Shown here one piece after another: positions 1 through 56,376 of a DNA stretch of 56,376 bases (position 1 is its first letter; each line of letters begins with the position of its first letter). Origin of the DNA: Lachnospiraceae bacterium. GTDB taxonomy: Bacteria > Bacillota > Clostridia > Lachnospirales > Lachnospiraceae. Where the stretch lies: positions 1-56,376 of the forward strand of contig JAGATV010000027.1 of NCBI GenBank assembly GCA_017621075.1. Direction: 5' to 3'. The notes under the pieces are model-generated. The model had not been told where the DNA came from, ran no database searches, and was given only the letters and a program-made list of their open reading frames with translations. The translations under genes were made by a program, and so were the position numbers.

Positions 1-4
1 CGTT

Positions 5-185
5 TCTGTACAGCATTCAGGCAGGTCTCCCGGCTTAAAGATCATCGCATTGGCCATCTTCCCAGTTTCCCAGTGATATAGCGGCTTCTACTCCCTAATT
101 ACGGTGACGAGTTCGTACAGGATTTGCACCTGTTTCCCTTTTCACCGGAGCCAATCCTATTCAAGATTGCTCCGACACCTGATTA
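5..185 (-). promoter_or_regulatory. Cobalamin riboswitch
   Basis: Read on the minus strand this has the landmarks of the adenosylcobalamin aptamer in order: a CCGGTG-type stem, the segment GGTGCAAATCCTGTACGAAC, a CACTGGG-like B12 box near positions 60-75, and the 3' part with GATGATC, AAGCCGGGAG and ACCTGCC near 15-45. The family turns off B12 synthesis, uptake or B12-replaceable genes when the cofactor is abundant. The controlled gene lies left of position 1 and is not visible. The neighbouring FliD-C-like gene on the right is upstream and ends at its own terminator, so it is not the target. Confidence 0.88.
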
Positions 186-227
186 CTACATATTCAATTC
201 AATTTAATATAACATATGTGCACAAAA

Positions 228-254
228 AAAGAAAGGGCATTTCTCCCTTTCTTT
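228..254 (-). terminator. Terminator of the FliD-C-like gene
   Basis: A 10-bp perfect stem (AAAGAAAGGG / CCCTTTCTTT) with a 7-base loop is followed, read on the minus strand, by a run of seven T. It closes the gene ending at 304 and separates it from the riboswitch leader. The T-rich flank on the other side could let it work in both directions. Confidence 0.8.
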
Positions 255-303
255 TACTGTTTTTTATTTCACTGTTTCTTATTGATAGAATCATCTACCA
301 CAA

Positions 304-1074
304 TTATAATAAAGTATTAAACAAGCTACCGCTGTCATAAACATTATTCACTGTACCATTGGTGTTGTACATGCTGCTCTTGGAAGCTTCGTTATCAGCT
401 GTGGCATTAATCCTGGAAGCCTGTGCAGAAACACGATAGCCATAGGAACCTGCTCCGTTAAACATATTCTTAGCAGTATCCATATTCGCCTTCATAAAGG
501 TATCCTTATTAAGGGATAAGGTGCTGTCTTCATTCATTGTAATACCAAGCTTATTTAAGGTCTTGATATTAGCAACTGTCGCATTCGCCATGGACACAGC
601 CTTGTCGGTAACTCTCTCATTACCCGCATCATCCACTGCACTGATTACAGAATTATAATTATTTACAAAACTGTTTACAGCCTTGTAGATTGCTTCGGTA
701 TCATAATCCTCTGTAGTCTTCTCCACACCGTTTTCATCCTTGGTGGTAATTTCCTTTTTATTAAATACGGAGTTTTTGCCTGTCTCCAACAGTGCATCCG
801 CAGACTCCTTCAATGCATCGGTAGCAGTATCCACCTTTGCAAGACTCTTCTTCTCTTCCTCTGTAGCAGTGGTACTGTTTGACTTCTTTGCCAGATTGGT
901 TACGGCATCACTGCCGGTTTCACTATAATAAGCCTTCATCAACTTACCATAGCTGCCATTCTTAATGGCTGCATAATCGGAAAGGAAATTTAAGTTTGCT
1001 CCGCTTGAATTTTTCGTTCCCAAATTGGAAAACAAATATGAATAATCCGTCTTAGCCTGAATATTAATTGCCAT
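304..1074 (-). CDS. Small FliD-C-like (flagellar cap/hook-associated-like) protein, copy 1
   Basis: 256 residues, starting at ATG after a strong AAGGAGG site. No signal peptide. The N-terminus (INIQAKTDYSYLF) and the motif IKNGSYGKLMKAYY recur in the second copy at 47786-48526. The second half has the pattern of the FliD C-terminal domain: FVNNYNSVISAVDD, then LNKLGITMNEDSTLSLNKD, then a segment resembling the end of FliD. FliD itself caps flagellar filaments and is much longer, so this may be a derived surface, cap or chaperone-like protein. No flagellar gene lies nearby. The family assignment is by pattern only; the function is unknown. Confidence 0.6.
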   Translation of the reverse strand: MAINIQAKTDYSYLFSNLGTKNSSGANLNFLSDYAAIKNGSYGKLMKAYYSETGSDAVTNLAKKSNSTTATEEEKKSLAKVDTATDALKESADALLETGKNSVFNKKEITTKDENGVEKTTEDYDTEAIYKAVNSFVNNYNSVISAVDDAGNERVTDKAVSMANATVANIKTLNKLGITMNEDSTLSLNKDTFMKANMDTAKNMFNGAGSYGYRVSAQASRINATADNEASKSSMYNTNGTVNNVYDSGSLFNTLL

Positions 1075-1166
1075 AGTCTACCTCCTTGTATTCTACGCAT
1101 CCTTGCAAAAGTACCTTTTTCCTACTTCTATGGTATCATATATTTCGTCAAATGAACAGCAAATAT

Positions 1167-3095
1167 TTAGTTTTTTTCCAAAATTTGCTGTAGCATGACT
1201 ACTCTGTTGAAGGGGAAGGAGAAATAATAGCCATCCACGAAATCCTCTGTCAGTGCAATAATCTCCTTTGCCAGTTGGATTCCTGCCTGTTCTCCCTCTT
1301 CCCTGGTCATATCCTCACGATATCTGGCAAGAACCTCCTCCGTTACCTCAATACCTGTCATTTCATTTTTCATAAAGGTGGCATTTTTCAAACTCACAAA
1401 GGGCATGATCCCACACAAAATACGGGCTCCGGTTTCTTCCTTTACTCTTCTGAGACGTTCCACACCTTGCTTTGTAGAAACAGGCTGTGTCAGGAAAAAG
1501 GTTGCTCCTGCTGCCATCTTTTTCTTGACTCTTCCTATTTCCACATCCAAATTTCTGCGGGTTTGATTGATAGCTCCACCAAAACATATGGGTGCATCTG
1601 CAAACTGCTCCTCATTCATATCATTGGCAATCTGCATTAACCCTACTGAGTCAAAGTTGAACACACTCTTCACACTGCTTCTTACCATCATGGGAATGGG
1701 GTCGCCTGTTACAATCAGGAAATTATGAATGCCATTGATATGTGCCCCCAACAGCTGGGAACGCATTGCTATAGCGTTTTTATCCCTACAGCAAAGATGG
1801 GGCATTACACACATTCCTGTTTCTCTGGCAACCTTTTCTGCCATGAGAATGGAATCTGCCCTGGTACGTCCCGAGGGGGAATCCGGAAAAGTAAGCACAT
1901 CCACACCACTTTTCAAAAGCAGATGCGCCGCATCCATCAGCTTTTCATCATCACTGCCAAGGGGTGGGGCTAATTCTACGGCGATGAGCTTTTTACCTGT
2001 TTTTCCGGCAAAGAAAGAGTGGTTAATGATGGTTCTTTGTTCCTTGCCATCTGCCCCTTCTGTTCTTCCTGCATCATCCTCTCTAACATTTCCGTCTCTT
2101 ACATTTTCTGCATTTGCTGCTTCTGTCTCTCCTGCTTCTGTCTCTCCTGCTTCGTTATTCTCCTGCTCCCACTTTTTCTTTTTTTCTTCTAACAACACAT
2201 TCATCCTGCTGATATACTCCGGCGTAGTACCGCAGCAGCCGCCAAGGATTGTCACACCATCCTCTGCCAAATCCCCTGTTTTCGCCACAAAGTAATTGAT
2301 ATTTTCATTGGAGAAAATCATACGGTTGCTGACATTTTGAGGATACCCTGCATTGGGAAATGCAGTTAACGGCTTATTAATGGGCATTTTTAATCCTCGG
2401 ATAATCTGCTGCATATGGGCAGGACCCACACCACAATTAAAGCCAACCGCATCTATCCATTCTATACTTTCTGCTTTACCAATCAGCTTCCGTGCACTTA
2501 ACCCCAAATTACTATAGCCAAACTGATTTATCGCAAACTGAACAATTATAAATGCCTTATTTCCGATAAATTCTATGGCAGGACGGATGTCTTCTATATC
2601 CGCAAAGGTTTCAAATACAAAAACCTCTGCCCCTTCCTCCGAAAATACCCGGCAGATATCTATGTATTCCTGAACAACAGTTTCTTTTGCTGCCGGATTC
2701 TCATTGGGTATCTGACCGATATCTGCCGCAACAAATACGGATTCCCGGCATGTTTCCACGTTATCTCCGGCAGTTTCCACGTTGTCTTTCGCCATATTTT
2801 CTACAGCCTGTTTTGCCAAACGGTATCCGCTACGCAGATTTTCTTCTACCTCTTCCCATGCATTCTGTAACATTACTGTATTGCTGGCATAAGTATTGGC
2901 ACGAAGAAGTCTCGCCCCCGCTGCAATATATTCCTTATGTATCTCTACAACTCTTTCCGGATGCAGCTTATTGGCAAACTCCGGTAGCTCCTTTGTGTCG
3001 TATTTCAATGCATAATAGGTACCAAAGGCACCATCACAGAGCAAATGGTTTTGTTTGATTTGGTTTTTAATTTCTTCTTTACTGTATTGTTTCAC
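1167..3095 (-). CDS. Bifunctional homocysteine S-methyltransferase / 5,10-methylenetetrahydrofolate reductase (YitJ-like)
   Basis: 642 residues from a GTG start with GAGGAAA upstream. Residues 1-300 form the homocysteine methyltransferase barrel with the zinc cysteines visible in FNCGVG (near 219) and GGCCGTT (near 287). Residues 360-640 form the FAD-dependent methylene-THF reductase (AVELAPPLGSD, DSPSGRTRADS, FLIVTGDP). Together they make methyl-THF and methylate homocysteine to methionine in the cytoplasm. B. subtilis YitJ has the same architecture. Two oddities: a low-complexity linker at about 310-355 with a repeated AGETE unit, and a duplicated DNVET motif near residues 100-112. I see no SAM riboswitch or T-box in the 128 bases upstream. 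Confidence 0.93.
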   Translation of the reverse strand: MKQYSKEEIKNQIKQNHLLCDGAFGTYYALKYDTKELPEFANKLHPERVVEIHKEYIAAGARLLRANTYASNTVMLQNAWEEVEENLRSGYRLAKQAVENMAKDNVETAGDNVETCRESVFVAADIGQIPNENPAAKETVVQEYIDICRVFSEEGAEVFVFETFADIEDIRPAIEFIGNKAFIIVQFAINQFGYSNLGLSARKLIGKAESIEWIDAVGFNCGVGPAHMQQIIRGLKMPINKPLTAFPNAGYPQNVSNRMIFSNENINYFVAKTGDLAEDGVTILGGCCGTTPEYISRMNVLLEEKKKKWEQENNEAGETEAGETEAANAENVRDGNVREDDAGRTEGADGKEQRTIINHSFFAGKTGKKLIAVELAPPLGSDDEKLMDAAHLLLKSGVDVLTFPDSPSGRTRADSILMAEKVARETGMCVMPHLCCRDKNAIAMRSQLLGAHINGIHNFLIVTGDPIPMMVRSSVKSVFNFDSVGLMQIANDMNEEQFADAPICFGGAINQTRRNLDVEIGRVKKKMAAGATFFLTQPVSTKQGVERLRRVKEETGARILCGIMPFVSLKNATFMKNEMTGIEVTEEVLARYREDMTREEGEQAGIQLAKEIIALTEDFVDGYYFSFPFNRVVMLQQILEKN

Positions 3096-3223
3096 TGTAA
3101 TTTCCTCATAACTATTCTCATTTATCCCAGCATTCCACCCTAAACTACACTTTTATCCCTCTTCCACTCATATACATTTCTTCCCCAAAGTAAGACATTT
3201 AAATGAAACATCATTATCTGCCC

Positions 3224-3955
3224 CTACTTACTCTCATCCGTAATTGCCTCATTAGACACAAACATCCAGATTTCTGAATTCTCCGGAAGCTGTAAGGTCA
3301 CACGACAAATTTCCCCTGTCATCTCTGATAAACAGTCCAAAACCACCTGATTGCCCATCTGACTTCCTGCTATACATGTAAAATTCTGTGCATTCGTATC
3401 CCCATGCTGCATCACATAAGCGTCACTGTTGTTCAAATAGCACCATTCTAAAGGCTTCTCCATATCTTCCATCGTCAGCCCAAGACGCGACTTTAGTACA
3501 GACGCAACCTGTTTTCCGGTAACACGGGTAATATCCGTGAAGATTTCATCCATCTCTGCCCATTCCAAATATTCCTGCACTTCTTCGTCCGTCAGCTTTT
3601 CCATATCCAGCCCGCAGCCGGTATAAAAGAGCTCATTCAAATCAATCTGCTTAGGCTCGTCATAATAGCTTAGTAAAAAGGCGTTATTCTCCCGGCTGTT
3701 AACATAATCCGTCCATTGTGCCAGTTCCTGCTCTGTCAAAGCCACTGTTTCTGCTACGGCATCAGAAGTAACCGTTTCCGTTAGTTCCACTATACTCTCC
3801 TGCTGTGTTTCTACTGCCACATTAGAATCAGACGTTTCCGTTGGAGCCGCAGTGTTATCGTTCTGTATTTCTACGGCTCTGTTACCACAGCCCAAAAGGA
3901 CAGTGACACAGAAAGCACAGAGCAACCATATGCTGATTTTTTTCTTTTTTTTCAT
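3224..3955 (-). CDS. Lipoprotein of unknown function
   Basis: 243 residues. A lysine-rich start is followed by a hydrophobic stretch and the lipobox LLGC (Cys near 23), so the mature protein should be lipid-anchored outside the membrane. A Thr/Glu/Val-rich linker follows to about residue 70, then an acidic globular part with two cysteines (YTGCGLDMEK, FTCIAG). RBS GAGGAG stands 8 bases before ATG. I do not recognise the domain. It sits alone between the methionine gene and tRNA-Leu; no substrate-binding signature is apparent. Confidence 0.8.
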   Translation of the reverse strand: MKKKKKISIWLLCAFCVTVLLGCGNRAVEIQNDNTAAPTETSDSNVAVETQQESIVELTETVTSDAVAETVALTEQELAQWTDYVNSRENNAFLLSYYDEPKQIDLNELFYTGCGLDMEKLTDEEVQEYLEWAEMDEIFTDITRVTGKQVASVLKSRLGLTMEDMEKPLEWCYLNNSDAYVMQHGDTNAQNFTCIAGSQMGNQVVLDCLSEMTGEICRVTLQLPENSEIWMFVSNEAITDESK

Positions 3956-4044
3956 CTATGTACTCCTCAATACCCGCCTATATACCTTAATATCGTTACT
4001 TTATTTCAAAATTCAATAAAATACAAACTTCATACAGAAAAAAG

Positions 4045-4073
4045 AAAAAAGCCTTGAAATTTCAAGGCTTTTT
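4045..4073 (-). terminator. Terminator of tRNA-Leu(AAG), probably bidirectional
   Basis: GCCTTGAAATTTCAAGGC at 4051-4068 is a perfect palindrome flanked by A6 on the left and T5 on the right. It forms an intrinsic terminator on either strand. On the minus strand it lies directly after the tRNA. Confidence 0.8.
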
Positions 4074-4086
4074 CTTAAAAGGTTAC

Positions 4087-4170
4087 TGCGGAAGATGGGA
4101 CTTGAACCCACACGGTGTAACCACCACAAGATCCTTAGTCTTGCTCGTCTGCCAATTCCGACACTTCCGC
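4087..4170 (-). tRNA. tRNA-Leu (anticodon AAG)
   Basis: An 84-base class II tRNA. The acceptor stem GCGGAAG / CTTCCGC, discriminator A, a D-arm with AATTGGCAGA, a long variable arm and the T-loop GGTTCAAGTCC are all visible. The anticodon stem CAAGA/TCTTG encloses the loop CTAAGGA, giving anticodon AAG, which reads CUU (and CUC/CUA if A34 becomes inosine). CCA is not encoded. A34 in tRNA-Leu is uncommon in bacteria, where the usual CUY reader has GAG. Confidence 0.95.
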
Positions 4171-4192
4171 ATTTACGCACCGCGCAAATATG

Positions 4193-4221
4193 ATATTAGC
4201 ACCTTTATAGAAAAAAGTCAA
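4193..4221 (-). promoter_or_regulatory. Promoter of tRNA-Leu(AAG)
   Basis: On the minus strand TTGACT (4216-4221) and TAATAT (4193-4198) are 17 bp apart, a near-consensus sigma-A promoter placing transcription start about 15 bases before the tRNA. Confidence 0.8.
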
Positions 4222-4317
4222 TTGTTTTTTTGAAAAATTTGTAGGAATTTTTCAAACAATTACAAATTCTATTATAGATTGCTATTTTGCTGATGACTTC
4301 ACAACTAAAATCAAATA

Positions 4318-4348
4318 TTGACAAATTCTCATTAATAATATAATATTA
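4318..4348 (+). promoter_or_regulatory. Promoter with overlapping operator for the TetR/CPBP unit
   Basis: TTGACA (4318-4323), a 17-bp spacer and TAATAT (4341-4346). The palindrome TAATAT-A-ATATTA (4336-4348) overlaps the -10 box and a second palindrome GTTATATAAC follows, both suited to binding by the TetR protein encoded next. That it autoregulates is inference. Confidence 0.7.
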
Positions 4349-4390
4349 GTTATATAACAATCATTATATTTCATAGAAAGGAGGATACAC

Positions 4391-4975
4391 ATGCCACCAA
4401 AAGCAAAAATTACAAAAGAAATGATCGTGGATGTGGCTTTTGGTATTATTCAAAGTGATGGTGTAGATAAAGTTACTGCCCGTAATATTTCTGAGCAATT
4501 GAACTGCTCTACCCAACCGGTATTATATCATTTTGCAACCGTAGAGGATATCAAAAAGGCTGCCTATGAAAAAGCAGACGCATATCACTCAAATTATATC
4601 ATGAACATGGAAAAGGACTACGAAAATCCCATGCTTACAATTGGAATGAATTATATTCATTTTGCAATGGAGGAAAAAAATCTGTTTCGTTTTCTATTTC
4701 AATCAAATGAATTTTCAGGAGCAAGTATACCGGACTTGTTGAATTTAGAAGCATTATTACCACTCTTCACGGTTCTGCAACAGGAAGCAGATGTATCCTT
4801 GGAGGAAGCCAAGGAGATTTTTAGTACCTTGTTTATTTTTGCTCACGGATATGCAAGTCTGTATGCAAATAATACTATGATTTATGATGAGGCCAAGATA
4901 ATATCAGAATTGGAAAAAGTATTTTACGGAACACTTTGTGTGATGAAAGGAGATACGGATGAAAAAAACATTTGA
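4391..4975 (+). CDS. TetR/AcrR family transcriptional regulator
   Basis: 194 residues after a strong AAAGGAGG site. The N-terminal helix-turn-helix lies at about 25-47 (VTARNISEQLNCSTQPVLYHF), typical for TetR DNA-binding domains. The rest is an all-helical ligand and dimer domain without a recognisable ligand class. The gene overlaps the next one by 17 bases, so the two are co-translated, and the promoter carries palindromes over its -10 box. The likely role is a local repressor of itself and the CPBP protease gene. Confidence 0.9.
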   Translation: MPPKAKITKEMIVDVAFGIIQSDGVDKVTARNISEQLNCSTQPVLYHFATVEDIKKAAYEKADAYHSNYIMNMEKDYENPMLTIGMNYIHFAMEEKNLFRFLFQSNEFSGASIPDLLNLEALLPLFTVLQQEADVSLEEAKEIFSTLFIFAHGYASLYANNTMIYDEAKIISELEKVFYGTLCVMKGDTDEKNI

Positions 4976-5654
4976 AAAGCATGAATCTTTAATCAGCATT
5001 TTATTAATCATTTTATATGTAGTAATCAATTCCTACTGTATGCAAAACTTTGGATTGGAAGACTATAGAAGCACAATTATAAATACCATTTTTTCAATCG
5101 CTTTACTGCTTTTAATAATCACGATTAAAAGAACAGCCTATTATGGATTAACCAAGGTAACTGATTATAAAAAATATTTATATTTCATTCCTTTAGTATT
5201 AATTATATCCGTTAATCTATGGAACGAATTTAATATTGTTCATACTTCAACTGAGATTCTCTTTTATATTCTATCCATGCTCAACATTGGTTTTATAGAA
5301 GAAATTATCTTTCGAGGCTTCTTGTTTAAAATGATGGCAAAGGATAACCTTAAAAGTGCCATCATAGTAAGCTCCGTTACTTTTGGACTGGGACATATTG
5401 TCAATCTGCTTAATGGAGCAGATTTCGTTCCTACTTTATTACAGATGTGTTATGCAATCGCTTTAGGATATCTGTTTGTCATTATATTTTATAAGAGCAA
5501 ATCACTTATTCCCTGCATAATAGCACATTCTCTTATTAATTCCTTTTCAATATTTAATATTGAGAACAACGTATCTTTATACATAAGATCTGCATTTTTA
5601 ATTGTTGTGCCGCTTGCTTATGCGTTCTATATAAATAAAACGATTAAAGAATAG
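4959..5654 (+). CDS. CPBP-family intramembrane metalloprotease (CAAX/Abi type)
   Basis: 231 residues with six to eight hydrophobic segments. The family's catalytic motifs are intact: EEIIFRG near residues 115-121, FGLGH with a conserved His near 145, and AHSLIN with His near 189. Bacterial members of this Rce1-like family include bacteriocin self-immunity and prenyl-protease-like proteins; the substrate here is unknown. RBS GAAAGGAG lies inside the end of the TetR gene, so the pair is translationally coupled. AT-rich codon use sets both genes apart from the genes to the right. Confidence 0.88.
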   Translation: MKKTFEKHESLISILLIILYVVINSYCMQNFGLEDYRSTIINTIFSIALLLLIITIKRTAYYGLTKVTDYKKYLYFIPLVLIISVNLWNEFNIVHTSTEILFYILSMLNIGFIEEIIFRGFLFKMMAKDNLKSAIIVSSVTFGLGHIVNLLNGADFVPTLLQMCYAIALGYLFVIIFYKSKSLIPCIIAHSLINSFSIFNIENNVSLYIRSAFLIVVPLAYAFYINKTIKE

Positions 5655-5731
5655 AAATGCGTGAAATATAATGATATAATGGTTGTCTAAAGCGACTTAT
5701 TAAAATACATAATAAACAAACGAGGCAATCC

Positions 5732-7261
5732 ATGAAAAAAACAGGAAAATTAATAGAACTCATTTCAGAAAAAGGCATAAAGGTTTTGGCAATCATCATT
5801 TTAGGATGGCTCACCTTTTGGCAGGCAATCCGTACCTTCCGCCTGCCCTTTGATTATATTTAAGAATATGTCCGGGAGTATCCCGACTCTCCTATAAAAA
5901 ATCTATTATTCCTACTCTTCTGTATCATATTCTTCTTCCTGATACAGAAGGTAATCCTTCGGGGCGATACTGCCAGACAAAAGAAAACGGTATTTGTTAT
6001 TGCCCTAATTGATATTTTTATAGTTGGAATCCTTTTATCAGCCTGGGTATCCATCTGTGATATTTCACCCTATTGGGATCAGTTGGAGGTTTTGAATGCT
6101 GCCTCCGGCTTCCGCCAGGGTGACTTCGGAAATATGGAATATAATTACTTACAGATGTATACCCAGCACTACGGACTTATCTTTTTTGAAGAATTCTTCT
6201 TAGGTATTTGGAACAATTACCGAATTTTCCAATACCTGAATGTCCTTTTCATTATGATGATAATTTTTCTGTTTTACCGGGTTACCGATTTATTTTTTGA
6301 CAGCCCCAGAATCAGCCTTTATAGCTTGATGAGCGTTACCGTCTTTATTCCCATGCACGTTTACGTGGTGTATGTGTACGGTGATTTAGGTTCAATCGCA
6401 TTGTGTATGCTCTGTCTTTGGGCATTATTGAAATGGAACATTACATCAAAACTTCGATATGTTTTGATTGCTTTATTCAGTGCTTCTATTGCAACTCTAA
6501 TCCGGCAAAACAGTCTGATTATTCTGTTAGCTATTTTAATTGGCATGGTTATCCATGCTTGGAAAACCTGGAATTGGAAAAAGTTTGTTGTTGCAATTGC
6601 AGTACTTGTACTTCCTCTGCTATCCGTTCAGCTTGTGGAAGGAATTTATGAAATCCGCTCCGGTCGTGAAATTGGTGCCGGACTTCCTGCGGTTGTGTGG
6701 TTTTCCATGGGGATTCAGCAGGATTCCAACGGTGTAGGCTTTGATACTGCCTATGACGAGTCTATTTGGTGGCACAGCGACTGTGACCCTGAAAAAACCG
6801 CAGAAGCTGCCATAAAGGATATTAAGCACAGGTGGGAGGAGATAAAGGGAGACCCAGCCCTAATCAGAGAATTAATCCGCTATAAGGCATTGGAGCAATG
6901 GATCGAACCCACCTTTACCAGCTTTACCATGACCGGCAAATTTGAAGAGCCTGCCAATGCAGTGGTAGAAACCCTTTATTTTGGAACTTTGCCGGACTAT
7001 ATTTGCCGCTTTATGAATTTTTATCTTTTTGTAATCTATGCATGTGCTTTCCTATGGGCTATTAGGGGCGTGTTCCGTAAGGAGGGAATGCTTACTTCTA
7101 TTATGTTAATTGCCTTTGTAGGCGGTTTCCTGTTTGGTATGATATGGGAAGCCAAGGGACGCTATATGATGCCCTACGCCATGATGCTGATACCCTATAT
7201 GGCGTGCGGTTTATCACAAACGCAGGAAAAGCTACTTTCCCTTTTTCAAAAAGGAAAGTAG
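5732..7261 (+). pseudogene. GT-C-like polytopic membrane glycosyltransferase, broken by an in-frame stop
   Basis: A 509-codon frame starts at ATG 5732 and would match its neighbour (7232-8764) end to end, but codon 44 is TAA (5861-5863). Before the stop: KLIELISEKGIKVLAIII...FDYI; after it the frame stays open (EYVREYPDSPIKNLLF) to 7261. The intact paralogue reads LDYSEEILTVYEDS at this point. Shared marks downstream are MEYNYLQ, YEIRSG, LEQW and WEAKGRY. The rest of the coding frame is undamaged, so the loss is recent, or a shortened protein starts downstream (an ATG exists at 6083 but lacks a good ribosome site). Sequencing error cannot be excluded. Confidence 0.8.
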
Positions 7262-7270
7262 CTTTTCCTG
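7223..7270. terminator. Shared bidirectional terminator formed by two convergent gene ends
   Basis: An 18-bp perfect inverted repeat (7223-7240 / 7253-7270) with T-rich and A-rich runs in its loop. It encodes the last residues and the stop codons of both convergent genes (each ends ...KGK-stop, TAG on each strand), so the stem serves as coding sequence and terminator on both strands. Outside it, a second perfect 15-bp inverted repeat (7189-7203 / 7290-7304) encodes IPYMA in both genes. Confidence 0.8.
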
Positions 7271-8764
7271 TATTACCCATACCCCATATGCCATATAGGG
7301 TATCATGCAAATCACATATCCAAACACATATCTGCTTTTTGTTTCCCAGATAATACTGAACAAAATTCCTCCTACCACAATTACCAAAGGTAATACCTGC
7401 CAAATATGATTCCGCTTCCTAATACTCATTATTAGGAACAAAAGCACTCCAAAGTAAATTACAAAGGCATAGTAATTTTGAAGATTTACAAGCATTCCCT
7501 GTAAACCGCCTTTATAAACTGCTTCCACCAGTCCCGTCACATCCTTGGAATCATCAAAGGTAAGTGTCATGCTTCCATAGGTGGTTTCTCCCCATTGCTC
7601 CAGCATTTTATTTTTATAAAAATCCTGTGCCATAGCCGGGTCTTCTGCAAATTCCTGTAGTCTTGCCTTGATATCCACCAGCGCATATTCCGTTGCCTTT
7701 TGGGCATCATTTCCCGCCGCCCAAAAGATGGACTCATTATAAGCATTATACACACCATGACCGCCCCAATTACCCTGCATTCCCATTCCTACCCAAAGAA
7801 TTGCCGGCATGGAGTCACCAAGTTCTATTCCTGAGCGTTTCTCATAAATGGTAGGAATTATCTGCATACTGCCAAACATTACAGCAGTTACCAAGGCTCC
7901 AATTAAAATCGCTCGCCATTCCCATTCTCTCCAGGCATAAATCGCCAAACAGATAAAGATTGCCACCACTATAATCAGGGTATTCTTTCTGGCCAATGCA
8001 GCTATCGTCAGCGCCAGCACTATGATTGGAATATAACGCTTCTGCTTGGTATCACACCAGTTAAGCAGCGCCCAGATAGCTACAAGACTTAATGCAATGG
8101 AACAGATATCCCCATACACCAAATTCACATACAGATGCATGGGCAGAAATCCCGCCACAGTTACCAGACAGTAAAAATTTACAATCTGATTCTGAAATAA
8201 TTTATCCGTAATCCGATACAAAAAGAATACAATTGCCATAATAAAGATTACATTTAAGTACTGGAATACACGATAATCGCCACCGATTCTCAGTACCAGT
8301 TCCTCCAAAAACACCAAATTTAACTGCTGCTGAAAGCCCTGTATGTAATTGTATTCCATATGGGAGTAATCTCCCTCTAAAAAACTTAAGGTAGTTTGAT
8401 ACACCTGCTGTGCATCTCTGCTTTGCCTAAATTGGGTAACTGTAACCCACGTAGTTAAAGTTATTCCTACCATAAGAGTTTCCGCAATTGCAAAGTACCG
8501 GACAATTTTTTTCTTTTGTTCTTCGTTCTTATTCCTAAACAATACCCATGACAATACTCCATATAATACAAATATTGCTAAAAATACAAGCACATTTTTA
8601 ATCACACTGTCCTCATAAACAGTTAAAATTTCCTCCGAGTAATCCAAGGGATAACAGCAAGTATAAGCAGCCGTCCACCAGGTAATTACTGCCATTAAGA
8701 TAAAAGCAATTACCTTTACACCTTTTTCACTTATATTTTCTATGATAATACCTGCTTTTTTCAT
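7232..8764 (-). CDS. GT-C-like polytopic membrane protein (glycosyltransferase family 39-like)
   Basis: 510 residues, about ten to twelve membrane helices. An acidic loop follows the first helices (DYSHMEYNYIQGFQQ near residues 130-145), where GT-C enzymes keep their catalytic acidic residues. A large outer loop follows YEKRSGIELG (near 305), and WETKSRY stands before the last helix. GT-C enzymes transfer sugars from lipid-phosphate donors on the outer membrane face. It is paralogous to the broken gene at 5732-7261 and to 36247-37896. Family placement is by topology and motif pattern, and the donor and acceptor are unknown. It is convergent with its paralogue, overlapping by 30 bases. Confidence 0.7.
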   Translation of the reverse strand: MKKAGIIIENISEKGVKVIAFILMAVITWWTAAYTCCYPLDYSEEILTVYEDSVIKNVLVFLAIFVLYGVLSWVLFRNKNEEQKKKIVRYFAIAETLMVGITLTTWVTVTQFRQSRDAQQVYQTTLSFLEGDYSHMEYNYIQGFQQQLNLVFLEELVLRIGGDYRVFQYLNVIFIMAIVFFLYRITDKLFQNQIVNFYCLVTVAGFLPMHLYVNLVYGDICSIALSLVAIWALLNWCDTKQKRYIPIIVLALTIAALARKNTLIIVVAIFICLAIYAWREWEWRAILIGALVTAVMFGSMQIIPTIYEKRSGIELGDSMPAILWVGMGMQGNWGGHGVYNAYNESIFWAAGNDAQKATEYALVDIKARLQEFAEDPAMAQDFYKNKMLEQWGETTYGSMTLTFDDSKDVTGLVEAVYKGGLQGMLVNLQNYYAFVIYFGVLLFLIMSIRKRNHIWQVLPLVIVVGGILFSIIWETKSRYVFGYVICMIPYMAYGVWVIQEKLLSFLKKGK

Positions 8765-8881
8765 TTTTGTCCCTACTTTTTTCTACTTTTCTTTTTGTTT
8801 TTCATACTTCTTTTTTTCTGTCAAGCTTCTCTTACAAAGACCTTATTATCCTATCATATTTTCCCTCTTTTGTCACATTAA

Positions 8882-8921
8882 AAAATGCCCCACCCACCCC
8901 CAAGGGCGGATGAGACATTTT
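8882..8921 (-). terminator. Terminator of the uronate operon
   Basis: On the minus strand an 18-bp stem including several G-T pairs (AAAATGTCTCATCCGCCC with GGGTGGGTGGGGCATTTT) and a 4-base loop is followed by T-rich sequence, 28 bases after the kdgK stop. Confidence 0.8.
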
Positions 8922-8948
8922 CTTTTTATTTTTATTCTACAGAAACAA

Positions 8949-9980
8949 TTATCTCTGTACACGTCCGGAAGCGTCACCGCCAGCCAGAGTCTCAACTTCT
9001 TTTCTGGATACCAGGTTGAAGTCGCCGGGGATGGTGTGCTTTAATGCAGAAGCAGCTACACCATACTCAAGAGCATCCTTGAAGTTCTTGCCATCAAGCA
9101 TACCGCAGATAACACCACCAGCGAAGGAGTCACCACCACCTACACGGTCAACGATAGGATGAATGCTGTACTCTTTGGAGTGATAGAATTCCTTGGTATC
9201 TCTGGAGTAGATACATGCAGACCAACCGTTATCGGAAGCGGAACGGCTTACACGTAAGGAAGATACACAGTACTCGAAGTTGAACTTCTCTACCATCTGC
9301 TCAAAGATGGACTTGTAACCAGCAAGCTCAAGCTCACCACTGGTAACATCGGTATCGCCGGGCTTGAAGCCAAGTACTAACTCAGCATCTTCCTCATTAC
9401 CGATACATACATCAACGTACTGCATCAGGTTGGTCATAACCTTCTGTGCCTTCTCGGAAGACCACAGTTTCTTACGGAAGTTCAGGTCAACGGAAACCTT
9501 TACGCCGTGCTTCTTAGCAGCCTTCAAAGCTTCCTCGGTCAGAACTGCTGCGCTGTCAGATACAGCGGGAGTAATGCCGGTGAAGTGGAACCAGTCAGCG
9601 CCCTCAAAGATAGCATCGAAATCAAAATCTGCTGCAGTTGCAGTAGAGATAGAAGAATGCGCTCTGTCATAAACAACCTTGGAAGGTCTCATGGAAGAAC
9701 CGGACTCCAAGAAGTAGATACCAAGTCTCTCGCCACACTTAGCAATGTGCTTGGTTCCTACATTGTACTTTCTCAGAGCTGCTACTGCACACTCACCGAT
9801 CTCGTTGTTAGGTACAGCAGTAACGAACTCAGCATCGTGGCCATAGTTAGCCAGAGATACTGCAACGTTAGCCTCACCGCCGCCGTAGCATACGTCAAAC
9901 TCGTCTGCCTGGATAAACTTCTCATTGTTGGGGGTGGACAGTCTTAACATGATCTCACCCATGGTAATTACTTTTGCCAT
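8949..9980 (-). CDS. kdgK: 2-dehydro-3-deoxygluconokinase (PfkB family)
   Basis: 343 residues. PfkB-family ribokinase fold: N-terminal GEIMLRLS and GGGEANVAVSLA for sugar binding, and the C-terminal signature DRVGGGDSFAGG near 282-293 with the catalytic Asp. It phosphorylates 2-keto-3-deoxygluconate to KDPG in the cytoplasm. As the last gene of the five-gene operon it is followed by a terminator. Codon choice is strongly biased (GAAG, GCAG, CGGT-rich), as in highly expressed genes. KdgK is preferred over other sugar kinases because of the neighbouring KDPG aldolase, KduI and KduD. Confidence 0.92.
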   Translation of the reverse strand: MAKVITMGEIMLRLSTPNNEKFIQADEFDVCYGGGEANVAVSLANYGHDAEFVTAVPNNEIGECAVAALRKYNVGTKHIAKCGERLGIYFLESGSSMRPSKVVYDRAHSSISTATAADFDFDAIFEGADWFHFTGITPAVSDSAAVLTEEALKAAKKHGVKVSVDLNFRKKLWSSEKAQKVMTNLMQYVDVCIGNEEDAELVLGFKPGDTDVTSGELELAGYKSIFEQMVEKFNFEYCVSSLRVSRSASDNGWSACIYSRDTKEFYHSKEYSIHPIVDRVGGGDSFAGGVICGMLDGKNFKDALEYGVAASALKHTIPGDFNLVSRKEVETLAGGDASGRVQR

Positions 9981-10108
9981 TTTTGTAAATTCCTTTCCTC
10001 ATTGTTTTCTGCGGGCTTCCCTGATGTGCAAGTCCGCTTGTGGCCCCGGCCGTTCATACAACCGGGTGTAAAAATTATATGTGCATGCTCTAATGAGCTT
10101 ATGCCCTT

Positions 10109-11074
10109 TTATTTCTGAACAAGATGTACAGCAAATCCGCCGATCTCTTCCTTCAGATAAACAGCCTTCAGGTTGCCCTTTGCATCTCTCTTCTCGGTGC
10201 TTGCATCGAACTCAACACCAAGAACGGTGCTCAAGTAGTTCACTGCTCTCTCAATGTAGTTGGTTCTTACAGCGATATGGCCGTTCTTTCCAAGATAAGG
10301 AGTCTTCATGACTTCCAGTGCAGTACCTGCAAATACGGAGCTGTTGCCAACCTTAGCGGGCATACCGAAGATAAATGCGAAACGGTTAGCTGCCTTCTCT
10401 GCTTCCTCTGCATTCTCAGCATTTACGCCAACGTGAGCCAGCTCAAAGCCAAGCATGGTCTGAACTGCTTCTCTGGTCAGCTGCTCGATCTTGTCCCACT
10501 CGCCTGCATTGATCAGATCGCCGGGAACCATCCAGGAGCCGCCGCATGCGATGATCTTGGGGAAGTCAAGGTAAGAGGTCAGGTTCTTTGCATTGACACC
10601 GCCGGTAGGCATGAACTTCATATTGACATAAGGAGCTGCCATAGCCTTGATCTTTGCAAGTCCGCCGGACTGCTCAGCAGGGAAGAACTTTACCACATCC
10701 AGGCCAAGTTCGATAGCCTGCTCGATGTCGCTGGGGCTGGAAGTACCGGGAGTGATCGGTACATTCTTCTCGATACAATATTTTACAGTATTGGGATTCA
10801 GACCGGGGCTTACGATAAACTTGGCACCTGCTGCCACTGCTGCATCTACCTGCTCTGCGTTCAGTACAGTACCTGCACCTACACACATCTCGGGGAAATT
10901 GTCGGTCATGATCTTGATAGCTTCTGCTGCTGCGCTGGTACGGAAGGTAACCTCTGCGCAGGGAAGTCCGCCTGCACACAGAGCCTTTGCCAAAGGAAGG
11001 GCGTCTGCTGCATTGTCGATCTTAACGACCGGAACAATACCGATCTTGCTGATTTGCTCTAAAACTGCGTTCAT
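10109..11074 (-). CDS. kdgA: KDPG/KHG aldolase with C-terminal VOC-like domain
   Basis: 321 residues, about 105 more than ordinary Eda/KdgA. Residues 1-210 are the aldolase: catalytic Glu41 (CAEVTFRT) and Schiff-base Lys129 (LDVVKFFPAE). Residues 213-321 look like a half glyoxalase/VOC fold (ELAHVGVNAEN, HIAVRTNYIERAVNYL, GGFAVHLVQK). The aldolase splits 2-keto-3-deoxy-6-phosphogluconate into pyruvate and glyceraldehyde-3-phosphate. The tail's role is unknown; metal or substrate sensing are only guesses. It lies between kdgK and the RpiB-like gene. Confidence 0.9.
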   Translation of the reverse strand: MNAVLEQISKIGIVPVVKIDNAADALPLAKALCAGGLPCAEVTFRTSAAAEAIKIMTDNFPEMCVGAGTVLNAEQVDAAVAAGAKFIVSPGLNPNTVKYCIEKNVPITPGTSSPSDIEQAIELGLDVVKFFPAEQSGGLAKIKAMAAPYVNMKFMPTGGVNAKNLTSYLDFPKIIACGGSWMVPGDLINAGEWDKIEQLTREAVQTMLGFELAHVGVNAENAEEAEKAANRFAFIFGMPAKVGNSSVFAGTALEVMKTPYLGKNGHIAVRTNYIERAVNYLSTVLGVEFDASTEKRDAKGNLKAVYLKEEIGGFAVHLVQK

Positions 11075-11125
11075 TTTGTCCTCTTTTCCGCCATATATAT
11101 GGCATTTTGTTATAAATTTGGCTTG

Positions 11126-11764
11126 TTATGCCAGAATTTCCTTTACACAGGCTGCAATTGCTTCATCCTTGCAGTTGTCGAAGAAATATTCGCTGAACTT
11201 TTCACCGGATAATGCACCCTTCACCAGCTCTCTGTCCAGATTCTTCAGGATGGTCACCATATCGGTATGGGTCACTTCCTTCACCTGATCCAGGATCTTT
11301 TTGTTGCGCTGCTCGGGAACCACTCTCTCAGGGGGATATCCGCCACCGCCGGGAGCGCAGAACAGCTTCTCAAAAGTGTACTCCAGATTCAGTTCGCCGC
11401 CCCAGCCGAAATTCTCAGCAAAGGGAAGGGCTACACAGTTGCCGTCATTTACCTGGGTAAACAGATAGGCATCCAGGGGGGAAGTAATATGTCCGCACAA
11501 TACCTTGGGGAAGGAATTGCATGCCAGCATGGCGCCTTCACCGGTACCGCATCCGGTGATGACGAAATCTGCAGCACCGGAGTTGATCAGCACTGCTGCC
11601 AGGATACCATTCTGAACATAGGTCAGGGGATTGGGATCCTCGGCACCGCACATACCGTAGTTGAACACCTCATGTCCGTAAGGTGCAGCCACCTTCTTCA
11701 AAGTATTGTAGATCAGCTCATTCTTTCCAGCCTGGCTGTTCTCATTGATCAATGCAATCTTCAT
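11126..11764 (-). CDS. RpiB/LacA/LacB-family sugar-phosphate isomerase
   Basis: 212 residues, longer than typical RpiB (about 150). The N-terminus MKIALINENSQAGKNELI and the segment VITGCGTGEGAMLACNSF follow the RpiB/LacAB fold, with a Cys in the position where RpiB has its catalytic Cys (TGCGTG). An additional C-terminal segment of about 60 residues follows. It is embedded in the uronate operon between the dehydrogenase and the aldolase, so it may isomerise a keto-deoxy or ketouronate intermediate. The exact substrate cannot be read from sequence. Confidence 0.8.
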   Translation of the reverse strand: MKIALINENSQAGKNELIYNTLKKVAAPYGHEVFNYGMCGAEDPNPLTYVQNGILAAVLINSGAADFVITGCGTGEGAMLACNSFPKVLCGHITSPLDAYLFTQVNDGNCVALPFAENFGWGGELNLEYTFEKLFCAPGGGGYPPERVVPEQRNKKILDQVKEVTHTDMVTILKNLDRELVKGALSGEKFSEYFFDNCKDEAIAACVKEILA

Positions 11765-11799
11765 GTCATAAACCTTTCTATTGTGAAATCTGTCCTTCC

Positions 11800-12603
11800 T
11801 TAGCTGGGCTGCTTTCCGATGTAAGCCAGGATACCGCCGTCAACATAGAGGATGTGACCGTTTACTGCGTTGGATGCCTCGGATGCAAGGAATACTGCAG
11901 GACCGGTGAGTTCTTCAGGCTTCAGCCATCTGTTGGCAGGAGTCTTTGCGCAGATAAACTGGTCGAAAGGATGTCTGCTGCCGTCAGGCTGGATCTCACG
12001 AAGAGGTGCAGTCTGGGGAGTCTCGATATAACCGGGTCCGATGCCGTTACACTGAATGTTGTACTGGCCGTACTCGGAACAGATATTCTTGGTGAGCATC
12101 TTTAAGCCACCCTTTGCTGCTGCATAAGCAGATACGGTCTCTCGTCCCAGCTCAGACATCATGGAGCAGATATTGATGATCTTACCATGGCCCTTTTCGA
12201 TCATTGCAGGGATAACTGCCTTGGAAACGATGAAGGGACCGTTTAAGTCGATGTCGATAACCTGTCTGAACTGTGCAGCGGTCATTTCGATCATGGGGAT
12301 ACGCTTGATGATACCTGCGTTATTTACCAGGATATCGATGGTACCTACTTCTTCTGCGATCTTTGCTACCAGTGCGTTTACAGCATCCTCATCGGTAACA
12401 TCACATACATAACCGTGAGCCTTGATGCCTTTCTCTTCATAAGCCTTCAGACCCTTGTCCACCAGCTCCTGGTTGATGTCATTGAAGCAAATAGTTGCGC
12501 CTGCCTCTGCATAAGCGGATGCGATAGCGAAACCAATACCATAAGATGCACCGGTAACCAGTGCTACTTTGCCTTCCAGAGAGAAGTTTGTGAAGTTTGA
12601 CAT
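11800..12603 (-). CDS. kduD: Short-chain dehydrogenase, KduD-like (2-dehydro-3-deoxy-D-gluconate 5-dehydrogenase)
   Basis: 267 residues. Classical SDR: cofactor motif TGASYGIG at 17-24, NNAG near 92, catalytic YAAAK near 165. It resembles both gluconate 5-dehydrogenase and KduD. The immediate neighbour upstream is kduI, and together they convert 5-keto-4-deoxyuronate to 2-keto-3-deoxygluconate with NAD(P)H, so KduD is the better reading. The assignment between the two depends on context and not on a diagnostic residue. Confidence 0.82.
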   Translation of the reverse strand: MSNFTNFSLEGKVALVTGASYGIGFAIASAYAEAGATICFNDINQELVDKGLKAYEEKGIKAHGYVCDVTDEDAVNALVAKIAEEVGTIDILVNNAGIIKRIPMIEMTAAQFRQVIDIDLNGPFIVSKAVIPAMIEKGHGKIINICSMMSELGRETVSAYAAAKGGLKMLTKNICSEYGQYNIQCNGIGPGYIETPQTAPLREIQPDGSRHPFDQFICAKTPANRWLKPEELTGPAVFLASEASNAVNGHILYVDGGILAYIGKQPS

Positions 12604-12635
12604 TTTCGTAATCTCCTTTTCTTTATGCTTATTTA

Positions 12636-13499
12636 TTATTTCAGATCTTTGTTGGCTACGCCGTCCATGTCGTCAAAGTCCTGATTCTCGCCTACCATGC
12701 CCCAGATAAAGGTATATGCTCTGGAACCGCATCCGGAATGAATGGACCAACTGGGAGAGATCACGGCTTCTTCATTCCTCATCACGATATGGCGGGTCTC
12801 GTCGGGCTCGCCCATGTAATGCATTACAAAGGCATCTTCCGGCATTTCAAAGTACATATATACTTCCATACGTCTGTCGTGGGTGTGACAGGGCATGGTA
12901 TTCCAGACACTGCCGGGCTCAAGCTTTGTCATGCCCATCTCCAACTGGCAGCTCTCCACCTGGCCGGGAAGGATATATTTGCAGATAACTCTATGGTTAG
13001 CATCCTCCAGGCAACCAAGCTCTACCTTATTTTCATCCTTTACGATGACCACACCCGGTTCCGGTGTTCCGGCAGGTTTGATGACTACCGTGGGGCAGGT
13101 CCTGTGTGCAGGAGCAGAATTCATATAGAATTTTGCCGGGTTCTGCGCATCTTCGCTTGCAAAGCTGATCTCCTTAGACCCCATGCCGATATACATTGCT
13201 TCCTTGAAGCCTATCTTGTTGACCTTTCCGTCAACGGTAATGGTGCCGGCACCTCCGATGTTGATGACACCAAGCTCTCTTCTCTGGCAGAAATATTCTG
13301 CCCGAAGCTCGTCCCCTGCTGTCAGAGGAATCGGTTCTGCGGTAGGTACTGCCGCACCTGTAATGATCCTGTCGATGTGGCTGTATACCAGTTTGATGCT
13401 GCCCGGTACGAAAAGATCCTGGATCAGGAATTCTTCTCTCAGACGCTCTGTGGTATAATGCTTCACATCTCTGGGTGATACTGCTGTTCTAAGTTCCAC
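12636..13499 (-). CDS. kduI: 5-dehydro-4-deoxy-D-glucuronate isomerase
   Basis: 287 residues, close to the usual 276-280. A cupin with the metal site visible in PCHTHDRRMEVYMYFE near 200-215 (two His, one Glu), the fourth ligand expected in the later cupin strand. It isomerises 5-keto-4-deoxyuronate, the product of unsaturated uronides released from pectin, hyaluronan or other glycosaminoglycans. Start is GTG with GAGAGG 6 bases upstream; no in-frame ATG is better placed. First gene of the operon, directly behind the palindromic promoter. Confidence 0.93.
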   Translation of the reverse strand: MELRTAVSPRDVKHYTTERLREEFLIQDLFVPGSIKLVYSHIDRIITGAAVPTAEPIPLTAGDELRAEYFCQRRELGVINIGGAGTITVDGKVNKIGFKEAMYIGMGSKEISFASEDAQNPAKFYMNSAPAHRTCPTVVIKPAGTPEPGVVIVKDENKVELGCLEDANHRVICKYILPGQVESCQLEMGMTKLEPGSVWNTMPCHTHDRRMEVYMYFEMPEDAFVMHYMGEPDETRHIVMRNEEAVISPSWSIHSGCGSRAYTFIWGMVGENQDFDDMDGVANKDLK

Positions 13500-13568
13500 C
13501 TTACGCCTCTCTTTCTTCGGCTGCCTTAAACCATTGAACCCACAGCCGACTTATGCCATTTAAAAAAA

Positions 13569-13621
13569 GAAATGGCCATATAGTTAATACACATTATACC
13601 ATACTGTATGGCCATTTCCAA
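13569..13621 (-). promoter_or_regulatory. Promoter of the kdu/kdg operon nested in palindromes
   Basis: On the minus strand TTGGAA (13616-13621) and TATAAT (13593-13598) are 17 bp apart. The spacer contains the palindrome CCATAC-A-GTATGG, and the whole promoter is bracketed by a 12-bp inverted repeat (GAAATGGCCATA at 13569-13580, its complement at 13607-13618). A regulator bound here would block RNA polymerase, as expected for substrate-induced uronate operons. No regulator gene is adjacent. Confidence 0.8.
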
Positions 13622-13662
13622 CAAAAAATATTTTTTTCACAAACAAATTATTGCATTTTTCT

Positions 13663-15594
13663 TCAACCGCCGATACTGTTTCCGGTATAGAGCTGATAAT
13701 ATCTTCCTTTTTCCGCAATCAGTTCCTCATGGGGGCCTCTCTCTATGATGCGGCCATTTTCAAGGACCATGATGCAGTCACTGTTGCGGACCGTGGAAAG
13801 CCTGTGGGCGATGACAAACGTGGTCCTGCCCTTCATCAACTGGTCCATGCCGCTCTGGACGATCTTTTCCGTTCTGGTATCGATGGAGCTGGTGGCCTCA
13901 TCCAGGATCAGCACCGGAGGATCTGCAATGGCTGCTCTTGCAATGGCAATAAGCTGCCTCTGCCCCTGGCTTAAGTTGGCGCCGTCACCGGTGAGCACTG
14001 TCTGATAGCCCTGTGGCAGTCTGCGGATGAAACCGTCCGCATTGGCTAACTTTGCCGCCTTTATGACTTCCTCATCGGTAGCGTCCAGACGCCCGTAGCG
14101 GATGTTCTCCATAACAGTGTTGGTGAACAGATGGGTATCCTGCAGTACGATGCCAAGAGAACGCCTCAGATCAGACTTTCGGATCTTATTGATATTGATA
14201 CCGTCATAGCGGATCTTGCCATCCTGGATATCATAAAATCTGTTGATCAGGTTGGTGATGGTGGTCTTGCCTGCACCTGTGGACCCTACAAAGGCGATCT
14301 TCTGCCCCGGGGTTGCATACATCTTGATATTGTGAAGGACCGTCTTTTCCTCCGTATATCCAAAATCCACATCATCAAAAGTCACATCTCCCTTAAGCTC
14401 CACATAATCGGTCGTACCCGTTTCCTTGTGGAAATGCTTCCATGCCCACATTCCGGTCCGCTCTTTCGTCTCCACGATCTGACCCTTTTCCAGTTTGGCA
14501 TTTACAAGGGTCACATACCCGTCATCCACCTCGGGTTCTTCGTCCAGGAGCTTAAAGATACGCTCTGCGCCCGCAAGGGCCATTACGATACTGTTAAACT
14601 GCATGCTCACCTGGTTGATGGGCATATTGAAGCTTTTGTTGAAGGTCAAAAAGCTGGCAAGGCCGCCCAGAGTAAAACCGCCGATCTGATTTAGCACCAG
14701 GATGCCGCCCACCATGGCACACAGCACATAGCTCACATTGCCCAGTTGCGCATTGATAGGTCCTACCACATTGGAAAACTGGTTCGCATGGAATGCACTG
14801 TCGAACAGCCTGTCATTCAGTTCTTTGAACTGTTCCTCGCTCTTCTCCTCGTGGCAGAATACCTTCACAACCTTCTGTCCTTCCATCATTTCCTCAATAA
14901 AACTGTTTACCGCACCCAGATCCTTCTGCTGTGCCATAAAGAACCGGCCGGACAGTCCCGCTACCTTCCGGGTGACAAGCAGCATGACCGCCACCACTAC
15001 AACAGTCAGCACCGTCAAAGGAATGTTCAGCACGACCATGCTGGTGAACACACTGACGATGGTAATGACACTGGAGAGAAGCTGGGGCATACTCTGGCTG
15101 ATCATCTGTCTTAAGGCATCGATATCATTGGTATAAAGAGACATGATATCCCCATGGGCATGGGTGTCAAAATACCGGATGGGCAGACTTTCCATGTGAT
15201 GGAACATATCGTCACGGAGATTCTTCAAAGTGCCTTGGGATACATTGACCATGATACGATTATAAATAAAGGTGGACACCGCACCTATCAGATAAAAGCC
15301 TGCCACCCGCAGGATCGCCTGCAGCAAAGGTCCGAAATCCGGATTGTCGCTCAGAAGCAAAGGTGTGATGTAACCGTCGATCAGAGTCTTGGTGAACATG
15401 GTTCCCTGTACATTGGCAAGGACACTGATCAGGATGCAGACCGCAACGATCACAAGATGTGGCGCATAATTCTTTAAGATATATTTCATCAGTCTCTTAA
15501 AAAGTTTTCCGGGGTCCTGAAGCTTCGGTCTGGGGCCATGTGCTTTGGGACCGGGGCCATGCCCCATTTTTACTTCCTTTACCTTTTCTGCCAT
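13663..15594 (-). CDS. ABC exporter, permease-ATPase fusion (heterodimer subunit with consensus ATPase site)
   Basis: 643 residues: six-helix membrane domain (about 40-345) and ATPase domain (about 395-635). Walker A GSTGAGKTT near 436, Walker B ending LDEATSSID near 563 with the catalytic Glu present, but the signature is LSQGQ in place of LSGGQ near 543. A 40-residue insertion links the two domains. The partner subunit upstream overlaps by one base (TAATG). Together they resemble BmrCD or TM287/288-type multidrug exporters. The substrate is unknown. The Pro/Gly/His-rich start (GHGPGPKAHGPRPK) is cytoplasmic. Confidence 0.93.
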   Translation of the reverse strand: MAEKVKEVKMGHGPGPKAHGPRPKLQDPGKLFKRLMKYILKNYAPHLVIVAVCILISVLANVQGTMFTKTLIDGYITPLLLSDNPDFGPLLQAILRVAGFYLIGAVSTFIYNRIMVNVSQGTLKNLRDDMFHHMESLPIRYFDTHAHGDIMSLYTNDIDALRQMISQSMPQLLSSVITIVSVFTSMVVLNIPLTVLTVVVVAVMLLVTRKVAGLSGRFFMAQQKDLGAVNSFIEEMMEGQKVVKVFCHEEKSEEQFKELNDRLFDSAFHANQFSNVVGPINAQLGNVSYVLCAMVGGILVLNQIGGFTLGGLASFLTFNKSFNMPINQVSMQFNSIVMALAGAERIFKLLDEEPEVDDGYVTLVNAKLEKGQIVETKERTGMWAWKHFHKETGTTDYVELKGDVTFDDVDFGYTEEKTVLHNIKMYATPGQKIAFVGSTGAGKTTITNLINRFYDIQDGKIRYDGININKIRKSDLRRSLGIVLQDTHLFTNTVMENIRYGRLDATDEEVIKAAKLANADGFIRRLPQGYQTVLTGDGANLSQGQRQLIAIARAAIADPPVLILDEATSSIDTRTEKIVQSGMDQLMKGRTTFVIAHRLSTVRNSDCIMVLENGRIIERGPHEELIAEKGRYYQLYTGNSIGG

Positions 15595-17345
15595 TACATC
15601 TCACCTTCTTTCTCGTCAAAATCTCCGCTGCCGGAAGTCTGGGATTCATAGACTTCCCTGTAGATCTCATTGGTCTCAAGCAGTTCCTCATGGGTTCCGA
15701 AGCCGCCGACCCTGCCGTCATCCATGACGATGATCCTGTCAGCGCCGCTGACACTGGACACCCTCTGGGCAATGATGATCTTGGTGGTCCCGGGAATCTC
15801 CTCCGCAAAGGCTTTCCTGATCCTTGCATCCGTCGACGTATCCACTGCGCTGGTAGAATCATCCAGGATCAGGATCTTAGGCTTCTTTAACAGCGCCCTG
15901 GCAATACACAGCCTCTGCTTCTGTCCCCCGGATACATTGCTTCCGCCCTGTTCGATATAGGTGTCATACCCCTCCGGCATCTTCCTTATAAATTCATCCG
16001 CACAGGCCAGTTTGCATGCCCGGATACACTCTTCTTTTGTGGCATTCTCATCGCCCCAGCGCAGATTTTCCAGGATGGTCCCCGAAAACAGTACATTCTT
16101 CTGCAGCACTACAGACACTTCATTTCGCAGAGTTTCCAGATCATATTCCCGCACATCCCTGCCGCCTACGAGTACCGCTCCTTCCGTCACATCATAGAGC
16201 CGGCTGATCAGATTCACCAGACTGGTCTTGGCGCTTCCGGTTCCTCCGATAATACCGATGGTCTCGCCCGTTTTGATAGACAGATTGATATTGTCCAGCA
16301 CCGACTTGCCACTGTCCTTATGATACCGGAAATCCACATTCCTAAACTCGATGCTCCCGTCCGCCACTTCCATTACCGGATTTTCAGGATTGACGATATC
16401 CGCTTTCTCCTCCAGCACTTCCTTGATACGCTTTAAGCTTGCGGAGCTCATGGTCAGCATGACAAAGATCATGGAGAGCATCATCAGGCTCATCAGGATA
16501 TTCATACAGTAGGTCAGCAGGTTCATCATCTGTCCCGTGGTAAGGCTGTCTGCCACGATCATCTTGGCACCCAGCCAACTGATCAGAAGGATACAGGTGT
16601 ATACCGTGATCTGCATGAGCGGCATGTTGAGTACCATATACTTTTCTGCATTGACAAACATCTTATAGACATTGCTGCTGGCTTTCGAGAACTTTTCCTT
16701 CTCGTAATCCTCCCTCACAAAGGCCTTCACCACACGGATGGAGGAAACATTCTCCTGAACACTGGCATTTAAGTCATCGTACTTTTTGAACACGGCATCA
16801 AAATATTTCATGGTCCTTCTGATGAGGAATACCAGTATGACCGCCAGAAAGATCACTGCCCCCAGATAGACCGAAGCGAGTTCAGGCTTGATGGTAAATG
16901 CCATGATCATGGCAAAGATCAGGGAAAAAGGCGCCCTGGTGCCCATGCGCAACAGCATCTGATAAGCATTCTGTACGTTGGTCACATCCGTGGTAAGTCT
17001 GGTGACCAGCCCTGCGGTGCTGAACTTATCAATGTTGGAGAAGGAATAGGTCTGGATATTTTTGTACATCGCCTCTCTCAAATTGCGGGCAAGTCCTGTT
17101 GACGCCCTGGCCCCGAAGCGGCCGCCCAGCACACCCGCAGTCAGCCCGATGACCGCCACCACAAACATAAAGCCGCCCATCTTGCAGATATGTGACATGT
17201 CTCCTTTCTCCACGCCGTTGTCCACGATGGATGCCATCATTAGCGGGATGATCATTTCCATGACGACCTCCAGGATCATGAACACAGGCGTCAGGATGGA
17301 ATCCTTCTTAAAACCTTTTAAATTTCCTGTAACAGTCTTGATCAT
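15594..17345 (-). CDS. ABC exporter, permease-ATPase fusion (heterodimer subunit with degenerate ATPase site)
   Basis: 583 residues, six membrane helices to about 310, then the ATPase domain. Walker A reads GGTGSAKTS (near 370), with Ala for the usual Gly, and Walker B ends LDDSTSAVD (near 491), with Asp replacing the catalytic Glu; the signature VSGGQ is canonical. These changes pair with the LSQGQ signature of the partner to make one degenerate and one competent site, as in heterodimeric exporters. It lies 31 bases after the MarR gene, which probably represses the operon. Confidence 0.93.
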   Translation of the reverse strand: MIKTVTGNLKGFKKDSILTPVFMILEVVMEMIIPLMMASIVDNGVEKGDMSHICKMGGFMFVVAVIGLTAGVLGGRFGARASTGLARNLREAMYKNIQTYSFSNIDKFSTAGLVTRLTTDVTNVQNAYQMLLRMGTRAPFSLIFAMIMAFTIKPELASVYLGAVIFLAVILVFLIRRTMKYFDAVFKKYDDLNASVQENVSSIRVVKAFVREDYEKEKFSKASSNVYKMFVNAEKYMVLNMPLMQITVYTCILLISWLGAKMIVADSLTTGQMMNLLTYCMNILMSLMMLSMIFVMLTMSSASLKRIKEVLEEKADIVNPENPVMEVADGSIEFRNVDFRYHKDSGKSVLDNINLSIKTGETIGIIGGTGSAKTSLVNLISRLYDVTEGAVLVGGRDVREYDLETLRNEVSVVLQKNVLFSGTILENLRWGDENATKEECIRACKLACADEFIRKMPEGYDTYIEQGGSNVSGGQKQRLCIARALLKKPKILILDDSTSAVDTSTDARIRKAFAEEIPGTTKIIIAQRVSSVSGADRIIVMDDGRVGGFGTHEELLETNEIYREVYESQTSGSGDFDEKEGEM

Positions 17346-17376
17346 TTGATTCTTCCTTTCTTCTTATCTCTTTTTG

Positions 17377-17835
17377 TCATATCTGATCTTTTTCCGTAAT
17401 ATTCTCGATCATCTTTTTGATGGTGCGCAGGAACACTTCCATATCCTCCGGGGGGATATCCTGTCTGAGCTTTTTTTCCGTCTCCCGGATATTTTCGGAA
17501 ATAGTGCTGTCGATCTGTCTGGCACGCTCTGTCAGGACGATCCGCTTACAGCGGCCGTCGTCTCGGGATGCCTCCCGCCTCACCAGATCATTCTTTTCCA
17601 TGAGATGCAGTACCTCCGTCAGTGTGGACTTCCCAATATTCAGCGCACTCTCCAGCTCCCGCTGGTAGACAGCATGATCCTGACTGTGGGCCAGATATCC
17701 CAGTATCCAACGCTGCATCATAGTCAGGTTCCGGATGTCGTCCTCCTGCTCGCTCCGCTCTTTTGATTTGCGCAGTTCATTCCCCAGCTTTCTCACCAGA
17801 AATCCCACTGCATTTTCTCTGTCATCCACAAACAT
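17377..17835 (-). CDS. MarR-family transcriptional regulator of the ABC exporter
   Basis: 152 residues from the ATG at 17835 (GGGGTGA upstream). The open frame runs 28 codons further to 17919, but that part overlaps the promoter, so the later start is correct. Winged helix at about 45-110 (YQRELESALNIGKSTLTEVL, KNDLVRREASRDDGR) with MarR-type dimer helices at both ends. It probably represses its own operon through the TTCGTGCAC sites just upstream and is released by an exporter substrate. Confidence 0.92.
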   Translation of the reverse strand: MFVDDRENAVGFLVRKLGNELRKSKERSEQEDDIRNLTMMQRWILGYLAHSQDHAVYQRELESALNIGKSTLTEVLHLMEKNDLVRREASRDDGRCKRIVLTERARQIDSTISENIRETEKKLRQDIPPEDMEVFLRTIKKMIENITEKDQI

Positions 17836-17861
17836 TCCGATCTCACCCCTCAAAAAACAAA

Positions 17862-17919
17862 TTCGTGCACAGATAGTTCGTGCACGAATCATTTTATGCT
17901 TTATCGTTTTTCCTGTCAA
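17862..17919 (-). promoter_or_regulatory. MarR-ABC promoter and operator
   Basis: On the minus strand TTGACA (17914-17919), 17 bp, TAAAAT (17891-17896). Immediately downstream, at the expected transcription start, stands the perfect 12-bp palindrome TTCGTGCACGAA (17877-17888), and TTCGTGCAC is repeated at 17862-17870, 15 bp away. This is the placement expected for an autoregulated MarR operator. Confidence 0.85.
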
Positions 17920-17926
17920 CAGGGTA

Positions 17927-20461
17927 TCAGCTCTTTTTAGTGATTTTATATTTTTTTAATCTTTTCCCAAAGGTGATCAGCAGAAACACTCCAAGGCTTC
18001 CGATACTCACAAGTATCCCGGCATTGCGGCCCTGCGGCACATATTCCAAGGCGATCTCGTATTCTCCGGCCTCCAGATCCAGTGAAAGGAAGCACTCTCC
18101 GAACAGTTCAGGCTCCCTTTCGGCACCGTTTACCGTCACCGTCCAGCCTGCTTCATAAGGCACGGACAGGATCAGCCTGCCGGGCTCCTCCAAAGACAGG
18201 CTGCCACTTATATGGGTACTGTCATAAGCTACTTCCTTCAGACAGTTTTGTGACAACACTGTGAGAGCCCGCTCTAAGACCTCCTCATCCATCACATAAC
18301 CGCCGGCCTTGATCTTTGGGGTCTCATCTTCCTCGTCACCGTTCTTCAGCGTCACCGATTCGCCCTCATAAAGATACCCAAGATACAGGATGGAACCGTC
18401 CTTTAAATCCTTGCAGACTGCCTCTTGCAGTTCTCCCCCGATCACGTCCACCTTGGAATTTCCGCCGGAAGTTAAGAGGGCATAATGGATTCCATCCCTT
18501 TGAGCCGTGATCCGCACATCATCTCCCTCGCTGCTGCTCTTTGCGGGCAGGAACAGATCCTCCTCAATCCCAAGCTGCTTCACCATCTGATTCTGAAGAT
18601 AGATACCGCTTCCTCTTTCCGGCAGATCGTAACCGTAGGGCGCCACATACCCGAAGGGCAGTATCGCTTCACAGGCATAGAGGCCGATATCCCCGCTTTC
18701 CTTCTGCATAGCATACATGGTGTTCTCATAATGAAGCTCCCCTTCCTCGTTCTTCTCCCCAAACATCCAGTGGACATTTAAAAGTGCCGAGGTGAAGGCT
18801 GTGGCCCCGTCAAAGCCATAGTACACCTTGCTGTAGCGCATGCCCCATCTTTTATACAGATCCATCACCCGGGAATTCATGGTGGAGGAAAACAGGGAGG
18901 CGGTGGGATAACCCGCCAGTGTGCCGTCATTCTTGGTCTTTCTGGTAAATTTCTCCATGCGGAAAAAGTTCGGCTCCCGGTCCTTTGCATAAGCATACAG
19001 GGCCCGGTAATCCTCAAGCTGCCCCAGATAGTCCGAACGGCTGGTGGTGCCGATGCTGGTATTATACAGATTGATGCTGCTCTCTGCGATCACTACCACC
19101 AGGGTCAGTATGCCTGCTGCCAGCCTGACTTTGTCCGCCTTCCTGGTGCGGTACAGATACAGTACCACCGCATAAAAGGTCACGAACAGAAGCGTCATCA
19201 CCTTGATCCCCGTTTCAAAATCCTCGCTGTCTATGAATTTTTCACAGAACAGCAAAAACACCACCGCCCCAAGATACCCATACAGGATCTGTTTCTCCGG
19301 AACATCCCGGATAGTCCGGTAGGCCTCATAGCACATCGTGAGCACCAGCAGAATATAGAGAAAAGACTGCCTTGCAGGCAGGGAATCCGGATAATTCAGT
19401 CCATGCCATACAAAGTCAAGGATGTTGGTGGAAAAGCTAAGGAGCAGAAAACCTGCCAATGCCAGATTCAGGAAACGCTTTCTTAAGGGAATCCTGTCAT
19501 TTACCACATACAGAGGCATCATCAGAAGCACCGCAGACCCACAGTACACATTGGGCCAGTGTTCCAGTCCCCGCTCCGTCACCACGCACATGCAGTGTCT
19601 TGCCAGCATATCCAGAACGGAGAAATAGGACACCAGAGTATCCGGAAAACTGATGTCGCCAAAATCCGTGGCCAGGATGGCACAGACCTCCGGGATCAAG
19701 AGTACCGAGGCCATACCTCCCGCAAGCAGGGAATACAACACAAATTTCCCCACAGTCCGCAAGTCAAATCTTTCTGTGAGCAACAGCACCACAAAATACA
19801 GCACCAGAAAGATACAGATCATAATAGAAATATAGAAATTGGTCAGGATGGAAAGGGTCAGCATGACACAGTAAAAGGTTCCCTTCCCCTCCTTTACCAG
19901 CCTTTCCAGGCCCAACAGGATCAGAGGGATCAAAATGACACAGTCCAACCACATGATATTCCAGTTGTATGCCGCAAGAAATCCCGACTTGGCATAAAAG
20001 CAGGAAAAGAACAGTGCCGCCGGGTCCTCTGCCTCAAACCTCTTTTGCAGATACCCAAACGCTGTCAGTCCACACAATCCAAACTTTACTACCACCAGAT
20101 AACTCATGAATTCCATCAGATGGGACTCCGGCACCAGAAATGCCAGCCAGTGCAGGGGACTTGCCAGATAGTACACATACAGCGCCAGGAAATTGGAACC
20201 GATACCCACATGATAGGAGTAGGACAGCCCTTCCCCCGCCTTGATCTTCTGCAGGAATTCCCTGAAAAAGGGCATATACTGATGGTACATATCAGAAAAC
20301 AAAAAGCTGCGGTCTCCAAAAGGATAGATCCCCTTCAGGATAAAAATGCACAGCACAATGGTCACCGGCAGCATAAAAGAGAGTATCCATGCGATCTGCA
20401 TCCGGTTTTCTCTCTTCATAAGTGTCTGAGAAAGTGTTTTAGTTCTCTCCTTCTTGATCAT
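17927..20461 (-). CDS. YfhO-family membrane protein
   Basis: About 844 residues when started at the ATG at 20461 (AAAGGA upstream); an ATG at 20482 is in frame but has no ribosome site. It has 12-14 membrane helices, with motifs of the YfhO/GT-C class after the first helix (DRSFLFSDMYHQYMPFF, near 35-50 with the catalytic-type Asp), a large outer domain (about 470-815) and a final helix. B. subtilis YfhO takes part in glycosylating lipoteichoic acid. It overlaps the LTA-synthase-like gene by 23 bases, so the two products are made together, probably for an envelope polymer and its sugar decoration (inference). Confidence 0.88.
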   Translation of the reverse strand: MIKKERTKTLSQTLMKRENRMQIAWILSFMLPVTIVLCIFILKGIYPFGDRSFLFSDMYHQYMPFFREFLQKIKAGEGLSYSYHVGIGSNFLALYVYYLASPLHWLAFLVPESHLMEFMSYLVVVKFGLCGLTAFGYLQKRFEAEDPAALFFSCFYAKSGFLAAYNWNIMWLDCVILIPLILLGLERLVKEGKGTFYCVMLTLSILTNFYISIMICIFLVLYFVVLLLTERFDLRTVGKFVLYSLLAGGMASVLLIPEVCAILATDFGDISFPDTLVSYFSVLDMLARHCMCVVTERGLEHWPNVYCGSAVLLMMPLYVVNDRIPLRKRFLNLALAGFLLLSFSTNILDFVWHGLNYPDSLPARQSFLYILLVLTMCYEAYRTIRDVPEKQILYGYLGAVVFLLFCEKFIDSEDFETGIKVMTLLFVTFYAVVLYLYRTRKADKVRLAAGILTLVVVIAESSINLYNTSIGTTSRSDYLGQLEDYRALYAYAKDREPNFFRMEKFTRKTKNDGTLAGYPTASLFSSTMNSRVMDLYKRWGMRYSKVYYGFDGATAFTSALLNVHWMFGEKNEEGELHYENTMYAMQKESGDIGLYACEAILPFGYVAPYGYDLPERGSGIYLQNQMVKQLGIEEDLFLPAKSSSEGDDVRITAQRDGIHYALLTSGGNSKVDVIGGELQEAVCKDLKDGSILYLGYLYEGESVTLKNGDEEDETPKIKAGGYVMDEEVLERALTVLSQNCLKEVAYDSTHISGSLSLEEPGRLILSVPYEAGWTVTVNGAEREPELFGECFLSLDLEAGEYEIALEYVPQGRNAGILVSIGSLGVFLLITFGKRLKKYKITKKS

Positions 20462-22295
20462 CTTCAGATCCTTTCTCTTCATAGTCGAACAGCAGGTAAT
20501 ATTCCAGGCTCCTGTATCGGTCCAGCACCTCCGGGCACTGCTCTTTTATATGGTGGTTTCCCTCCGCATCCCTGATCTGCATGGCAGTGATCACGGGATA
20601 CTCTCTGCGCAGTTCTTTTAATTCAGCCTGATAAGGCGGCAGAGGCAGACCGCAGTTTTCCAGGACATCGATCATAAGGTAATTGGCACTGGTCTCCTGC
20701 CCTGTCTTCTCTTCCAGATCAAAATTCGCCCATATCACATAAGGCACCTGATACCTTGACAGCATTTCCTCCTCTGACAAGGCTCCCGGATCTCTTCCAT
20801 TATTTTGAAGCACCGGATCGGTCACATAAGTATTGGGCTGGTGGTCCCCGAAAAATACGATCATAGTATCCTCCGGAACCTGTGCAAAATATTCCACAAG
20901 TCCCTGAAATGCCCGGTCCGACTCCCTTATCAGGGACAGATAAGTATTCAGGGCATTGGTGGATTTTTCTTCCACGGTGATCTCCGGCTTGAAATTCCCA
21001 TACTTTTCCTCATAGCCGCTATGGTTCTGCATGGTCACACAGAAGGTAAAGAAGGGGGTTTTCTCCTCTCTGTTCTCATAGAGCCATTTGATCTTTTCAT
21101 AACAGGCCTCATCGGAAATATAATTGCGTATCTTTTCGGCACGCAGGAACCGGTTATTTGCCACAAACTCATCAAATCCCATCAGCTCATACACCCGGTC
21201 ACGCTCCCAGCCGTCGGGATAATAGGGATGGACAGCTACGGTCTCATAACCAAGCTCCTTTAAATAAGACGCCATATTGGGTGTAAAGTTCTTCAGATAC
21301 TGCTGGTATGCCACACTGCCCTGGGGCAGAAATGCAATGGTATTTCCCGTCAGGAACTCAAATTCCGTATTGGCAGTGTTGCCGCCGATCACGGATACAT
21401 TCAGATAGCCCGTGATGGTATTATAATCTGCACCCGCCATAAGGCTATGGATATAGGGCATATAATCCTCATTGGTCCTGATCTCCCCCAGCACAGCAGG
21501 ATCGGAAAAGGCTTCATTCATGATAACGATGATATTGGGACGATCCAGCGCCTCAGGGTCTGCCAATGCCTTTGCATAAGCATTGTCGCCGGTTGCGCTC
21601 TCCTGATACCAGGATTCCACCTCCGAAGCCGAATACCCTTCCGGCGCTTCCACTTCCATGTACTCCATCTCCATAAGGAACGCTACCACGTTGCCGTCTC
21701 TCCGGTTCATCACCGTGGGCGTGAACAGTTTGTCATAAAGTCCAAAGTCTCTGATAAAGCCGTCGTCCTGTACCATGTCGGTATAGCCCCGCAGCAAAAA
21801 GAACGGAAGCAGGATCAACAAAAATCTTCTTCCCCACCTTTTGGGGGCATTCATGGTCAGTCTGCTCTCCACCGCCAGGAGCACAACAAAGGCGGCAAGC
21901 ACTGCCACAGCCTCCCATTCCGGCCGGTAATTGTAATTGTCCGCCACGCTGGCTGCCGTCTTTATGGAAAAGATATCCCAGGGCATGATAGGGGCCGACC
22001 GAAAATGCAGCACATAATAGTTGACAAGTCCAACTACCATGAAAAAACCGCTCTGGAGCATCATGGCCAGTCTCACATATTTGAAGATACCAATGAACAG
22101 CATACCCATGAGCAGATAGAACACGATGTTTAAGACATGGGTCCTGGGCTCCATGGTAACAAACGGATTGTGTGTATAAAATTCAAACAGATAAAAAGTG
22201 ATCACAGGACACAGACAACTGATAATGCGGTCATAAGTCCTCTTCTTTTGTACTTCCCTCAGACAAAGTTCCATAACGATACAGCTTCTTTCCAT
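20439..22295 (-). CDS. LTA synthase-like membrane sulfatase-fold protein
   Basis: 618 residues. Five membrane helices (about 25-185) are followed by an extracellular alkaline-phosphatase/sulfatase domain. Metal and catalytic motifs are visible: PNIIVIMNEAFSDP (metal Glu), GGNTANTEFEFLTG (candidate catalytic Thr), FGDHQP near 481 and HPYYPDGWERDRVYELMGFD. LtaS-type enzymes polymerise glycerol-phosphate from phosphatidylglycerol; related enzymes transfer phosphoglycerol or phosphoethanolamine to other glycans. Which one applies here is undecided. First gene of the pair with the YfhO-like gene. Confidence 0.88.
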   Translation of the reverse strand: MERSCIVMELCLREVQKKRTYDRIISCLCPVITFYLFEFYTHNPFVTMEPRTHVLNIVFYLLMGMLFIGIFKYVRLAMMLQSGFFMVVGLVNYYVLHFRSAPIMPWDIFSIKTAASVADNYNYRPEWEAVAVLAAFVVLLAVESRLTMNAPKRWGRRFLLILLPFFLLRGYTDMVQDDGFIRDFGLYDKLFTPTVMNRRDGNVVAFLMEMEYMEVEAPEGYSASEVESWYQESATGDNAYAKALADPEALDRPNIIVIMNEAFSDPAVLGEIRTNEDYMPYIHSLMAGADYNTITGYLNVSVIGGNTANTEFEFLTGNTIAFLPQGSVAYQQYLKNFTPNMASYLKELGYETVAVHPYYPDGWERDRVYELMGFDEFVANNRFLRAEKIRNYISDEACYEKIKWLYENREEKTPFFTFCVTMQNHSGYEEKYGNFKPEITVEEKSTNALNTYLSLIRESDRAFQGLVEYFAQVPEDTMIVFFGDHQPNTYVTDPVLQNNGRDPGALSEEEMLSRYQVPYVIWANFDLEEKTGQETSANYLMIDVLENCGLPLPPYQAELKELRREYPVITAMQIRDAEGNHHIKEQCPEVLDRYRSLEYYLLFDYEEKGSEDDQEGEN

Positions 22296-22418
22296 GCTCC
22301 TTTTGCAAAATCCTTTCTATTTTACTCCTTTTGTCCCAAAAAGGGTAGAGGTAAATTTCAGAATATCTGCAATCGGCCTGCATATATTGATAGAGACCCC
22401 TTAGAAAGGAATCTCTCC

Positions 22419-23066
22419 ATGAAAATAGCCATTTTGGGCAGAAAGAATCTCACCGGGAACTATGAGCGCTTCTTACGGGACTTTTCTGCCATTCCCATCA
22501 CCACCCTTACCCCCCGGGAACTGTCGGATTGCGATGCCTTGTTACTGCCCGGCGGCGGCGATATCACGCCGGCCTTCTTCGGGGAACGCAACTGCGGCTC
22601 CCGCAACATCGATACGGAACTGGACATCCTGCAGTTTCAGGCACTGGATTATGCGCTCCGCAGGAAACTCCCCATCCTGGGGATCTGCAAAGGTATGCAG
22701 GTCATTAACGTAGCTTTCGGCGGCACCATCACACAGGATCTCCAAAGCGCCGGCATTCACCAGTATAACGGTCAGGATCAATACCATCCCACCAACATTC
22801 TGGAGGGTTCCTGCCTCCATGAGCTCTATGGCACACATGCTGTGGTCAACAGTGCCCACCACCAAGGTATCGGCCGTCTTGGCAAAAAACTTAAAGCCAT
22901 CCAATGGTGTCAGACGGACGGCTGTATTGAAGCCATCGTTCACGACTCCCTGCCCATTCTGGGATTACAGTGGCACCCGGAAAGGCTCCTTTCGGAATGC
23001 ACCCCATTATCAGGCAGACCTATCCTTTCACTTCTGTCCTCCTGGGTCTGTGCTTCCCGGTCTTAA
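22419..23066 (+). CDS. Class I glutamine amidotransferase-like peptidase C26 (gamma-glutamyl hydrolase family)
   Basis: 215 residues from ATG 22419 with GAAAGGA upstream. The open frame extends left to 22137 but there it runs opposite the LTA-synthase-like gene, so it is not coding. Catalytic triad visible: nucleophile Cys90 (GICKGMQ), His186 and Glu188 (LQWHPERL). PGGGDITPAFFGE near 45-57 is typical of PuuD-like gamma-glutamyl-GABA hydrolases. It could hydrolyse gamma-glutamyl compounds; the physiological substrate is not evident. It is divergent from the LTA-like gene and overlaps the next convergent gene by 47 bases. Confidence 0.88.
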   Translation: MKIAILGRKNLTGNYERFLRDFSAIPITTLTPRELSDCDALLLPGGGDITPAFFGERNCGSRNIDTELDILQFQALDYALRRKLPILGICKGMQVINVAFGGTITQDLQSAGIHQYNGQDQYHPTNILEGSCLHELYGTHAVVNSAHHQGIGRLGKKLKAIQWCQTDGCIEAIVHDSLPILGLQWHPERLLSECTPLSGRPILSLLSSWVCASRS

Positions 23067-24177
23067 ACAGCTCCGCCGCCTTATCCTCCACCTCCTCTTT
23101 CATCCGCAGCCTGGCAATATCAAACAGTGCCCCCACCACTTCCCGCAGCATCCTGGCCGTCTCCTCATCCACTTCCCGCAGTGCCGCCACCACACGGTTC
23201 ATGCTCTTTTTCCAGTCAGCAGTAAATTCGATCAGATTCTCTGCCTCCGCGGCAGAGATCACCTGATAAAGTGTATCTACAAAGGCTTTGAGCCTCTCTT
23301 CATCCAAAGACAGAATCCATTCATTCAAGGTATCATTCATAAATTTTCTGCGCTCGTAGACATCCCCCACCTTCACGAAATGCCGTCCCTCCACCTTCCA
23401 GGTGTAAGGATCATGCTGGGCAAGTCCAAAGGTATTGCTCTCCACCACCTCATAGCGGATGTCCCGCTCAAAGATCATTCCTATCAGGGAGGAATGGGGC
23501 AGTATCTTGACCACCCTGTCCGCGATCAGGTCATATCGGCAGTTCCTTAGCACCTCCGGCCGAAATCCCGGGCCGTCCATGCTGTAGATCTTGCGGATAT
23601 GCTCCCTGACCCTGGGCACACACTTCATGGCACTGTACACAGCCAGTTTGCCTCCCTTGGAATGTCCGCCCAGGATAATGGGATTGTGCAGCTTTCCGGC
23701 CACCATGTTCAGATATTTCACGGCATAAGACTGTCCCGGAACCGGGTCCAAAAAGGCCATGTTGAAATCTTCCTTCCAGCCCACAATAGTCTCATCCGTT
23801 CCCCTGAAGGCAATGTAGATGGTCCCTTCCCCCAGGATGCAGGTGACGGCGGAAAACTGGGTCTCCCACTCCTTTTCCACCAGATTGATATAGCAGTTTA
23901 AGCGAAGTTTCCGATAGCGCCTGCCGGAAAGCATCGCCTCAAACAGGGCACGGTTCTCCTTTTCAAACCGCACATCCGCAAACAATTTTTCATAATCCGC
24001 ATGGTGCGATATCTCTTCCAATGTCACTGCCGGTTTGTTTTCCCTGACATCCGGCACGATACCGTCAAATTTCAGATAGGACAACTGACAGAGTACCAGA
24101 CTGTCCACATCATTAAATCCCATTTCCGTCAATGGGCAATCCCCATATTCTTTCAGATAATCAATGATCGTTCCCAT
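23020..24177 (-). CDS. DUF2974 / Mbeg1-like alpha/beta-hydrolase
   Basis: 385 residues. N-terminal DUF2974 pattern (DYLKEYGDCPLTEMGFNDVD, LCQLSYLKFDG) and the lipase-like elbow GGHSKGGKLAVY with nucleophile Ser near 171; YIAFRGTDETIVGW precedes it as in lipase class 3 folds. The C-terminal 100 residues are helical and charged. These cytoplasmic hydrolases are common in Clostridia; the substrate is unknown. RBS GAGGAA. Its 3' end lies inside the convergent amidotransferase gene. Confidence 0.85.
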   Translation of the reverse strand: MGTIIDYLKEYGDCPLTEMGFNDVDSLVLCQLSYLKFDGIVPDVRENKPAVTLEEISHHADYEKLFADVRFEKENRALFEAMLSGRRYRKLRLNCYINLVEKEWETQFSAVTCILGEGTIYIAFRGTDETIVGWKEDFNMAFLDPVPGQSYAVKYLNMVAGKLHNPIILGGHSKGGKLAVYSAMKCVPRVREHIRKIYSMDGPGFRPEVLRNCRYDLIADRVVKILPHSSLIGMIFERDIRYEVVESNTFGLAQHDPYTWKVEGRHFVKVGDVYERRKFMNDTLNEWILSLDEERLKAFVDTLYQVISAAEAENLIEFTADWKKSMNRVVAALREVDEETARMLREVVGALFDIARLRMKEEVEDKAAELFKTGKHRPRRTEVKG

Positions 24178-24234
24178 ACTTCATTCCTCACCCACCATAC
24201 TGCTTTTTGACAAAACCAGAAAGAAGACCGTGTT

Positions 24235-25584
24235 TTAACCACGATCTTCCATCGGAATATAGTTTCTTTCCTCCATGACGCTCTTATACGCCGGACGAAT
24301 GATTTTATCCATATTGATGAGTTCCTCAATCCTGTGTGCGCTCCAGCCCACGATCCTGGCAATGGCAAAGATGGGAGTATACAGCTCCAGAGGAATCTCA
24401 AGCATACTGTAGACAAAACCGCTGTAGAAATCCACATTGGCACTGACACCCTTATAGATACGGGACTTTTCTGCAATGACTTGGGGCGCCAGGCGTTCGA
24501 TCATGGAATATAACGCAAAATCCTTTTCCCTGCCCTTAGCTGTGGCAAGCTGTTCCACAAACCCTTTAAACACCCTGGCTCTGGGATCGGAAAGCGAATA
24601 CACTGCATGACCCATACCGTAGATGAGACCCTTTTTGTCAAAGACCTCCTTGTTCAGGATGCGCTTTAAGTAGGCTCTTACCGCTTCCTCATCGGTCCAG
24701 TCGGACACATTGGCTTCAATATCACGCATCATCTCCACCACTTTGATATTGGCGCCGCCGTGTTTGGGTCCTTTCAGTGAGGAGAGAGCTGCCGCCACAA
24801 CGGAATAGGTATCGGAGCCGGATGAGGTGGTCACACGGGTGGTAAAGGTAGAGTTGTTTCCGCCGCCGTGCTCCATGTGAAGTACCAGTGCAATATCCAG
24901 CACCTTGGCTTCCAGCTCTGTATACTTCTTGTCGGGACGCAGCATCATCAGCAGATTCTCCGCTGTGGAAAGCTTCTTCTGGGGCCTGTGGATGTACATA
25001 CTGTCATCATTTACGAAATGGTTGTATGCATGATAACCGTATACTGCCAGCATGGGGAACACACTGATCAGCCCGATGCACTGATCCAGCACGTTTTCCA
25101 CGGAGGTATCACAACAGTTTTTATCATATGAGGCAAGCGTCAGCACGCTCCTGGTCAGGGAATTCATGATATCCCCGCTGGGTGCTTTCATAATGACATC
25201 TCTGGTAAAGTTGGTGGGCAGTGTCCTGCGGGATGCGATCATGTCCTTGAACTGCTTTAACTGCGCCTCGTCGGGAAGCTCACCGAACAGAAGCAGGTAA
25301 GTGATCTCTTCAAAGCCATAGCGTCTGGACCGAAATCCCTGCACCAGTTCTATACAGTCATAGCCGCGGTACCACAGCCTTCCCTCGCAGGGCACTTTCT
25401 GCCCGTTTTCCATGCGAAAGGATTCTATCTTGGAAATATTGGTAAGGCCGGAAACCACACCATTCCCGTTCTTGTCGCGCAGTCCCCTCTGCACACCATA
25501 CTCATCGAACAGCTTTAAATCTATTCTGTCCGCCTGTCTGCATAACGCTGCATACTCTGCCAGATAACCGTCATTTTTCTTCAT
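24235..25584 (-). CDS. Citrate synthase (citrate/2-methylcitrate synthase family)
   Basis: 449 residues from the ATG at 25584, which has AAGGAGG 6 bases upstream; a frame start at 25611 lacks one. The catalytic regions LHMEHGGGNNSTF (near 238-250) and YGMGHAVYSLSDPRA (near 323-337) are present. It condenses oxaloacetate with acetyl-CoA, feeding the oxidative branch to 2-oxoglutarate for glutamate. No aconitase or isocitrate dehydrogenase is in the window. The N-terminal extension before the family core (about 40 residues) is usual for clostridial members. Confidence 0.93.
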   Translation of the reverse strand: MKKNDGYLAEYAALCRQADRIDLKLFDEYGVQRGLRDKNGNGVVSGLTNISKIESFRMENGQKVPCEGRLWYRGYDCIELVQGFRSRRYGFEEITYLLLFGELPDEAQLKQFKDMIASRRTLPTNFTRDVIMKAPSGDIMNSLTRSVLTLASYDKNCCDTSVENVLDQCIGLISVFPMLAVYGYHAYNHFVNDDSMYIHRPQKKLSTAENLLMMLRPDKKYTELEAKVLDIALVLHMEHGGGNNSTFTTRVTTSSGSDTYSVVAAALSSLKGPKHGGANIKVVEMMRDIEANVSDWTDEEAVRAYLKRILNKEVFDKKGLIYGMGHAVYSLSDPRARVFKGFVEQLATAKGREKDFALYSMIERLAPQVIAEKSRIYKGVSANVDFYSGFVYSMLEIPLELYTPIFAIARIVGWSAHRIEELINMDKIIRPAYKSVMEERNYIPMEDRG

Positions 25585-25684
25585 AGAATGCCTCCTTTTC
25601 CTTTTCATCATCGTTCATATACTTACAATCTTAACTGTATTGCTTCCGCCTTGTCAAATGAAAACAATCTAAAATAATTATAAA

Positions 25685-25716
25685 AAGGAGCTGTCCTGTA
25701 AGCCGGACAGCTCCTT
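25685..25716 (-). terminator. Terminator after the YqeY gene
   Basis: Perfect 12-bp stem (AAGGAGCTGTCC / GGACAGCTCCTT) with an 8-base loop and T-rich 3' flank on the minus strand, 28 bases after the YqeY stop codon. Confidence 0.85.
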
Positions 25717-25743
25717 AAAATGCCCTGACATATCTTTAGGAAA

Positions 25744-26181
25744 CTACTTGCAAAGCCCTGCCACTACCTCGTTAATGACCTTGCCGTCTGCCTTCCCCTT
25801 CAATTCTCCCATGACAGCCTTCATGATCTGGCCCTTGTTTCCTGTGGCCACCACCTCTGCAAAATGGCCCTTGATATATTCCATGACCTCTTCTGCGGAC
25901 ATCATCTGTGGTGCATATTCTGCCACTACATCATAACGGGTCTGGTACTCCGTCTTCAGATCCTGTCGGGAATCGGGACAACTGTCCAACTGTTCCTTTA
26001 TGGTCTTCAATTCTTTCAAGATCACTCTGTCCACCAGCTGTGAGGGCACGTCATCCCTGCAGCCTTCATCAATGGCTGCCTTCTTGACGGCGGCTACCAA
26101 AGAGGAGATCGCATCCTTACGCTCTTTGTCCCTGGCCTTCATGGCTGCTACCATATCACTTCTCAATTGTTCCAATTCCAT
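25744..26181 (-). CDS. GatB/YqeY domain-containing protein
   Basis: 145 residues from ATG 26181 (AGAGG upstream). Full-length YqeY: a helical N-terminal part (RSDMVAAMKARDKERKDAISSL) and the C-terminal tRNA-amidotransferase-like domain (MKAVMGELKGKADGKVINEVV). The domain also forms the tail of GatB, where it contacts tRNA; free-standing YqeY has no settled function. It starts 40 bases after the histidine kinase stop, possibly in the same transcript, and ends at a strong terminator. Confidence 0.92.
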   Translation of the reverse strand: MELEQLRSDMVAAMKARDKERKDAISSLVAAVKKAAIDEGCRDDVPSQLVDRVILKELKTIKEQLDSCPDSRQDLKTEYQTRYDVVAEYAPQMMSAEEVMEYIKGHFAEVVATGNKGQIMKAVMGELKGKADGKVINEVVAGLCK

Positions 26182-26220
26182 GGCTTTAAAACCTCTTTTC
26201 TTTGTTGGATACAAATAATA

Positions 26221-28173
26221 CTATAGCAGATGTTCGCCGCTTCCGCAACAGATTTCTTGGAATTCCAGGACCACCTTGAACAGATCCCCGTCAATGACGA
26301 TATCCATATGACCGTTCTGCAGTTCTACCAGACTCTCTGTGATGGACAAGCCCAGTCCGTTTCCTTCCAGGTGTCTGGATCTGTCCCCCCGCACGAACCG
26401 CTCTTTGAGTTCCTCCGCCGAGATATCCAGCGCATACCGGGACATATTGCGGAAAATGATCTGAACCTCCCCGTCCCGTTCCTCCACCGTCAGATAGACT
26501 CTGGAATTTTCCTGGGCATATTTGCAGATATTGTTTAAAAGATTGTCAAACACTCTCCACAGGTGGCGTCCGTCGGCCAGGATCATCACCTGTTCTTTTG
26601 GCTGCCTCGTGATCAACTGTAGCTGCCTGTCCTGAAATTTTTCCTCATACTCTCCCACCGTCTGGGCCAACAGCACGCCCACCTCACAGGGCTGCAGGTT
26701 TACCTCCAGATTGCCTGTGGTGGCCTTGGATGCCTCCACCAGATCCTCCAACAGCTTTTTCAATCGCCCCGACTGCCTAAGCAGCACTTTGGCATACTCC
26801 GTGATCTTTTCATTTTCTGTCTGTTCCGCACTGATCAGATCCGCATAATTGATGATGGAAGTAAGAGGAGTCTTGATATCATGGGACACGTTGGTGATGA
26901 GTTCCGTCTTTAAATGCTCACTCTTTATCTGCTGCTCCACCGCAGCAGCCATTCCCTGGCTGATCCTGTTTAAATTCTCTCCGTGCTCCTTAAAATCCAG
27001 AAACATGTGGGACGTATCGATCTGATACCGCAGATCACCGCCTGCAAGAGCCTCACTTCCCTCCTGCAGTTTCTTGCAGATCAAGGCAGCATAGAGCACC
27101 ACAAAAAAGAGAACTGCCTTTTCCATGCACCATACCACCGCCAGTTCACCGCTCCCCCAGAAGATCAGACCCACAAATTCCAGGATGCACAGCCCCAGGA
27201 ATGCGATCATGGTATTGAGGACCAGAGGAATTTTGCAAAGCAGGGAGAGCATCCCCCTCACAATTCCCCGGGCCACCTTCCCCACCCATCCAAACAGGAT
27301 ATAGATCAGGGTATTCTTCCACCAGTCTCCCAGTTTCAGCCGGGTCATGGCTTCCATACAAAAAAGGGTGGTCCACACGGTCATGGCGGTGCCAAACACA
27401 GTCACCTCTGCGATCAGCTCCAGGATGTCGTTTATGGAATGCCAAAAATCCATTGCCAACAATGCCAACAGGATCATGCCCCCTCCGTAAATACAGATAC
27501 AGACATCCAGATAAACGGCATTTAGCAGGCTCGGCACAATTCCCTCCCTGCCATTCTTATGTCCTGCACTGCACATCAGGAATACAAAGCAGACGAAAAA
27601 GAGGATCACGGCCGCTATTGCCCCGATGGGAATGGCATACCTGAGATCATAGAGGGTGATCAACAGACTGTACAGGCTCCTGTAGCCGTCTGCCGCCGAA
27701 AGATCTCCGTCAATGTACAGCTTGATCCGGTAACTGTTGGCAGTATTCCCGGAGTCCTTATCGCTGACGTTTCCCGCCTCAAGCCTCCCTGTGCCGTCAC
27801 TGTACACAGTATGGGCAAAGGTATCAAAGCTATAAACTGCCAGACTTTCCTCCCCATCGTAATTGCCCCACAAAAGCGACCCTCCGCTGTAGATCTCCAC
27901 CCGCAGGTTGGTGCCCTCGCAATAGTCTGCAATCTTATCCGGACTGTTCAGCAGAAATCCATCCATCCCTCTCAGGTAACAATAATCACGGTATGCCATT
28001 TCCTCAAGCCCTTCTTCCACCAGGACTCTCTTCCCGTTATGATAGATTCCCTCCTCTGCCATATAAAGGGTCATGACAGTTCCGGCACCGGCTATGGCAA
28101 AGCTGATGGCCAGCAGGAAAAAAGCCACGATCTTTGCCGGGATACTGCCTGTCAGTTTCTTTTCTGCGCTCAT
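26221..28173 (-). CDS. Membrane sensor histidine kinase
   Basis: 650 residues. First membrane helix at 8-33, an extracellular domain of about 140 residues, then five further helices (about 175-370), a HAMP-like linker (EALAGGDLRYQI) and the kinase core: H-box VSHDIKTPLTS with phospho-His near 429, N-box DNLLNNICKYA near 543, G-box GNGLGLSI near 604. The mix of an outer domain with a multi-helix sensor is unusual and suggests an envelope signal. Its ATG overlaps the stop of the response regulator (ATGA). Its substrate is that regulator. Confidence 0.93.
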   Translation of the reverse strand: MSAEKKLTGSIPAKIVAFFLLAISFAIAGAGTVMTLYMAEEGIYHNGKRVLVEEGLEEMAYRDYCYLRGMDGFLLNSPDKIADYCEGTNLRVEIYSGGSLLWGNYDGEESLAVYSFDTFAHTVYSDGTGRLEAGNVSDKDSGNTANSYRIKLYIDGDLSAADGYRSLYSLLITLYDLRYAIPIGAIAAVILFFVCFVFLMCSAGHKNGREGIVPSLLNAVYLDVCICIYGGGMILLALLAMDFWHSINDILELIAEVTVFGTAMTVWTTLFCMEAMTRLKLGDWWKNTLIYILFGWVGKVARGIVRGMLSLLCKIPLVLNTMIAFLGLCILEFVGLIFWGSGELAVVWCMEKAVLFFVVLYAALICKKLQEGSEALAGGDLRYQIDTSHMFLDFKEHGENLNRISQGMAAAVEQQIKSEHLKTELITNVSHDIKTPLTSIINYADLISAEQTENEKITEYAKVLLRQSGRLKKLLEDLVEASKATTGNLEVNLQPCEVGVLLAQTVGEYEEKFQDRQLQLITRQPKEQVMILADGRHLWRVFDNLLNNICKYAQENSRVYLTVEERDGEVQIIFRNMSRYALDISAEELKERFVRGDRSRHLEGNGLGLSITESLVELQNGHMDIVIDGDLFKVVLEFQEICCGSGEHLL

Positions 28174-28868
28174 TGTTCCCGTCCTTTCTCCATCTTATAC
28201 CCCTGTCCCCAGACCACCTTCAAATATCTGGGCTCCGCAGGATCGATCTCCAGTTTCTCACGGATATGTCTGATATGTACCGCCACCGTATTCTCACTGC
28301 CAAAGGGCTGGTCATTCCAGATCCTCCGATAGATCTCCCCGGGAGCAAACACCTGCCCCGGATTCTGCATCAAAAGCTTTAAGATCTCATATTCCGTAGG
28401 AGTCAGGGAAACCTCCTCCCCATCCAGAGTCACCTTCTTTTCCTTGTCATCCAGTTCGATACCGCCGATCCGCACCACATCCGGACGCACCGCACCACCG
28501 CCCAGCTGCATGTACCTGCGAAGCTGGGAACGCACCCTGGCGGACACCTCGATGGGATGAAAGGGCTTGGTGATATAATCATCCGCCCCCACATTCAGCC
28601 CCAGCACCTTGTCGGAATCCTCGCTCTTGGCTGTCAGCAGTATGATGGGCACATTGCTCTTCTTACGGATCTCCACCATGGCGGAGATCCCGTCCATCTC
28701 CGGCATCATGATATCCAAAAGCACCAGGTGGATATCATGCTCCTCAATGCACTTTAATGCCTCCCTTCCGTTAAATGCCTCATACAGCGTGTAAGTTTCA
28801 TTGTAAAGATAGATCTTCAGTGCCCTGACGATATCTTCCTCATCGTCACAGATCAAGATATTGTACAT
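28170..28868 (-). CDS. OmpR/PhoB-family response regulator
   Basis: About 232 residues from ATG 28868 (GAGGGAG upstream); an in-frame ATG four codons earlier (28880) is an alternative. The open frame extends 24 codons further, but those codons overlap the predicted promoter. Receiver domain: acidic pair CDDEED, phospho-Asp in VLLDIMMPEMDG, LLTAK and DYITKPF. Winged-helix domain with LTPTEYEILKLLMQNPGQVF and VAVHIRHIREKLE. Coupled to the kinase by a 4-base overlap. Direct repeats TTAAGA, 11 bp apart, lie upstream of the promoter and are candidate binding sites. Confidence 0.94.
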   Translation of the reverse strand: MYNILICDDEEDIVRALKIYLYNETYTLYEAFNGREALKCIEEHDIHLVLLDIMMPEMDGISAMVEIRKKSNVPIILLTAKSEDSDKVLGLNVGADDYITKPFHPIEVSARVRSQLRRYMQLGGGAVRPDVVRIGGIELDDKEKKVTLDGEEVSLTPTEYEILKLLMQNPGQVFAPGEIYRRIWNDQPFGSENTVAVHIRHIREKLEIDPAEPRYLKVVWGQGYKMEKGREQ

Positions 28869-28915
28869 ATTCTCCCTCATTTCTGCAAAACCGTCTTCTG
28901 CTTGTATGTAAATCC

Positions 28916-28973
28916 ATTGTAACAAAATAACTTTTAACAAAAAACCCCGGAAATGATTAAGATTTGTTTAAGA
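28916..28973 (-). promoter_or_regulatory. Two-component operon promoter with tandem response-regulator sites
   Basis: On the minus strand TACAAT (28916-28921) lies 17 bp after a weak -35 TTTTTT (28939-28944). Thirteen bases upstream are two direct repeats TCTTAA (28968-28973 and 28957-28962), exactly 11 bp apart, the helical spacing favoured by OmpR/PhoB-type activators. A weak -35 next to tandem repeats fits positive autoregulation (inference). Confidence 0.6.
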
Positions 28974-28991
28974 CTGTTCCCGGCACAAAAA

Positions 28992-29016
28992 GAGTGCAGG
29001 CATGACACCTGCACTC
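28992..29016 (-). terminator. Terminator after the CmpB-like gene
   Basis: Stem GAGTGCAGG / CCTGCACTC with a 7-base loop followed on the minus strand by T5, 15 bases after the stop at 29031. Confidence 0.85.
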
Positions 29017-29030
29017 AAAAACTGCATCGA

Positions 29031-29915
29031 TTACTTTTTCCGGGAATTCTTCTTCAGCTCCTCCAAAGCCTCCCTGAACCTTTGGGAACTCATGCTGGGG
29101 TGAGATCTGATCAGCGCTCTCTGGAAGACATCCCTCAGATCGCCCAAACGCCGCCTCTCTTCCCTGCTGCGGATATATCTGGCCTTCAGATCGGATATCT
29201 CTTCCCGCATACTCTCCAGACGGCCTCCCGGCTCCGCCTGGGACAGCACTCTTAACTTCTCTAGCTTCTCCTCGATGCTCTCTGCGATATCTTCCTTGCG
29301 GTTTGCAATATCCTCGCCCGTCACCGCAATGATCACATCCAGACGCTTCTGGATACGGGCCAGTTCTTCCTTTGCCTGCTCCATCTTGACCAGCACATCC
29401 TTAAGATCGAGAGCCGCTTTAAAGGATAATGCAAAATCTGCGCCAATCCCCGCCGTCAGGATACAGGTCACTATGGTAAGGACCATGGAGGGGATCGACA
29501 ATACCATTCTCTCCACAGGCTTATGTAACACTTCCGTCATAAAAATAGTCAAAAATCCCCATGCCAAAGAGGAACCCAGGCAGATATGGCCCTGAAAATT
29601 GAATCTGTCATTGGAATAGTCCCAGTAGCGCACCTTGAAAAGTGCCTCCATGACCACTCCCGTCACATATTCCAAAATAGTTGCTCCGATGCAGCCCGCC
29701 ACATACACTAAGAACAGATTGTCCTGAAAGGGCATGGATACTAAGAGCATCATGATCGCACCTGTTCCGTAAAGAGGCAGGAAGGGCCCCCGCATGAATC
29801 CACGGTTTACCGGATGCCTGTTTTTGATGGATACATATGCCGATTCAAAGCACCAGCCGAAAAAGCAATAAAAATAAAAAAAGAACATCCATTGGATCAC
29901 TGTGTAATGATACAT
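29031..29915 (-). CDS. CmpB-type integral membrane protein (putative ABC transporter permease, PF06541-like)
   Basis: 294 residues from ATG 29915 with GGAGG 9 bases upstream (a GTG three codons earlier overlaps that ribosome site). Five membrane helices in the first 170 residues with the pattern of this family: FFGWCFESAYVS, NRGFMRGPFLPLYG, YVTGVVMEALFKVRYWDYS. A long charged coiled coil (about 175-290) follows and reaches into the cytoplasm. The 'permease' label is inherited from databases; no ATPase partner is adjacent. Confidence 0.85.
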   Translation of the reverse strand: MYHYTVIQWMFFFYFYCFFGWCFESAYVSIKNRHPVNRGFMRGPFLPLYGTGAIMMLLVSMPFQDNLFLVYVAGCIGATILEYVTGVVMEALFKVRYWDYSNDRFNFQGHICLGSSLAWGFLTIFMTEVLHKPVERMVLSIPSMVLTIVTCILTAGIGADFALSFKAALDLKDVLVKMEQAKEELARIQKRLDVIIAVTGEDIANRKEDIAESIEEKLEKLRVLSQAEPGGRLESMREEISDLKARYIRSREERRRLGDLRDVFQRALIRSHPSMSSQRFREALEELKKNSRKK

Positions 29916-29936
29916 CTTCTGCACCTCCGAACCTTC

Positions 29937-30710
29937 TTAACGGTACACCGCCACTTCCACATTCCATTTTCCTTTTTTGGTCTCCCGGGGTTGGCCCCTG
30001 AGCATGAATTTCCCGTAACCTCTTGCATTTACGGTCTCTTCCCCCTTTAAGATCCTGGAATTGTTCTCACATAGTCTGCCGTTTACGAATACCCTGCCGC
30101 TTTGGAACAGGGCAAGGCACTCACTCCTGGACTTGCAGCACACCTTTGCCAACACTGCATCCAACCGTAAGGATGCCACCTGGACATTGATGATTTCCGG
30201 TTCCTCCTCCAAAATCTCCCCGCAACTGTCCGTAACACTGCATTTTACATGGGTATGCCGCACCTGCTCCAGATGCTCGCAGATATAATCTGCAATGCTT
30301 TCCGTACAGAACAGATACCCTTCCTTATCGCCCACCTTGATATCTCCCAGGGTACTCCTGTTGATCCCAAGATTCATAAGGGCTCCCAGGAAATCCCGGT
30401 GGGATATATGCTCTGCAAATTTGGGTAAAAGCGGACGGATATGGACACACACAATGGGAAAGGGCGCTTCGTAGCCGAATTCCTCCGGACTGCCGAACCG
30501 CACCATCTTCCTGTCACTGTCCTCTCTTCCGCCAAACAAGGTATATCCGGCAAAGCGGATATCCTTTTCCGTCTGCCAGAACACTTCCTGTTCACCAAGC
30601 CCCAAAAAGCCCGTAAAGGTAAAGACCCCCTGACGGGAGGCTTTGTCTGCCAGGTCGCGGAACCTGTTCTTTAATTGTTGTATCTCTTTTTCATTTTCCA
30701 ATGACATCAT
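29937..30710 (-). CDS. YlmH-family RNA-binding protein (S4 domain)
   Basis: 257 residues. N-terminal YlmH domain (VFTFTGFLGLGEQEVFW, PEEFGYEAPFPIVCVHIRP, HRDFLGALMNLGINRSTLGD) and a C-terminal S4 RNA-binding domain at about 177-240 (LRLDAVLAKVCCKSRSECL, GRVFVNGRLCE). Usually encoded in the division cluster near sepF; YlmH has been linked to stalled-ribosome rescue in Firmicutes. Here it stands alone, 21 bases before the CmpB-like gene on the same strand. Confidence 0.92.
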   Translation of the reverse strand: MMSLENEKEIQQLKNRFRDLADKASRQGVFTFTGFLGLGEQEVFWQTEKDIRFAGYTLFGGREDSDRKMVRFGSPEEFGYEAPFPIVCVHIRPLLPKFAEHISHRDFLGALMNLGINRSTLGDIKVGDKEGYLFCTESIADYICEHLEQVRHTHVKCSVTDSCGEILEEEPEIINVQVASLRLDAVLAKVCCKSRSECLALFQSGRVFVNGRLCENNSRILKGEETVNARGYGKFMLRGQPRETKKGKWNVEVAVYR

Positions 30711-30746
30711 CTCTTCCGCAGCTTAACTGTTCCTGTATTTGAGCTC

Positions 30747-31532
30747 TTACAGCGTCTTATCCAATACCATCATCAGCGCAAATCCCACTGCAAAGGCTAT
30801 GGTGCCCAGGTTGGAATGTTCGCCCTCGCTGGCTTCCGGAATCAGCTCTTCCACCACCACATAGATCATGGCACCTGCCGCAAATGCCAGCATATAAGGA
30901 AGGATCGGTGTCACCACCCCTGCTAACAGGATGGCGCACAGGGCACCCAAAGGTTCCACCACACCGGACAGGGCGCCGTACCCAAATGCTTTCAGACGGC
31001 TGTGGCCCTCGCTCTTAAGGGGCAGGGAGATGATCGCACCCTCCGGGAAATTCTGGATGGCGATCCCGATGGCCAGGGTGATGGCCCCGGCATAAGTCAC
31101 CGTGCTTTCCCCGCTGAGCACTCCTGCAAAGATCGCTCCGCAGGCTGCTCCCTCCGGCAGGTTATGGATGGTCACTGCCAGCATCAGCATGGCAGTCTTA
31201 CCCAGATTCGACTTTCTTCCTTCCGGCTGTGTACTTCCCACATGCAGATGGGGAACCACCGTATCCGCCAAAAGCAAAAAAATAATACCGAGCAGGAAGC
31301 CACCCAGTGCAGGAAGGACGGAGAATTTCCCCATATCTTCACACATTTCCACCGCCGGTTCCAAAAGCGACCAGATAGAGGCCGCCACCATGACGCCTGC
31401 CGCGAAACCTGTGAACATCCTCTGTACATTAGGCGTGATCTGCTTCCTTAAAAAAAATACGCAGGCCGCTCCCAGGGTAGTGCCCAAAAACGGTATCAGA
31501 AGTCCAATGACAATGTCCATCATAGTCCACAT
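30747..31532 (-). CDS. ZIP-family divalent metal transporter
   Basis: 261 residues, eight membrane helices. The metal-site helices are intact: TIHNLPEGAACGAIFAG and IQNFPEGAIISLP. A His-containing loop (VVPHLHVGSTQPEG) lies between helices 3 and 4, as usual in ZIP proteins. It moves zinc or a similar ion into the cytoplasm. RBS GAGGAAA. Two G3E GTPases follow upstream on the same strand, with 51 bases between, which suggests joint metal handling. Confidence 0.92.
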   Translation of the reverse strand: MWTMMDIVIGLLIPFLGTTLGAACVFFLRKQITPNVQRMFTGFAAGVMVAASIWSLLEPAVEMCEDMGKFSVLPALGGFLLGIIFLLLADTVVPHLHVGSTQPEGRKSNLGKTAMLMLAVTIHNLPEGAACGAIFAGVLSGESTVTYAGAITLAIGIAIQNFPEGAIISLPLKSEGHSRLKAFGYGALSGVVEPLGALCAILLAGVVTPILPYMLAFAAGAMIYVVVEELIPEASEGEHSNLGTIAFAVGFALMMVLDKTL

Positions 31533-31583
31533 TTCATTTTCCTCATTGTTATGATATGAGCGTCCGGCTTGTCCCGTGACACT

Positions 31584-32516
31584 TTAAGTAAAATTGATGA
31601 CCGGATCTTTGGGTGCCTTTGTCTTTTCCACACTGACAGCGTGTAGCACGGGACCTTCACCCTTGTAGTCCTCCCAGTATTCCCGGGAGACCACAGCGGT
31701 CACCTTCACCCATTCCTGTTGCTTTAAGGAAGCTGCTCCCGCAAACTCACAGGCATAGCCCAAAAATGCCATATCGTCCGCACAGCAGGTCATTGCCATG
31801 CGTCCCGGTACAAAATAGCCTGCCTTGAAGCCCTCCGGCCGCAAAACCATGGCGGTAAACTGTACCTTTTTGCCCAGATATCTGTCCAGATGGTCCATGG
31901 AATCCAGATACCAGATACCATACCCCTGATCATCCAGCACGATGGGATCATCCGTCAGGCTGTAGGGCAGATCATCCTCAAAGATCTCATCGATCTCACC
32001 GTCAGCATCCTCAAAGATCACATCCGCAGAGGGATTGACAGCCTTGATATTGCGCCTGTACCCGGGCAGTTCCTCCCGCACATTGTCACAACGGTTAAAT
32101 ATGATCATCTCCGACTTGCGGATCATCTCCGCCAACAGGGAACGCATATTGGTGTAATACATGGGAAAAGTAGAGCCGTCAATGGTAGTGATCTGCTGTT
32201 CGATCTTCCAGTACCAGGGCAGCTTCATATTCTTAAAATTCCACATACCGTTGTACTCGATGATGATACGCTCCGGCTTATGTTTCTTTTCAAGCTCCGT
32301 GAGATGGGCAGGGTTAAAATCCGCTTCATCCTCAATGAGTTCCAGCACGGTGCGGCTCTTTGCAAGCAGTCCCTCATCGTATTCTATCTCGCCCTCCTCA
32401 CACAAAATGAGCAGAGTCTTTCCTTTGATCTGAAAGTAGGGCTGATTTAACGTAAAAGTGATGAATTCCGTCTTACCGCTCTCCAGAAAACCATTTATCA
32501 TATAGACCGGTTTCAT
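31584..32516 (-). CDS. G3E-like GTPase with a YcgQ/DUF1980-like C-terminal domain
   Basis: 310 residues. N-terminal P-loop GFLESGKT, a Walker-B-like strand (PERIIIEYNG) and a NKxD-type motif (FNRCD) fit CobW/COG0523, but the CxCC metal motif is missing: the region reads LCEEGEIEYD. From about 210 the fold changes to one resembling the C-terminal part of YcgQ (TIGR03943): VPGRMAMTCCADDMAFLG near 233-250, with a paired Cys. Such YcgQ proteins normally accompany a separate GTPase, so this seems to be a fusion. The role is probably metal trafficking (inference). Confidence 0.7.
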   Translation of the reverse strand: MKPVYMINGFLESGKTEFITFTLNQPYFQIKGKTLLILCEEGEIEYDEGLLAKSRTVLELIEDEADFNPAHLTELEKKHKPERIIIEYNGMWNFKNMKLPWYWKIEQQITTIDGSTFPMYYTNMRSLLAEMIRKSEMIIFNRCDNVREELPGYRRNIKAVNPSADVIFEDADGEIDEIFEDDLPYSLTDDPIVLDDQGYGIWYLDSMDHLDRYLGKKVQFTAMVLRPEGFKAGYFVPGRMAMTCCADDMAFLGYACEFAGAASLKQQEWVKVTAVVSREYWEDYKGEGPVLHAVSVEKTKAPKDPVINFT

Positions 32517-32533
32517 AATACTGCCGCCTTTCT

Positions 32534-33565
32534 CTATTTGCCAAACAATACAGCCAGCTTCTCTTCCTCCAGCTTGGAGCCGATGACACAGATCTTGCCT
32601 GTCACCTGAGGATTCCCGCTTCTGACTTCATGTTCCTCGGGAACATAATCGTAATAGATCCAGCTTCCGTCCTCGGCAGCAACCATTCCCTTGGCCCGAA
32701 GAATGGTGCCGTACTCGCCGCTGTCCAAAGCAGTGAGGATCTTTTCGATCTCTTCTGCACTGTACACATTGGGGGTTTCCATGCCCCAGCTGGTAAATAC
32801 TTCATCCGCATGATGATGGTGATGGTCATGGTCGTGATGATGCTCATGCTCCTCATGGTCGTGGTCATGATGGCAACACTCGCCGTCATGATGGTGGTGT
32901 TCATGATGGTGATGCTCATGCTCTTCTTCAGCCTTCTCCATCATCTCCTGCATCAGTCCCTCCAGCTTGTCCTTGCCTTCGATGGTCTCAAGGACAGTCT
33001 TTCCGTCAAGCTGCGCCAAAGGTGTGGTAATGATGGTCGCCTTCTCATTGTGCTGACGGATCATTTCCACGCAGGCAGAGATCTTTTCAGGAGACAATTT
33101 GTCGGTCCTGCTTAAGATAATGGTTCCCGCATAAGCGATCTGGTTGATAAAGAACTCACCGAAATTCTTGAGATACATCTTACACTTGGAGGCATCTACC
33201 ACTGCAACCGCACTGTTGATCTGCACATCCAGGGAGCCTGCCACATCCTCAACAGCCTTGAGCACATCGGAAAGCTTTCCCACACCGGAGGGCTCGATCA
33301 GGATACGCTCGGGTGCATAAGTATGGATGACCTCCTTTAAGGACGTGCCAAAATCTCCTACCAGGGAACAGCAGATACAGCCGGAATTCATCTCCTTGAT
33401 CTCGATGCCGGACTCTTTCAAAAATCCGCCGTCAATGCCGATCTCACCGAATTCATTCTCGATCAGAACAGTCTTGCTGCCGTCAAGTGCCTCCTTCAAC
33501 AATTTTTTTATCAGAGTAGTCTTGCCTGCTCCAAGGAAACCGGATACTACATCAATCTTTGTCAT
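32534..33565 (-). CDS. CobW/COG0523-family metal-chaperone GTPase, His-rich
   Basis: 343 residues from ATG 33565; the upstream extension to 33625 overlaps the promoter. P-loop GFLGAGKTT near 8-16, the metal-binding CICC motif near 63-66, and a histidine-rich stretch at about 211-255 (some 25 His) before the C-terminal CobW domain. Such GTPases deliver zinc or another metal to client proteins; the His region is a metal store or sensor. It is followed 17 bases later by the second G3E GTPase, then by the ZIP transporter. Confidence 0.93.
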   Translation of the reverse strand: MTKIDVVSGFLGAGKTTLIKKLLKEALDGSKTVLIENEFGEIGIDGGFLKESGIEIKEMNSGCICCSLVGDFGTSLKEVIHTYAPERILIEPSGVGKLSDVLKAVEDVAGSLDVQINSAVAVVDASKCKMYLKNFGEFFINQIAYAGTIILSRTDKLSPEKISACVEMIRQHNEKATIITTPLAQLDGKTVLETIEGKDKLEGLMQEMMEKAEEEHEHHHHEHHHHDGECCHHDHDHEEHEHHHDHDHHHHHADEVFTSWGMETPNVYSAEEIEKILTALDSGEYGTILRAKGMVAAEDGSWIYYDYVPEEHEVRSGNPQVTGKICVIGSKLEEEKLAVLFGK

Positions 33566-33613
33566 TTCTACCAATCCTTTCTTTATATAAAGTTCCAAAA
33601 TCCACTGAACTCT

Positions 33614-33642
33614 ATTTTCTACCATATTTACGGGGTTGTCAA
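33614..33642 (-). promoter_or_regulatory. Promoter of the metal gene cluster
   Basis: On the minus strand TTGACA (33637-33642), 17 bp, GAAAAT (33614-33619). It sets the 5' end near 33607, which rules out the frame start at 33625. No clear Zur-type palindrome can be seen around it. Confidence 0.6.
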
Positions 33643-33673
33643 TAATAGGAATCTAAAAGTTTTCTCAATTATT

Positions 33674-34405
33674 TCAAAACCTCTCCTTCCCGGACACTTC
33701 CCCATAGTTGGTTTCGATCACACTGTAGGGAAGCACCGCCAGTTCCCCTGCGTCGCTGCCGCCGCACAGGATGCCAAGGAAACAGCCTTCCTCGTCAAAC
33801 ACGCCGGCCCCGGACATTCCGGCGTAGGCTTCCCCGGAAAGCAGCATCATGTGCTGGGAAAAGTCCTCCACGTAGATCCAGTTCTCTACCACCATGGCAA
33901 AATGACATCCCAGCTCGTTATCTGCCCGGGGGTCTGCCAGGAATATCCCAGTTCCGCTCTCCAGGGCATCAAACTGATCCCTGTCCTTTTTCACCGGCTG
34001 ATAGTCCTCCTGCCCTTCTGCCGGGATATCTTCCATGAATACCCTAAGAAAAGCACAGTCGGCTTCTGCGGCCAAGGCGTATCCGCTGCACACCGCTGTC
34101 TGTCCGTCCTGAAAGGTAATGCTGATGCCATCCGCTTCCGTTGCCGCCGGTATGACGTGTCCTGCGGTCACCAGGATGAGTCCCTGCTCATCCCTGTCAT
34201 AAACAACTCCCCTGCCATACTGATTTCCCGCAGTTATTTCCACTGCGGCAGCAAGGGAGCCGGTGAAGCCATCCTGATCTGCCGACAGGACTTCTGCCTG
34301 TCCCAGCAGACTGTTATCCTGCTTCCCGCAACCCATAAGCAGCAACAGCCCAAGCACCGTCACTATGAATTTTATCTTTTTAATAGTTGTCCTGATTTTC
34401 TTCAA
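33674..34405 (-). CDS. Trypsin-like serine protease lipoprotein
   Basis: 243 residues from a TTG at 34405, which has AGAGG 7 bases upstream and opens directly into a signal peptide (TTIKKIKFIVTVLGLLLLMGC, Cys near 24). An ATG at 34540 is in frame but has no ribosome site and would bury the signal. The triad is visible: His near 82 (VTAGHVI), Asp near 115 (AEADCAFLRV), Ser near 195 (AYAGMSGAGVFD). Lipid-anchored, extracytoplasmic, 243 residues with no PDZ domain. The targets are unknown. Neighbour of a peptidase-C39-like membrane protein. Confidence 0.8.
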   Translation of the reverse strand: MKKIRTTIKKIKFIVTVLGLLLLMGCGKQDNSLLGQAEVLSADQDGFTGSLAAAVEITAGNQYGRGVVYDRDEQGLILVTAGHVIPAATEADGISITFQDGQTAVCSGYALAAEADCAFLRVFMEDIPAEGQEDYQPVKKDRDQFDALESGTGIFLADPRADNELGCHFAMVVENWIYVEDFSQHMMLLSGEAYAGMSGAGVFDEEGCFLGILCGGSDAGELAVLPYSVIETNYGEVSGKERF

Positions 34406-34509
34406 TTCTGATCCTCTTACGTTTCTTTTCACCCTTTTCGGGGAAATGTTCCCGGTCACTTGGGAGTTGTCTTCTACAAACTGAAATTTTTCTGTATCTT
34501 TTCCCCCAT

Positions 34510-34532
34510 CTTCTTGCCCTTCGGGCAAGAAG
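34510..34532. repeat. Perfect inverted repeat between two peptidase genes
   Basis: CTTCTTGCCC-TTC-GGGCAAGAAG, a 10-bp stem. Neither side has a T-run, so it is not a standard intrinsic terminator; it may be an attenuating or stabilising hairpin between the C39-like gene and the protease gene. Confidence 0.5.
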
Positions 34533-34556
34533 CATCCCACGCTCTAAAGAATTCGC

Positions 34557-35444
34557 TCAGTCAACCGTAATATATACATTTTTTACAGGATAAATACTTG
34601 TATTCCATATACTTTCAAATTGCTCATATGTTAATTTCCTATTATATTGCTTTTTATCATATACATTTGTATATGGTTTTGTTGAATCGGCCACATATAT
34701 GTATTCTTCATCGTACCCGACAATAGCAAAATAGTGCAATCCATTAGATCTGTCTATGGCAATGGTTACAAGTGCAATAACGGGCTTACCCTGGTTTAAT
34801 CTACATTTTAATGTTTCGATATTCCCGTGATAAGCATATGCTTTTATATCATATTCTTTTAGTTTATCAACAATATTATGAACTGCAACATACCCAAAAA
34901 ACTTATCAAATTCTTTATAAAGATCCTCTCCCTCAATGTCAATCCCTTGATTTCTAAGTATGTATGCCGTTGCATAGCCGGAACAGTCTGACCCTGACTG
35001 AAATGCATAATAATTATCTTCTGAATATACATATATCTGCTCCGGCAGGTTTGCACAGGATATTCGATCTTTTACCGGAACAACCTTAATTCCAAAAATA
35101 ATAACACATACTATGCTCATGAAAATAATAAATATAATACCCATGTTAACAATTTTCTTATATCTTGTAATTCTTTCCTTTTTATCGTCATCAGATTTAG
35201 TTATTTTGCTTCCAAGGATTGTTCCCAGAATAACAAACGGTCCAACACTAAAAATCGTAGTATCAACCAATCTCCACAAAATTATAAAGATCATTATTCC
35301 AAGAATGGCTCCAAACATCATCCCTAAGATTGCCAGGCTTTTTCTTTCTATCCCGTCAGAATCTTCTTTTTTCCGTCTCTTATCCATATCTATTTTTAGA
35401 TATATTAAAGATATAATTATCAATACAATTGTACTTGCTATCAT
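34557..35444 (-). CDS. Membrane protein with extracellular peptidase C39-like domain
   Basis: 295 residues. Four hydrophobic segments in the first 120 residues, then an outer papain-like domain with the expected catalytic order: Cys in SDCSGYATAY near 152, His in NGLHYFAIVGYD near 235, Asp in YVADS near 251. Related to C39-like 'vancomycin-resistance/bacteriocin-processing' folds but not fused to an ABC transporter. The gene and its upstream flank are clearly richer in A+T than the surrounding genes, which suggests acquisition. RBS AAAGGA. Confidence 0.8.
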   Translation of the reverse strand: MIASTIVLIIISLIYLKIDMDKRRKKEDSDGIERKSLAILGMMFGAILGIMIFIILWRLVDTTIFSVGPFVILGTILGSKITKSDDDKKERITRYKKIVNMGIIFIIFMSIVCVIIFGIKVVPVKDRISCANLPEQIYVYSEDNYYAFQSGSDCSGYATAYILRNQGIDIEGEDLYKEFDKFFGYVAVHNIVDKLKEYDIKAYAYHGNIETLKCRLNQGKPVIALVTIAIDRSNGLHYFAIVGYDEEYIYVADSTKPYTNVYDKKQYNRKLTYEQFESIWNTSIYPVKNVYITVD

Positions 35445-35497
35445 GCTTTATCCTTTTTACAGACTACCGGTCTGTGTTTGTCCCAATAACAACTGAT

Positions 35498-35684
35498 TTA
35501 TCTAACTCTACTATACCCTCTTACATATCTCATTGAAGAACCAACACCTACTTTAACAGCAATTTCACTTCCGTCTTCAGATACAACAAAATCATCTGTT
35601 ATATATGCACTGGTTTGGATTGAGAAGCCCGATGCTATTACCCGGAAAATGATAATGCATAAAACAACCAGTATGATTTACCAT
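35498..35684 (-). pseudogene. Decayed remnant of a small secreted protein gene
   Basis: On the minus strand an ATG at 35684 is out of frame by one base with a coherent reading (ILVVLCIIIFRVIASGFS, ITDDFVVSEDGSEIAVKVGV, MRYVRGY) that ends at TAA 35498-35500. It looks like a signal-peptide region and the start of a small secreted or membrane-associated protein, with a frameshift near the start and loss of the C-terminal half. It precedes the C39-like gene in the AT-rich patch. Confidence 0.55.
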
Positions 35685-35747
35685 CTCGAAAAGTTCTTAT
35701 TTCACTCATCCTAATCCAGCCGCATAATTCCGGTAAGGGATCTGATA

Positions 35748-35786
35748 AAGCAGGCCGCCTGCTTTTGAAAGCCAGGCGGCCCGCTT
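35748..35786 (-). terminator. Hairpin after rnpB (probable terminator)
   Basis: A 14-bp stem with one G-T pair (AAGCGGGCCGCCTG / CAGGCGGCCTGCTT) about 60 bases after the mature RNase P RNA. It is followed by only three T, so termination strength is uncertain. Confidence 0.6.
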
Positions 35787-35848
35787 ACCGTTCCTTATCC
35801 CCCAATTTCCATGTTGGAGGATCGGTCTCCCACAATCTCTTTTTCAGT

Positions 35849-36200
35849 GTAAGCAAGACGATAAGCCGGGTTATGTCGCGAACGATCATCTATCTAGTAC
35901 GGCTGTCGCCAGCCGCATCAAGCGACCTACCTGAAGGCAGGCCGGGCAAGCCTGTGGCCTTCTGTTTGGTCTTGCTTCGGATGGGGTTTACATGGCTCCG
36001 CCTGTTACCAGACGGACGGTAGTCTCTTACACTGCCTTTCCACCCTTACCTAAGCTTCAGCAAGCCGGAGCTTAGGCGGTATCTTTCTGTTGCACTGTCC
36101 TTGGAGTCGCCTCCACCAGACGTTATCTGGCATCCTGCCCTGTGAAGCCCGGACTTTCCTCACCTGTACGAGTACAGCCGCGATCGTTTGTCTTACTTAC
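35849..36200 (-). ncRNA. rnpB: RNase P RNA (class A)
   Basis: About 352 bases. The ends pair as P1 (GTAAGTAAGAC with GTCTTGCTTAC). Conserved blocks are visible: GAGGAAAGTCCGGGC with CACAGGGCAGGATGCC at the 5' side, GGTAAGGGTGGAAAGGCAG with GTAAGAGACTACC in the middle, and ACAGCCGTACTAGATAGATGATCG and GACATAACCCGGCTTATCG at the 3' end. It is the catalytic RNA that trims tRNA 5' leaders. It stands between the GT-C-like gene and the AT-rich patch with its own promoter. Confidence 0.96.
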
Positions 36201-36209
36201 ACTTTTTTC

Positions 36210-36238
36210 ATTATAGCTTCCGCTTTTCCCAAATGCAA
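36210..36238 (-). promoter_or_regulatory. Promoter of rnpB
   Basis: On the minus strand TTGCAT (36233-36238), 17 bp, TATAAT (36210-36215), beginning 9 bases after the stop of the upstream membrane protein gene. Confidence 0.85.
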
Positions 36239-36246
36239 GGAATTTC

Positions 36247-37896
36247 TCACCGCTTCTTTTGAAACGGGATGATATTGTCCTGCGCATCCCCTGTTTCCTT
36301 TGCCGGATCTGCCTCAGACGTTTTCATGCCCTCTGCTCTGCAGTCCCTGTATCTGTCCCATACCTTCCTGCACCACAGGACACTCTGCCTGTAGCCCAGC
36401 GCAGCCACCGGGAACATTCCCATGTAATAAGGCATGATATATCTTGCCTTTGCCTCCCAGATCATACTAAAGAAGAACCCTCCGATGACCATGACCGCCA
36501 GTACATGCTGCAGCATATCGCTGTCCTTTCTCACTGCCAGGAGAAAATACAAAAGCATGCCCACATACAGCACAAACTGCAGCCTGTCACAGACAAAGAG
36601 CAAAAGGCCAAAATATTCCGTACTCAGCCGGTTTGTCAGGGAATCCTGTGCCGGGGGATTTTCCTGGGAATAATTCTGGCTGAAATAATAGGACTGATAC
36701 AGAGGCGCATTCCATTGGGACAGTTGCTTTTCCTTAAAGAAATGAACTGCATAAGCCGGCTGGTCAGCAAACACCTTAAGCCGCTCACTGATATCCTGCC
36801 TGTACACGGCATCTGCCTTCTCCTTGTCATTTCCGCAGTCAGCGTAGACTTCCCCCTCGTATCCCCAGTCCCAGCCATACCTGCCGTCCTTTTCCTGCAA
36901 TCCCAAAGAAATACCCGCAGTGGAAGGGATTCCGGAGGACTTTTCCACCCCGGAACGTATCTCATACATTTCCTGGATGCCCCAAAATGCCACGCAGGGA
37001 ACGAGCACTGCACAAAGCGCCGTAACCAAAAGCTTCCTGTCCTTTTTTCGGAGGGCATACAAAAATGCCGCCAGCCCAAAGGCCACCGCCAGGATAATGG
37101 AGTTCTTCCGCACCAGCACGGCAAGTGAAAAAGCAGCCACCGTTCCCACCAGATACAGCCAATGCTTCCGATTGGCATACCGAAAAGCCAGCATCACTGC
37201 CAGGAAAGAAAAGAACACGCCGGGGATCTCACCATAAACCCAACTGGTATAAAAGACAAGGGGCAGACAACAAGTCATCATCACACAGTAAAGCACAGAG
37301 GCTGTCAGGCTTACTGTGACCTCCCTTACGATCCGGTAACCGAAAAAGGCAATACAGGGTGCCATAAAGGCACACACCACCTCAACCGCAAAAAAATTGT
37401 AGGGGCCCACTATGGAGAACAATACCTCCAAAAGTGCGATCAGTCCCAACTGCTGAGGATACTTATCACAATAATAGCCCGGCTCCAGGGAAAGATAGAT
37501 ATCCTGCATGAATGCGCTGGCATCATTGCAGACATAAAGCTGGTCAGAACCCGGCACCCTCTCCGCCGAGCCGATCCACCAGAGGGATGCAAACAGTATC
37601 CAGGAAACCATAAGCAGCGACAACACGGTGGAGATCCCCCTCTGTACCTTGGGCTCCAATTTTCTTTCTGCCGCCGCAAGTCCCACCGTCATAGCTGCCA
37701 AAAGACCCAGAGCCAAAAGATTCCTGAGCATGGAATCCGCCACATTCACCGGAAATTCCAGGGAAAAAGGCGGCATATACTGCGTATAACGGAAAGAGTA
37801 CCAGCAGAGAAAGAAAAAGATCACGCTGCCCGCCACACTGATGATCCGATTGCCGGTATGATAAAACAGGCTGGTGACCTTCTCCTTGTATCCCAT
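36247..37896 (-). CDS. GT-C-like polytopic membrane protein, third paralogue
   Basis: 549 residues from ATG 37896 (AAGGAG 8 bases upstream); a frame start at 37950 lacks one. About eleven membrane helices. It shares with the two genes at 5.7-8.8 kb the outer-loop marks MYEIRSGVEKSSGIP, QLSQW and WEAKARYIMP, and an acidic loop early on (DIYLSLEPGYYCDKYPQQ). Sequence similarity to them is modest, so the duplication is old. Likely a glycosyltransferase using a lipid-linked donor; acceptor unknown. A basic, charged tail of about 45 residues lies in the cytoplasm. Confidence 0.72.
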   Translation of the reverse strand: MGYKEKVTSLFYHTGNRIISVAGSVIFFFLCWYSFRYTQYMPPFSLEFPVNVADSMLRNLLALGLLAAMTVGLAAAERKLEPKVQRGISTVLSLLMVSWILFASLWWIGSAERVPGSDQLYVCNDASAFMQDIYLSLEPGYYCDKYPQQLGLIALLEVLFSIVGPYNFFAVEVVCAFMAPCIAFFGYRIVREVTVSLTASVLYCVMMTCCLPLVFYTSWVYGEIPGVFFSFLAVMLAFRYANRKHWLYLVGTVAAFSLAVLVRKNSIILAVAFGLAAFLYALRKKDRKLLVTALCAVLVPCVAFWGIQEMYEIRSGVEKSSGIPSTAGISLGLQEKDGRYGWDWGYEGEVYADCGNDKEKADAVYRQDISERLKVFADQPAYAVHFFKEKQLSQWNAPLYQSYYFSQNYSQENPPAQDSLTNRLSTEYFGLLLFVCDRLQFVLYVGMLLYFLLAVRKDSDMLQHVLAVMVIGGFFFSMIWEAKARYIMPYYMGMFPVAALGYRQSVLWCRKVWDRYRDCRAEGMKTSEADPAKETGDAQDNIIPFQKKR

Positions 37897-37960
37897 TGCT
37901 TTTCTCCTTAATATAACAGTCTTTTCGCCCGGCACTTCCGGGCAGCACACAACTTTGATG

Positions 37961-39646
37961 CTACACTCTGAAACAGCTTCCGCCCACGAATTCCCTACTG
38001 ATAGAATTGTTGGGCAGCTTCTCGCTGGGTACGCTTAAAAAATAATCCAAAAATTTTAGCAGACGCTTTGCCTCATAATACTCCGGGTCCTCTTTGGTGA
38101 TCTGAAACAACAGCGGCTCTGCAAACGGCTTGAGCATGGCAAGCTCATAGATGAGTGCAGAGTTGAACATGGCGTCCGCCTCCTCCTGGAAAGGAAAGAT
38201 GTTCTCCTCCTCCCCACGGCGCACGGAAGGCCACATGCCGATGGTCCTCTTGGCATCGGCGCCCCTGGTCCTGGCATCCCTGACCATGCGGCGAAGGAGT
38301 CTGCCGTCCGTGGTAGGTATCCTATTGTGTTCATCGACATTGATGGTAGTCAGGGCGCTGATATAGATCTTATATTTGCTTTCACTGGGCAGGGCATACG
38401 ACATCTTCTCATTGAGACCGTGTATGCCTTCCAGCACCAGGATATCATCCGGGCCCAGCTGTTTGAAATTACCGCGGTACTCCCGCTTTCCCGTCTTGAA
38501 ATTGAACGTGGGAAGTTCCACCCTCTCCCCGTTCAAAAGCCGTATCATATCTTCATTGAATCCCTTTACGTCGATGGCTTCCAGGCATTCAAAATTGTAA
38601 TCTCCATTCTCATCCCTTGGGGTAAACTCCCGGTCCACGAAATAGTCATCCAGGGCGATGGGATGTGGGGTCTTGCCCAATGTCCGAAGCTGTATGGACA
38701 GTCGATAGGAGAAGCTGGTCTTGCCGGAAGACGAAGGGCCTGCGATCATCACGAACTTTACTCCTCCCCGATTCACGATATCCTGTGCAATTTCCCCGAT
38801 CTTGCGCTCCTGCTGTGCCTCCTGCACCAGGATCAGCTCGCTCAGAGAGTCCGTGCAGACCCTGTCGTTGAGATCACCGATGGTCTCCAGACCGATCTTT
38901 TCCGCCCATTCTTCCGATGCCCGCAAGGTCTCGTAAAGCTTTCTCTGCTCCTTAAAAGGTTCCACCTTTGACGGGTCCTTCTTGGTGGGCAATAGCAGCA
39001 TGAACCCATCCTCATATGCCATCACGTCGAACTGCTTCACATACCCGGCATGGGGCAGCATATAACCATAATAATAATCGTAATATCCGCCGATCTCATA
39101 GATGTTGACCGCCGAACTCCTACGGTAGCGGAACAGCTTCTCCTTATCCTTCATTCCTTTCTGTCTGAAAAGCTCCATGGCTTCATCCAACGGATAGGAA
39201 CGCTTCATGAAGGGCGCCTTCTGCTCTCCCAGTTCTTTCATGCGGTCCTTGATCTTTTCCGCATTTTCCGCGGTAGCCGGAATCTTTCCTTTCGGTGTGA
39301 TAAAGGAGCCGTGGCCGATAGCAAAATCCACTCTGCATTCCTGTGCCGCCTCCGGTCCGAACACATCGAACACTGCTTTTAAGAACAGCATGGTAGCCGT
39401 GCGCACATAAGTCTTGTAACCCACATCATCATTCAGTGTAAAGAAAGTAACTGTACAGTCCTTATTGATCTTCTTAAAAAGTTCTCTGATCTTTCCGTCT
39501 GCAGCCACCACTGCGATCAGGTGATCGTATTGCTCCTGGTACTCATTTACCACAGTCTCATAAGTAGTTCCATCAGGATAGGTCTTCCGCTCTCCGTTTA
39601 TCGTTACTGTAACCATTCTCTTTCCTGCCCTTCTCTTTTTTAACAT
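37961..39646 (-). CDS. Uridine kinase-like nucleoside kinase with N-terminal TGS/threonyl-tRNA-synthetase-like region
   Basis: 561 residues. The start at 39646 has GGAGGG just upstream; an alternative ATG at 39616 has AGGAAAG. N-terminal TGS domain (VTVTINGERKTYPDGTTYET), a ThrRS second-additional-domain-like part (residues 60-230), then the P-loop kinase GPSSSGKTSFSYRLS near 305 with ALDDYFVDREFTP and ILVLEGIHGLNE, as in uridine kinases. Members of this fused family are common in Clostridia and are annotated as nucleoside kinases; direct biochemical roles are little known. It follows trmK by 15 bases. Confidence 0.9.
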   Translation of the reverse strand: MLKKRRAGKRMVTVTINGERKTYPDGTTYETVVNEYQEQYDHLIAVVAADGKIRELFKKINKDCTVTFFTLNDDVGYKTYVRTATMLFLKAVFDVFGPEAAQECRVDFAIGHGSFITPKGKIPATAENAEKIKDRMKELGEQKAPFMKRSYPLDEAMELFRQKGMKDKEKLFRYRRSSAVNIYEIGGYYDYYYGYMLPHAGYVKQFDVMAYEDGFMLLLPTKKDPSKVEPFKEQRKLYETLRASEEWAEKIGLETIGDLNDRVCTDSLSELILVQEAQQERKIGEIAQDIVNRGGVKFVMIAGPSSSGKTSFSYRLSIQLRTLGKTPHPIALDDYFVDREFTPRDENGDYNFECLEAIDVKGFNEDMIRLLNGERVELPTFNFKTGKREYRGNFKQLGPDDILVLEGIHGLNEKMSYALPSESKYKIYISALTTINVDEHNRIPTTDGRLLRRMVRDARTRGADAKRTIGMWPSVRRGEEENIFPFQEEADAMFNSALIYELAMLKPFAEPLLFQITKEDPEYYEAKRLLKFLDYFLSVPSEKLPNNSISREFVGGSCFRV

Positions 39647-39661
39647 AAACCCTCCGGTCCC

Positions 39662-40408
39662 TTACTGCCCCGGCCCGTAAAACATCAATGCCCGGTTAAG
39701 CCAGGCGATCTCGGCCCCGATTTCTCCGAGCCGTTCCCCGGAACGCTCCCTGCTCTTCTCCAAAACCGTCTCTTGTATCTGTTCCGCAGTTCTCAGAGCA
39801 TCTTCCAGATACCTTTTTAAAACCGGATGCCTGCTGTTTAAAAGCTCCTTTCCATATCTGTCCCACAGCTCCAGATCCTCTTTGGATGCTTCCGACTCTT
39901 CCGGGTCTGTTTCGGGGCATACCTTCATCAGGAAATAATATTTGCCTTCCTCACATAATATATTCTCCTGAATCATGCGATAACCCGATTTCCTTAAGAA
40001 TCTGCGAAAATCCGCCAGTTCTGACTGAGGCTGCAGGATCAGCTCCTGAAAGCTCTCTGCCTTTTTTCTGCCCTCTGTCAGGATCTTCTGCATCAATCTG
40101 CCGCCCATGCCTGCGCAGACACAGGTCTGTGCTTCACCGGCCCTGTATGCGCCAAGTCCGTCCGAAAGCCTGGTCTCTATGTAATCCTCCAGTCCGTAAG
40201 CCGCGATATGCTCCTCAGCCCTGGAAAGAGGCCCCTTCCTGACATCCATGGCAAGCACTCTCGGGCACAGTCCCCTCTGTACCAGGAAAATAGGGAGAAA
40301 CCCATGATCGCAGCCGATATCCGCCACCACATTGCCCGGCGTCACCATCCCGGCAAGGGCCTGCAGACGTTCTGAAATCACCACATCTCTTTTAGGTTTG
40401 TCCATCAT
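39662..40408 (-). CDS. trmK: tRNA (adenine22-N1)-methyltransferase
   Basis: 248 residues. SAM-binding motif VADIGCDHGFLPIFL near 30-45, AMDVRKGPL, LSDGLGAY and the family signature CVCAGMGGRLMQKIL. A helical C-terminal extension with many charged residues follows. It methylates A22 of class II tRNAs such as tRNA-Leu and tRNA-Ser. Start codon overlaps the rpoD stop (TGATG), the usual place of this gene in Firmicutes. Confidence 0.92.
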   Translation of the reverse strand: MMDKPKRDVVISERLQALAGMVTPGNVVADIGCDHGFLPIFLVQRGLCPRVLAMDVRKGPLSRAEEHIAAYGLEDYIETRLSDGLGAYRAGEAQTCVCAGMGGRLMQKILTEGRKKAESFQELILQPQSELADFRRFLRKSGYRMIQENILCEEGKYYFLMKVCPETDPEESEASKEDLELWDRYGKELLNSRHPVLKRYLEDALRTAEQIQETVLEKSRERSGERLGEIGAEIAWLNRALMFYGPGQ

Positions 40409-41520
40409 CAGTCCAGATAATCCTTCAGTTTTCTGCTCCTGCTGGGATGACGCAGCTTGCGCAGTGCCTTTGCCTCGATCTGACGGATACGCTCACGGGT
40501 AACATTGAACTCCTTACCCACCTCCTCCAGCGTGCGGGCACGTCCGTCATCCAGTCCAAAACGCAGGCGAAGCACCTTCTGCTCCCTCTCGGTAAGCGTT
40601 CCAAGCACCTCCACCAGTTGTTCCTTCAACAGAGTAAACGCCGCTGCATCCGCAGGAACAGGCACATTGTCATCCTGAATGAAATCTCCCAGATGGCTGT
40701 CCTCCTCCTCGCCGATAGGTGTCTCTAAGGACACCGGCTCCTGACTGATCTTTAAGATCTCACGCACACGTTCCACAGGCATGCCCATCTCCTCTGCGAT
40801 CTCCTCGGGAGAAGGCTCTCTTCCCAGCTCCTGTAACAGTTGACGACTGACGCGGATCAGCTTGTTGATGGTCTCCACCATGTGTACGGGGATACGAATG
40901 GTCCTTGCCTGGTCTGCAATGGCTCTGGTGATGGCCTGTCGGATCCACCAGGTAGCATAGGTGGAGAACTTATAACCCTTTCTGTAATCAAACTTTTCCA
41001 CGGCCTTGATCAGTCCTAAATTTCCCTCCTGGATCAGGTCAAGGAACAGCATGCCCCGGCCCACATAACGCTTGGCGATGCTGACCACCAGACGTAAGTT
41101 GGCCTCGGCCAGACGCTTCTTTGCCTCCTGGTCGCCAAGCTCCATCCTCTTTGCCAGTTCGATCTCCTCCTCAGCGCTGAGCAGGGGTACTTTGCCGATC
41201 TCCTTCAGATACATGCGGACAGGATCCTCGATGCTGACGCCGTCGGGAATGGTCAGATCCAGATTCTCTACATCCACCTCATCCTCTTCCGTCAGGATGA
41301 TCTCCTCGTCATCCACATCATCATCCTCTGTGATACGCAGCACGTCCACATTATTCTGGTCCAGCAGCTCAAGAATACGCTCGAACTGTTCTTCCTCCAG
41401 AGGCATATCCGCAAAGAATTCATTGATCTCCTGGTATTCCAGGACATTTTTCTTCTTCTTTGCCAGATTCAGGAGTTCTTTCATTTTCTCATCAAATTTT
41501 GCCTGTGTGTTTTCGTCCAT
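40408..41520 (-). CDS. rpoD: Primary RNA polymerase sigma factor RpoD (SigA)
   Basis: 370 residues. Region 1.1 at the start, an acidic stretch ([18 protein letters not shown]), region 1.2 ([11 protein letters not shown]), region 2 with the -10 reading helix ([18 protein letters not shown]), region 3 and region 4 with the -35 helix ([20 protein letters not shown]). It directs housekeeping transcription, matching the TTGACA-17-TATAAT promoters seen in this window. It sits between dnaG and trmK. Confidence 0.97.
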
Positions 41521-41576
41521 TTTCGTGGTTTCCTCACTTTATTCTCATTTTACTATTTTTATTTTGCTTTCTTCTT

Positions 41577-43361
41577 TTATTCTTGACCCGCATCCAGCGA
41601 AATATGCGTTTTTGCCAGCTCTTCCAGTGCTTTTTTACCATCAATTACCTGTTTTAAGGCATTTACATCTGTTCCCAGCTTTGCAGTATAATATTCATAA
41701 CTGTTCTTTTTCACGGTCATAAGGATGTCGTGGAACGCCTTTTCCCTCTCCTGTCTGGTCTGCAGTTTAGGCAGCGTGGTGTTAAACAAAGCTGCCGCTT
41801 CCCTCTGCTGTTCTTCGTCTTCGAACATGCTGATGATGCCGGCCGGATTGTAGTTCCCGGCTTCCAGATCCGCAAACAGACGCTCTGCCACCTGTCTGTA
41901 CAGTTCCTCCGTAAAATCCTGTGCGGTCACATACTTCTTTACCTTTTGGTAGAGTGCAGGCTCGTCCGTGATCCAGGTGATCAAAAGCCGCTGGGCCTTT
42001 TTGCCATTTTCCTCCGGACTGTTCTTTTGCCGGATTCCGCTCCTTGGCCGCTCTATAGGCTTTGCCAGACCTGTCTGGGAAGCATAGCTGATCACTAACT
42101 TGCGCAGATCGTCGCAGCGGATGAAATACTTTTCCGCCACCGCCTGCAGATAATTTTCCCGCTCTACCTCCTCCGTGAACTGACAGAGCTTTCTTGCAAT
42201 TTCCCGGTGAAACCTGGTCCTTGCTTCCGGATCTTTCTGGTCATACTGCTCCTCCAAGATCCTGATCTCAAAGAAAAAGCTGTTCTCCGCCTTATCGATC
42301 CGCTCCTGAAAAGCCTCTCTGCCCAGATTCTTGATAAATTCATCCGGGTCCTTATAGGGCTTCATGTTGATGACCTTGCCCGTCAGCCCCACTTCCCTGA
42401 GAATGCCGATCCCCCTCAGGGCAGCTTTCACTCCGGCGCCGTCGCTATCATAAGCAAGAAGCACATTCTCCGTATAGCGGTGCAAAAGAGCCGCCTGCTC
42501 CACGGTAAATGCCGTTCCCAAAGATGCCACCGCCTGGGTGAATCCCGCCTGATGCATGGCGATCACATCCATATACCCCTCGCAGAGAATGATGTTGCCA
42601 CTCCTTGCGGTCCTTGCAAAATTCAGCCCGTACAGATTCCTCCGTTTATCAAAGACCGGGGTTTCCGGCGAGTTCAGATACTTTGGCTCGCCATCCCCCA
42701 TGACACGCCCTCCGAATCCGATGACCCGGTTGTTGATGTCCTGAATGGGGAACATGACCCGGTTCCAGAACTGACTCAAAAGTCCGTTCTTTTCAGAAAA
42801 GGTGGCCAAGCCCGCCTCCTTGATCAAGTCATCCTCAAAACCTTTCTTTCGCAAGTATTCTACCAGAAGAGCGCCATTTTTGCCGGCATAGCCCAGCCCA
42901 AACCTGTGCATGGTCTCCTCCGTCAAAGCTCTCTTTTGCAGGTACTTCTGTCCCACCTCCCCGTGAGGGGTCCGAAGCTGATAATAGAAATACTTGGCGG
43001 CTTCCTTATTTACCTCAAGGAGCCTTGAGCGCCTGTCAGCACGCTGCTTCATCTCCGGAGTGTATTCCATCTCCGGCAGCTTTACCCCGGCACGGTCCGC
43101 CAGCGCCTTCACCGCTTCCGGGAACGTGAAGTTCTCATAATTCATCACAAAGGTAAACACATTCCCCCCGGCTCCGCAGCCGAAACAGTGATACATCTGC
43201 TTGGCCCCCGATACCGAGAAGGACGGCGATTTTTCATTGTGAAAGGGGCACAGTCCCCAATGGCTGCTCCCTTTTTTCTGTAATTTTACATATCCCGACA
43301 CCACGTCCACGATGTCGTTCTTCATCCTGACTTCTTCAATCAGTTCTTCTGAATAATACAT
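41577..43361 (-). CDS. dnaG: DNA primase
   Basis: 594 residues from ATG 43361 (AAGGAG 7 bases upstream). CHC2 zinc finger (CPFHNEKSPSFSV...CFGCGAGGNVF), TOPRIM domain (LCEGYMDVIAMHQAG, LAYDSDGAGVKA) and the C-terminal helicase-binding domain. It makes RNA primers at the replication fork. It lies just behind dgt (overlap with an upstream frame extension discarded) and in front of rpoD, the conserved macromolecular-synthesis arrangement. Confidence 0.97.
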   Translation of the reverse strand: MYYSEELIEEVRMKNDIVDVVSGYVKLQKKGSSHWGLCPFHNEKSPSFSVSGAKQMYHCFGCGAGGNVFTFVMNYENFTFPEAVKALADRAGVKLPEMEYTPEMKQRADRRSRLLEVNKEAAKYFYYQLRTPHGEVGQKYLQKRALTEETMHRFGLGYAGKNGALLVEYLRKKGFEDDLIKEAGLATFSEKNGLLSQFWNRVMFPIQDINNRVIGFGGRVMGDGEPKYLNSPETPVFDKRRNLYGLNFARTARSGNIILCEGYMDVIAMHQAGFTQAVASLGTAFTVEQAALLHRYTENVLLAYDSDGAGVKAALRGIGILREVGLTGKVINMKPYKDPDEFIKNLGREAFQERIDKAENSFFFEIRILEEQYDQKDPEARTRFHREIARKLCQFTEEVERENYLQAVAEKYFIRCDDLRKLVISYASQTGLAKPIERPRSGIRQKNSPEENGKKAQRLLITWITDEPALYQKVKKYVTAQDFTEELYRQVAERLFADLEAGNYNPAGIISMFEDEEQQREAAALFNTTLPKLQTRQEREKAFHDILMTVKKNSYEYYTAKLGTDVNALKQVIDGKKALEELAKTHISLDAGQE

Positions 43362-43371
43362 GTAATGCTCC

Positions 43372-44376
43372 TTAGATCTGCCACGATTTCGGTATGTAGA
43401 TCTCCTCATACATGGCTATGGCAAAACGGTCGGTCATGGCTCCCACATAATCACAGACCACCTTTTCCCGCGGTTCCCCTTCGCTGATCAGATTCAGGAA
43501 TTCCTCCGGCATCTCATCAATATTCTTTAAGAAATGATAGTACAGAGTCTCCATCAGGTTCTCTGCCTTACCTTCCTCGCTCTTGGCTATGGGATTCTTA
43601 TAGACACGCTCAAACATGAACTGCCGGATCTTTTTCATGGCCTCCGCCACCGGCGCCGACATGATGATGTCGTTCTTGCCCATACTGTTGGTAACAATGT
43701 CATGGATGAAATGATCCAGTCTCTCACCGGGCGTGGAACCCAGCACCTCCCTGATCTCCATGGGCACATCGGTCTCCTTTAAGATACCTGCCCGCACGGC
43801 ATCATCCATATCATGGTGGATATATGCGATCTTATCGGAAAATCTTACCACCTTGCCCTCCAGGGTATGGGGCTTTCCGATGGTCTGGTGGTTTAAGATG
43901 CCGTCCCGCACCTCGTAAGTCAGATTCAGCCCCTGCCCGCCCTTTTCCAGACGGTCCACTGTCCTGACGCTCTGCTCACTGTGTTCAAATCCATATGGGC
44001 ACACTCTGTTTAGCGCTCTTTCCCCTGCATGCCCGAAAGGGGTATGCCCCAAGTCATGTCCCAGAGCGATAGCCTCCACCAGTTCCTCGTTCAGCTTTAA
44101 TGCTTTTGCAATGGTACGGGCATTCTGGGATACCTCCAGGGTATGGGTCAGTCTTGTCCTGTAATGATCGCCTTCGGGGGTTAGGAACACCTGTGTCTTA
44201 TCTTTCAGCCTGCGGAAGGATTTACAATGGATGATACGGTCGCGGTCCCTTTGGAACACCGGCCTGATATCACACTGCTCCTCCGGCTTCAGCCTTCCCT
44301 TGGAATTCATGCTCAGTGCAGCATAAGGACTTAAATAGTCCTTTTCCCACTGTTCCAAACTTTCTCTGATTGTCAT
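43372..44376 (-). CDS. dgt: Deoxyguanosinetriphosphate triphosphohydrolase
   Basis: 334 residues. HD-domain metal ligands: RLTHTLEVSQ, HDLGHTPFGHAGE, YIHHDMDD. Type for the short dNTPase of Firmicutes (LKDKTQVFLTPEGDHYRTR). It removes triphosphate from dNTPs in the cytoplasm. RBS GAGAGG; a 13-bp palindrome (GGCGCC-G-GGCGCC) lies 17 bases before the start codon. Its stop is 10 bases before dnaG. Confidence 0.93.
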   Translation of the reverse strand: MTIRESLEQWEKDYLSPYAALSMNSKGRLKPEEQCDIRPVFQRDRDRIIHCKSFRRLKDKTQVFLTPEGDHYRTRLTHTLEVSQNARTIAKALKLNEELVEAIALGHDLGHTPFGHAGERALNRVCPYGFEHSEQSVRTVDRLEKGGQGLNLTYEVRDGILNHQTIGKPHTLEGKVVRFSDKIAYIHHDMDDAVRAGILKETDVPMEIREVLGSTPGERLDHFIHDIVTNSMGKNDIIMSAPVAEAMKKIRQFMFERVYKNPIAKSEEGKAENLMETLYYHFLKNIDEMPEEFLNLISEGEPREKVVCDYVGAMTDRFAIAMYEEIYIPKSWQI

Positions 44377-44484
44377 ATTTGCCTCTCATTCCGGCGCCGG
44401 GCGCCTAAAAAAGAATCCACAAACAATAACCCTGTTCTTTTTATTCTGCGCTCCCCCAAAAATTCCTTTTATTTTTTGCAAAAA

Positions 44485-44509
44485 ATATCTGCCGATCAAC
44501 GGCAGATAT
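44485..44509 (-). terminator. Terminator overlapping the end of the esterase gene
   Basis: On the minus strand ATATCTGCCG-TTGAT-CGGCAGATAT followed by T6. The esterase's last codons and TGA stop lie inside the stem and loop. Confidence 0.88.
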
Positions 44510-45392
44510 CAAAAATGAACTGTGCATTCTTATCCATGGCTTCATTGGCTGTCTTAAAAGGAGACATCTGGAATACATGCCACATTCCCGGAAAGCTCTC
44601 CAGCCTGGCAGACACCCCTGCCTCTGTAAGCGCCTTGTACAGCCGCAGGGAATCGCTTAACAAAATCTCGTTGTCCCCCACCTGGATATACACGGGGGGA
44701 AATCCCTCAAAGTCCCCGAACAGCGGGGAGATCAGTGGTTCCTTCACATCCCTGTCCCCTGCATAAGCCCTTGTCATCCGGCCGATATACTCCGCATCCA
44801 GAATGGGGTCCACCTCCGCCTTGGTCCGGAAAGATTTCCCGGAGGATGTCAGATCCGTCCATGGAGACATGAGGACCAATCCCCTGGGCAGCATCCTTCC
44901 CTCCTCCTTCAATTTCAACACCAAAGCAAGCGCCAGATTTCCACCCGCCGAATCTCCGGTGAGGATCACATTTTGGGCACCATACCCTAAAAGCATGAGA
45001 TAGTCCCACGCCCTCATGGCATCCTTAAGCGCTGCGGGATAGGGATGTTCCGGCGCCAGCCGGTAATCAAAACAAAGCACGTCCATGGAAGTGGAGGCTG
45101 CCAGCTTGGAGGTCAGCGTCCTGGCATAGAGACTGCTTCCCGTGGAGTATCCTCCCCCGTGACAGTGCAGGATCACATATTCCTTTCTATGGGCCCTGTT
45201 CACTCTGACCCATTCCCCATACATTCCCTGAATATCTGTCTCCGTGTATCCCACTTCCTTATTGTTACCCAGGATCGTTCCGATATGGTCCTGGGACTGT
45301 CTGTGCTTTTCCAGATCGGTAGTTTCCACCATGCCATGCACGCTTTTGACAAGCCGCATGAGCTTTTGGTCTCTTTTGCTCACTTTTGCCAT
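44496..45392 (-). CDS. Alpha/beta-hydrolase, hormone-sensitive-lipase family
   Basis: 298 residues, no signal peptide. Oxyanion motif HCHGGGYSTGS near 76-86, nucleophile GDSAGGN near 145, Asp near 239 (QVGDNEILLSDS) and His near 270 (FPGMWHVFQ). HSL-type enzymes hydrolyse short-chain esters and acyl groups. It is the last gene of an operon with an acyltransferase and a DUF6320 protein, so it may remove or exchange the acyl group placed by the first (inference). Terminator built into its 3' end. Confidence 0.88.
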   Translation of the reverse strand: MAKVSKRDQKLMRLVKSVHGMVETTDLEKHRQSQDHIGTILGNNKEVGYTETDIQGMYGEWVRVNRAHRKEYVILHCHGGGYSTGSSLYARTLTSKLAASTSMDVLCFDYRLAPEHPYPAALKDAMRAWDYLMLLGYGAQNVILTGDSAGGNLALALVLKLKEEGRMLPRGLVLMSPWTDLTSSGKSFRTKAEVDPILDAEYIGRMTRAYAGDRDVKEPLISPLFGDFEGFPPVYIQVGDNEILLSDSLRLYKALTEAGVSARLESFPGMWHVFQMSPFKTANEAMDKNAQFIFDICR

Positions 45393-45408
45393 AAAATCTT
45401 TCCTTCCA

Positions 45409-46110
45409 TCAAAAATGCAACCGCCTGCGCACCATGTTGCGGAGTCTGCGCCGGGACAGCATGGTAATGATAGCGATATCCACGATGACGCACACCGTCA
45501 TCACCACCGCCGACCACCGCAGGCTCACCGCACCTGCCACATATCTGTCGATCAATACCTCAAGTCCCCCGCACAACAGCCCGATACCGGTAATGATGTA
45601 AAGGGCGCCTGTCAGGAAAGAACGGGGCAGTTTGCGCAGACAGACCGTTGTCAGTTCCACAAGCGCCGTCACATAAGCCACAATAGGCAGTCCCAGTCCC
45701 CAGAACCAGGCATCGCTGCGGATCATATACACCAACATATACAGATACACTGCCACTGCGATCCCGTCAAACAAAAGTGATACATAGACAGGCAGCCTGT
45801 GATAGATCACCACGGGCACTAAGATCACCCACAGGACCACACATACCCCGATCACCGCCAGGGACCATATGATTCCCTGAAACACAAAGGCATTTAGCAG
45901 GGCACAGGTGATGGCAGTGGCCAGCACTACCGTAGTCAGCAGGATGCCCATATCCTTTCTTTTCACCGTCTCCACCTTTTCCTTCTCCTCCGGGAAAGGC
46001 GTTTTTGATTCCCGCACAGGCTGCTTGGGATTGATGACGGGTGTATTACATAAGGGACAAGCCTTGGCGGAAGCGTCCAGCTCCACACCGCAATTCACAC
46101 AATATGACAT
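45409..46110 (-). CDS. DUF6320-type zinc-ribbon membrane protein
   Basis: 233 residues from ATG 46110 (GGAAAGGAAA upstream); the frame is open to 46164 without a good start. An N-terminal zinc ribbon (YCVNCG...CPLCNTP) is followed by a proline-rich linker and seven membrane helices from about residue 50 on. Families like this are annotated only as domains of unknown function. It is sandwiched between the acyltransferase and the esterase, so it may anchor or move the acylated substrate. Confidence 0.8.
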   Translation of the reverse strand: MSYCVNCGVELDASAKACPLCNTPVINPKQPVRESKTPFPEEKEKVETVKRKDMGILLTTVVLATAITCALLNAFVFQGIIWSLAVIGVCVVLWVILVPVVIYHRLPVYVSLLFDGIAVAVYLYMLVYMIRSDAWFWGLGLPIVAYVTALVELTTVCLRKLPRSFLTGALYIITGIGLLCGGLEVLIDRYVAGAVSLRWSAVVMTVCVIVDIAIITMLSRRRLRNMVRRRLHF

Positions 46111-46165
46111 AATTTCCTTTCCATACAGCATTCCAAAAACTGTATTTTTCTGTTTCCTCTGCATC

Positions 46166-47506
46166 CTACTCGGGGGGATCCATGGTTCGGTTGCTTTCTA
46201 TCTTTACATGAATGCCGTCCTGCACCAGCTTTCTAAAAAAGATCCTCTCCACATCGGCCTCAATGATGCTGCTGGCAAAATTGATGGTCAGGATATCTTC
46301 AAAGCTGATAACGGCACAGTTTGTTCTGTTGGAGAAGGGCTGCCCCATATAGATATCAAACCGTTCAATATAAGGTTTCATGCGCTCCGGCACTTTCAGG
46401 GCACCCATGTTGGTCAGTCCTGCCGAGGAATTTTGATCCTGCACCTTGGCATAGAACATCCGCACCACCAAATCCTTGATGAACAGCGGCACCACACGGA
46501 TAAACGGATTCCTCTGGGTCTGGGCATTGGTGGTGATGTCCCCCCGCAGAAATTTTTCATTCAGGTAATAGCGCATATAATTGCGAACCTGCACGACGAT
46601 TTCTTCAAAAGTATATTCCCCCAGCCTGGGATCGATCCCCGGATAGATCATGGTAATAAAATTTCTAAGGGTCCTGGAGGGGAAAAATCTGCGCAAGTTC
46701 ACCGGCATGGCGATCTTAACGGGCCGCAGCCTGATATGCCAGTCTGCCTCCTGCTTCTTCATCAGTGCATACAAAAGCACCGCATTCAGATATTCCGTAA
46801 TCGTGGCATCATAGCCTTTGGCGACTGCCATCACCTCTTTGACCGACATGATGCCGTCAATGATATTCAACGTATAAAAGGGCTCTTTCGTGCCGTGGAT
46901 GCGATAGGCTTTTTCACCCGGCCTTGGAGGACACACCTTGGCGTTTGCATATTTCATATATGCATCCTCCAGTTCTTCCCTGTCCGGCTTTTCATGGATA
47001 TCTAAAACAAACCCGCCGTTCTCGATCTCCTCATGCCCTAAAAGCCGCAGATACTCTGCCGTCACAGTCTGCAGCACGCACATTCCTCCGGTCCCGTCTC
47101 CCAGACTGTGATGCGCCTCCAGGGCGATGCGGCAGCCATAATAATAGAACCGCACCAGATAGCGGTTGTCCTGTTTGAAACTCATAGGCTGACAAGGATT
47201 TTTCACATCCTTTTTGACAAAAGGTCCGGGACGGTCATTGGGCTCCAGATATCTCCAGAACAAACCTTTTCGGATGGCCGCCTTGTAGGTGGGGAAGTGC
47301 GGCATAGTCCGATCCACGGCCTCTTGCAACACCTTGGGATCGACTTCTTCCTTCAAAAGCACCGACAAGCGGTACACGGAAGAAAAATCCCGCCTCTGGA
47401 GTGTAGGATACACGATTGCCGACAAGTCCAGCTGATACCATTCCTTCCCCTCTGCTTTTCCCTCTATGTCGTTTTTGCCAGTAACTTCCTTTTTTGATGT
47501 GGTCAT
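46166..47506 (-). CDS. Acyltransferase of the alcohol-acetyltransferase / condensation-domain superfamily
   Basis: 446 residues. The catalytic motif HHSLGDGTGG (HHxxxDG) is near 128-137, and the two-lobed CoA-dependent acyltransferase pattern is visible (WYQLDLSAIVYPTLQ at the start, DILTINFASSI near the end, like DFGWG-type turns). Members join acyl groups to alcohols or amines. Its target cannot be read, but co-transcription with an esterase and DUF6320 suggests one modification pathway. The next gene's start lies inside the same transcript. RBS GGAG. Confidence 0.78.
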   Translation of the reverse strand: MTTSKKEVTGKNDIEGKAEGKEWYQLDLSAIVYPTLQRRDFSSVYRLSVLLKEEVDPKVLQEAVDRTMPHFPTYKAAIRKGLFWRYLEPNDRPGPFVKKDVKNPCQPMSFKQDNRYLVRFYYYGCRIALEAHHSLGDGTGGMCVLQTVTAEYLRLLGHEEIENGGFVLDIHEKPDREELEDAYMKYANAKVCPPRPGEKAYRIHGTKEPFYTLNIIDGIMSVKEVMAVAKGYDATITEYLNAVLLYALMKKQEADWHIRLRPVKIAMPVNLRRFFPSRTLRNFITMIYPGIDPRLGEYTFEEIVVQVRNYMRYYLNEKFLRGDITTNAQTQRNPFIRVVPLFIKDLVVRMFYAKVQDQNSSAGLTNMGALKVPERMKPYIERFDIYMGQPFSNRTNCAVISFEDILTINFASSIIEADVERIFFRKLVQDGIHVKIESNRTMDPPE

Positions 47507-47557
47507 TGACTCCGCCCGGTCTTCCTCTCCCGTTTTCTCAAATCTCTATGATTTTAT

Positions 47558-47586
47558 ATTTTACTTTTTTCCCGGGTAAAATACAA
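47558..47586 (-). promoter_or_regulatory. Promoter of the acyltransferase-DUF6320-esterase operon
   Basis: On the minus strand TTGTAT (47581-47586), 17 bp, TAAAAT (47558-47563), just downstream of the tRNA-Leu(CAG) terminator. Confidence 0.6.
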
Positions 47587-47593
47587 CACAAAA

Positions 47594-47619
47594 AAACGAC
47601 CTGCCCAAGCAAGTCGTTT
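47594..47619 (-). terminator. Terminator of tRNA-Leu(CAG)
   Basis: On the minus strand an 11-bp stem (AAACGACTTGC / GCAGGTCGTTT, one G-T pair) with loop TTGG and a T7 run, beginning 5 bases after the tRNA. Confidence 0.88.
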
Positions 47620-47623
47620 CTGA

Positions 47624-47707
47624 TGCAGGAAAAGAGACTTGAACTCTCATGGTATTGCTACCACACGGACCTGAACCGTGCGCGTCTGCCAATTCCGCCA
47701 TTCCTGC
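47624..47707 (-). tRNA. tRNA-Leu (anticodon CAG)
   Basis: 84 bases, class II. Acceptor GCAGGAA / TTCCTGC with discriminator A, long variable arm, T-loop GAGTTCAAGTCTC. Anticodon stem CACGG/CCGTG with loop TTCAGGT gives CAG, reading CUG. CCA is not encoded. Confidence 0.96.
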
Positions 47708-47718
47708 GAACAAGTCAT

Positions 47719-47747
47719 AGTATAAATGGTTTCCTGCAAAATGTCAA
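47719..47747 (-). promoter_or_regulatory. Promoter of tRNA-Leu(CAG)
   Basis: On the minus strand TTGACA (47742-47747), 17 bp, TATACT (47719-47724), directly after the FliD-C-like gene, which has no terminator of its own, so read-through from it could also reach the tRNA. Confidence 0.85.
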
Positions 47748-47785
47748 CATTATTTTTTAAATTTTTTAAACAATTTCTAAATTTA

Positions 47786-48526
47786 TTAAAAATAAGAGTT
47801 GAAAAGGGCTCCTGTGTTGTAAGCACTGTTGTAACTGCCGTTAAAGGTATAGGTGTCCGCCTTGGACAGTGCATAGTCCGCATTATAATTGATCATGGAC
47901 GCAGATGCGGATACGCTGTAACCATAAGAACCGGTGCTGCCGAACAGACTTTCCACCCTGCTCATGTCCGCCTTGAGAAATGCCTCCTTATCAAGGGACA
48001 ATGTATTGTCCTGATTGATAGTGATACCCACCTGTCCCAAAAGCTTTGCATTGACAGAAGTGGTATTTACCATACTGTCCACCCTGTTTGCGATGGTATT
48101 GTTATCTACGTCATCGGCTGCGGAAAGCACCTGATTGTAATCCTGCACAAAAGCATTCACCGCACTGTAGATCTTATCCTGATCCTGCCTGTCTTTTGCA
48201 AACAGAGAGTCTTTTCCTTTGGCAAGAAGGGCATCTGCGGACTCCTTCAATGCATCCGTAGTACTCTGTACCTTGGTATACGCCTTGGCAGTCTCGCTGA
48301 GCGCCGTTTTCTGATTCCGATTGACTTCCGTATTCTGAGCCAGTTTCTTTACGGAATCACTGCTGTTCTTCCCATAATATGCCTTCATCAGCTTGCCGTA
48401 GCTTCCGTTCTTGATGCTGGCATAATCGGAAAGCCAACTGCTTGTGCCCGATCCGTAGGTTCCTGTCGTCCCCATTCCTGAGAACAAAAAAGAATAATCT
48501 GTTTTTGCCTGAAGATTGATACCCAT
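47786..48526 (-). CDS. Small FliD-C-like protein, copy 2
   Basis: 246 residues from ATG 48526, with AAGGAGG 9 bases upstream; the frame start nine codons earlier is poorer. Collinear with copy 1 at 304-1074: INLQAKTDYSFLF, IKNGSYGKLMKAYY, ADALLAKGKDSLF, VQDYNQVLSAADD, LLGQVGITINQDNTLSLDKEA, and both end in LFN plus three residues. The second half fits the FliD C-terminal domain. No signal peptide or flagellar neighbour. The ribosome-site surroundings (ACAAGGAGGTAG) are also shared between the copies. Confidence 0.62.
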   Translation of the reverse strand: MGINLQAKTDYSFLFSGMGTTGTYGSGTSSWLSDYASIKNGSYGKLMKAYYGKNSSDSVKKLAQNTEVNRNQKTALSETAKAYTKVQSTTDALKESADALLAKGKDSLFAKDRQDQDKIYSAVNAFVQDYNQVLSAADDVDNNTIANRVDSMVNTTSVNAKLLGQVGITINQDNTLSLDKEAFLKADMSRVESLFGSTGSYGYSVSASASMINYNADYALSKADTYTFNGSYNSAYNTGALFNSYF

Positions 48527-48631
48527 AACACTACCTCCTTGTGTGATACCCATGCATCAGCAACGCAGCATCCGTGCCGCATTTCCACTTTTACTATAGC
48601 ACATTTTCCTTGGTTTGCAAAGAAATTTCCC

Positions 48632-49951
48632 TTACATTAATACTTTTTGGATATTTTTCTTGATCTTTTCCGCCAAAAGCTCATACTGCGAGATCTCTTC
48701 CTCTGACAATCCGGAAAATCTTGCACAATCAAAATCCTTCTGGGCAATGGCAAAATCTGCCAGCACCCTGTCTGCTGCCGAAAGCAGCGTAATGGTCAAC
48801 AGCTTTTCGGTGCCCTTGTCGCTTTTGGTCTCCTCCACCTTGATATATCCTTTGGAAACCAGCTTCTGCAGCGTGTAGGAGAGCCGTCCCCGGGAAATAT
48901 CCGTACAATCCACCAGTTCCTTCCGGGTATGTACCGACTTTGCATGGCTCAAATACAAAAGCAGTCTTGCCTCCACCAGCGTCATATCGTGCTTCACTGC
49001 CACAGGTTCCAGATAATATTCCAGCAGCTTGCGATTCCTGTAGGCATCCATCAGGATCCCTTCGCCGGCCACTGCGTCGGGACTTGCGCTGGTGCGCTCG
49101 TCCCCCAGCTTTCTTGAACCGGGCAGAAGGGACAGGGGTACGATCCCGTCCCCGGCAGCATCTATCAGGAATTTGTAGACCTGCAGCCGGTTCTTTTCGT
49201 AGTCTGCTTCATCCAGCACATGCTTATAAAAATTGTTGTAATATTCAAATACCATCAGCTTCATCTTGATGGTCCTTGTGATGCTGGCTCCCTGGCTCAC
49301 TAAAGACCCCTTTGTCTTTACATAGTAATAAACCGGTGTCTTCAAAGCATAAAATCTCTCGGCATGACGGATATACTCCAGATTGAACATAAAATCCTCG
49401 CACCAACTGATCTCTGCATCCATACGCAGATGATACTTTTCCACAATATCACGCCGGTACAGCTTGTTCCAGAGCACACCATAGTAAAAGTCCGCCGGAT
49501 TCTCCATCATGTGGGCCGCAAATTCTTCCCGGGTAAGGAAGCCGTCCTCGTCGATATCACCCTTTGGAGACACCCTCTCTCCCACCACCCGGTAGAAATC
49601 AGCGATCACCATATCACAATCTCTCTCGGTAGCCGCCCTGATCAACTGTTTTGTGGCATCCGGCGTAATCCAGTCGTCACTGTCCACAAACTGCAGATAA
49701 GTCCCTCTCGCCTTTTCTATGGCTCCGTTCCTGGTGTCGGATACCCCTGTATTCTCCTTGTGGATCACCCGGACCCGGCTGTCCTTTGCCGCATATCCGT
49801 CACAGATAGCTCCGGTCGTGTCCTCACTTCCGTCATCTGCCAGAATCAGCTCAAAATCCGTATACTCCTGGTTCAGTATGCTGTCCACGCATCTTTCAAT
49901 ATATTTTTCTGCGTTATAAACCGGCACGATAATGCTTACCATAGGTACCAT
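48632..49951 (-). CDS. Family 2 glycosyltransferase fused to a MarR-type winged-helix domain
   Basis: 439 residues from ATG 49951 (GGGAGTGG upstream; an ATG at 49975 has none). Residues 1-230 are a GT-A glycosyltransferase: SIIVPVYNAEKYIERC, LADDGSEDTT, and the DXD-type motif FVDSDDW. Residues about 322-439 are a full MarR domain: TLVEARLLLYL, the helix-turn-helix TRKELVDCTDISRGRLSY, the wing KGYIKVEETKSDKG and two long dimer helices ending EISQYELLAEKIKKNI. Between lies a helical linker. No signal peptide. GT2 enzymes act at the membrane on envelope glycans; a DNA-binding tail is unexpected. Confidence 0.82.
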   Translation of the reverse strand: MVPMVSIIVPVYNAEKYIERCVDSILNQEYTDFELILADDGSEDTTGAICDGYAAKDSRVRVIHKENTGVSDTRNGAIEKARGTYLQFVDSDDWITPDATKQLIRAATERDCDMVIADFYRVVGERVSPKGDIDEDGFLTREEFAAHMMENPADFYYGVLWNKLYRRDIVEKYHLRMDAEISWCEDFMFNLEYIRHAERFYALKTPVYYYVKTKGSLVSQGASITRTIKMKLMVFEYYNNFYKHVLDEADYEKNRLQVYKFLIDAAGDGIVPLSLLPGSRKLGDERTSASPDAVAGEGILMDAYRNRKLLEYYLEPVAVKHDMTLVEARLLLYLSHAKSVHTRKELVDCTDISRGRLSYTLQKLVSKGYIKVEETKSDKGTEKLLTITLLSAADRVLADFAIAQKDFDCARFSGLSEEEISQYELLAEKIKKNIQKVLM

Positions 49952-50077
49952 GAATTCCACTCCCTGTTTCTTCATTTTTCTTATAGTCAGAAAATATTTT
50001 TACATTTTTCCTGTAATCTGTTTTATAATACTACAAAATGGTGTTAAATTATGTAAAGTAATATTATCACACTTACA

Positions 50078-50599
50078 ATGAGATCGAAGATGAACACGAA
50101 CAGACCAACGCTGACCCCCGAGGAAGAATCCTTGATTTCCGGGATCTACGAAAAATATCATTCAAACATATACCACTATGTATATTCCTATATAAAGGAT
50201 GAATACGTAGCAAGCGATATCACTGCTGATACTTTCGCACTTGCCTGTGAAAAGCTGGATCAGTTCAAGGATCATCCCAATCAGGCAGGATGGCTCTACC
50301 TGACTGCCCAGAATAAAATCAAAGAATTCTACCGCAGATTAAAGAATATGGAACTGATCACCAACGATGATTCCGACCCCATTTTCCATCGCTACCACAA
50401 CTCCGCCTATCATAAAAAAGAGTTGGAGCTGACTCTGCGCGCTTCCCTGACCCCGGAGGAATACAAGCGTTTTCAGCGCTATTTTATCTGGGGCTACACC
50501 ATATCTGAAATGGCAGACATGGAAGGCATCACCAATTTCAATATGTCCATGCGTCTGTCACGGCTTCGCAAAAAACTGAAAGTCTTACTGCGCCCATAA
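50078..50599 (+). CDS. ECF-type RNA polymerase sigma factor
   Basis: 173 residues. Region 2 at about 20-90 (IYEKYHSNIYHYVYSYIKD, DITADTFALACEKLDQF, AGWLYLTAQNKIKEF) and region 4 at about 120-173 (LTPEEYKRFQRYFIWGY, SEMADMEGITNFNMSMRLS). No anti-sigma gene follows; the next gene on the right is convergent. The start has no clear ribosome site (an in-frame ATG at 50090 is similar), so expression may be weak or leaderless. Divergent from the GT2-MarR gene, 126 bases apart. Confidence 0.85.
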   Translation: MRSKMNTNRPTLTPEEESLISGIYEKYHSNIYHYVYSYIKDEYVASDITADTFALACEKLDQFKDHPNQAGWLYLTAQNKIKEFYRRLKNMELITNDDSDPIFHRYHNSAYHKKELELTLRASLTPEEYKRFQRYFIWGYTISEMADMEGITNFNMSMRLSRLRKKLKVLLRP

Positions 50600-50645
50600 C
50601 ACACCGTCTGCCATTGTACCACAGTTTTGTGCTTCTGTACAAATC

Positions 50646-52013
50646 TCAGACAAAAATATCATCTATTTCTTTCACAATATTATCTGCATCCGTCACGATC
50701 ACCACCGTGTCTCCCGCCTGCATACAGCTATTGCCGTCCGGTATGATAATATCACGGCCCCGGATAATGGAAGCGATCAGGACTCCCTTACGCAGCTTGA
50801 AATCGGGCGACCGGAAAGGGATATCAATTTTTCCGCAGCTATCCGATACTTCAAAAGCGATCGCCTCTGCCTTCCCATCAGCAATGCGATACAGCTTTTT
50901 GATCCAGCTACGGTCACTGCTTGCCAGATTGCGGATGACTGACAGAAGTCTTTCCACAATGACACTGCTGGGGGATACGCATACATTGATGTCCGTTTTC
51001 TTCAAAAGCTGCTCATAGCTCATCTCATTGATCTTGGCGATCACCCGGGATACCCCTTCCGAACGGGCAAACAGGGATACCGCCAGATTCGTCCTGTCAT
51101 CTCCCGTCAGACAAAGGCATGCATCCATCCTTCCGATCCCCTCCTCCTTCAGCGTCTGGGTATCTACGGCATCGCCACATACAACCTGCGCCTGCGGGAA
51201 CAATTTCAAAAGCTCGATGCATCTTTCCTTATCATTTTCCAGGATCTTCACAAAGCTCCCCGAAGATTCCAATTCCTTTGCCAGATAGTACCCTGTTGTA
51301 CCGCAGCCCACCATCAGGATATTCTGCACCTGCTTTTTCTTTTTCATATGAAGCCTGCGGAAAATATCACGCACCGCCTTGACCGGCACTATGATCTCGA
51401 TCCTGTCCCCCAACTGGATATGGGTATTTCCATCAGGGATCATAATCTCTTCTTTCCGATGGACAGCCACCACCAGCATATCCGTATCAAAAAATTCCTT
51501 GACCTGCTGTACGGACATATGAGCCAGCGGACTGCCCTCCTCCACCTCCAGTTCGGCAATGATCACCTTTTGATCAAAAAAAGCCTCCGTCCGAAGTGCG
51601 CCGGACAATTCCATGTGCCCCAGCATTTCCTTCGCCGCTTCCTTCTCCGGATTTAACAGCCTGTCGATGCCGTATTCCGCCATGATGTAGGCTTCCTCCT
51701 CATCGAATTCCGGGCAGCGGATCCTGGCGGAAGTATCCCTTGTTCCCAGCTTCTTGGCCGTCATACAGGAAAGGATATTCAATTCGTCATAAGGCGTCAG
51801 TGCCACCAGAAGATCTGCGCTCTCAGCTCCCGCCTGTATCAGGATCTTGCGGGAACCGCCGCTTCCCACCACGCCGTTTACATTATACTTTTCCGTCACT
51901 TCCTCTACGGCGTCCCTCCTGCTGTCCACCACTACCACATCATGATGTTCCTGTGAAGCAACTGCCGCCAACAACTTTCCGGTCTGCCCCAATCCGACGA
52001 TAATGATCTTCAT
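50646..52013 (-). CDS. TrkA-type potassium uptake regulator (two RCK domains)
   Basis: 455 residues. Two RCK_N NAD-binding folds (IIIVGLGQTGKLLAAVA at the start and NILMVGCGTTGYYLAKEL near 228), each followed by an RCK_C domain (LEVEEGSPLAHMSVQQV; FRSPDFKLRKGVLIASI). This is the full-length TrkA layout that gates TrkH/TrkG potassium channels by nucleotide binding. No channel gene is in the window. The start is 5 bases after the antiporter stop, so ion control by K+ and H+ may be joint. Confidence 0.92.
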   Translation of the reverse strand: MKIIIVGLGQTGKLLAAVASQEHHDVVVVDSRRDAVEEVTEKYNVNGVVGSGGSRKILIQAGAESADLLVALTPYDELNILSCMTAKKLGTRDTSARIRCPEFDEEEAYIMAEYGIDRLLNPEKEAAKEMLGHMELSGALRTEAFFDQKVIIAELEVEEGSPLAHMSVQQVKEFFDTDMLVVAVHRKEEIMIPDGNTHIQLGDRIEIIVPVKAVRDIFRRLHMKKKKQVQNILMVGCGTTGYYLAKELESSGSFVKILENDKERCIELLKLFPQAQVVCGDAVDTQTLKEEGIGRMDACLCLTGDDRTNLAVSLFARSEGVSRVIAKINEMSYEQLLKKTDINVCVSPSSVIVERLLSVIRNLASSDRSWIKKLYRIADGKAEAIAFEVSDSCGKIDIPFRSPDFKLRKGVLIASIIRGRDIIIPDGNSCMQAGDTVVIVTDADNIVKEIDDIFV

Positions 52014-52018
52014 GTGTA

Positions 52019-53311
52019 TTACCTGTTCCTTTCTGCTTGGATTCTGCGGGTCTTTTTTGCCTCAATGGCTCTGTAGACCCGTTTTGTTGTCAGCCCCTGT
52101 ACCAAAACCGTAAACAGTATGGTAATATAGGCCACGTTCAGAACGATGAGATATACCTCACCGCTCAAAAACTCTGCGGTGCCCAGTGCCAGTGCCAATG
52201 ACAGACCGCCTTTCAAAGCACTCCATGTCATCAACAGGGAAAATTCCCTGCCGCTGTAATTGCCGGGCAGCCTCCCCTTTTCCATAAAAAAGGTACAGAC
52301 TCTCACACCCGCATACCGGGACAGGATGACCGTCACGATAGCCACAGGCAGTAAAATAGGGAAAAATCTGCTTGCAGCTGCATTCATCACAGACAATCCC
52401 AAAAGGACGAACAATACCGCATTCAGGATGCCGTCTGCCACCTCCCAGAAATGATCGTAGAATTTCTCCGCATCCTGCACCGCAAGCCTCCTGGAAATGC
52501 GGTTCCTCCAATACGCAAAATACATACCGCAGACAACGGAGGCGATCACTCCCGAAAATCCCATGTGTTCGCAGATCACATAGACCAGCATGACATCCGC
52601 CAGGCTGATCAGGATATGTTTTATCGGATCTTTCGTCAGCTGCAAGAGTCCAAAAAGCAGGAATGAAACGATAAACGCCACCCCGATGGCGCCAAACAGT
52701 TCCTTGCCCATGATATAGAAAAAATTCCCGCCGCTTTTCTGGGACAGGATTCCTTTTACAAACAAAAACAGTGCCACACCGGTTCCGTCGTTAAACAGGG
52801 ACTCACACTCTATGACGGAAGTAACATTCTTGGACATGCCCAGTTTGTTCAAAATGCCCGTGGCTGCGATGGGATCTGTAGGCGATACGATACACCCTAA
52901 GAGAATACAGGGCCACAGACTCATATTGATATGGAACAGCATACCTACGATATAAAACAAAAATCCGTATACTGCGGAGGATACCACCGTACCCACAAGG
53001 GCAAGGAGCGTAATGGGTCTCATATTCTGTGTAAACTTGGGCACCGATACCCGGCTTGCCCCCGCAAATAACATAAAGCAAAGCACGCCATCCAACAGAT
53101 AGGAGGCAAAATCAAAATCGTTACGGGCTCTCACTTCCCCGATATAGGGGGCAAACTCCGGAATATGTTCCAGCAAAAGCAGGAGTACGCTGATCCCCAG
53201 GGTAAACAGGATCAGGACAATATCACTCTGAATGTGCAGCCACTTTTCATTGACCACACTGATGATAACGATCAAAAGCGCTATCACCGCAAAATAGGAA
53301 AGTATACTCAT
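52019..53311 (-). CDS. CPA1-family cation/proton antiporter (NhaP-like)
   Basis: 430 residues with about 12 membrane helices. The ion-binding helix SPTDPIAATGIL near 135-147 and ESLFNDGTG near 163-171 are the family signatures (Asp of the ND pair). It exchanges Na+ or K+ for protons. There is no long cytoplasmic RCK or UspA tail; the protein ends with a short basic stretch. First gene of the pair with trkA. RBS GGAAGG. Confidence 0.93.
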   Translation of the reverse strand: MSILSYFAVIALLIVIISVVNEKWLHIQSDIVLILFTLGISVLLLLLEHIPEFAPYIGEVRARNDFDFASYLLDGVLCFMLFAGASRVSVPKFTQNMRPITLLALVGTVVSSAVYGFLFYIVGMLFHINMSLWPCILLGCIVSPTDPIAATGILNKLGMSKNVTSVIECESLFNDGTGVALFLFVKGILSQKSGGNFFYIMGKELFGAIGVAFIVSFLLFGLLQLTKDPIKHILISLADVMLVYVICEHMGFSGVIASVVCGMYFAYWRNRISRRLAVQDAEKFYDHFWEVADGILNAVLFVLLGLSVMNAAASRFFPILLPVAIVTVILSRYAGVRVCTFFMEKGRLPGNYSGREFSLLMTWSALKGGLSLALALGTAEFLSGEVYLIVLNVAYITILFTVLVQGLTTKRVYRAIEAKKTRRIQAERNR

Positions 53312-53379
53312 GATTCTTCCTTCCTTTGTTCACTTTACTGTACGATTCTGTCACAGCGGAATTATTATATCACAATTTT

Positions 53380-53940
53380 TCAGGCTGTAGTTTTCCTTGT
53401 CAGTTTTGCCATCCACTGCTCCTTTGTAAGATAAGTGAAATGCTCTGTCCTCACGTCCCCCATCAACGGGCAAGGCTTCTTTTCCTCTGTGTGGTGGTAG
53501 ACAAAGCCACACTTTTCCTGGCAGCGCCTGGACTTTTCGTTTCCATCATAATAGCCGCACCAGATCGCTGAACAATTTAGATCCTCAAATGCATGCTGCA
53601 GCATGCTTCTTACAGCTTCGGGAATATATCCCTTTCCCCAGAAAGGCACGCCTATCCAATAACCGATCTCCATCTCATCATCGGCGGCTTTTGTATGTGA
53701 CTGCATCGGCGATATCAGGCCTATACTCCCAATCGCCCGGCCGTCTTCTTTCAGGCATACCGCGTAAGTTTCCGGTGCCGATAAAACATTTCTTATGATA
53801 TCCAGACTGTTTTCTACGCTGATGTGGACCGGCCAACCGGCAATCGGACCAACCGCCGGATCTTTGGCATATTCATATAAGCTCTCCGCATCCGCTTCTT
53901 TCCACGGACGAAGAAGCAATCTCTCCGTCTGAAATTCCAT
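53380..53940 (-). CDS. GNAT-family acetyltransferase (RimJ/RimL-like)
   Basis: 186 residues from ATG 53940 (GGAGG 9 bases upstream); the frame extends 8 codons further without one. Pattern of RimJ-type N-acetyltransferases: TERLLLRPWKEADAESLYEY, IGSIGLISP, EIGYWIGVPFWGKGYIPEA (the acetyl-CoA loop) and NEKSRRCQEKCGFVY. Target unknown. Alone between the antiporter and the C_GCAxxG_C_C gene. Confidence 0.92.
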   Translation of the reverse strand: MEFQTERLLLRPWKEADAESLYEYAKDPAVGPIAGWPVHISVENSLDIIRNVLSAPETYAVCLKEDGRAIGSIGLISPMQSHTKAADDEMEIGYWIGVPFWGKGYIPEAVRSMLQHAFEDLNCSAIWCGYYDGNEKSRRCQEKCGFVYHHTEEKKPCPLMGDVRTEHFTYLTKEQWMAKLTRKTTA

Positions 53941-53997
53941 GCTGTACAGCCTCCCATCTCTCAAATCTGATACACGGAAGTATCCTATACCGACAGA

Positions 53998-54453
53998 CTA
54001 TTCTTCCTCCTCTCTGCGGGCTTCATATGGTTCAAATTCTCCCGGGAACAAATAGTCTTCCACAATACGTGCACAGTCCGCAACACAGCCCCGGCAAGAT
54101 CTGATCCGGTCAGTTACGCCATCAGTACCTCGGAGCTTTGCACAGGTACAGGTTGTATTCCATTCCTCAAATTGGGATGCCATTTTGTTACCGAGATCAA
54201 AAGTGGAAAGTTTGCTTCCCGGTTTTTCAAGGTTGGCATCACTGTTTTTCAGGCCTGCAAGCATCATCATAGCGCATACAGAACCACATGTCTCATAGCG
54301 TCTGGCAATACCCAGACCATAGGCTTCACTTGCGCGGAAAGCCAACGTTTCATCCATTCCCAAAAGATCGCAGTAAGTGCATACAACAGCCTGACAACAG
54401 TTGTAACCATTTTTGTGCTTTTCCTTTGCAACAGATACTCTTGATTTCATCAT
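53998..54453 (-). CDS. C_GCAxxG_C_C family redox protein
   Basis: 151 residues rich in Cys (11). The family pattern is visible though relaxed: GYNCCQAVVCTYCDLLG, GLGIARRYETCGSVCAMMM, and the later CTCAKLRG and CRGCVADCARIV. Members bind metal or act in redox or flavin-linked systems; their role is not settled. The usual CGA...G motif is CGSVCAM here. Weak ribosome site (GGAAAGGCG). The gene lies on the edge of the decay zone to its right. Confidence 0.85.
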   Translation of the reverse strand: MMKSRVSVAKEKHKNGYNCCQAVVCTYCDLLGMDETLAFRASEAYGLGIARRYETCGSVCAMMMLAGLKNSDANLEKPGSKLSTFDLGNKMASQFEEWNTTCTCAKLRGTDGVTDRIRSCRGCVADCARIVEDYLFPGEFEPYEARREEEE

Positions 54454-54569
54454 TTTATCACGCCTTTCCCAAACAGAATACTGATTTACACTATATCGGG
54501 ACCATTATATCAAATCTCCTGCATAATTTCCAGCCTAAGTATATACCGCCAACCTGACTGCCCGATCTG

Positions 54570-55078
54570 CTACAGCCATTCAAAATTTTCTTTTCCTGCC
54601 CCGATCTCAAAATGGTATTTGACAATACCCAAATCTATTTTTGTATAAAATCCGCTCCCGGCCTTTGCAGATATCCTGCCATTCTCCAAAGCGAGCATGA
54701 ACTTTTGCTGATTCATCGCCGTAGGAGCAAGAAGTGCCGCCTCAACACCTGTCTGAAACCAATCGGGCGAATCTGAACCCAGATTACTTACTGCGTCGGC
54801 AGGCTTTGATTTATGTTCTGTTCCCTGCGTTTTCCCATATCCAAGTGATATGACGACTGTAAATTTGCATTGCTGTTTCCTCCAATTTTCATTTTCCCCG
54901 CTTCTGTCCGGCAGATTTTCCATGATACTTTTTGCGTGTGTGATCATTTGCAGAAGCTGGCTCATTGCTTCTGTATCTGCCCCAAAATAGTAATAATTTT
55001 TGTCCCTTCACGGCGCATGCTCCCATTTGTATCATCTCTAAGATAAGATGTTGCCGATTTTCATCTCCCAAGGCGAAT
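54570..55078 (-). pseudogene. Nitroreductase-family C-terminal fragment with frameshift
   Basis: The end of the reading (DSPDWFQTGVEAALLAP, TAMNQQKF, FYTKIDLGIVKYHFEIG) is the C-terminal half of TM1586-type nitroreductases. The front half of that family, with its FMN site, is absent. Further upstream the reading shifts frame at an A5 run (54997-55001): MGDENRQHLILEMIQMG in one frame joins NYYYFGADTEAMSQLLQM in the next. That upstream part looks like another flavoprotein-like piece, so the locus seems to be a deletion junction plus a frameshift. A shortened 131-residue product from 54965 is possible but unlikely to work. Confidence 0.65.
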
Positions 55079-55189
55079 AACGTTTTTCCTTTCGTTTATC
55101 CGTTTGAACCATTATACCATGTATTTCCCCAAAATGTTCATTGGTAAAGAAAATCGAGACAAATGTTTTCTCCCTGATCATTATGTGTA

Positions 55190-55379
55190 CCCATTTTTTC
55201 AGCTCGAAAAATACCCTTCACTTTGTAAAGCCTACAGACAGTATTACGCAAATTGCACCGGCTATTATCCGCAGCTATGGGATTTCTTTCCTACTGTTGC
55301 CACTTAATATCTTCTCCACTTACTACTTTCAGGCATTGATGAAACCCTCTGCTGCTTTCATTGTTTCTGTCGCAAGAGG
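55190..55379 (+). pseudogene. Remnant of a MATE-family efflux transporter
   Basis: Plus strand, out of any complete gene: VKPTDSITQIAPAIIRSY, SFLLLPLNIFSTYYFQAL, MKPSAAFIVSVARG. This matches the late transmembrane segments of MATE multidrug antiporters (YFQA...P...S..RG). The reading goes out of family right after SVARG and stops at 55437. Nothing of the first 300 residues is left. Together with the nitroreductase fragment it marks a region of gene decay. Confidence 0.65.
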
Positions 55380-55461
55380 TGCCATGATGGTGCGATTGTC
55401 TCCTGCCCCTGTAACTTGCCCAAAAGCAAAATCATAGCATAATACCGTAATGATTATCTTC

Positions 55462-55490
55462 TTGACAAACAGGTCTGTCTAATATAGACT
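55462..55490 (+). promoter_or_regulatory. Promoter-like box with operator symmetry
   Basis: TTGACA (55462-55467), 17 bp, TAGACT (55485-55490). The box overlaps GACAAACAGGTCTGTC (55464-55479), a near-palindrome (12 of 16 positions) of the kind bound by TetR-type repressors. No regulator is nearby; it may be left over from a lost efflux unit or serve the lipoprotein gene 150 bases on. Apart from this and the MATE and nitroreductase remnants I see nothing in 55079-55640. Confidence 0.45.
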
Positions 55491-55640
55491 TACAAGAGAT
55501 TTAAAACATTTAAACCTCCCGGATGGCAAACGCGATCGTCATTTTGTAATTGGGAACGGCTACTTGTAAAATGATCCCAAAACAAAATGGCATCATTCAA
55601 CAAAAGAAGAAAAGATTACAGAAGAGAGGAAATGGAACGC

Positions 55641-56120
55641 ATGAAAAAAACATTATTGGCAGTGATAACTCTGACGGCAGCACTTTTATGTACAGGCTGT
55701 GCCGGTAGTGCCGGGGCAGTTGCGGATGAAAACAGCGGTATTCCCACAGCGGAACAGATTGCGGCTGTAAAGGATGCACTGGGCGAAAATATGAATGACT
55801 TGAAATTTTCCGTTGACGGAAAGGTATATCAGTATCCTATGATCATGCAGGATATGCAGGATAACGGCTGGTATATTGACAATAGCATCGCCAATAAGTT
55901 AAAGACTCTGGAGGCCAACACCCGTACAGCAACCTTTGTACTGCGCAAAAACAGAGAAAAAGACTATGGCATTACGGCATGTTATGTTGTAGCAGAAAAT
56001 ACGGGTATTTCAGAAAAAGAGATTAGTGAGACCAATCTTTCGGAGTTAAGTTTTTACCGGGAAAAGGGTGCAACGATTATTTTGGGAGTATCCCAAAGTT
56101 TGTGTAAACCTTCAAACTGA
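55641..56120 (+). CDS. Lipoprotein, 3' end apparently cut by the IS element
   Basis: 159 residues from ATG 55641; in-frame ATGs at 55632 and 55587 are possible but less well placed. Signal peptide MKKTLLAVITLTAALLC with lipobox CTGC (Cys near 20). The mature part (AAVKDALGENMNDLKFSV, MIMQDMQDNGWYIDNSIANK) is soluble and unrecognised. The last residues (SLCKPSN) are read from the left end of the IS256-type element, so the original C-terminus is lost. Probably a truncated gene, still with intact promoter and start. Confidence 0.7.
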   Translation: MKKTLLAVITLTAALLCTGCAGSAGAVADENSGIPTAEQIAAVKDALGENMNDLKFSVDGKVYQYPMIMQDMQDNGWYIDNSIANKLKTLEANTRTATFVLRKNREKDYGITACYVVAENTGISEKEISETNLSELSFYREKGATIILGVSQSLCKPSN

Positions 56121-56148
56121 TGTAAGATAAAATTACTCAGTTTGGAGG
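56109..56148 (+). promoter_or_regulatory. Leader hairpin covering the transposase ribosome site
   Basis: CCTTCAAACTGA (56109-56120) pairs with TCAGTTTGGAGG (56137-56148), 11 of 12 as Watson-Crick pairs and one T-G. The right arm contains the GGAGG ribosome site of the transposase, and the left arm contains the stop codon of the truncated lipoprotein. Read-through transcripts would hide the ribosome site, a known way for IS elements to limit transposase from outside promoters. Confidence 0.65.
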
Positions 56149-56156
56149 TTTTATTT

Positions 56157-56376
56157 ATGGCAAGAAAAAATGACAGCCCACAAAAAGCAGCAATGAGGGA
56201 AATGATGCGTGATTATCTGAAAAATAATGATATCAGCATCAAAAACGGAACGGATGTGAATGCCTTGATGCGGGACATGATGTCTGTTCTTCTGGAAGGA
56301 GCTCTGGATGAAGAGCTTGACGAGGAACTTGGTTACTCCAAGTATGATTACCGCAACAAAGATACTGAAAACAGCC
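56157..56376 (+). CDS. IS256-family transposase, N-terminal part
   Basis: 73 codons visible, running off the right edge. ATG 56157 with TTTGGAGG 9 bases upstream. The N-terminus (ARKNDSPQKAAMREMMRDYL, NALMRDMMSVLLEGALDEEL, EELGYSKYDYRNK) is typical of IS256/mutator-type transposases, which use a DDE catalytic core further on. Confidence 0.92.
   Translation, partial: MARKNDSPQKAAMREMMRDYLKNNDISIKNGTDVNALMRDMMSVLLEGALDEELDEELGYSKYDYRNKDTENS

Follow-up and report, generated by a model that had tools for sequence, protein, structure and literature searches.

A glycosyltransferase joined to a complete MarR fold in gut bacteria, and a possible assembly role for the fold

The window analyzed here is a 56,376-nucleotide stretch of DNA from a Lachnospiraceae bacterium. 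The minus-strand gene at 48632..49951, defined from the open reading frame list and Pfam with its start set from relatives, encodes a 439-residue fusion of a family 2 glycosyltransferase (GT2) and a MarR fold. The frame is open up to an ATG at 49975 on the same strand, giving a longer version of 447 residues, and a likely ribosome binding site read from the sequence, AGGGAGTGG (49957..49965, minus strand), precedes the ATG at 49951. A gap of 126 bases (49952..50077) lies between the fusion gene and a divergent ECF sigma factor gene on the plus strand (50078..50599; Sigma70_r2 2.4e-9, TIGR02937 above cut-off). The downstream neighbour on the minus strand (47786-48553) gave a sub-threshold match to FliD_C, and the genome of the window carries three flagellin-type genes, all on contigs other than that of the fusion.

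Residues 1-275 (49127..49951, minus strand) make up a GT-A glycosyltransferase domain with C-terminal helices, as assigned from PF00535, the predicted model and fold matches. PF00535 matched at 4.6e-39 (134.5 bits, cut-off 23.3) and was found in 71/71 family members scanned. The domain contains a DSDD motif (49673..49684, minus strand, residues 90-93), which we take to be the metal/nucleotide-sugar motif, and a WCED motif (49394..49405, minus strand, residues 183-186), which presumably holds the putative catalytic base. The three aspartates of DSDD and the final one of WCED are invariant in 84/84 fusions (D98, D100, D101 and D194 when numbered from the ATG at 49975), and the glutamate of WCED is kept in 83/84. 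A Foldseek search with the predicted model gave 5hea, TarS, TarP and RmlT as matches of the GT part, with TarS, TarP and RmlT among the best (E 8.2e-19 for TarS 5tzi and 3.3e-17 for TarP 6hnq, with a large whole-chain rmsd of 15-18 Å), and a weak sequence match was found to GmaR (22ao, E 2.1e-4). The sequence and fold matches of the GT part are glycan-making glycosyltransferases. Judged from its sequence and predicted model, the fusion belongs to the GT2 enzymes of the TarP/TarS/RmlT fold class, and its catalytic motifs are intact. It is predicted to transfer a sugar, most likely to a polymer or protein of the envelope.

A linker of residues 276-298 (49058..49126, minus strand; JSD 0.463), with lower model pLDDT in part, leads to the complete MarR fold of residues 299-438 (48638..49057, minus strand). 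The single-chain predicted structure shows all elements of the winged-helix MarR fold, a1 to a6, in this tail. Three minus-strand elements of the fold are of particular concern here: helix a1 with a conserved YRxRKLL..YLE motif (48992..49057; JSD, pN/pS and control comparison), the basic recognition helix a4 with variable exposed positions (48854..48892; JSD and two control comparisons), and the wing, which is the least conserved element of the tail (48785..48844; JSD and length count). The original prediction described a single frame that runs from a GT2 glycosyltransferase into a full MarR fold, and this is confirmed by Pfam matches to both halves together with the structure prediction; the profile check on the C-terminal part gave a MarR_2 match of 43.3 bits, above the cut-off of 27. 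Across the family, 56 of the 71 members matched the MarR profile at E<=0.01, while the profile scan found no match in the divergent members L197 and L226.

The fusion also proved genuine and conserved. We found 243 relatives, and the best 80 of the 243 all match over nearly the whole query; the fusion is encoded as one closed frame in 79/80 kept loci (L085 was excluded from the full-length set), which rules out a missed stop or a frameshift. The family is gut-bacterial, and record titles place the GT group in Lachnospiraceae and Oscillospiraceae. With any tail, and with the window's own genome included in each count, the group was present in 58/397 sampled genomes of the window's family (E<=1e-70), 6/391 genomes of the class sample (E<=1e-65) and 2/378 genomes of the phylum sample. 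The full fusion is found in 5/37 genus genomes, own included (further genus genomes: G250, G336), and these five genus fusions are scattered on the GT tree: L001 groups with L038 and L010 with L063, L011 and L012 share one clade, and L009 stands apart. Patchy presence and scatter on the tree suggest horizontal movement or many losses. The genome of the window has a second GT copy (L282:1123-1701, G000:C18), which is 67% identical and breaks off at a contig end beyond residue 202. Transport as phage or plasmid cargo was rejected: a scan of viral contigs with two peptide patterns confirmed zero relatives, and zero plasmid records covered 80% of the query. One 4.3 kb phage-labelled record, derived from human fecal samples, has 96% coverage of the query and is perhaps bacterial DNA.

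We used a quick maximum-likelihood tree of 140 GT domains to trace the origin of the tail. MarR-tailed rows were defined by an alignment reaching query residue 425, independently of Pfam. The 112 such rows, among them the window's, fall into one group, in which a single tail-less row, L163, is nested; it is a probable case of tail loss with no trace of MarR nearby. The 7 kb of the nested tail-less copy L218 likewise held no MarR remnant (best E 0.19). Loci L118-L155 were left out of the 112-row set, so that the fusions L119, L120 and L122 are uncounted; identical proteins were counted once, and 28 outgroup glycosyltransferases are uncounted, 22 of them also being outside the tree. A single gain of the MarR tail is the simplest reading, and the tree of GT sequences fits one origin, with 47/135 inner branches open, including the one at the base of the MarR group.

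The group neighbouring the MarR-tailed rows consists of 20 rows, of which 13 are tail-less, four have a UDG-superfamily tail and three have an unnamed tail. Since tail-less sisters exist, the tail is dispensable for this class of glycosyltransferase. The UDG-tailed sisters come from four genomes (L215:3669-5039, L205:2286-4181, L203:3153-4718 and L214:1-1173), and over the matched stretch their GT domains share 45-53% identity with that of the window. TIGR04274, the DNA-deoxyinosine glycosylase profile, scored above cut-off in 3/3 UDG-tailed proteins scanned; L214 is truncated at the contig end, and its UDG tail was assigned by eye. L205 combines GT, UDG and tRNA_edit domains in one protein. 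The third tail type, in L207, L208 and L210, spans about 100 residues or more and looks helix-turn-helix-like by eye; the two scanned (L208 and L210) had zero Pfam matches. The tail-less relative L201:1555-2827 begins one base after an O6-methylguanine methyltransferase (Ogt) gene. Among the matches listed from the open-access literature, none reports either GT-MarR or GT-DNA-deoxyinosine-glycosylase fusions.

To follow selection along the fusion, pN/pS was estimated from 29 non-overlapping pairs of the fusion family alone, some of which are not nearest neighbours. The values were 0.22 for the GT domain and 0.45 for the MarR tail, and within the tail 0.31 for a1, 0.40 for a6, 0.45 for a4, 0.47 for a2-a3, 0.49 for a5 and 0.60 for the wing. 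The tail is therefore kept by purifying selection. Conservation within the family tail (JSD) reaches its maximum of 0.524 equally in a1 and a3, and is 0.410 in a4, 0.375 in a5 and 0.273 in the wing. Within the family, a5 is thus less conserved than the recognition helix a4, whose pattern SR..LS..LQKL is mostly retained.

Free-standing MarR proteins served as controls for these values. Helices a1, a5 and a6 are the dimerising helices in MarR proteins. Control 1 comprised the window's own free-standing MarR at 17377-17919 and 29 relatives, 30 aligned proteins in total, from loci fetched among the 45/150 genomes with a match; its members were picked for their resemblance to a single MarR of the window and could include different paralogues, and its mean identity is like that of the family (0.369 vs 0.373). 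The fusion family is more conserved than control 1 in a1 (0.597 vs 0.375), a5 (0.462 vs 0.402) and a6 (0.520 vs 0.436), and less conserved in a2 (0.500 vs 0.588), a3 (0.584 vs 0.660), a4 (0.484 vs 0.656) and the wing (0.369 vs 0.503). The fold alignment does not include L009-L012. The dimerising helices have thus gained conservation, and the DNA-binding lobe has lost it. Control 2 comprised 30 free-standing MarR proteins, which we take to be FabT-like, from loci fetched among the 64/120 genomes with a match. Compared with it at unequal mean identities (0.507 and 0.567), the 30 fusion tails closest to the window's are again more conserved in a1 (0.689 vs 0.559) and a6 (0.637 vs 0.521) and less conserved in a4 (0.553 vs 0.738), the wing (0.446 vs 0.562) and a2 (0.588 vs 0.745). 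Two elements run contrary to this reading in control 2, as a3 is higher in the fusions (0.645 vs 0.554) and a5 is lower (0.566 vs 0.626). Together, the two alignment-based comparisons show a shift of constraint to a1 and a6, away from the recognition helix and the wing.

The wing differs from the controls in make-up as well. A fixed wing with a D-x-R motif is a hallmark of the MarR family. Measured on the control definition, wing length ranges from 10 to 55 among the 112 fusions, some of which have long K/E-rich inserts, and is 17 in 60/60 control proteins; D-x-R occurs in 23/112 fusions, compared with 30/30 proteins in each of control 1 and control 2. The recognition helix is less conserved in the fusions than in both controls, yet it is basic, with a mean charge of +3.25 vs +1.87 in control 1. 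Because of this basic helix, the tail could still bind nucleic acid.

No general neighbour or operon partner was found around 84 fusion loci. The largest neighbour cluster, ABC ATPases at 13/84 loci, is a broad group that lumps paralogues. In one clade the fusion closely follows mutL, at six loci, five of which also have mutS (L073, L076, L079, L081 and L082, with mutL alone shown at L072; names assigned by eye). In one group, at seven loci (L062, L067, L070, L088, L093, L096 and L112), a conserved membrane protein, presumably PrsW-like as judged by eye, is convergent to the fusion.

The divergent ECF sigma factor had been put forward as the partner whose shared promoter region the tail would target. 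In a survey of 187 loci (117 + 70), many with short flanks, an ECF homologue near the fusion was found only at the window's own locus and at L099, where it is 25% identical and about 3 kb from the fusion. Conversely, no fusion lay within about 1.5 kb of 19 other ECF-homologue loci of the genus, where many contigs end early. The ECF promoter as a conserved target was rejected, as the pairing is present only in the window's locus among the searched loci. We also searched for operators. Among 111 upstream regions, nine had perfect 8-base arms and 7% had a palindrome at p<=0.05 (30 shuffles each), in a search that may miss an operator with imperfect arms; the best inverted repeat in the 126-base gap matched at 7/8 positions, which was equalled by half of 300 shuffles. 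Autoregulation through a palindrome was accordingly rejected, with upstream palindromes near chance in the 111 regions and in the window's gap. Thus the part of the original prediction that described the fusion of a GT2 with a full MarR fold holds, and the part that coupled it to gene control through the ECF promoter is not supported: the DNA-reading elements are less conserved than in the controls (a3 excepted in control 2), and the promoter regions carry palindromes only at about the chance level. The proposed survey of genomes had a similarly divided result, in that the fusion recurs, while the neighbours differ and the ECF pairing is unshared.

We then propose a mechanistic model in which the MarR fold of a surface-type glycosyltransferase has become a dimerisation or docking module, with assembly as its main present job. 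We favour this model tentatively and rate it at somewhat less than an even chance. In a single event, a tail-less ancestor would have acquired a MarR regulator at its C-terminus and then retained it, presumably in that order. Through helices a1, a5 and a6, two copies of the enzyme may associate, or the tail may dock against the GT domain; either arrangement would position the active sites with respect to the acceptor, probably an envelope polymer or protein. The role of the tail would resemble that of the parts at the C-terminus of TarS and TarP that mediate trimerisation, and a conserved operator would presumably be absent. The invariant GT motifs, the single group of MarR-tailed rows, the purifying selection on the tail, the shifted constraint, the variable wing, the absence of a general neighbour, of ECF pairing elsewhere and of a palindrome excess at the loci searched, and the TarS and TarP fold matches speak for this model. 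Against it stand the basic recognition helix with its retained pattern, the equal conservation of a1 and a3 and the low value of a5 within the family, the a3 and a5 values relative to control 2, the existence of tail-less sisters and the large rmsd of the TarS and TarP superpositions.

One alternative is that the fusion is a trigger enzyme, whose MarR tail works as a DNA-binding repressor of its own or distant genes, with the state of the glycosyltransferase or its donor supply altering the binding. The complete MarR fold, the basic recognition helix and the purifying selection on the tail are all consistent with it. However, the recognition helix and wing are less constrained than in the two MarR controls, wing length is free and D-x-R is retained in only 23/112 fusions, upstream palindromes are near chance, no general neighbour appears at 84 loci and the ECF pairing occurs only here. 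We consider this alternative unlikely. In another alternative the tail binds a partner protein, such as a regulator or the acceptor protein, instead of DNA, which the conserved a1 and a6 surfaces would suit. GmaR offers a precedent, as it combines a glycosyltransferase with an antirepressor that works through contact with a protein (PMC9638930), and the weak GT match to 22ao (E 2.1e-4) and the three flagellin-type genes in the genome point the same way. However, the C-terminal part of GmaR is made of TPR and antirepressor elements instead of MarR, the flagellin genes lie on a different contig from the fusion, and a general partner gene is absent from the 84 loci; such protein-directed moonlighting is quite unlikely.

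It is also conceivable that DNA or RNA is the substrate or the anchor of the glycosyltransferase, and this would explain the MarR, deoxyinosine glycosylase and tRNA-editing modules at once. The UDG tails in four genomes (three by profile and L214 by eye), the GT-UDG-tRNA_edit protein, the tail-less copy one base after an Ogt gene, and the six loci of one clade that follow mutL, five with mutS (names by eye), speak for such a link. Against it, a repair gene is never a general neighbour at the 84 loci, the sequence and fold matches are glycan-making enzymes, and adjacent genes can fuse by chance; we regard it as improbable. The more specific idea that this GT2 group was repeatedly joined to nucleic-acid modules because the enzyme works at or next to nucleic acid, for instance by glycosylating a base in DNA or RNA or a protein bound to DNA, is highly improbable. 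The fusions with a DNA glycosylase, on which this idea rests, are the most unexpected part of our results, and they sharpen the question of what the acceptor of the glycosyltransferase is.

If the assembly model is true, selection has maintained a transcription-factor fold within an enzyme even as constraint on the DNA-reading parts of that fold loosens, and the family would allow a direct test of how a regulator turns into a structural part. A close comparison is with the wall teichoic acid glycosyltransferases TarS, TarP and RmlT, which have the GT-A family 2 fold in common with the fusion. PMC9837562 describes trimerisation elements at the C-terminus of both TarS and TarP and a patchy distribution of tarP on prophages. 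No MarR part appears in the accessible descriptions of TarS and TarP, whereas the fusion has one. According to PMC10672168, the processivity of TarS is 18-fold higher in the trimer than in the truncated enzyme, and the trimer and monomer of TarM are similarly active; the latter counts against an assembly role.

The Listeria protein GmaR combines a GT domain with a gene-control function in one chain through TPR and antirepressor helices (PMC9638930). It is a precedent for a glycosyltransferase with a gene-control part, and its description there includes no MarR domain; conversely, a GmaR-type TPR and antirepressor part is not present in the fusion, whose C-terminal part is MarR. The GT2 proteins with a DNA-deoxyinosine glycosylase tail have a related GT domain and are sisters on the tree, with a TIGR04274 tail instead of MarR. 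Free-standing MarR and SlyA proteins are unfused, whereas the tail described here is joined to an enzyme and has a less constrained recognition helix and wing.
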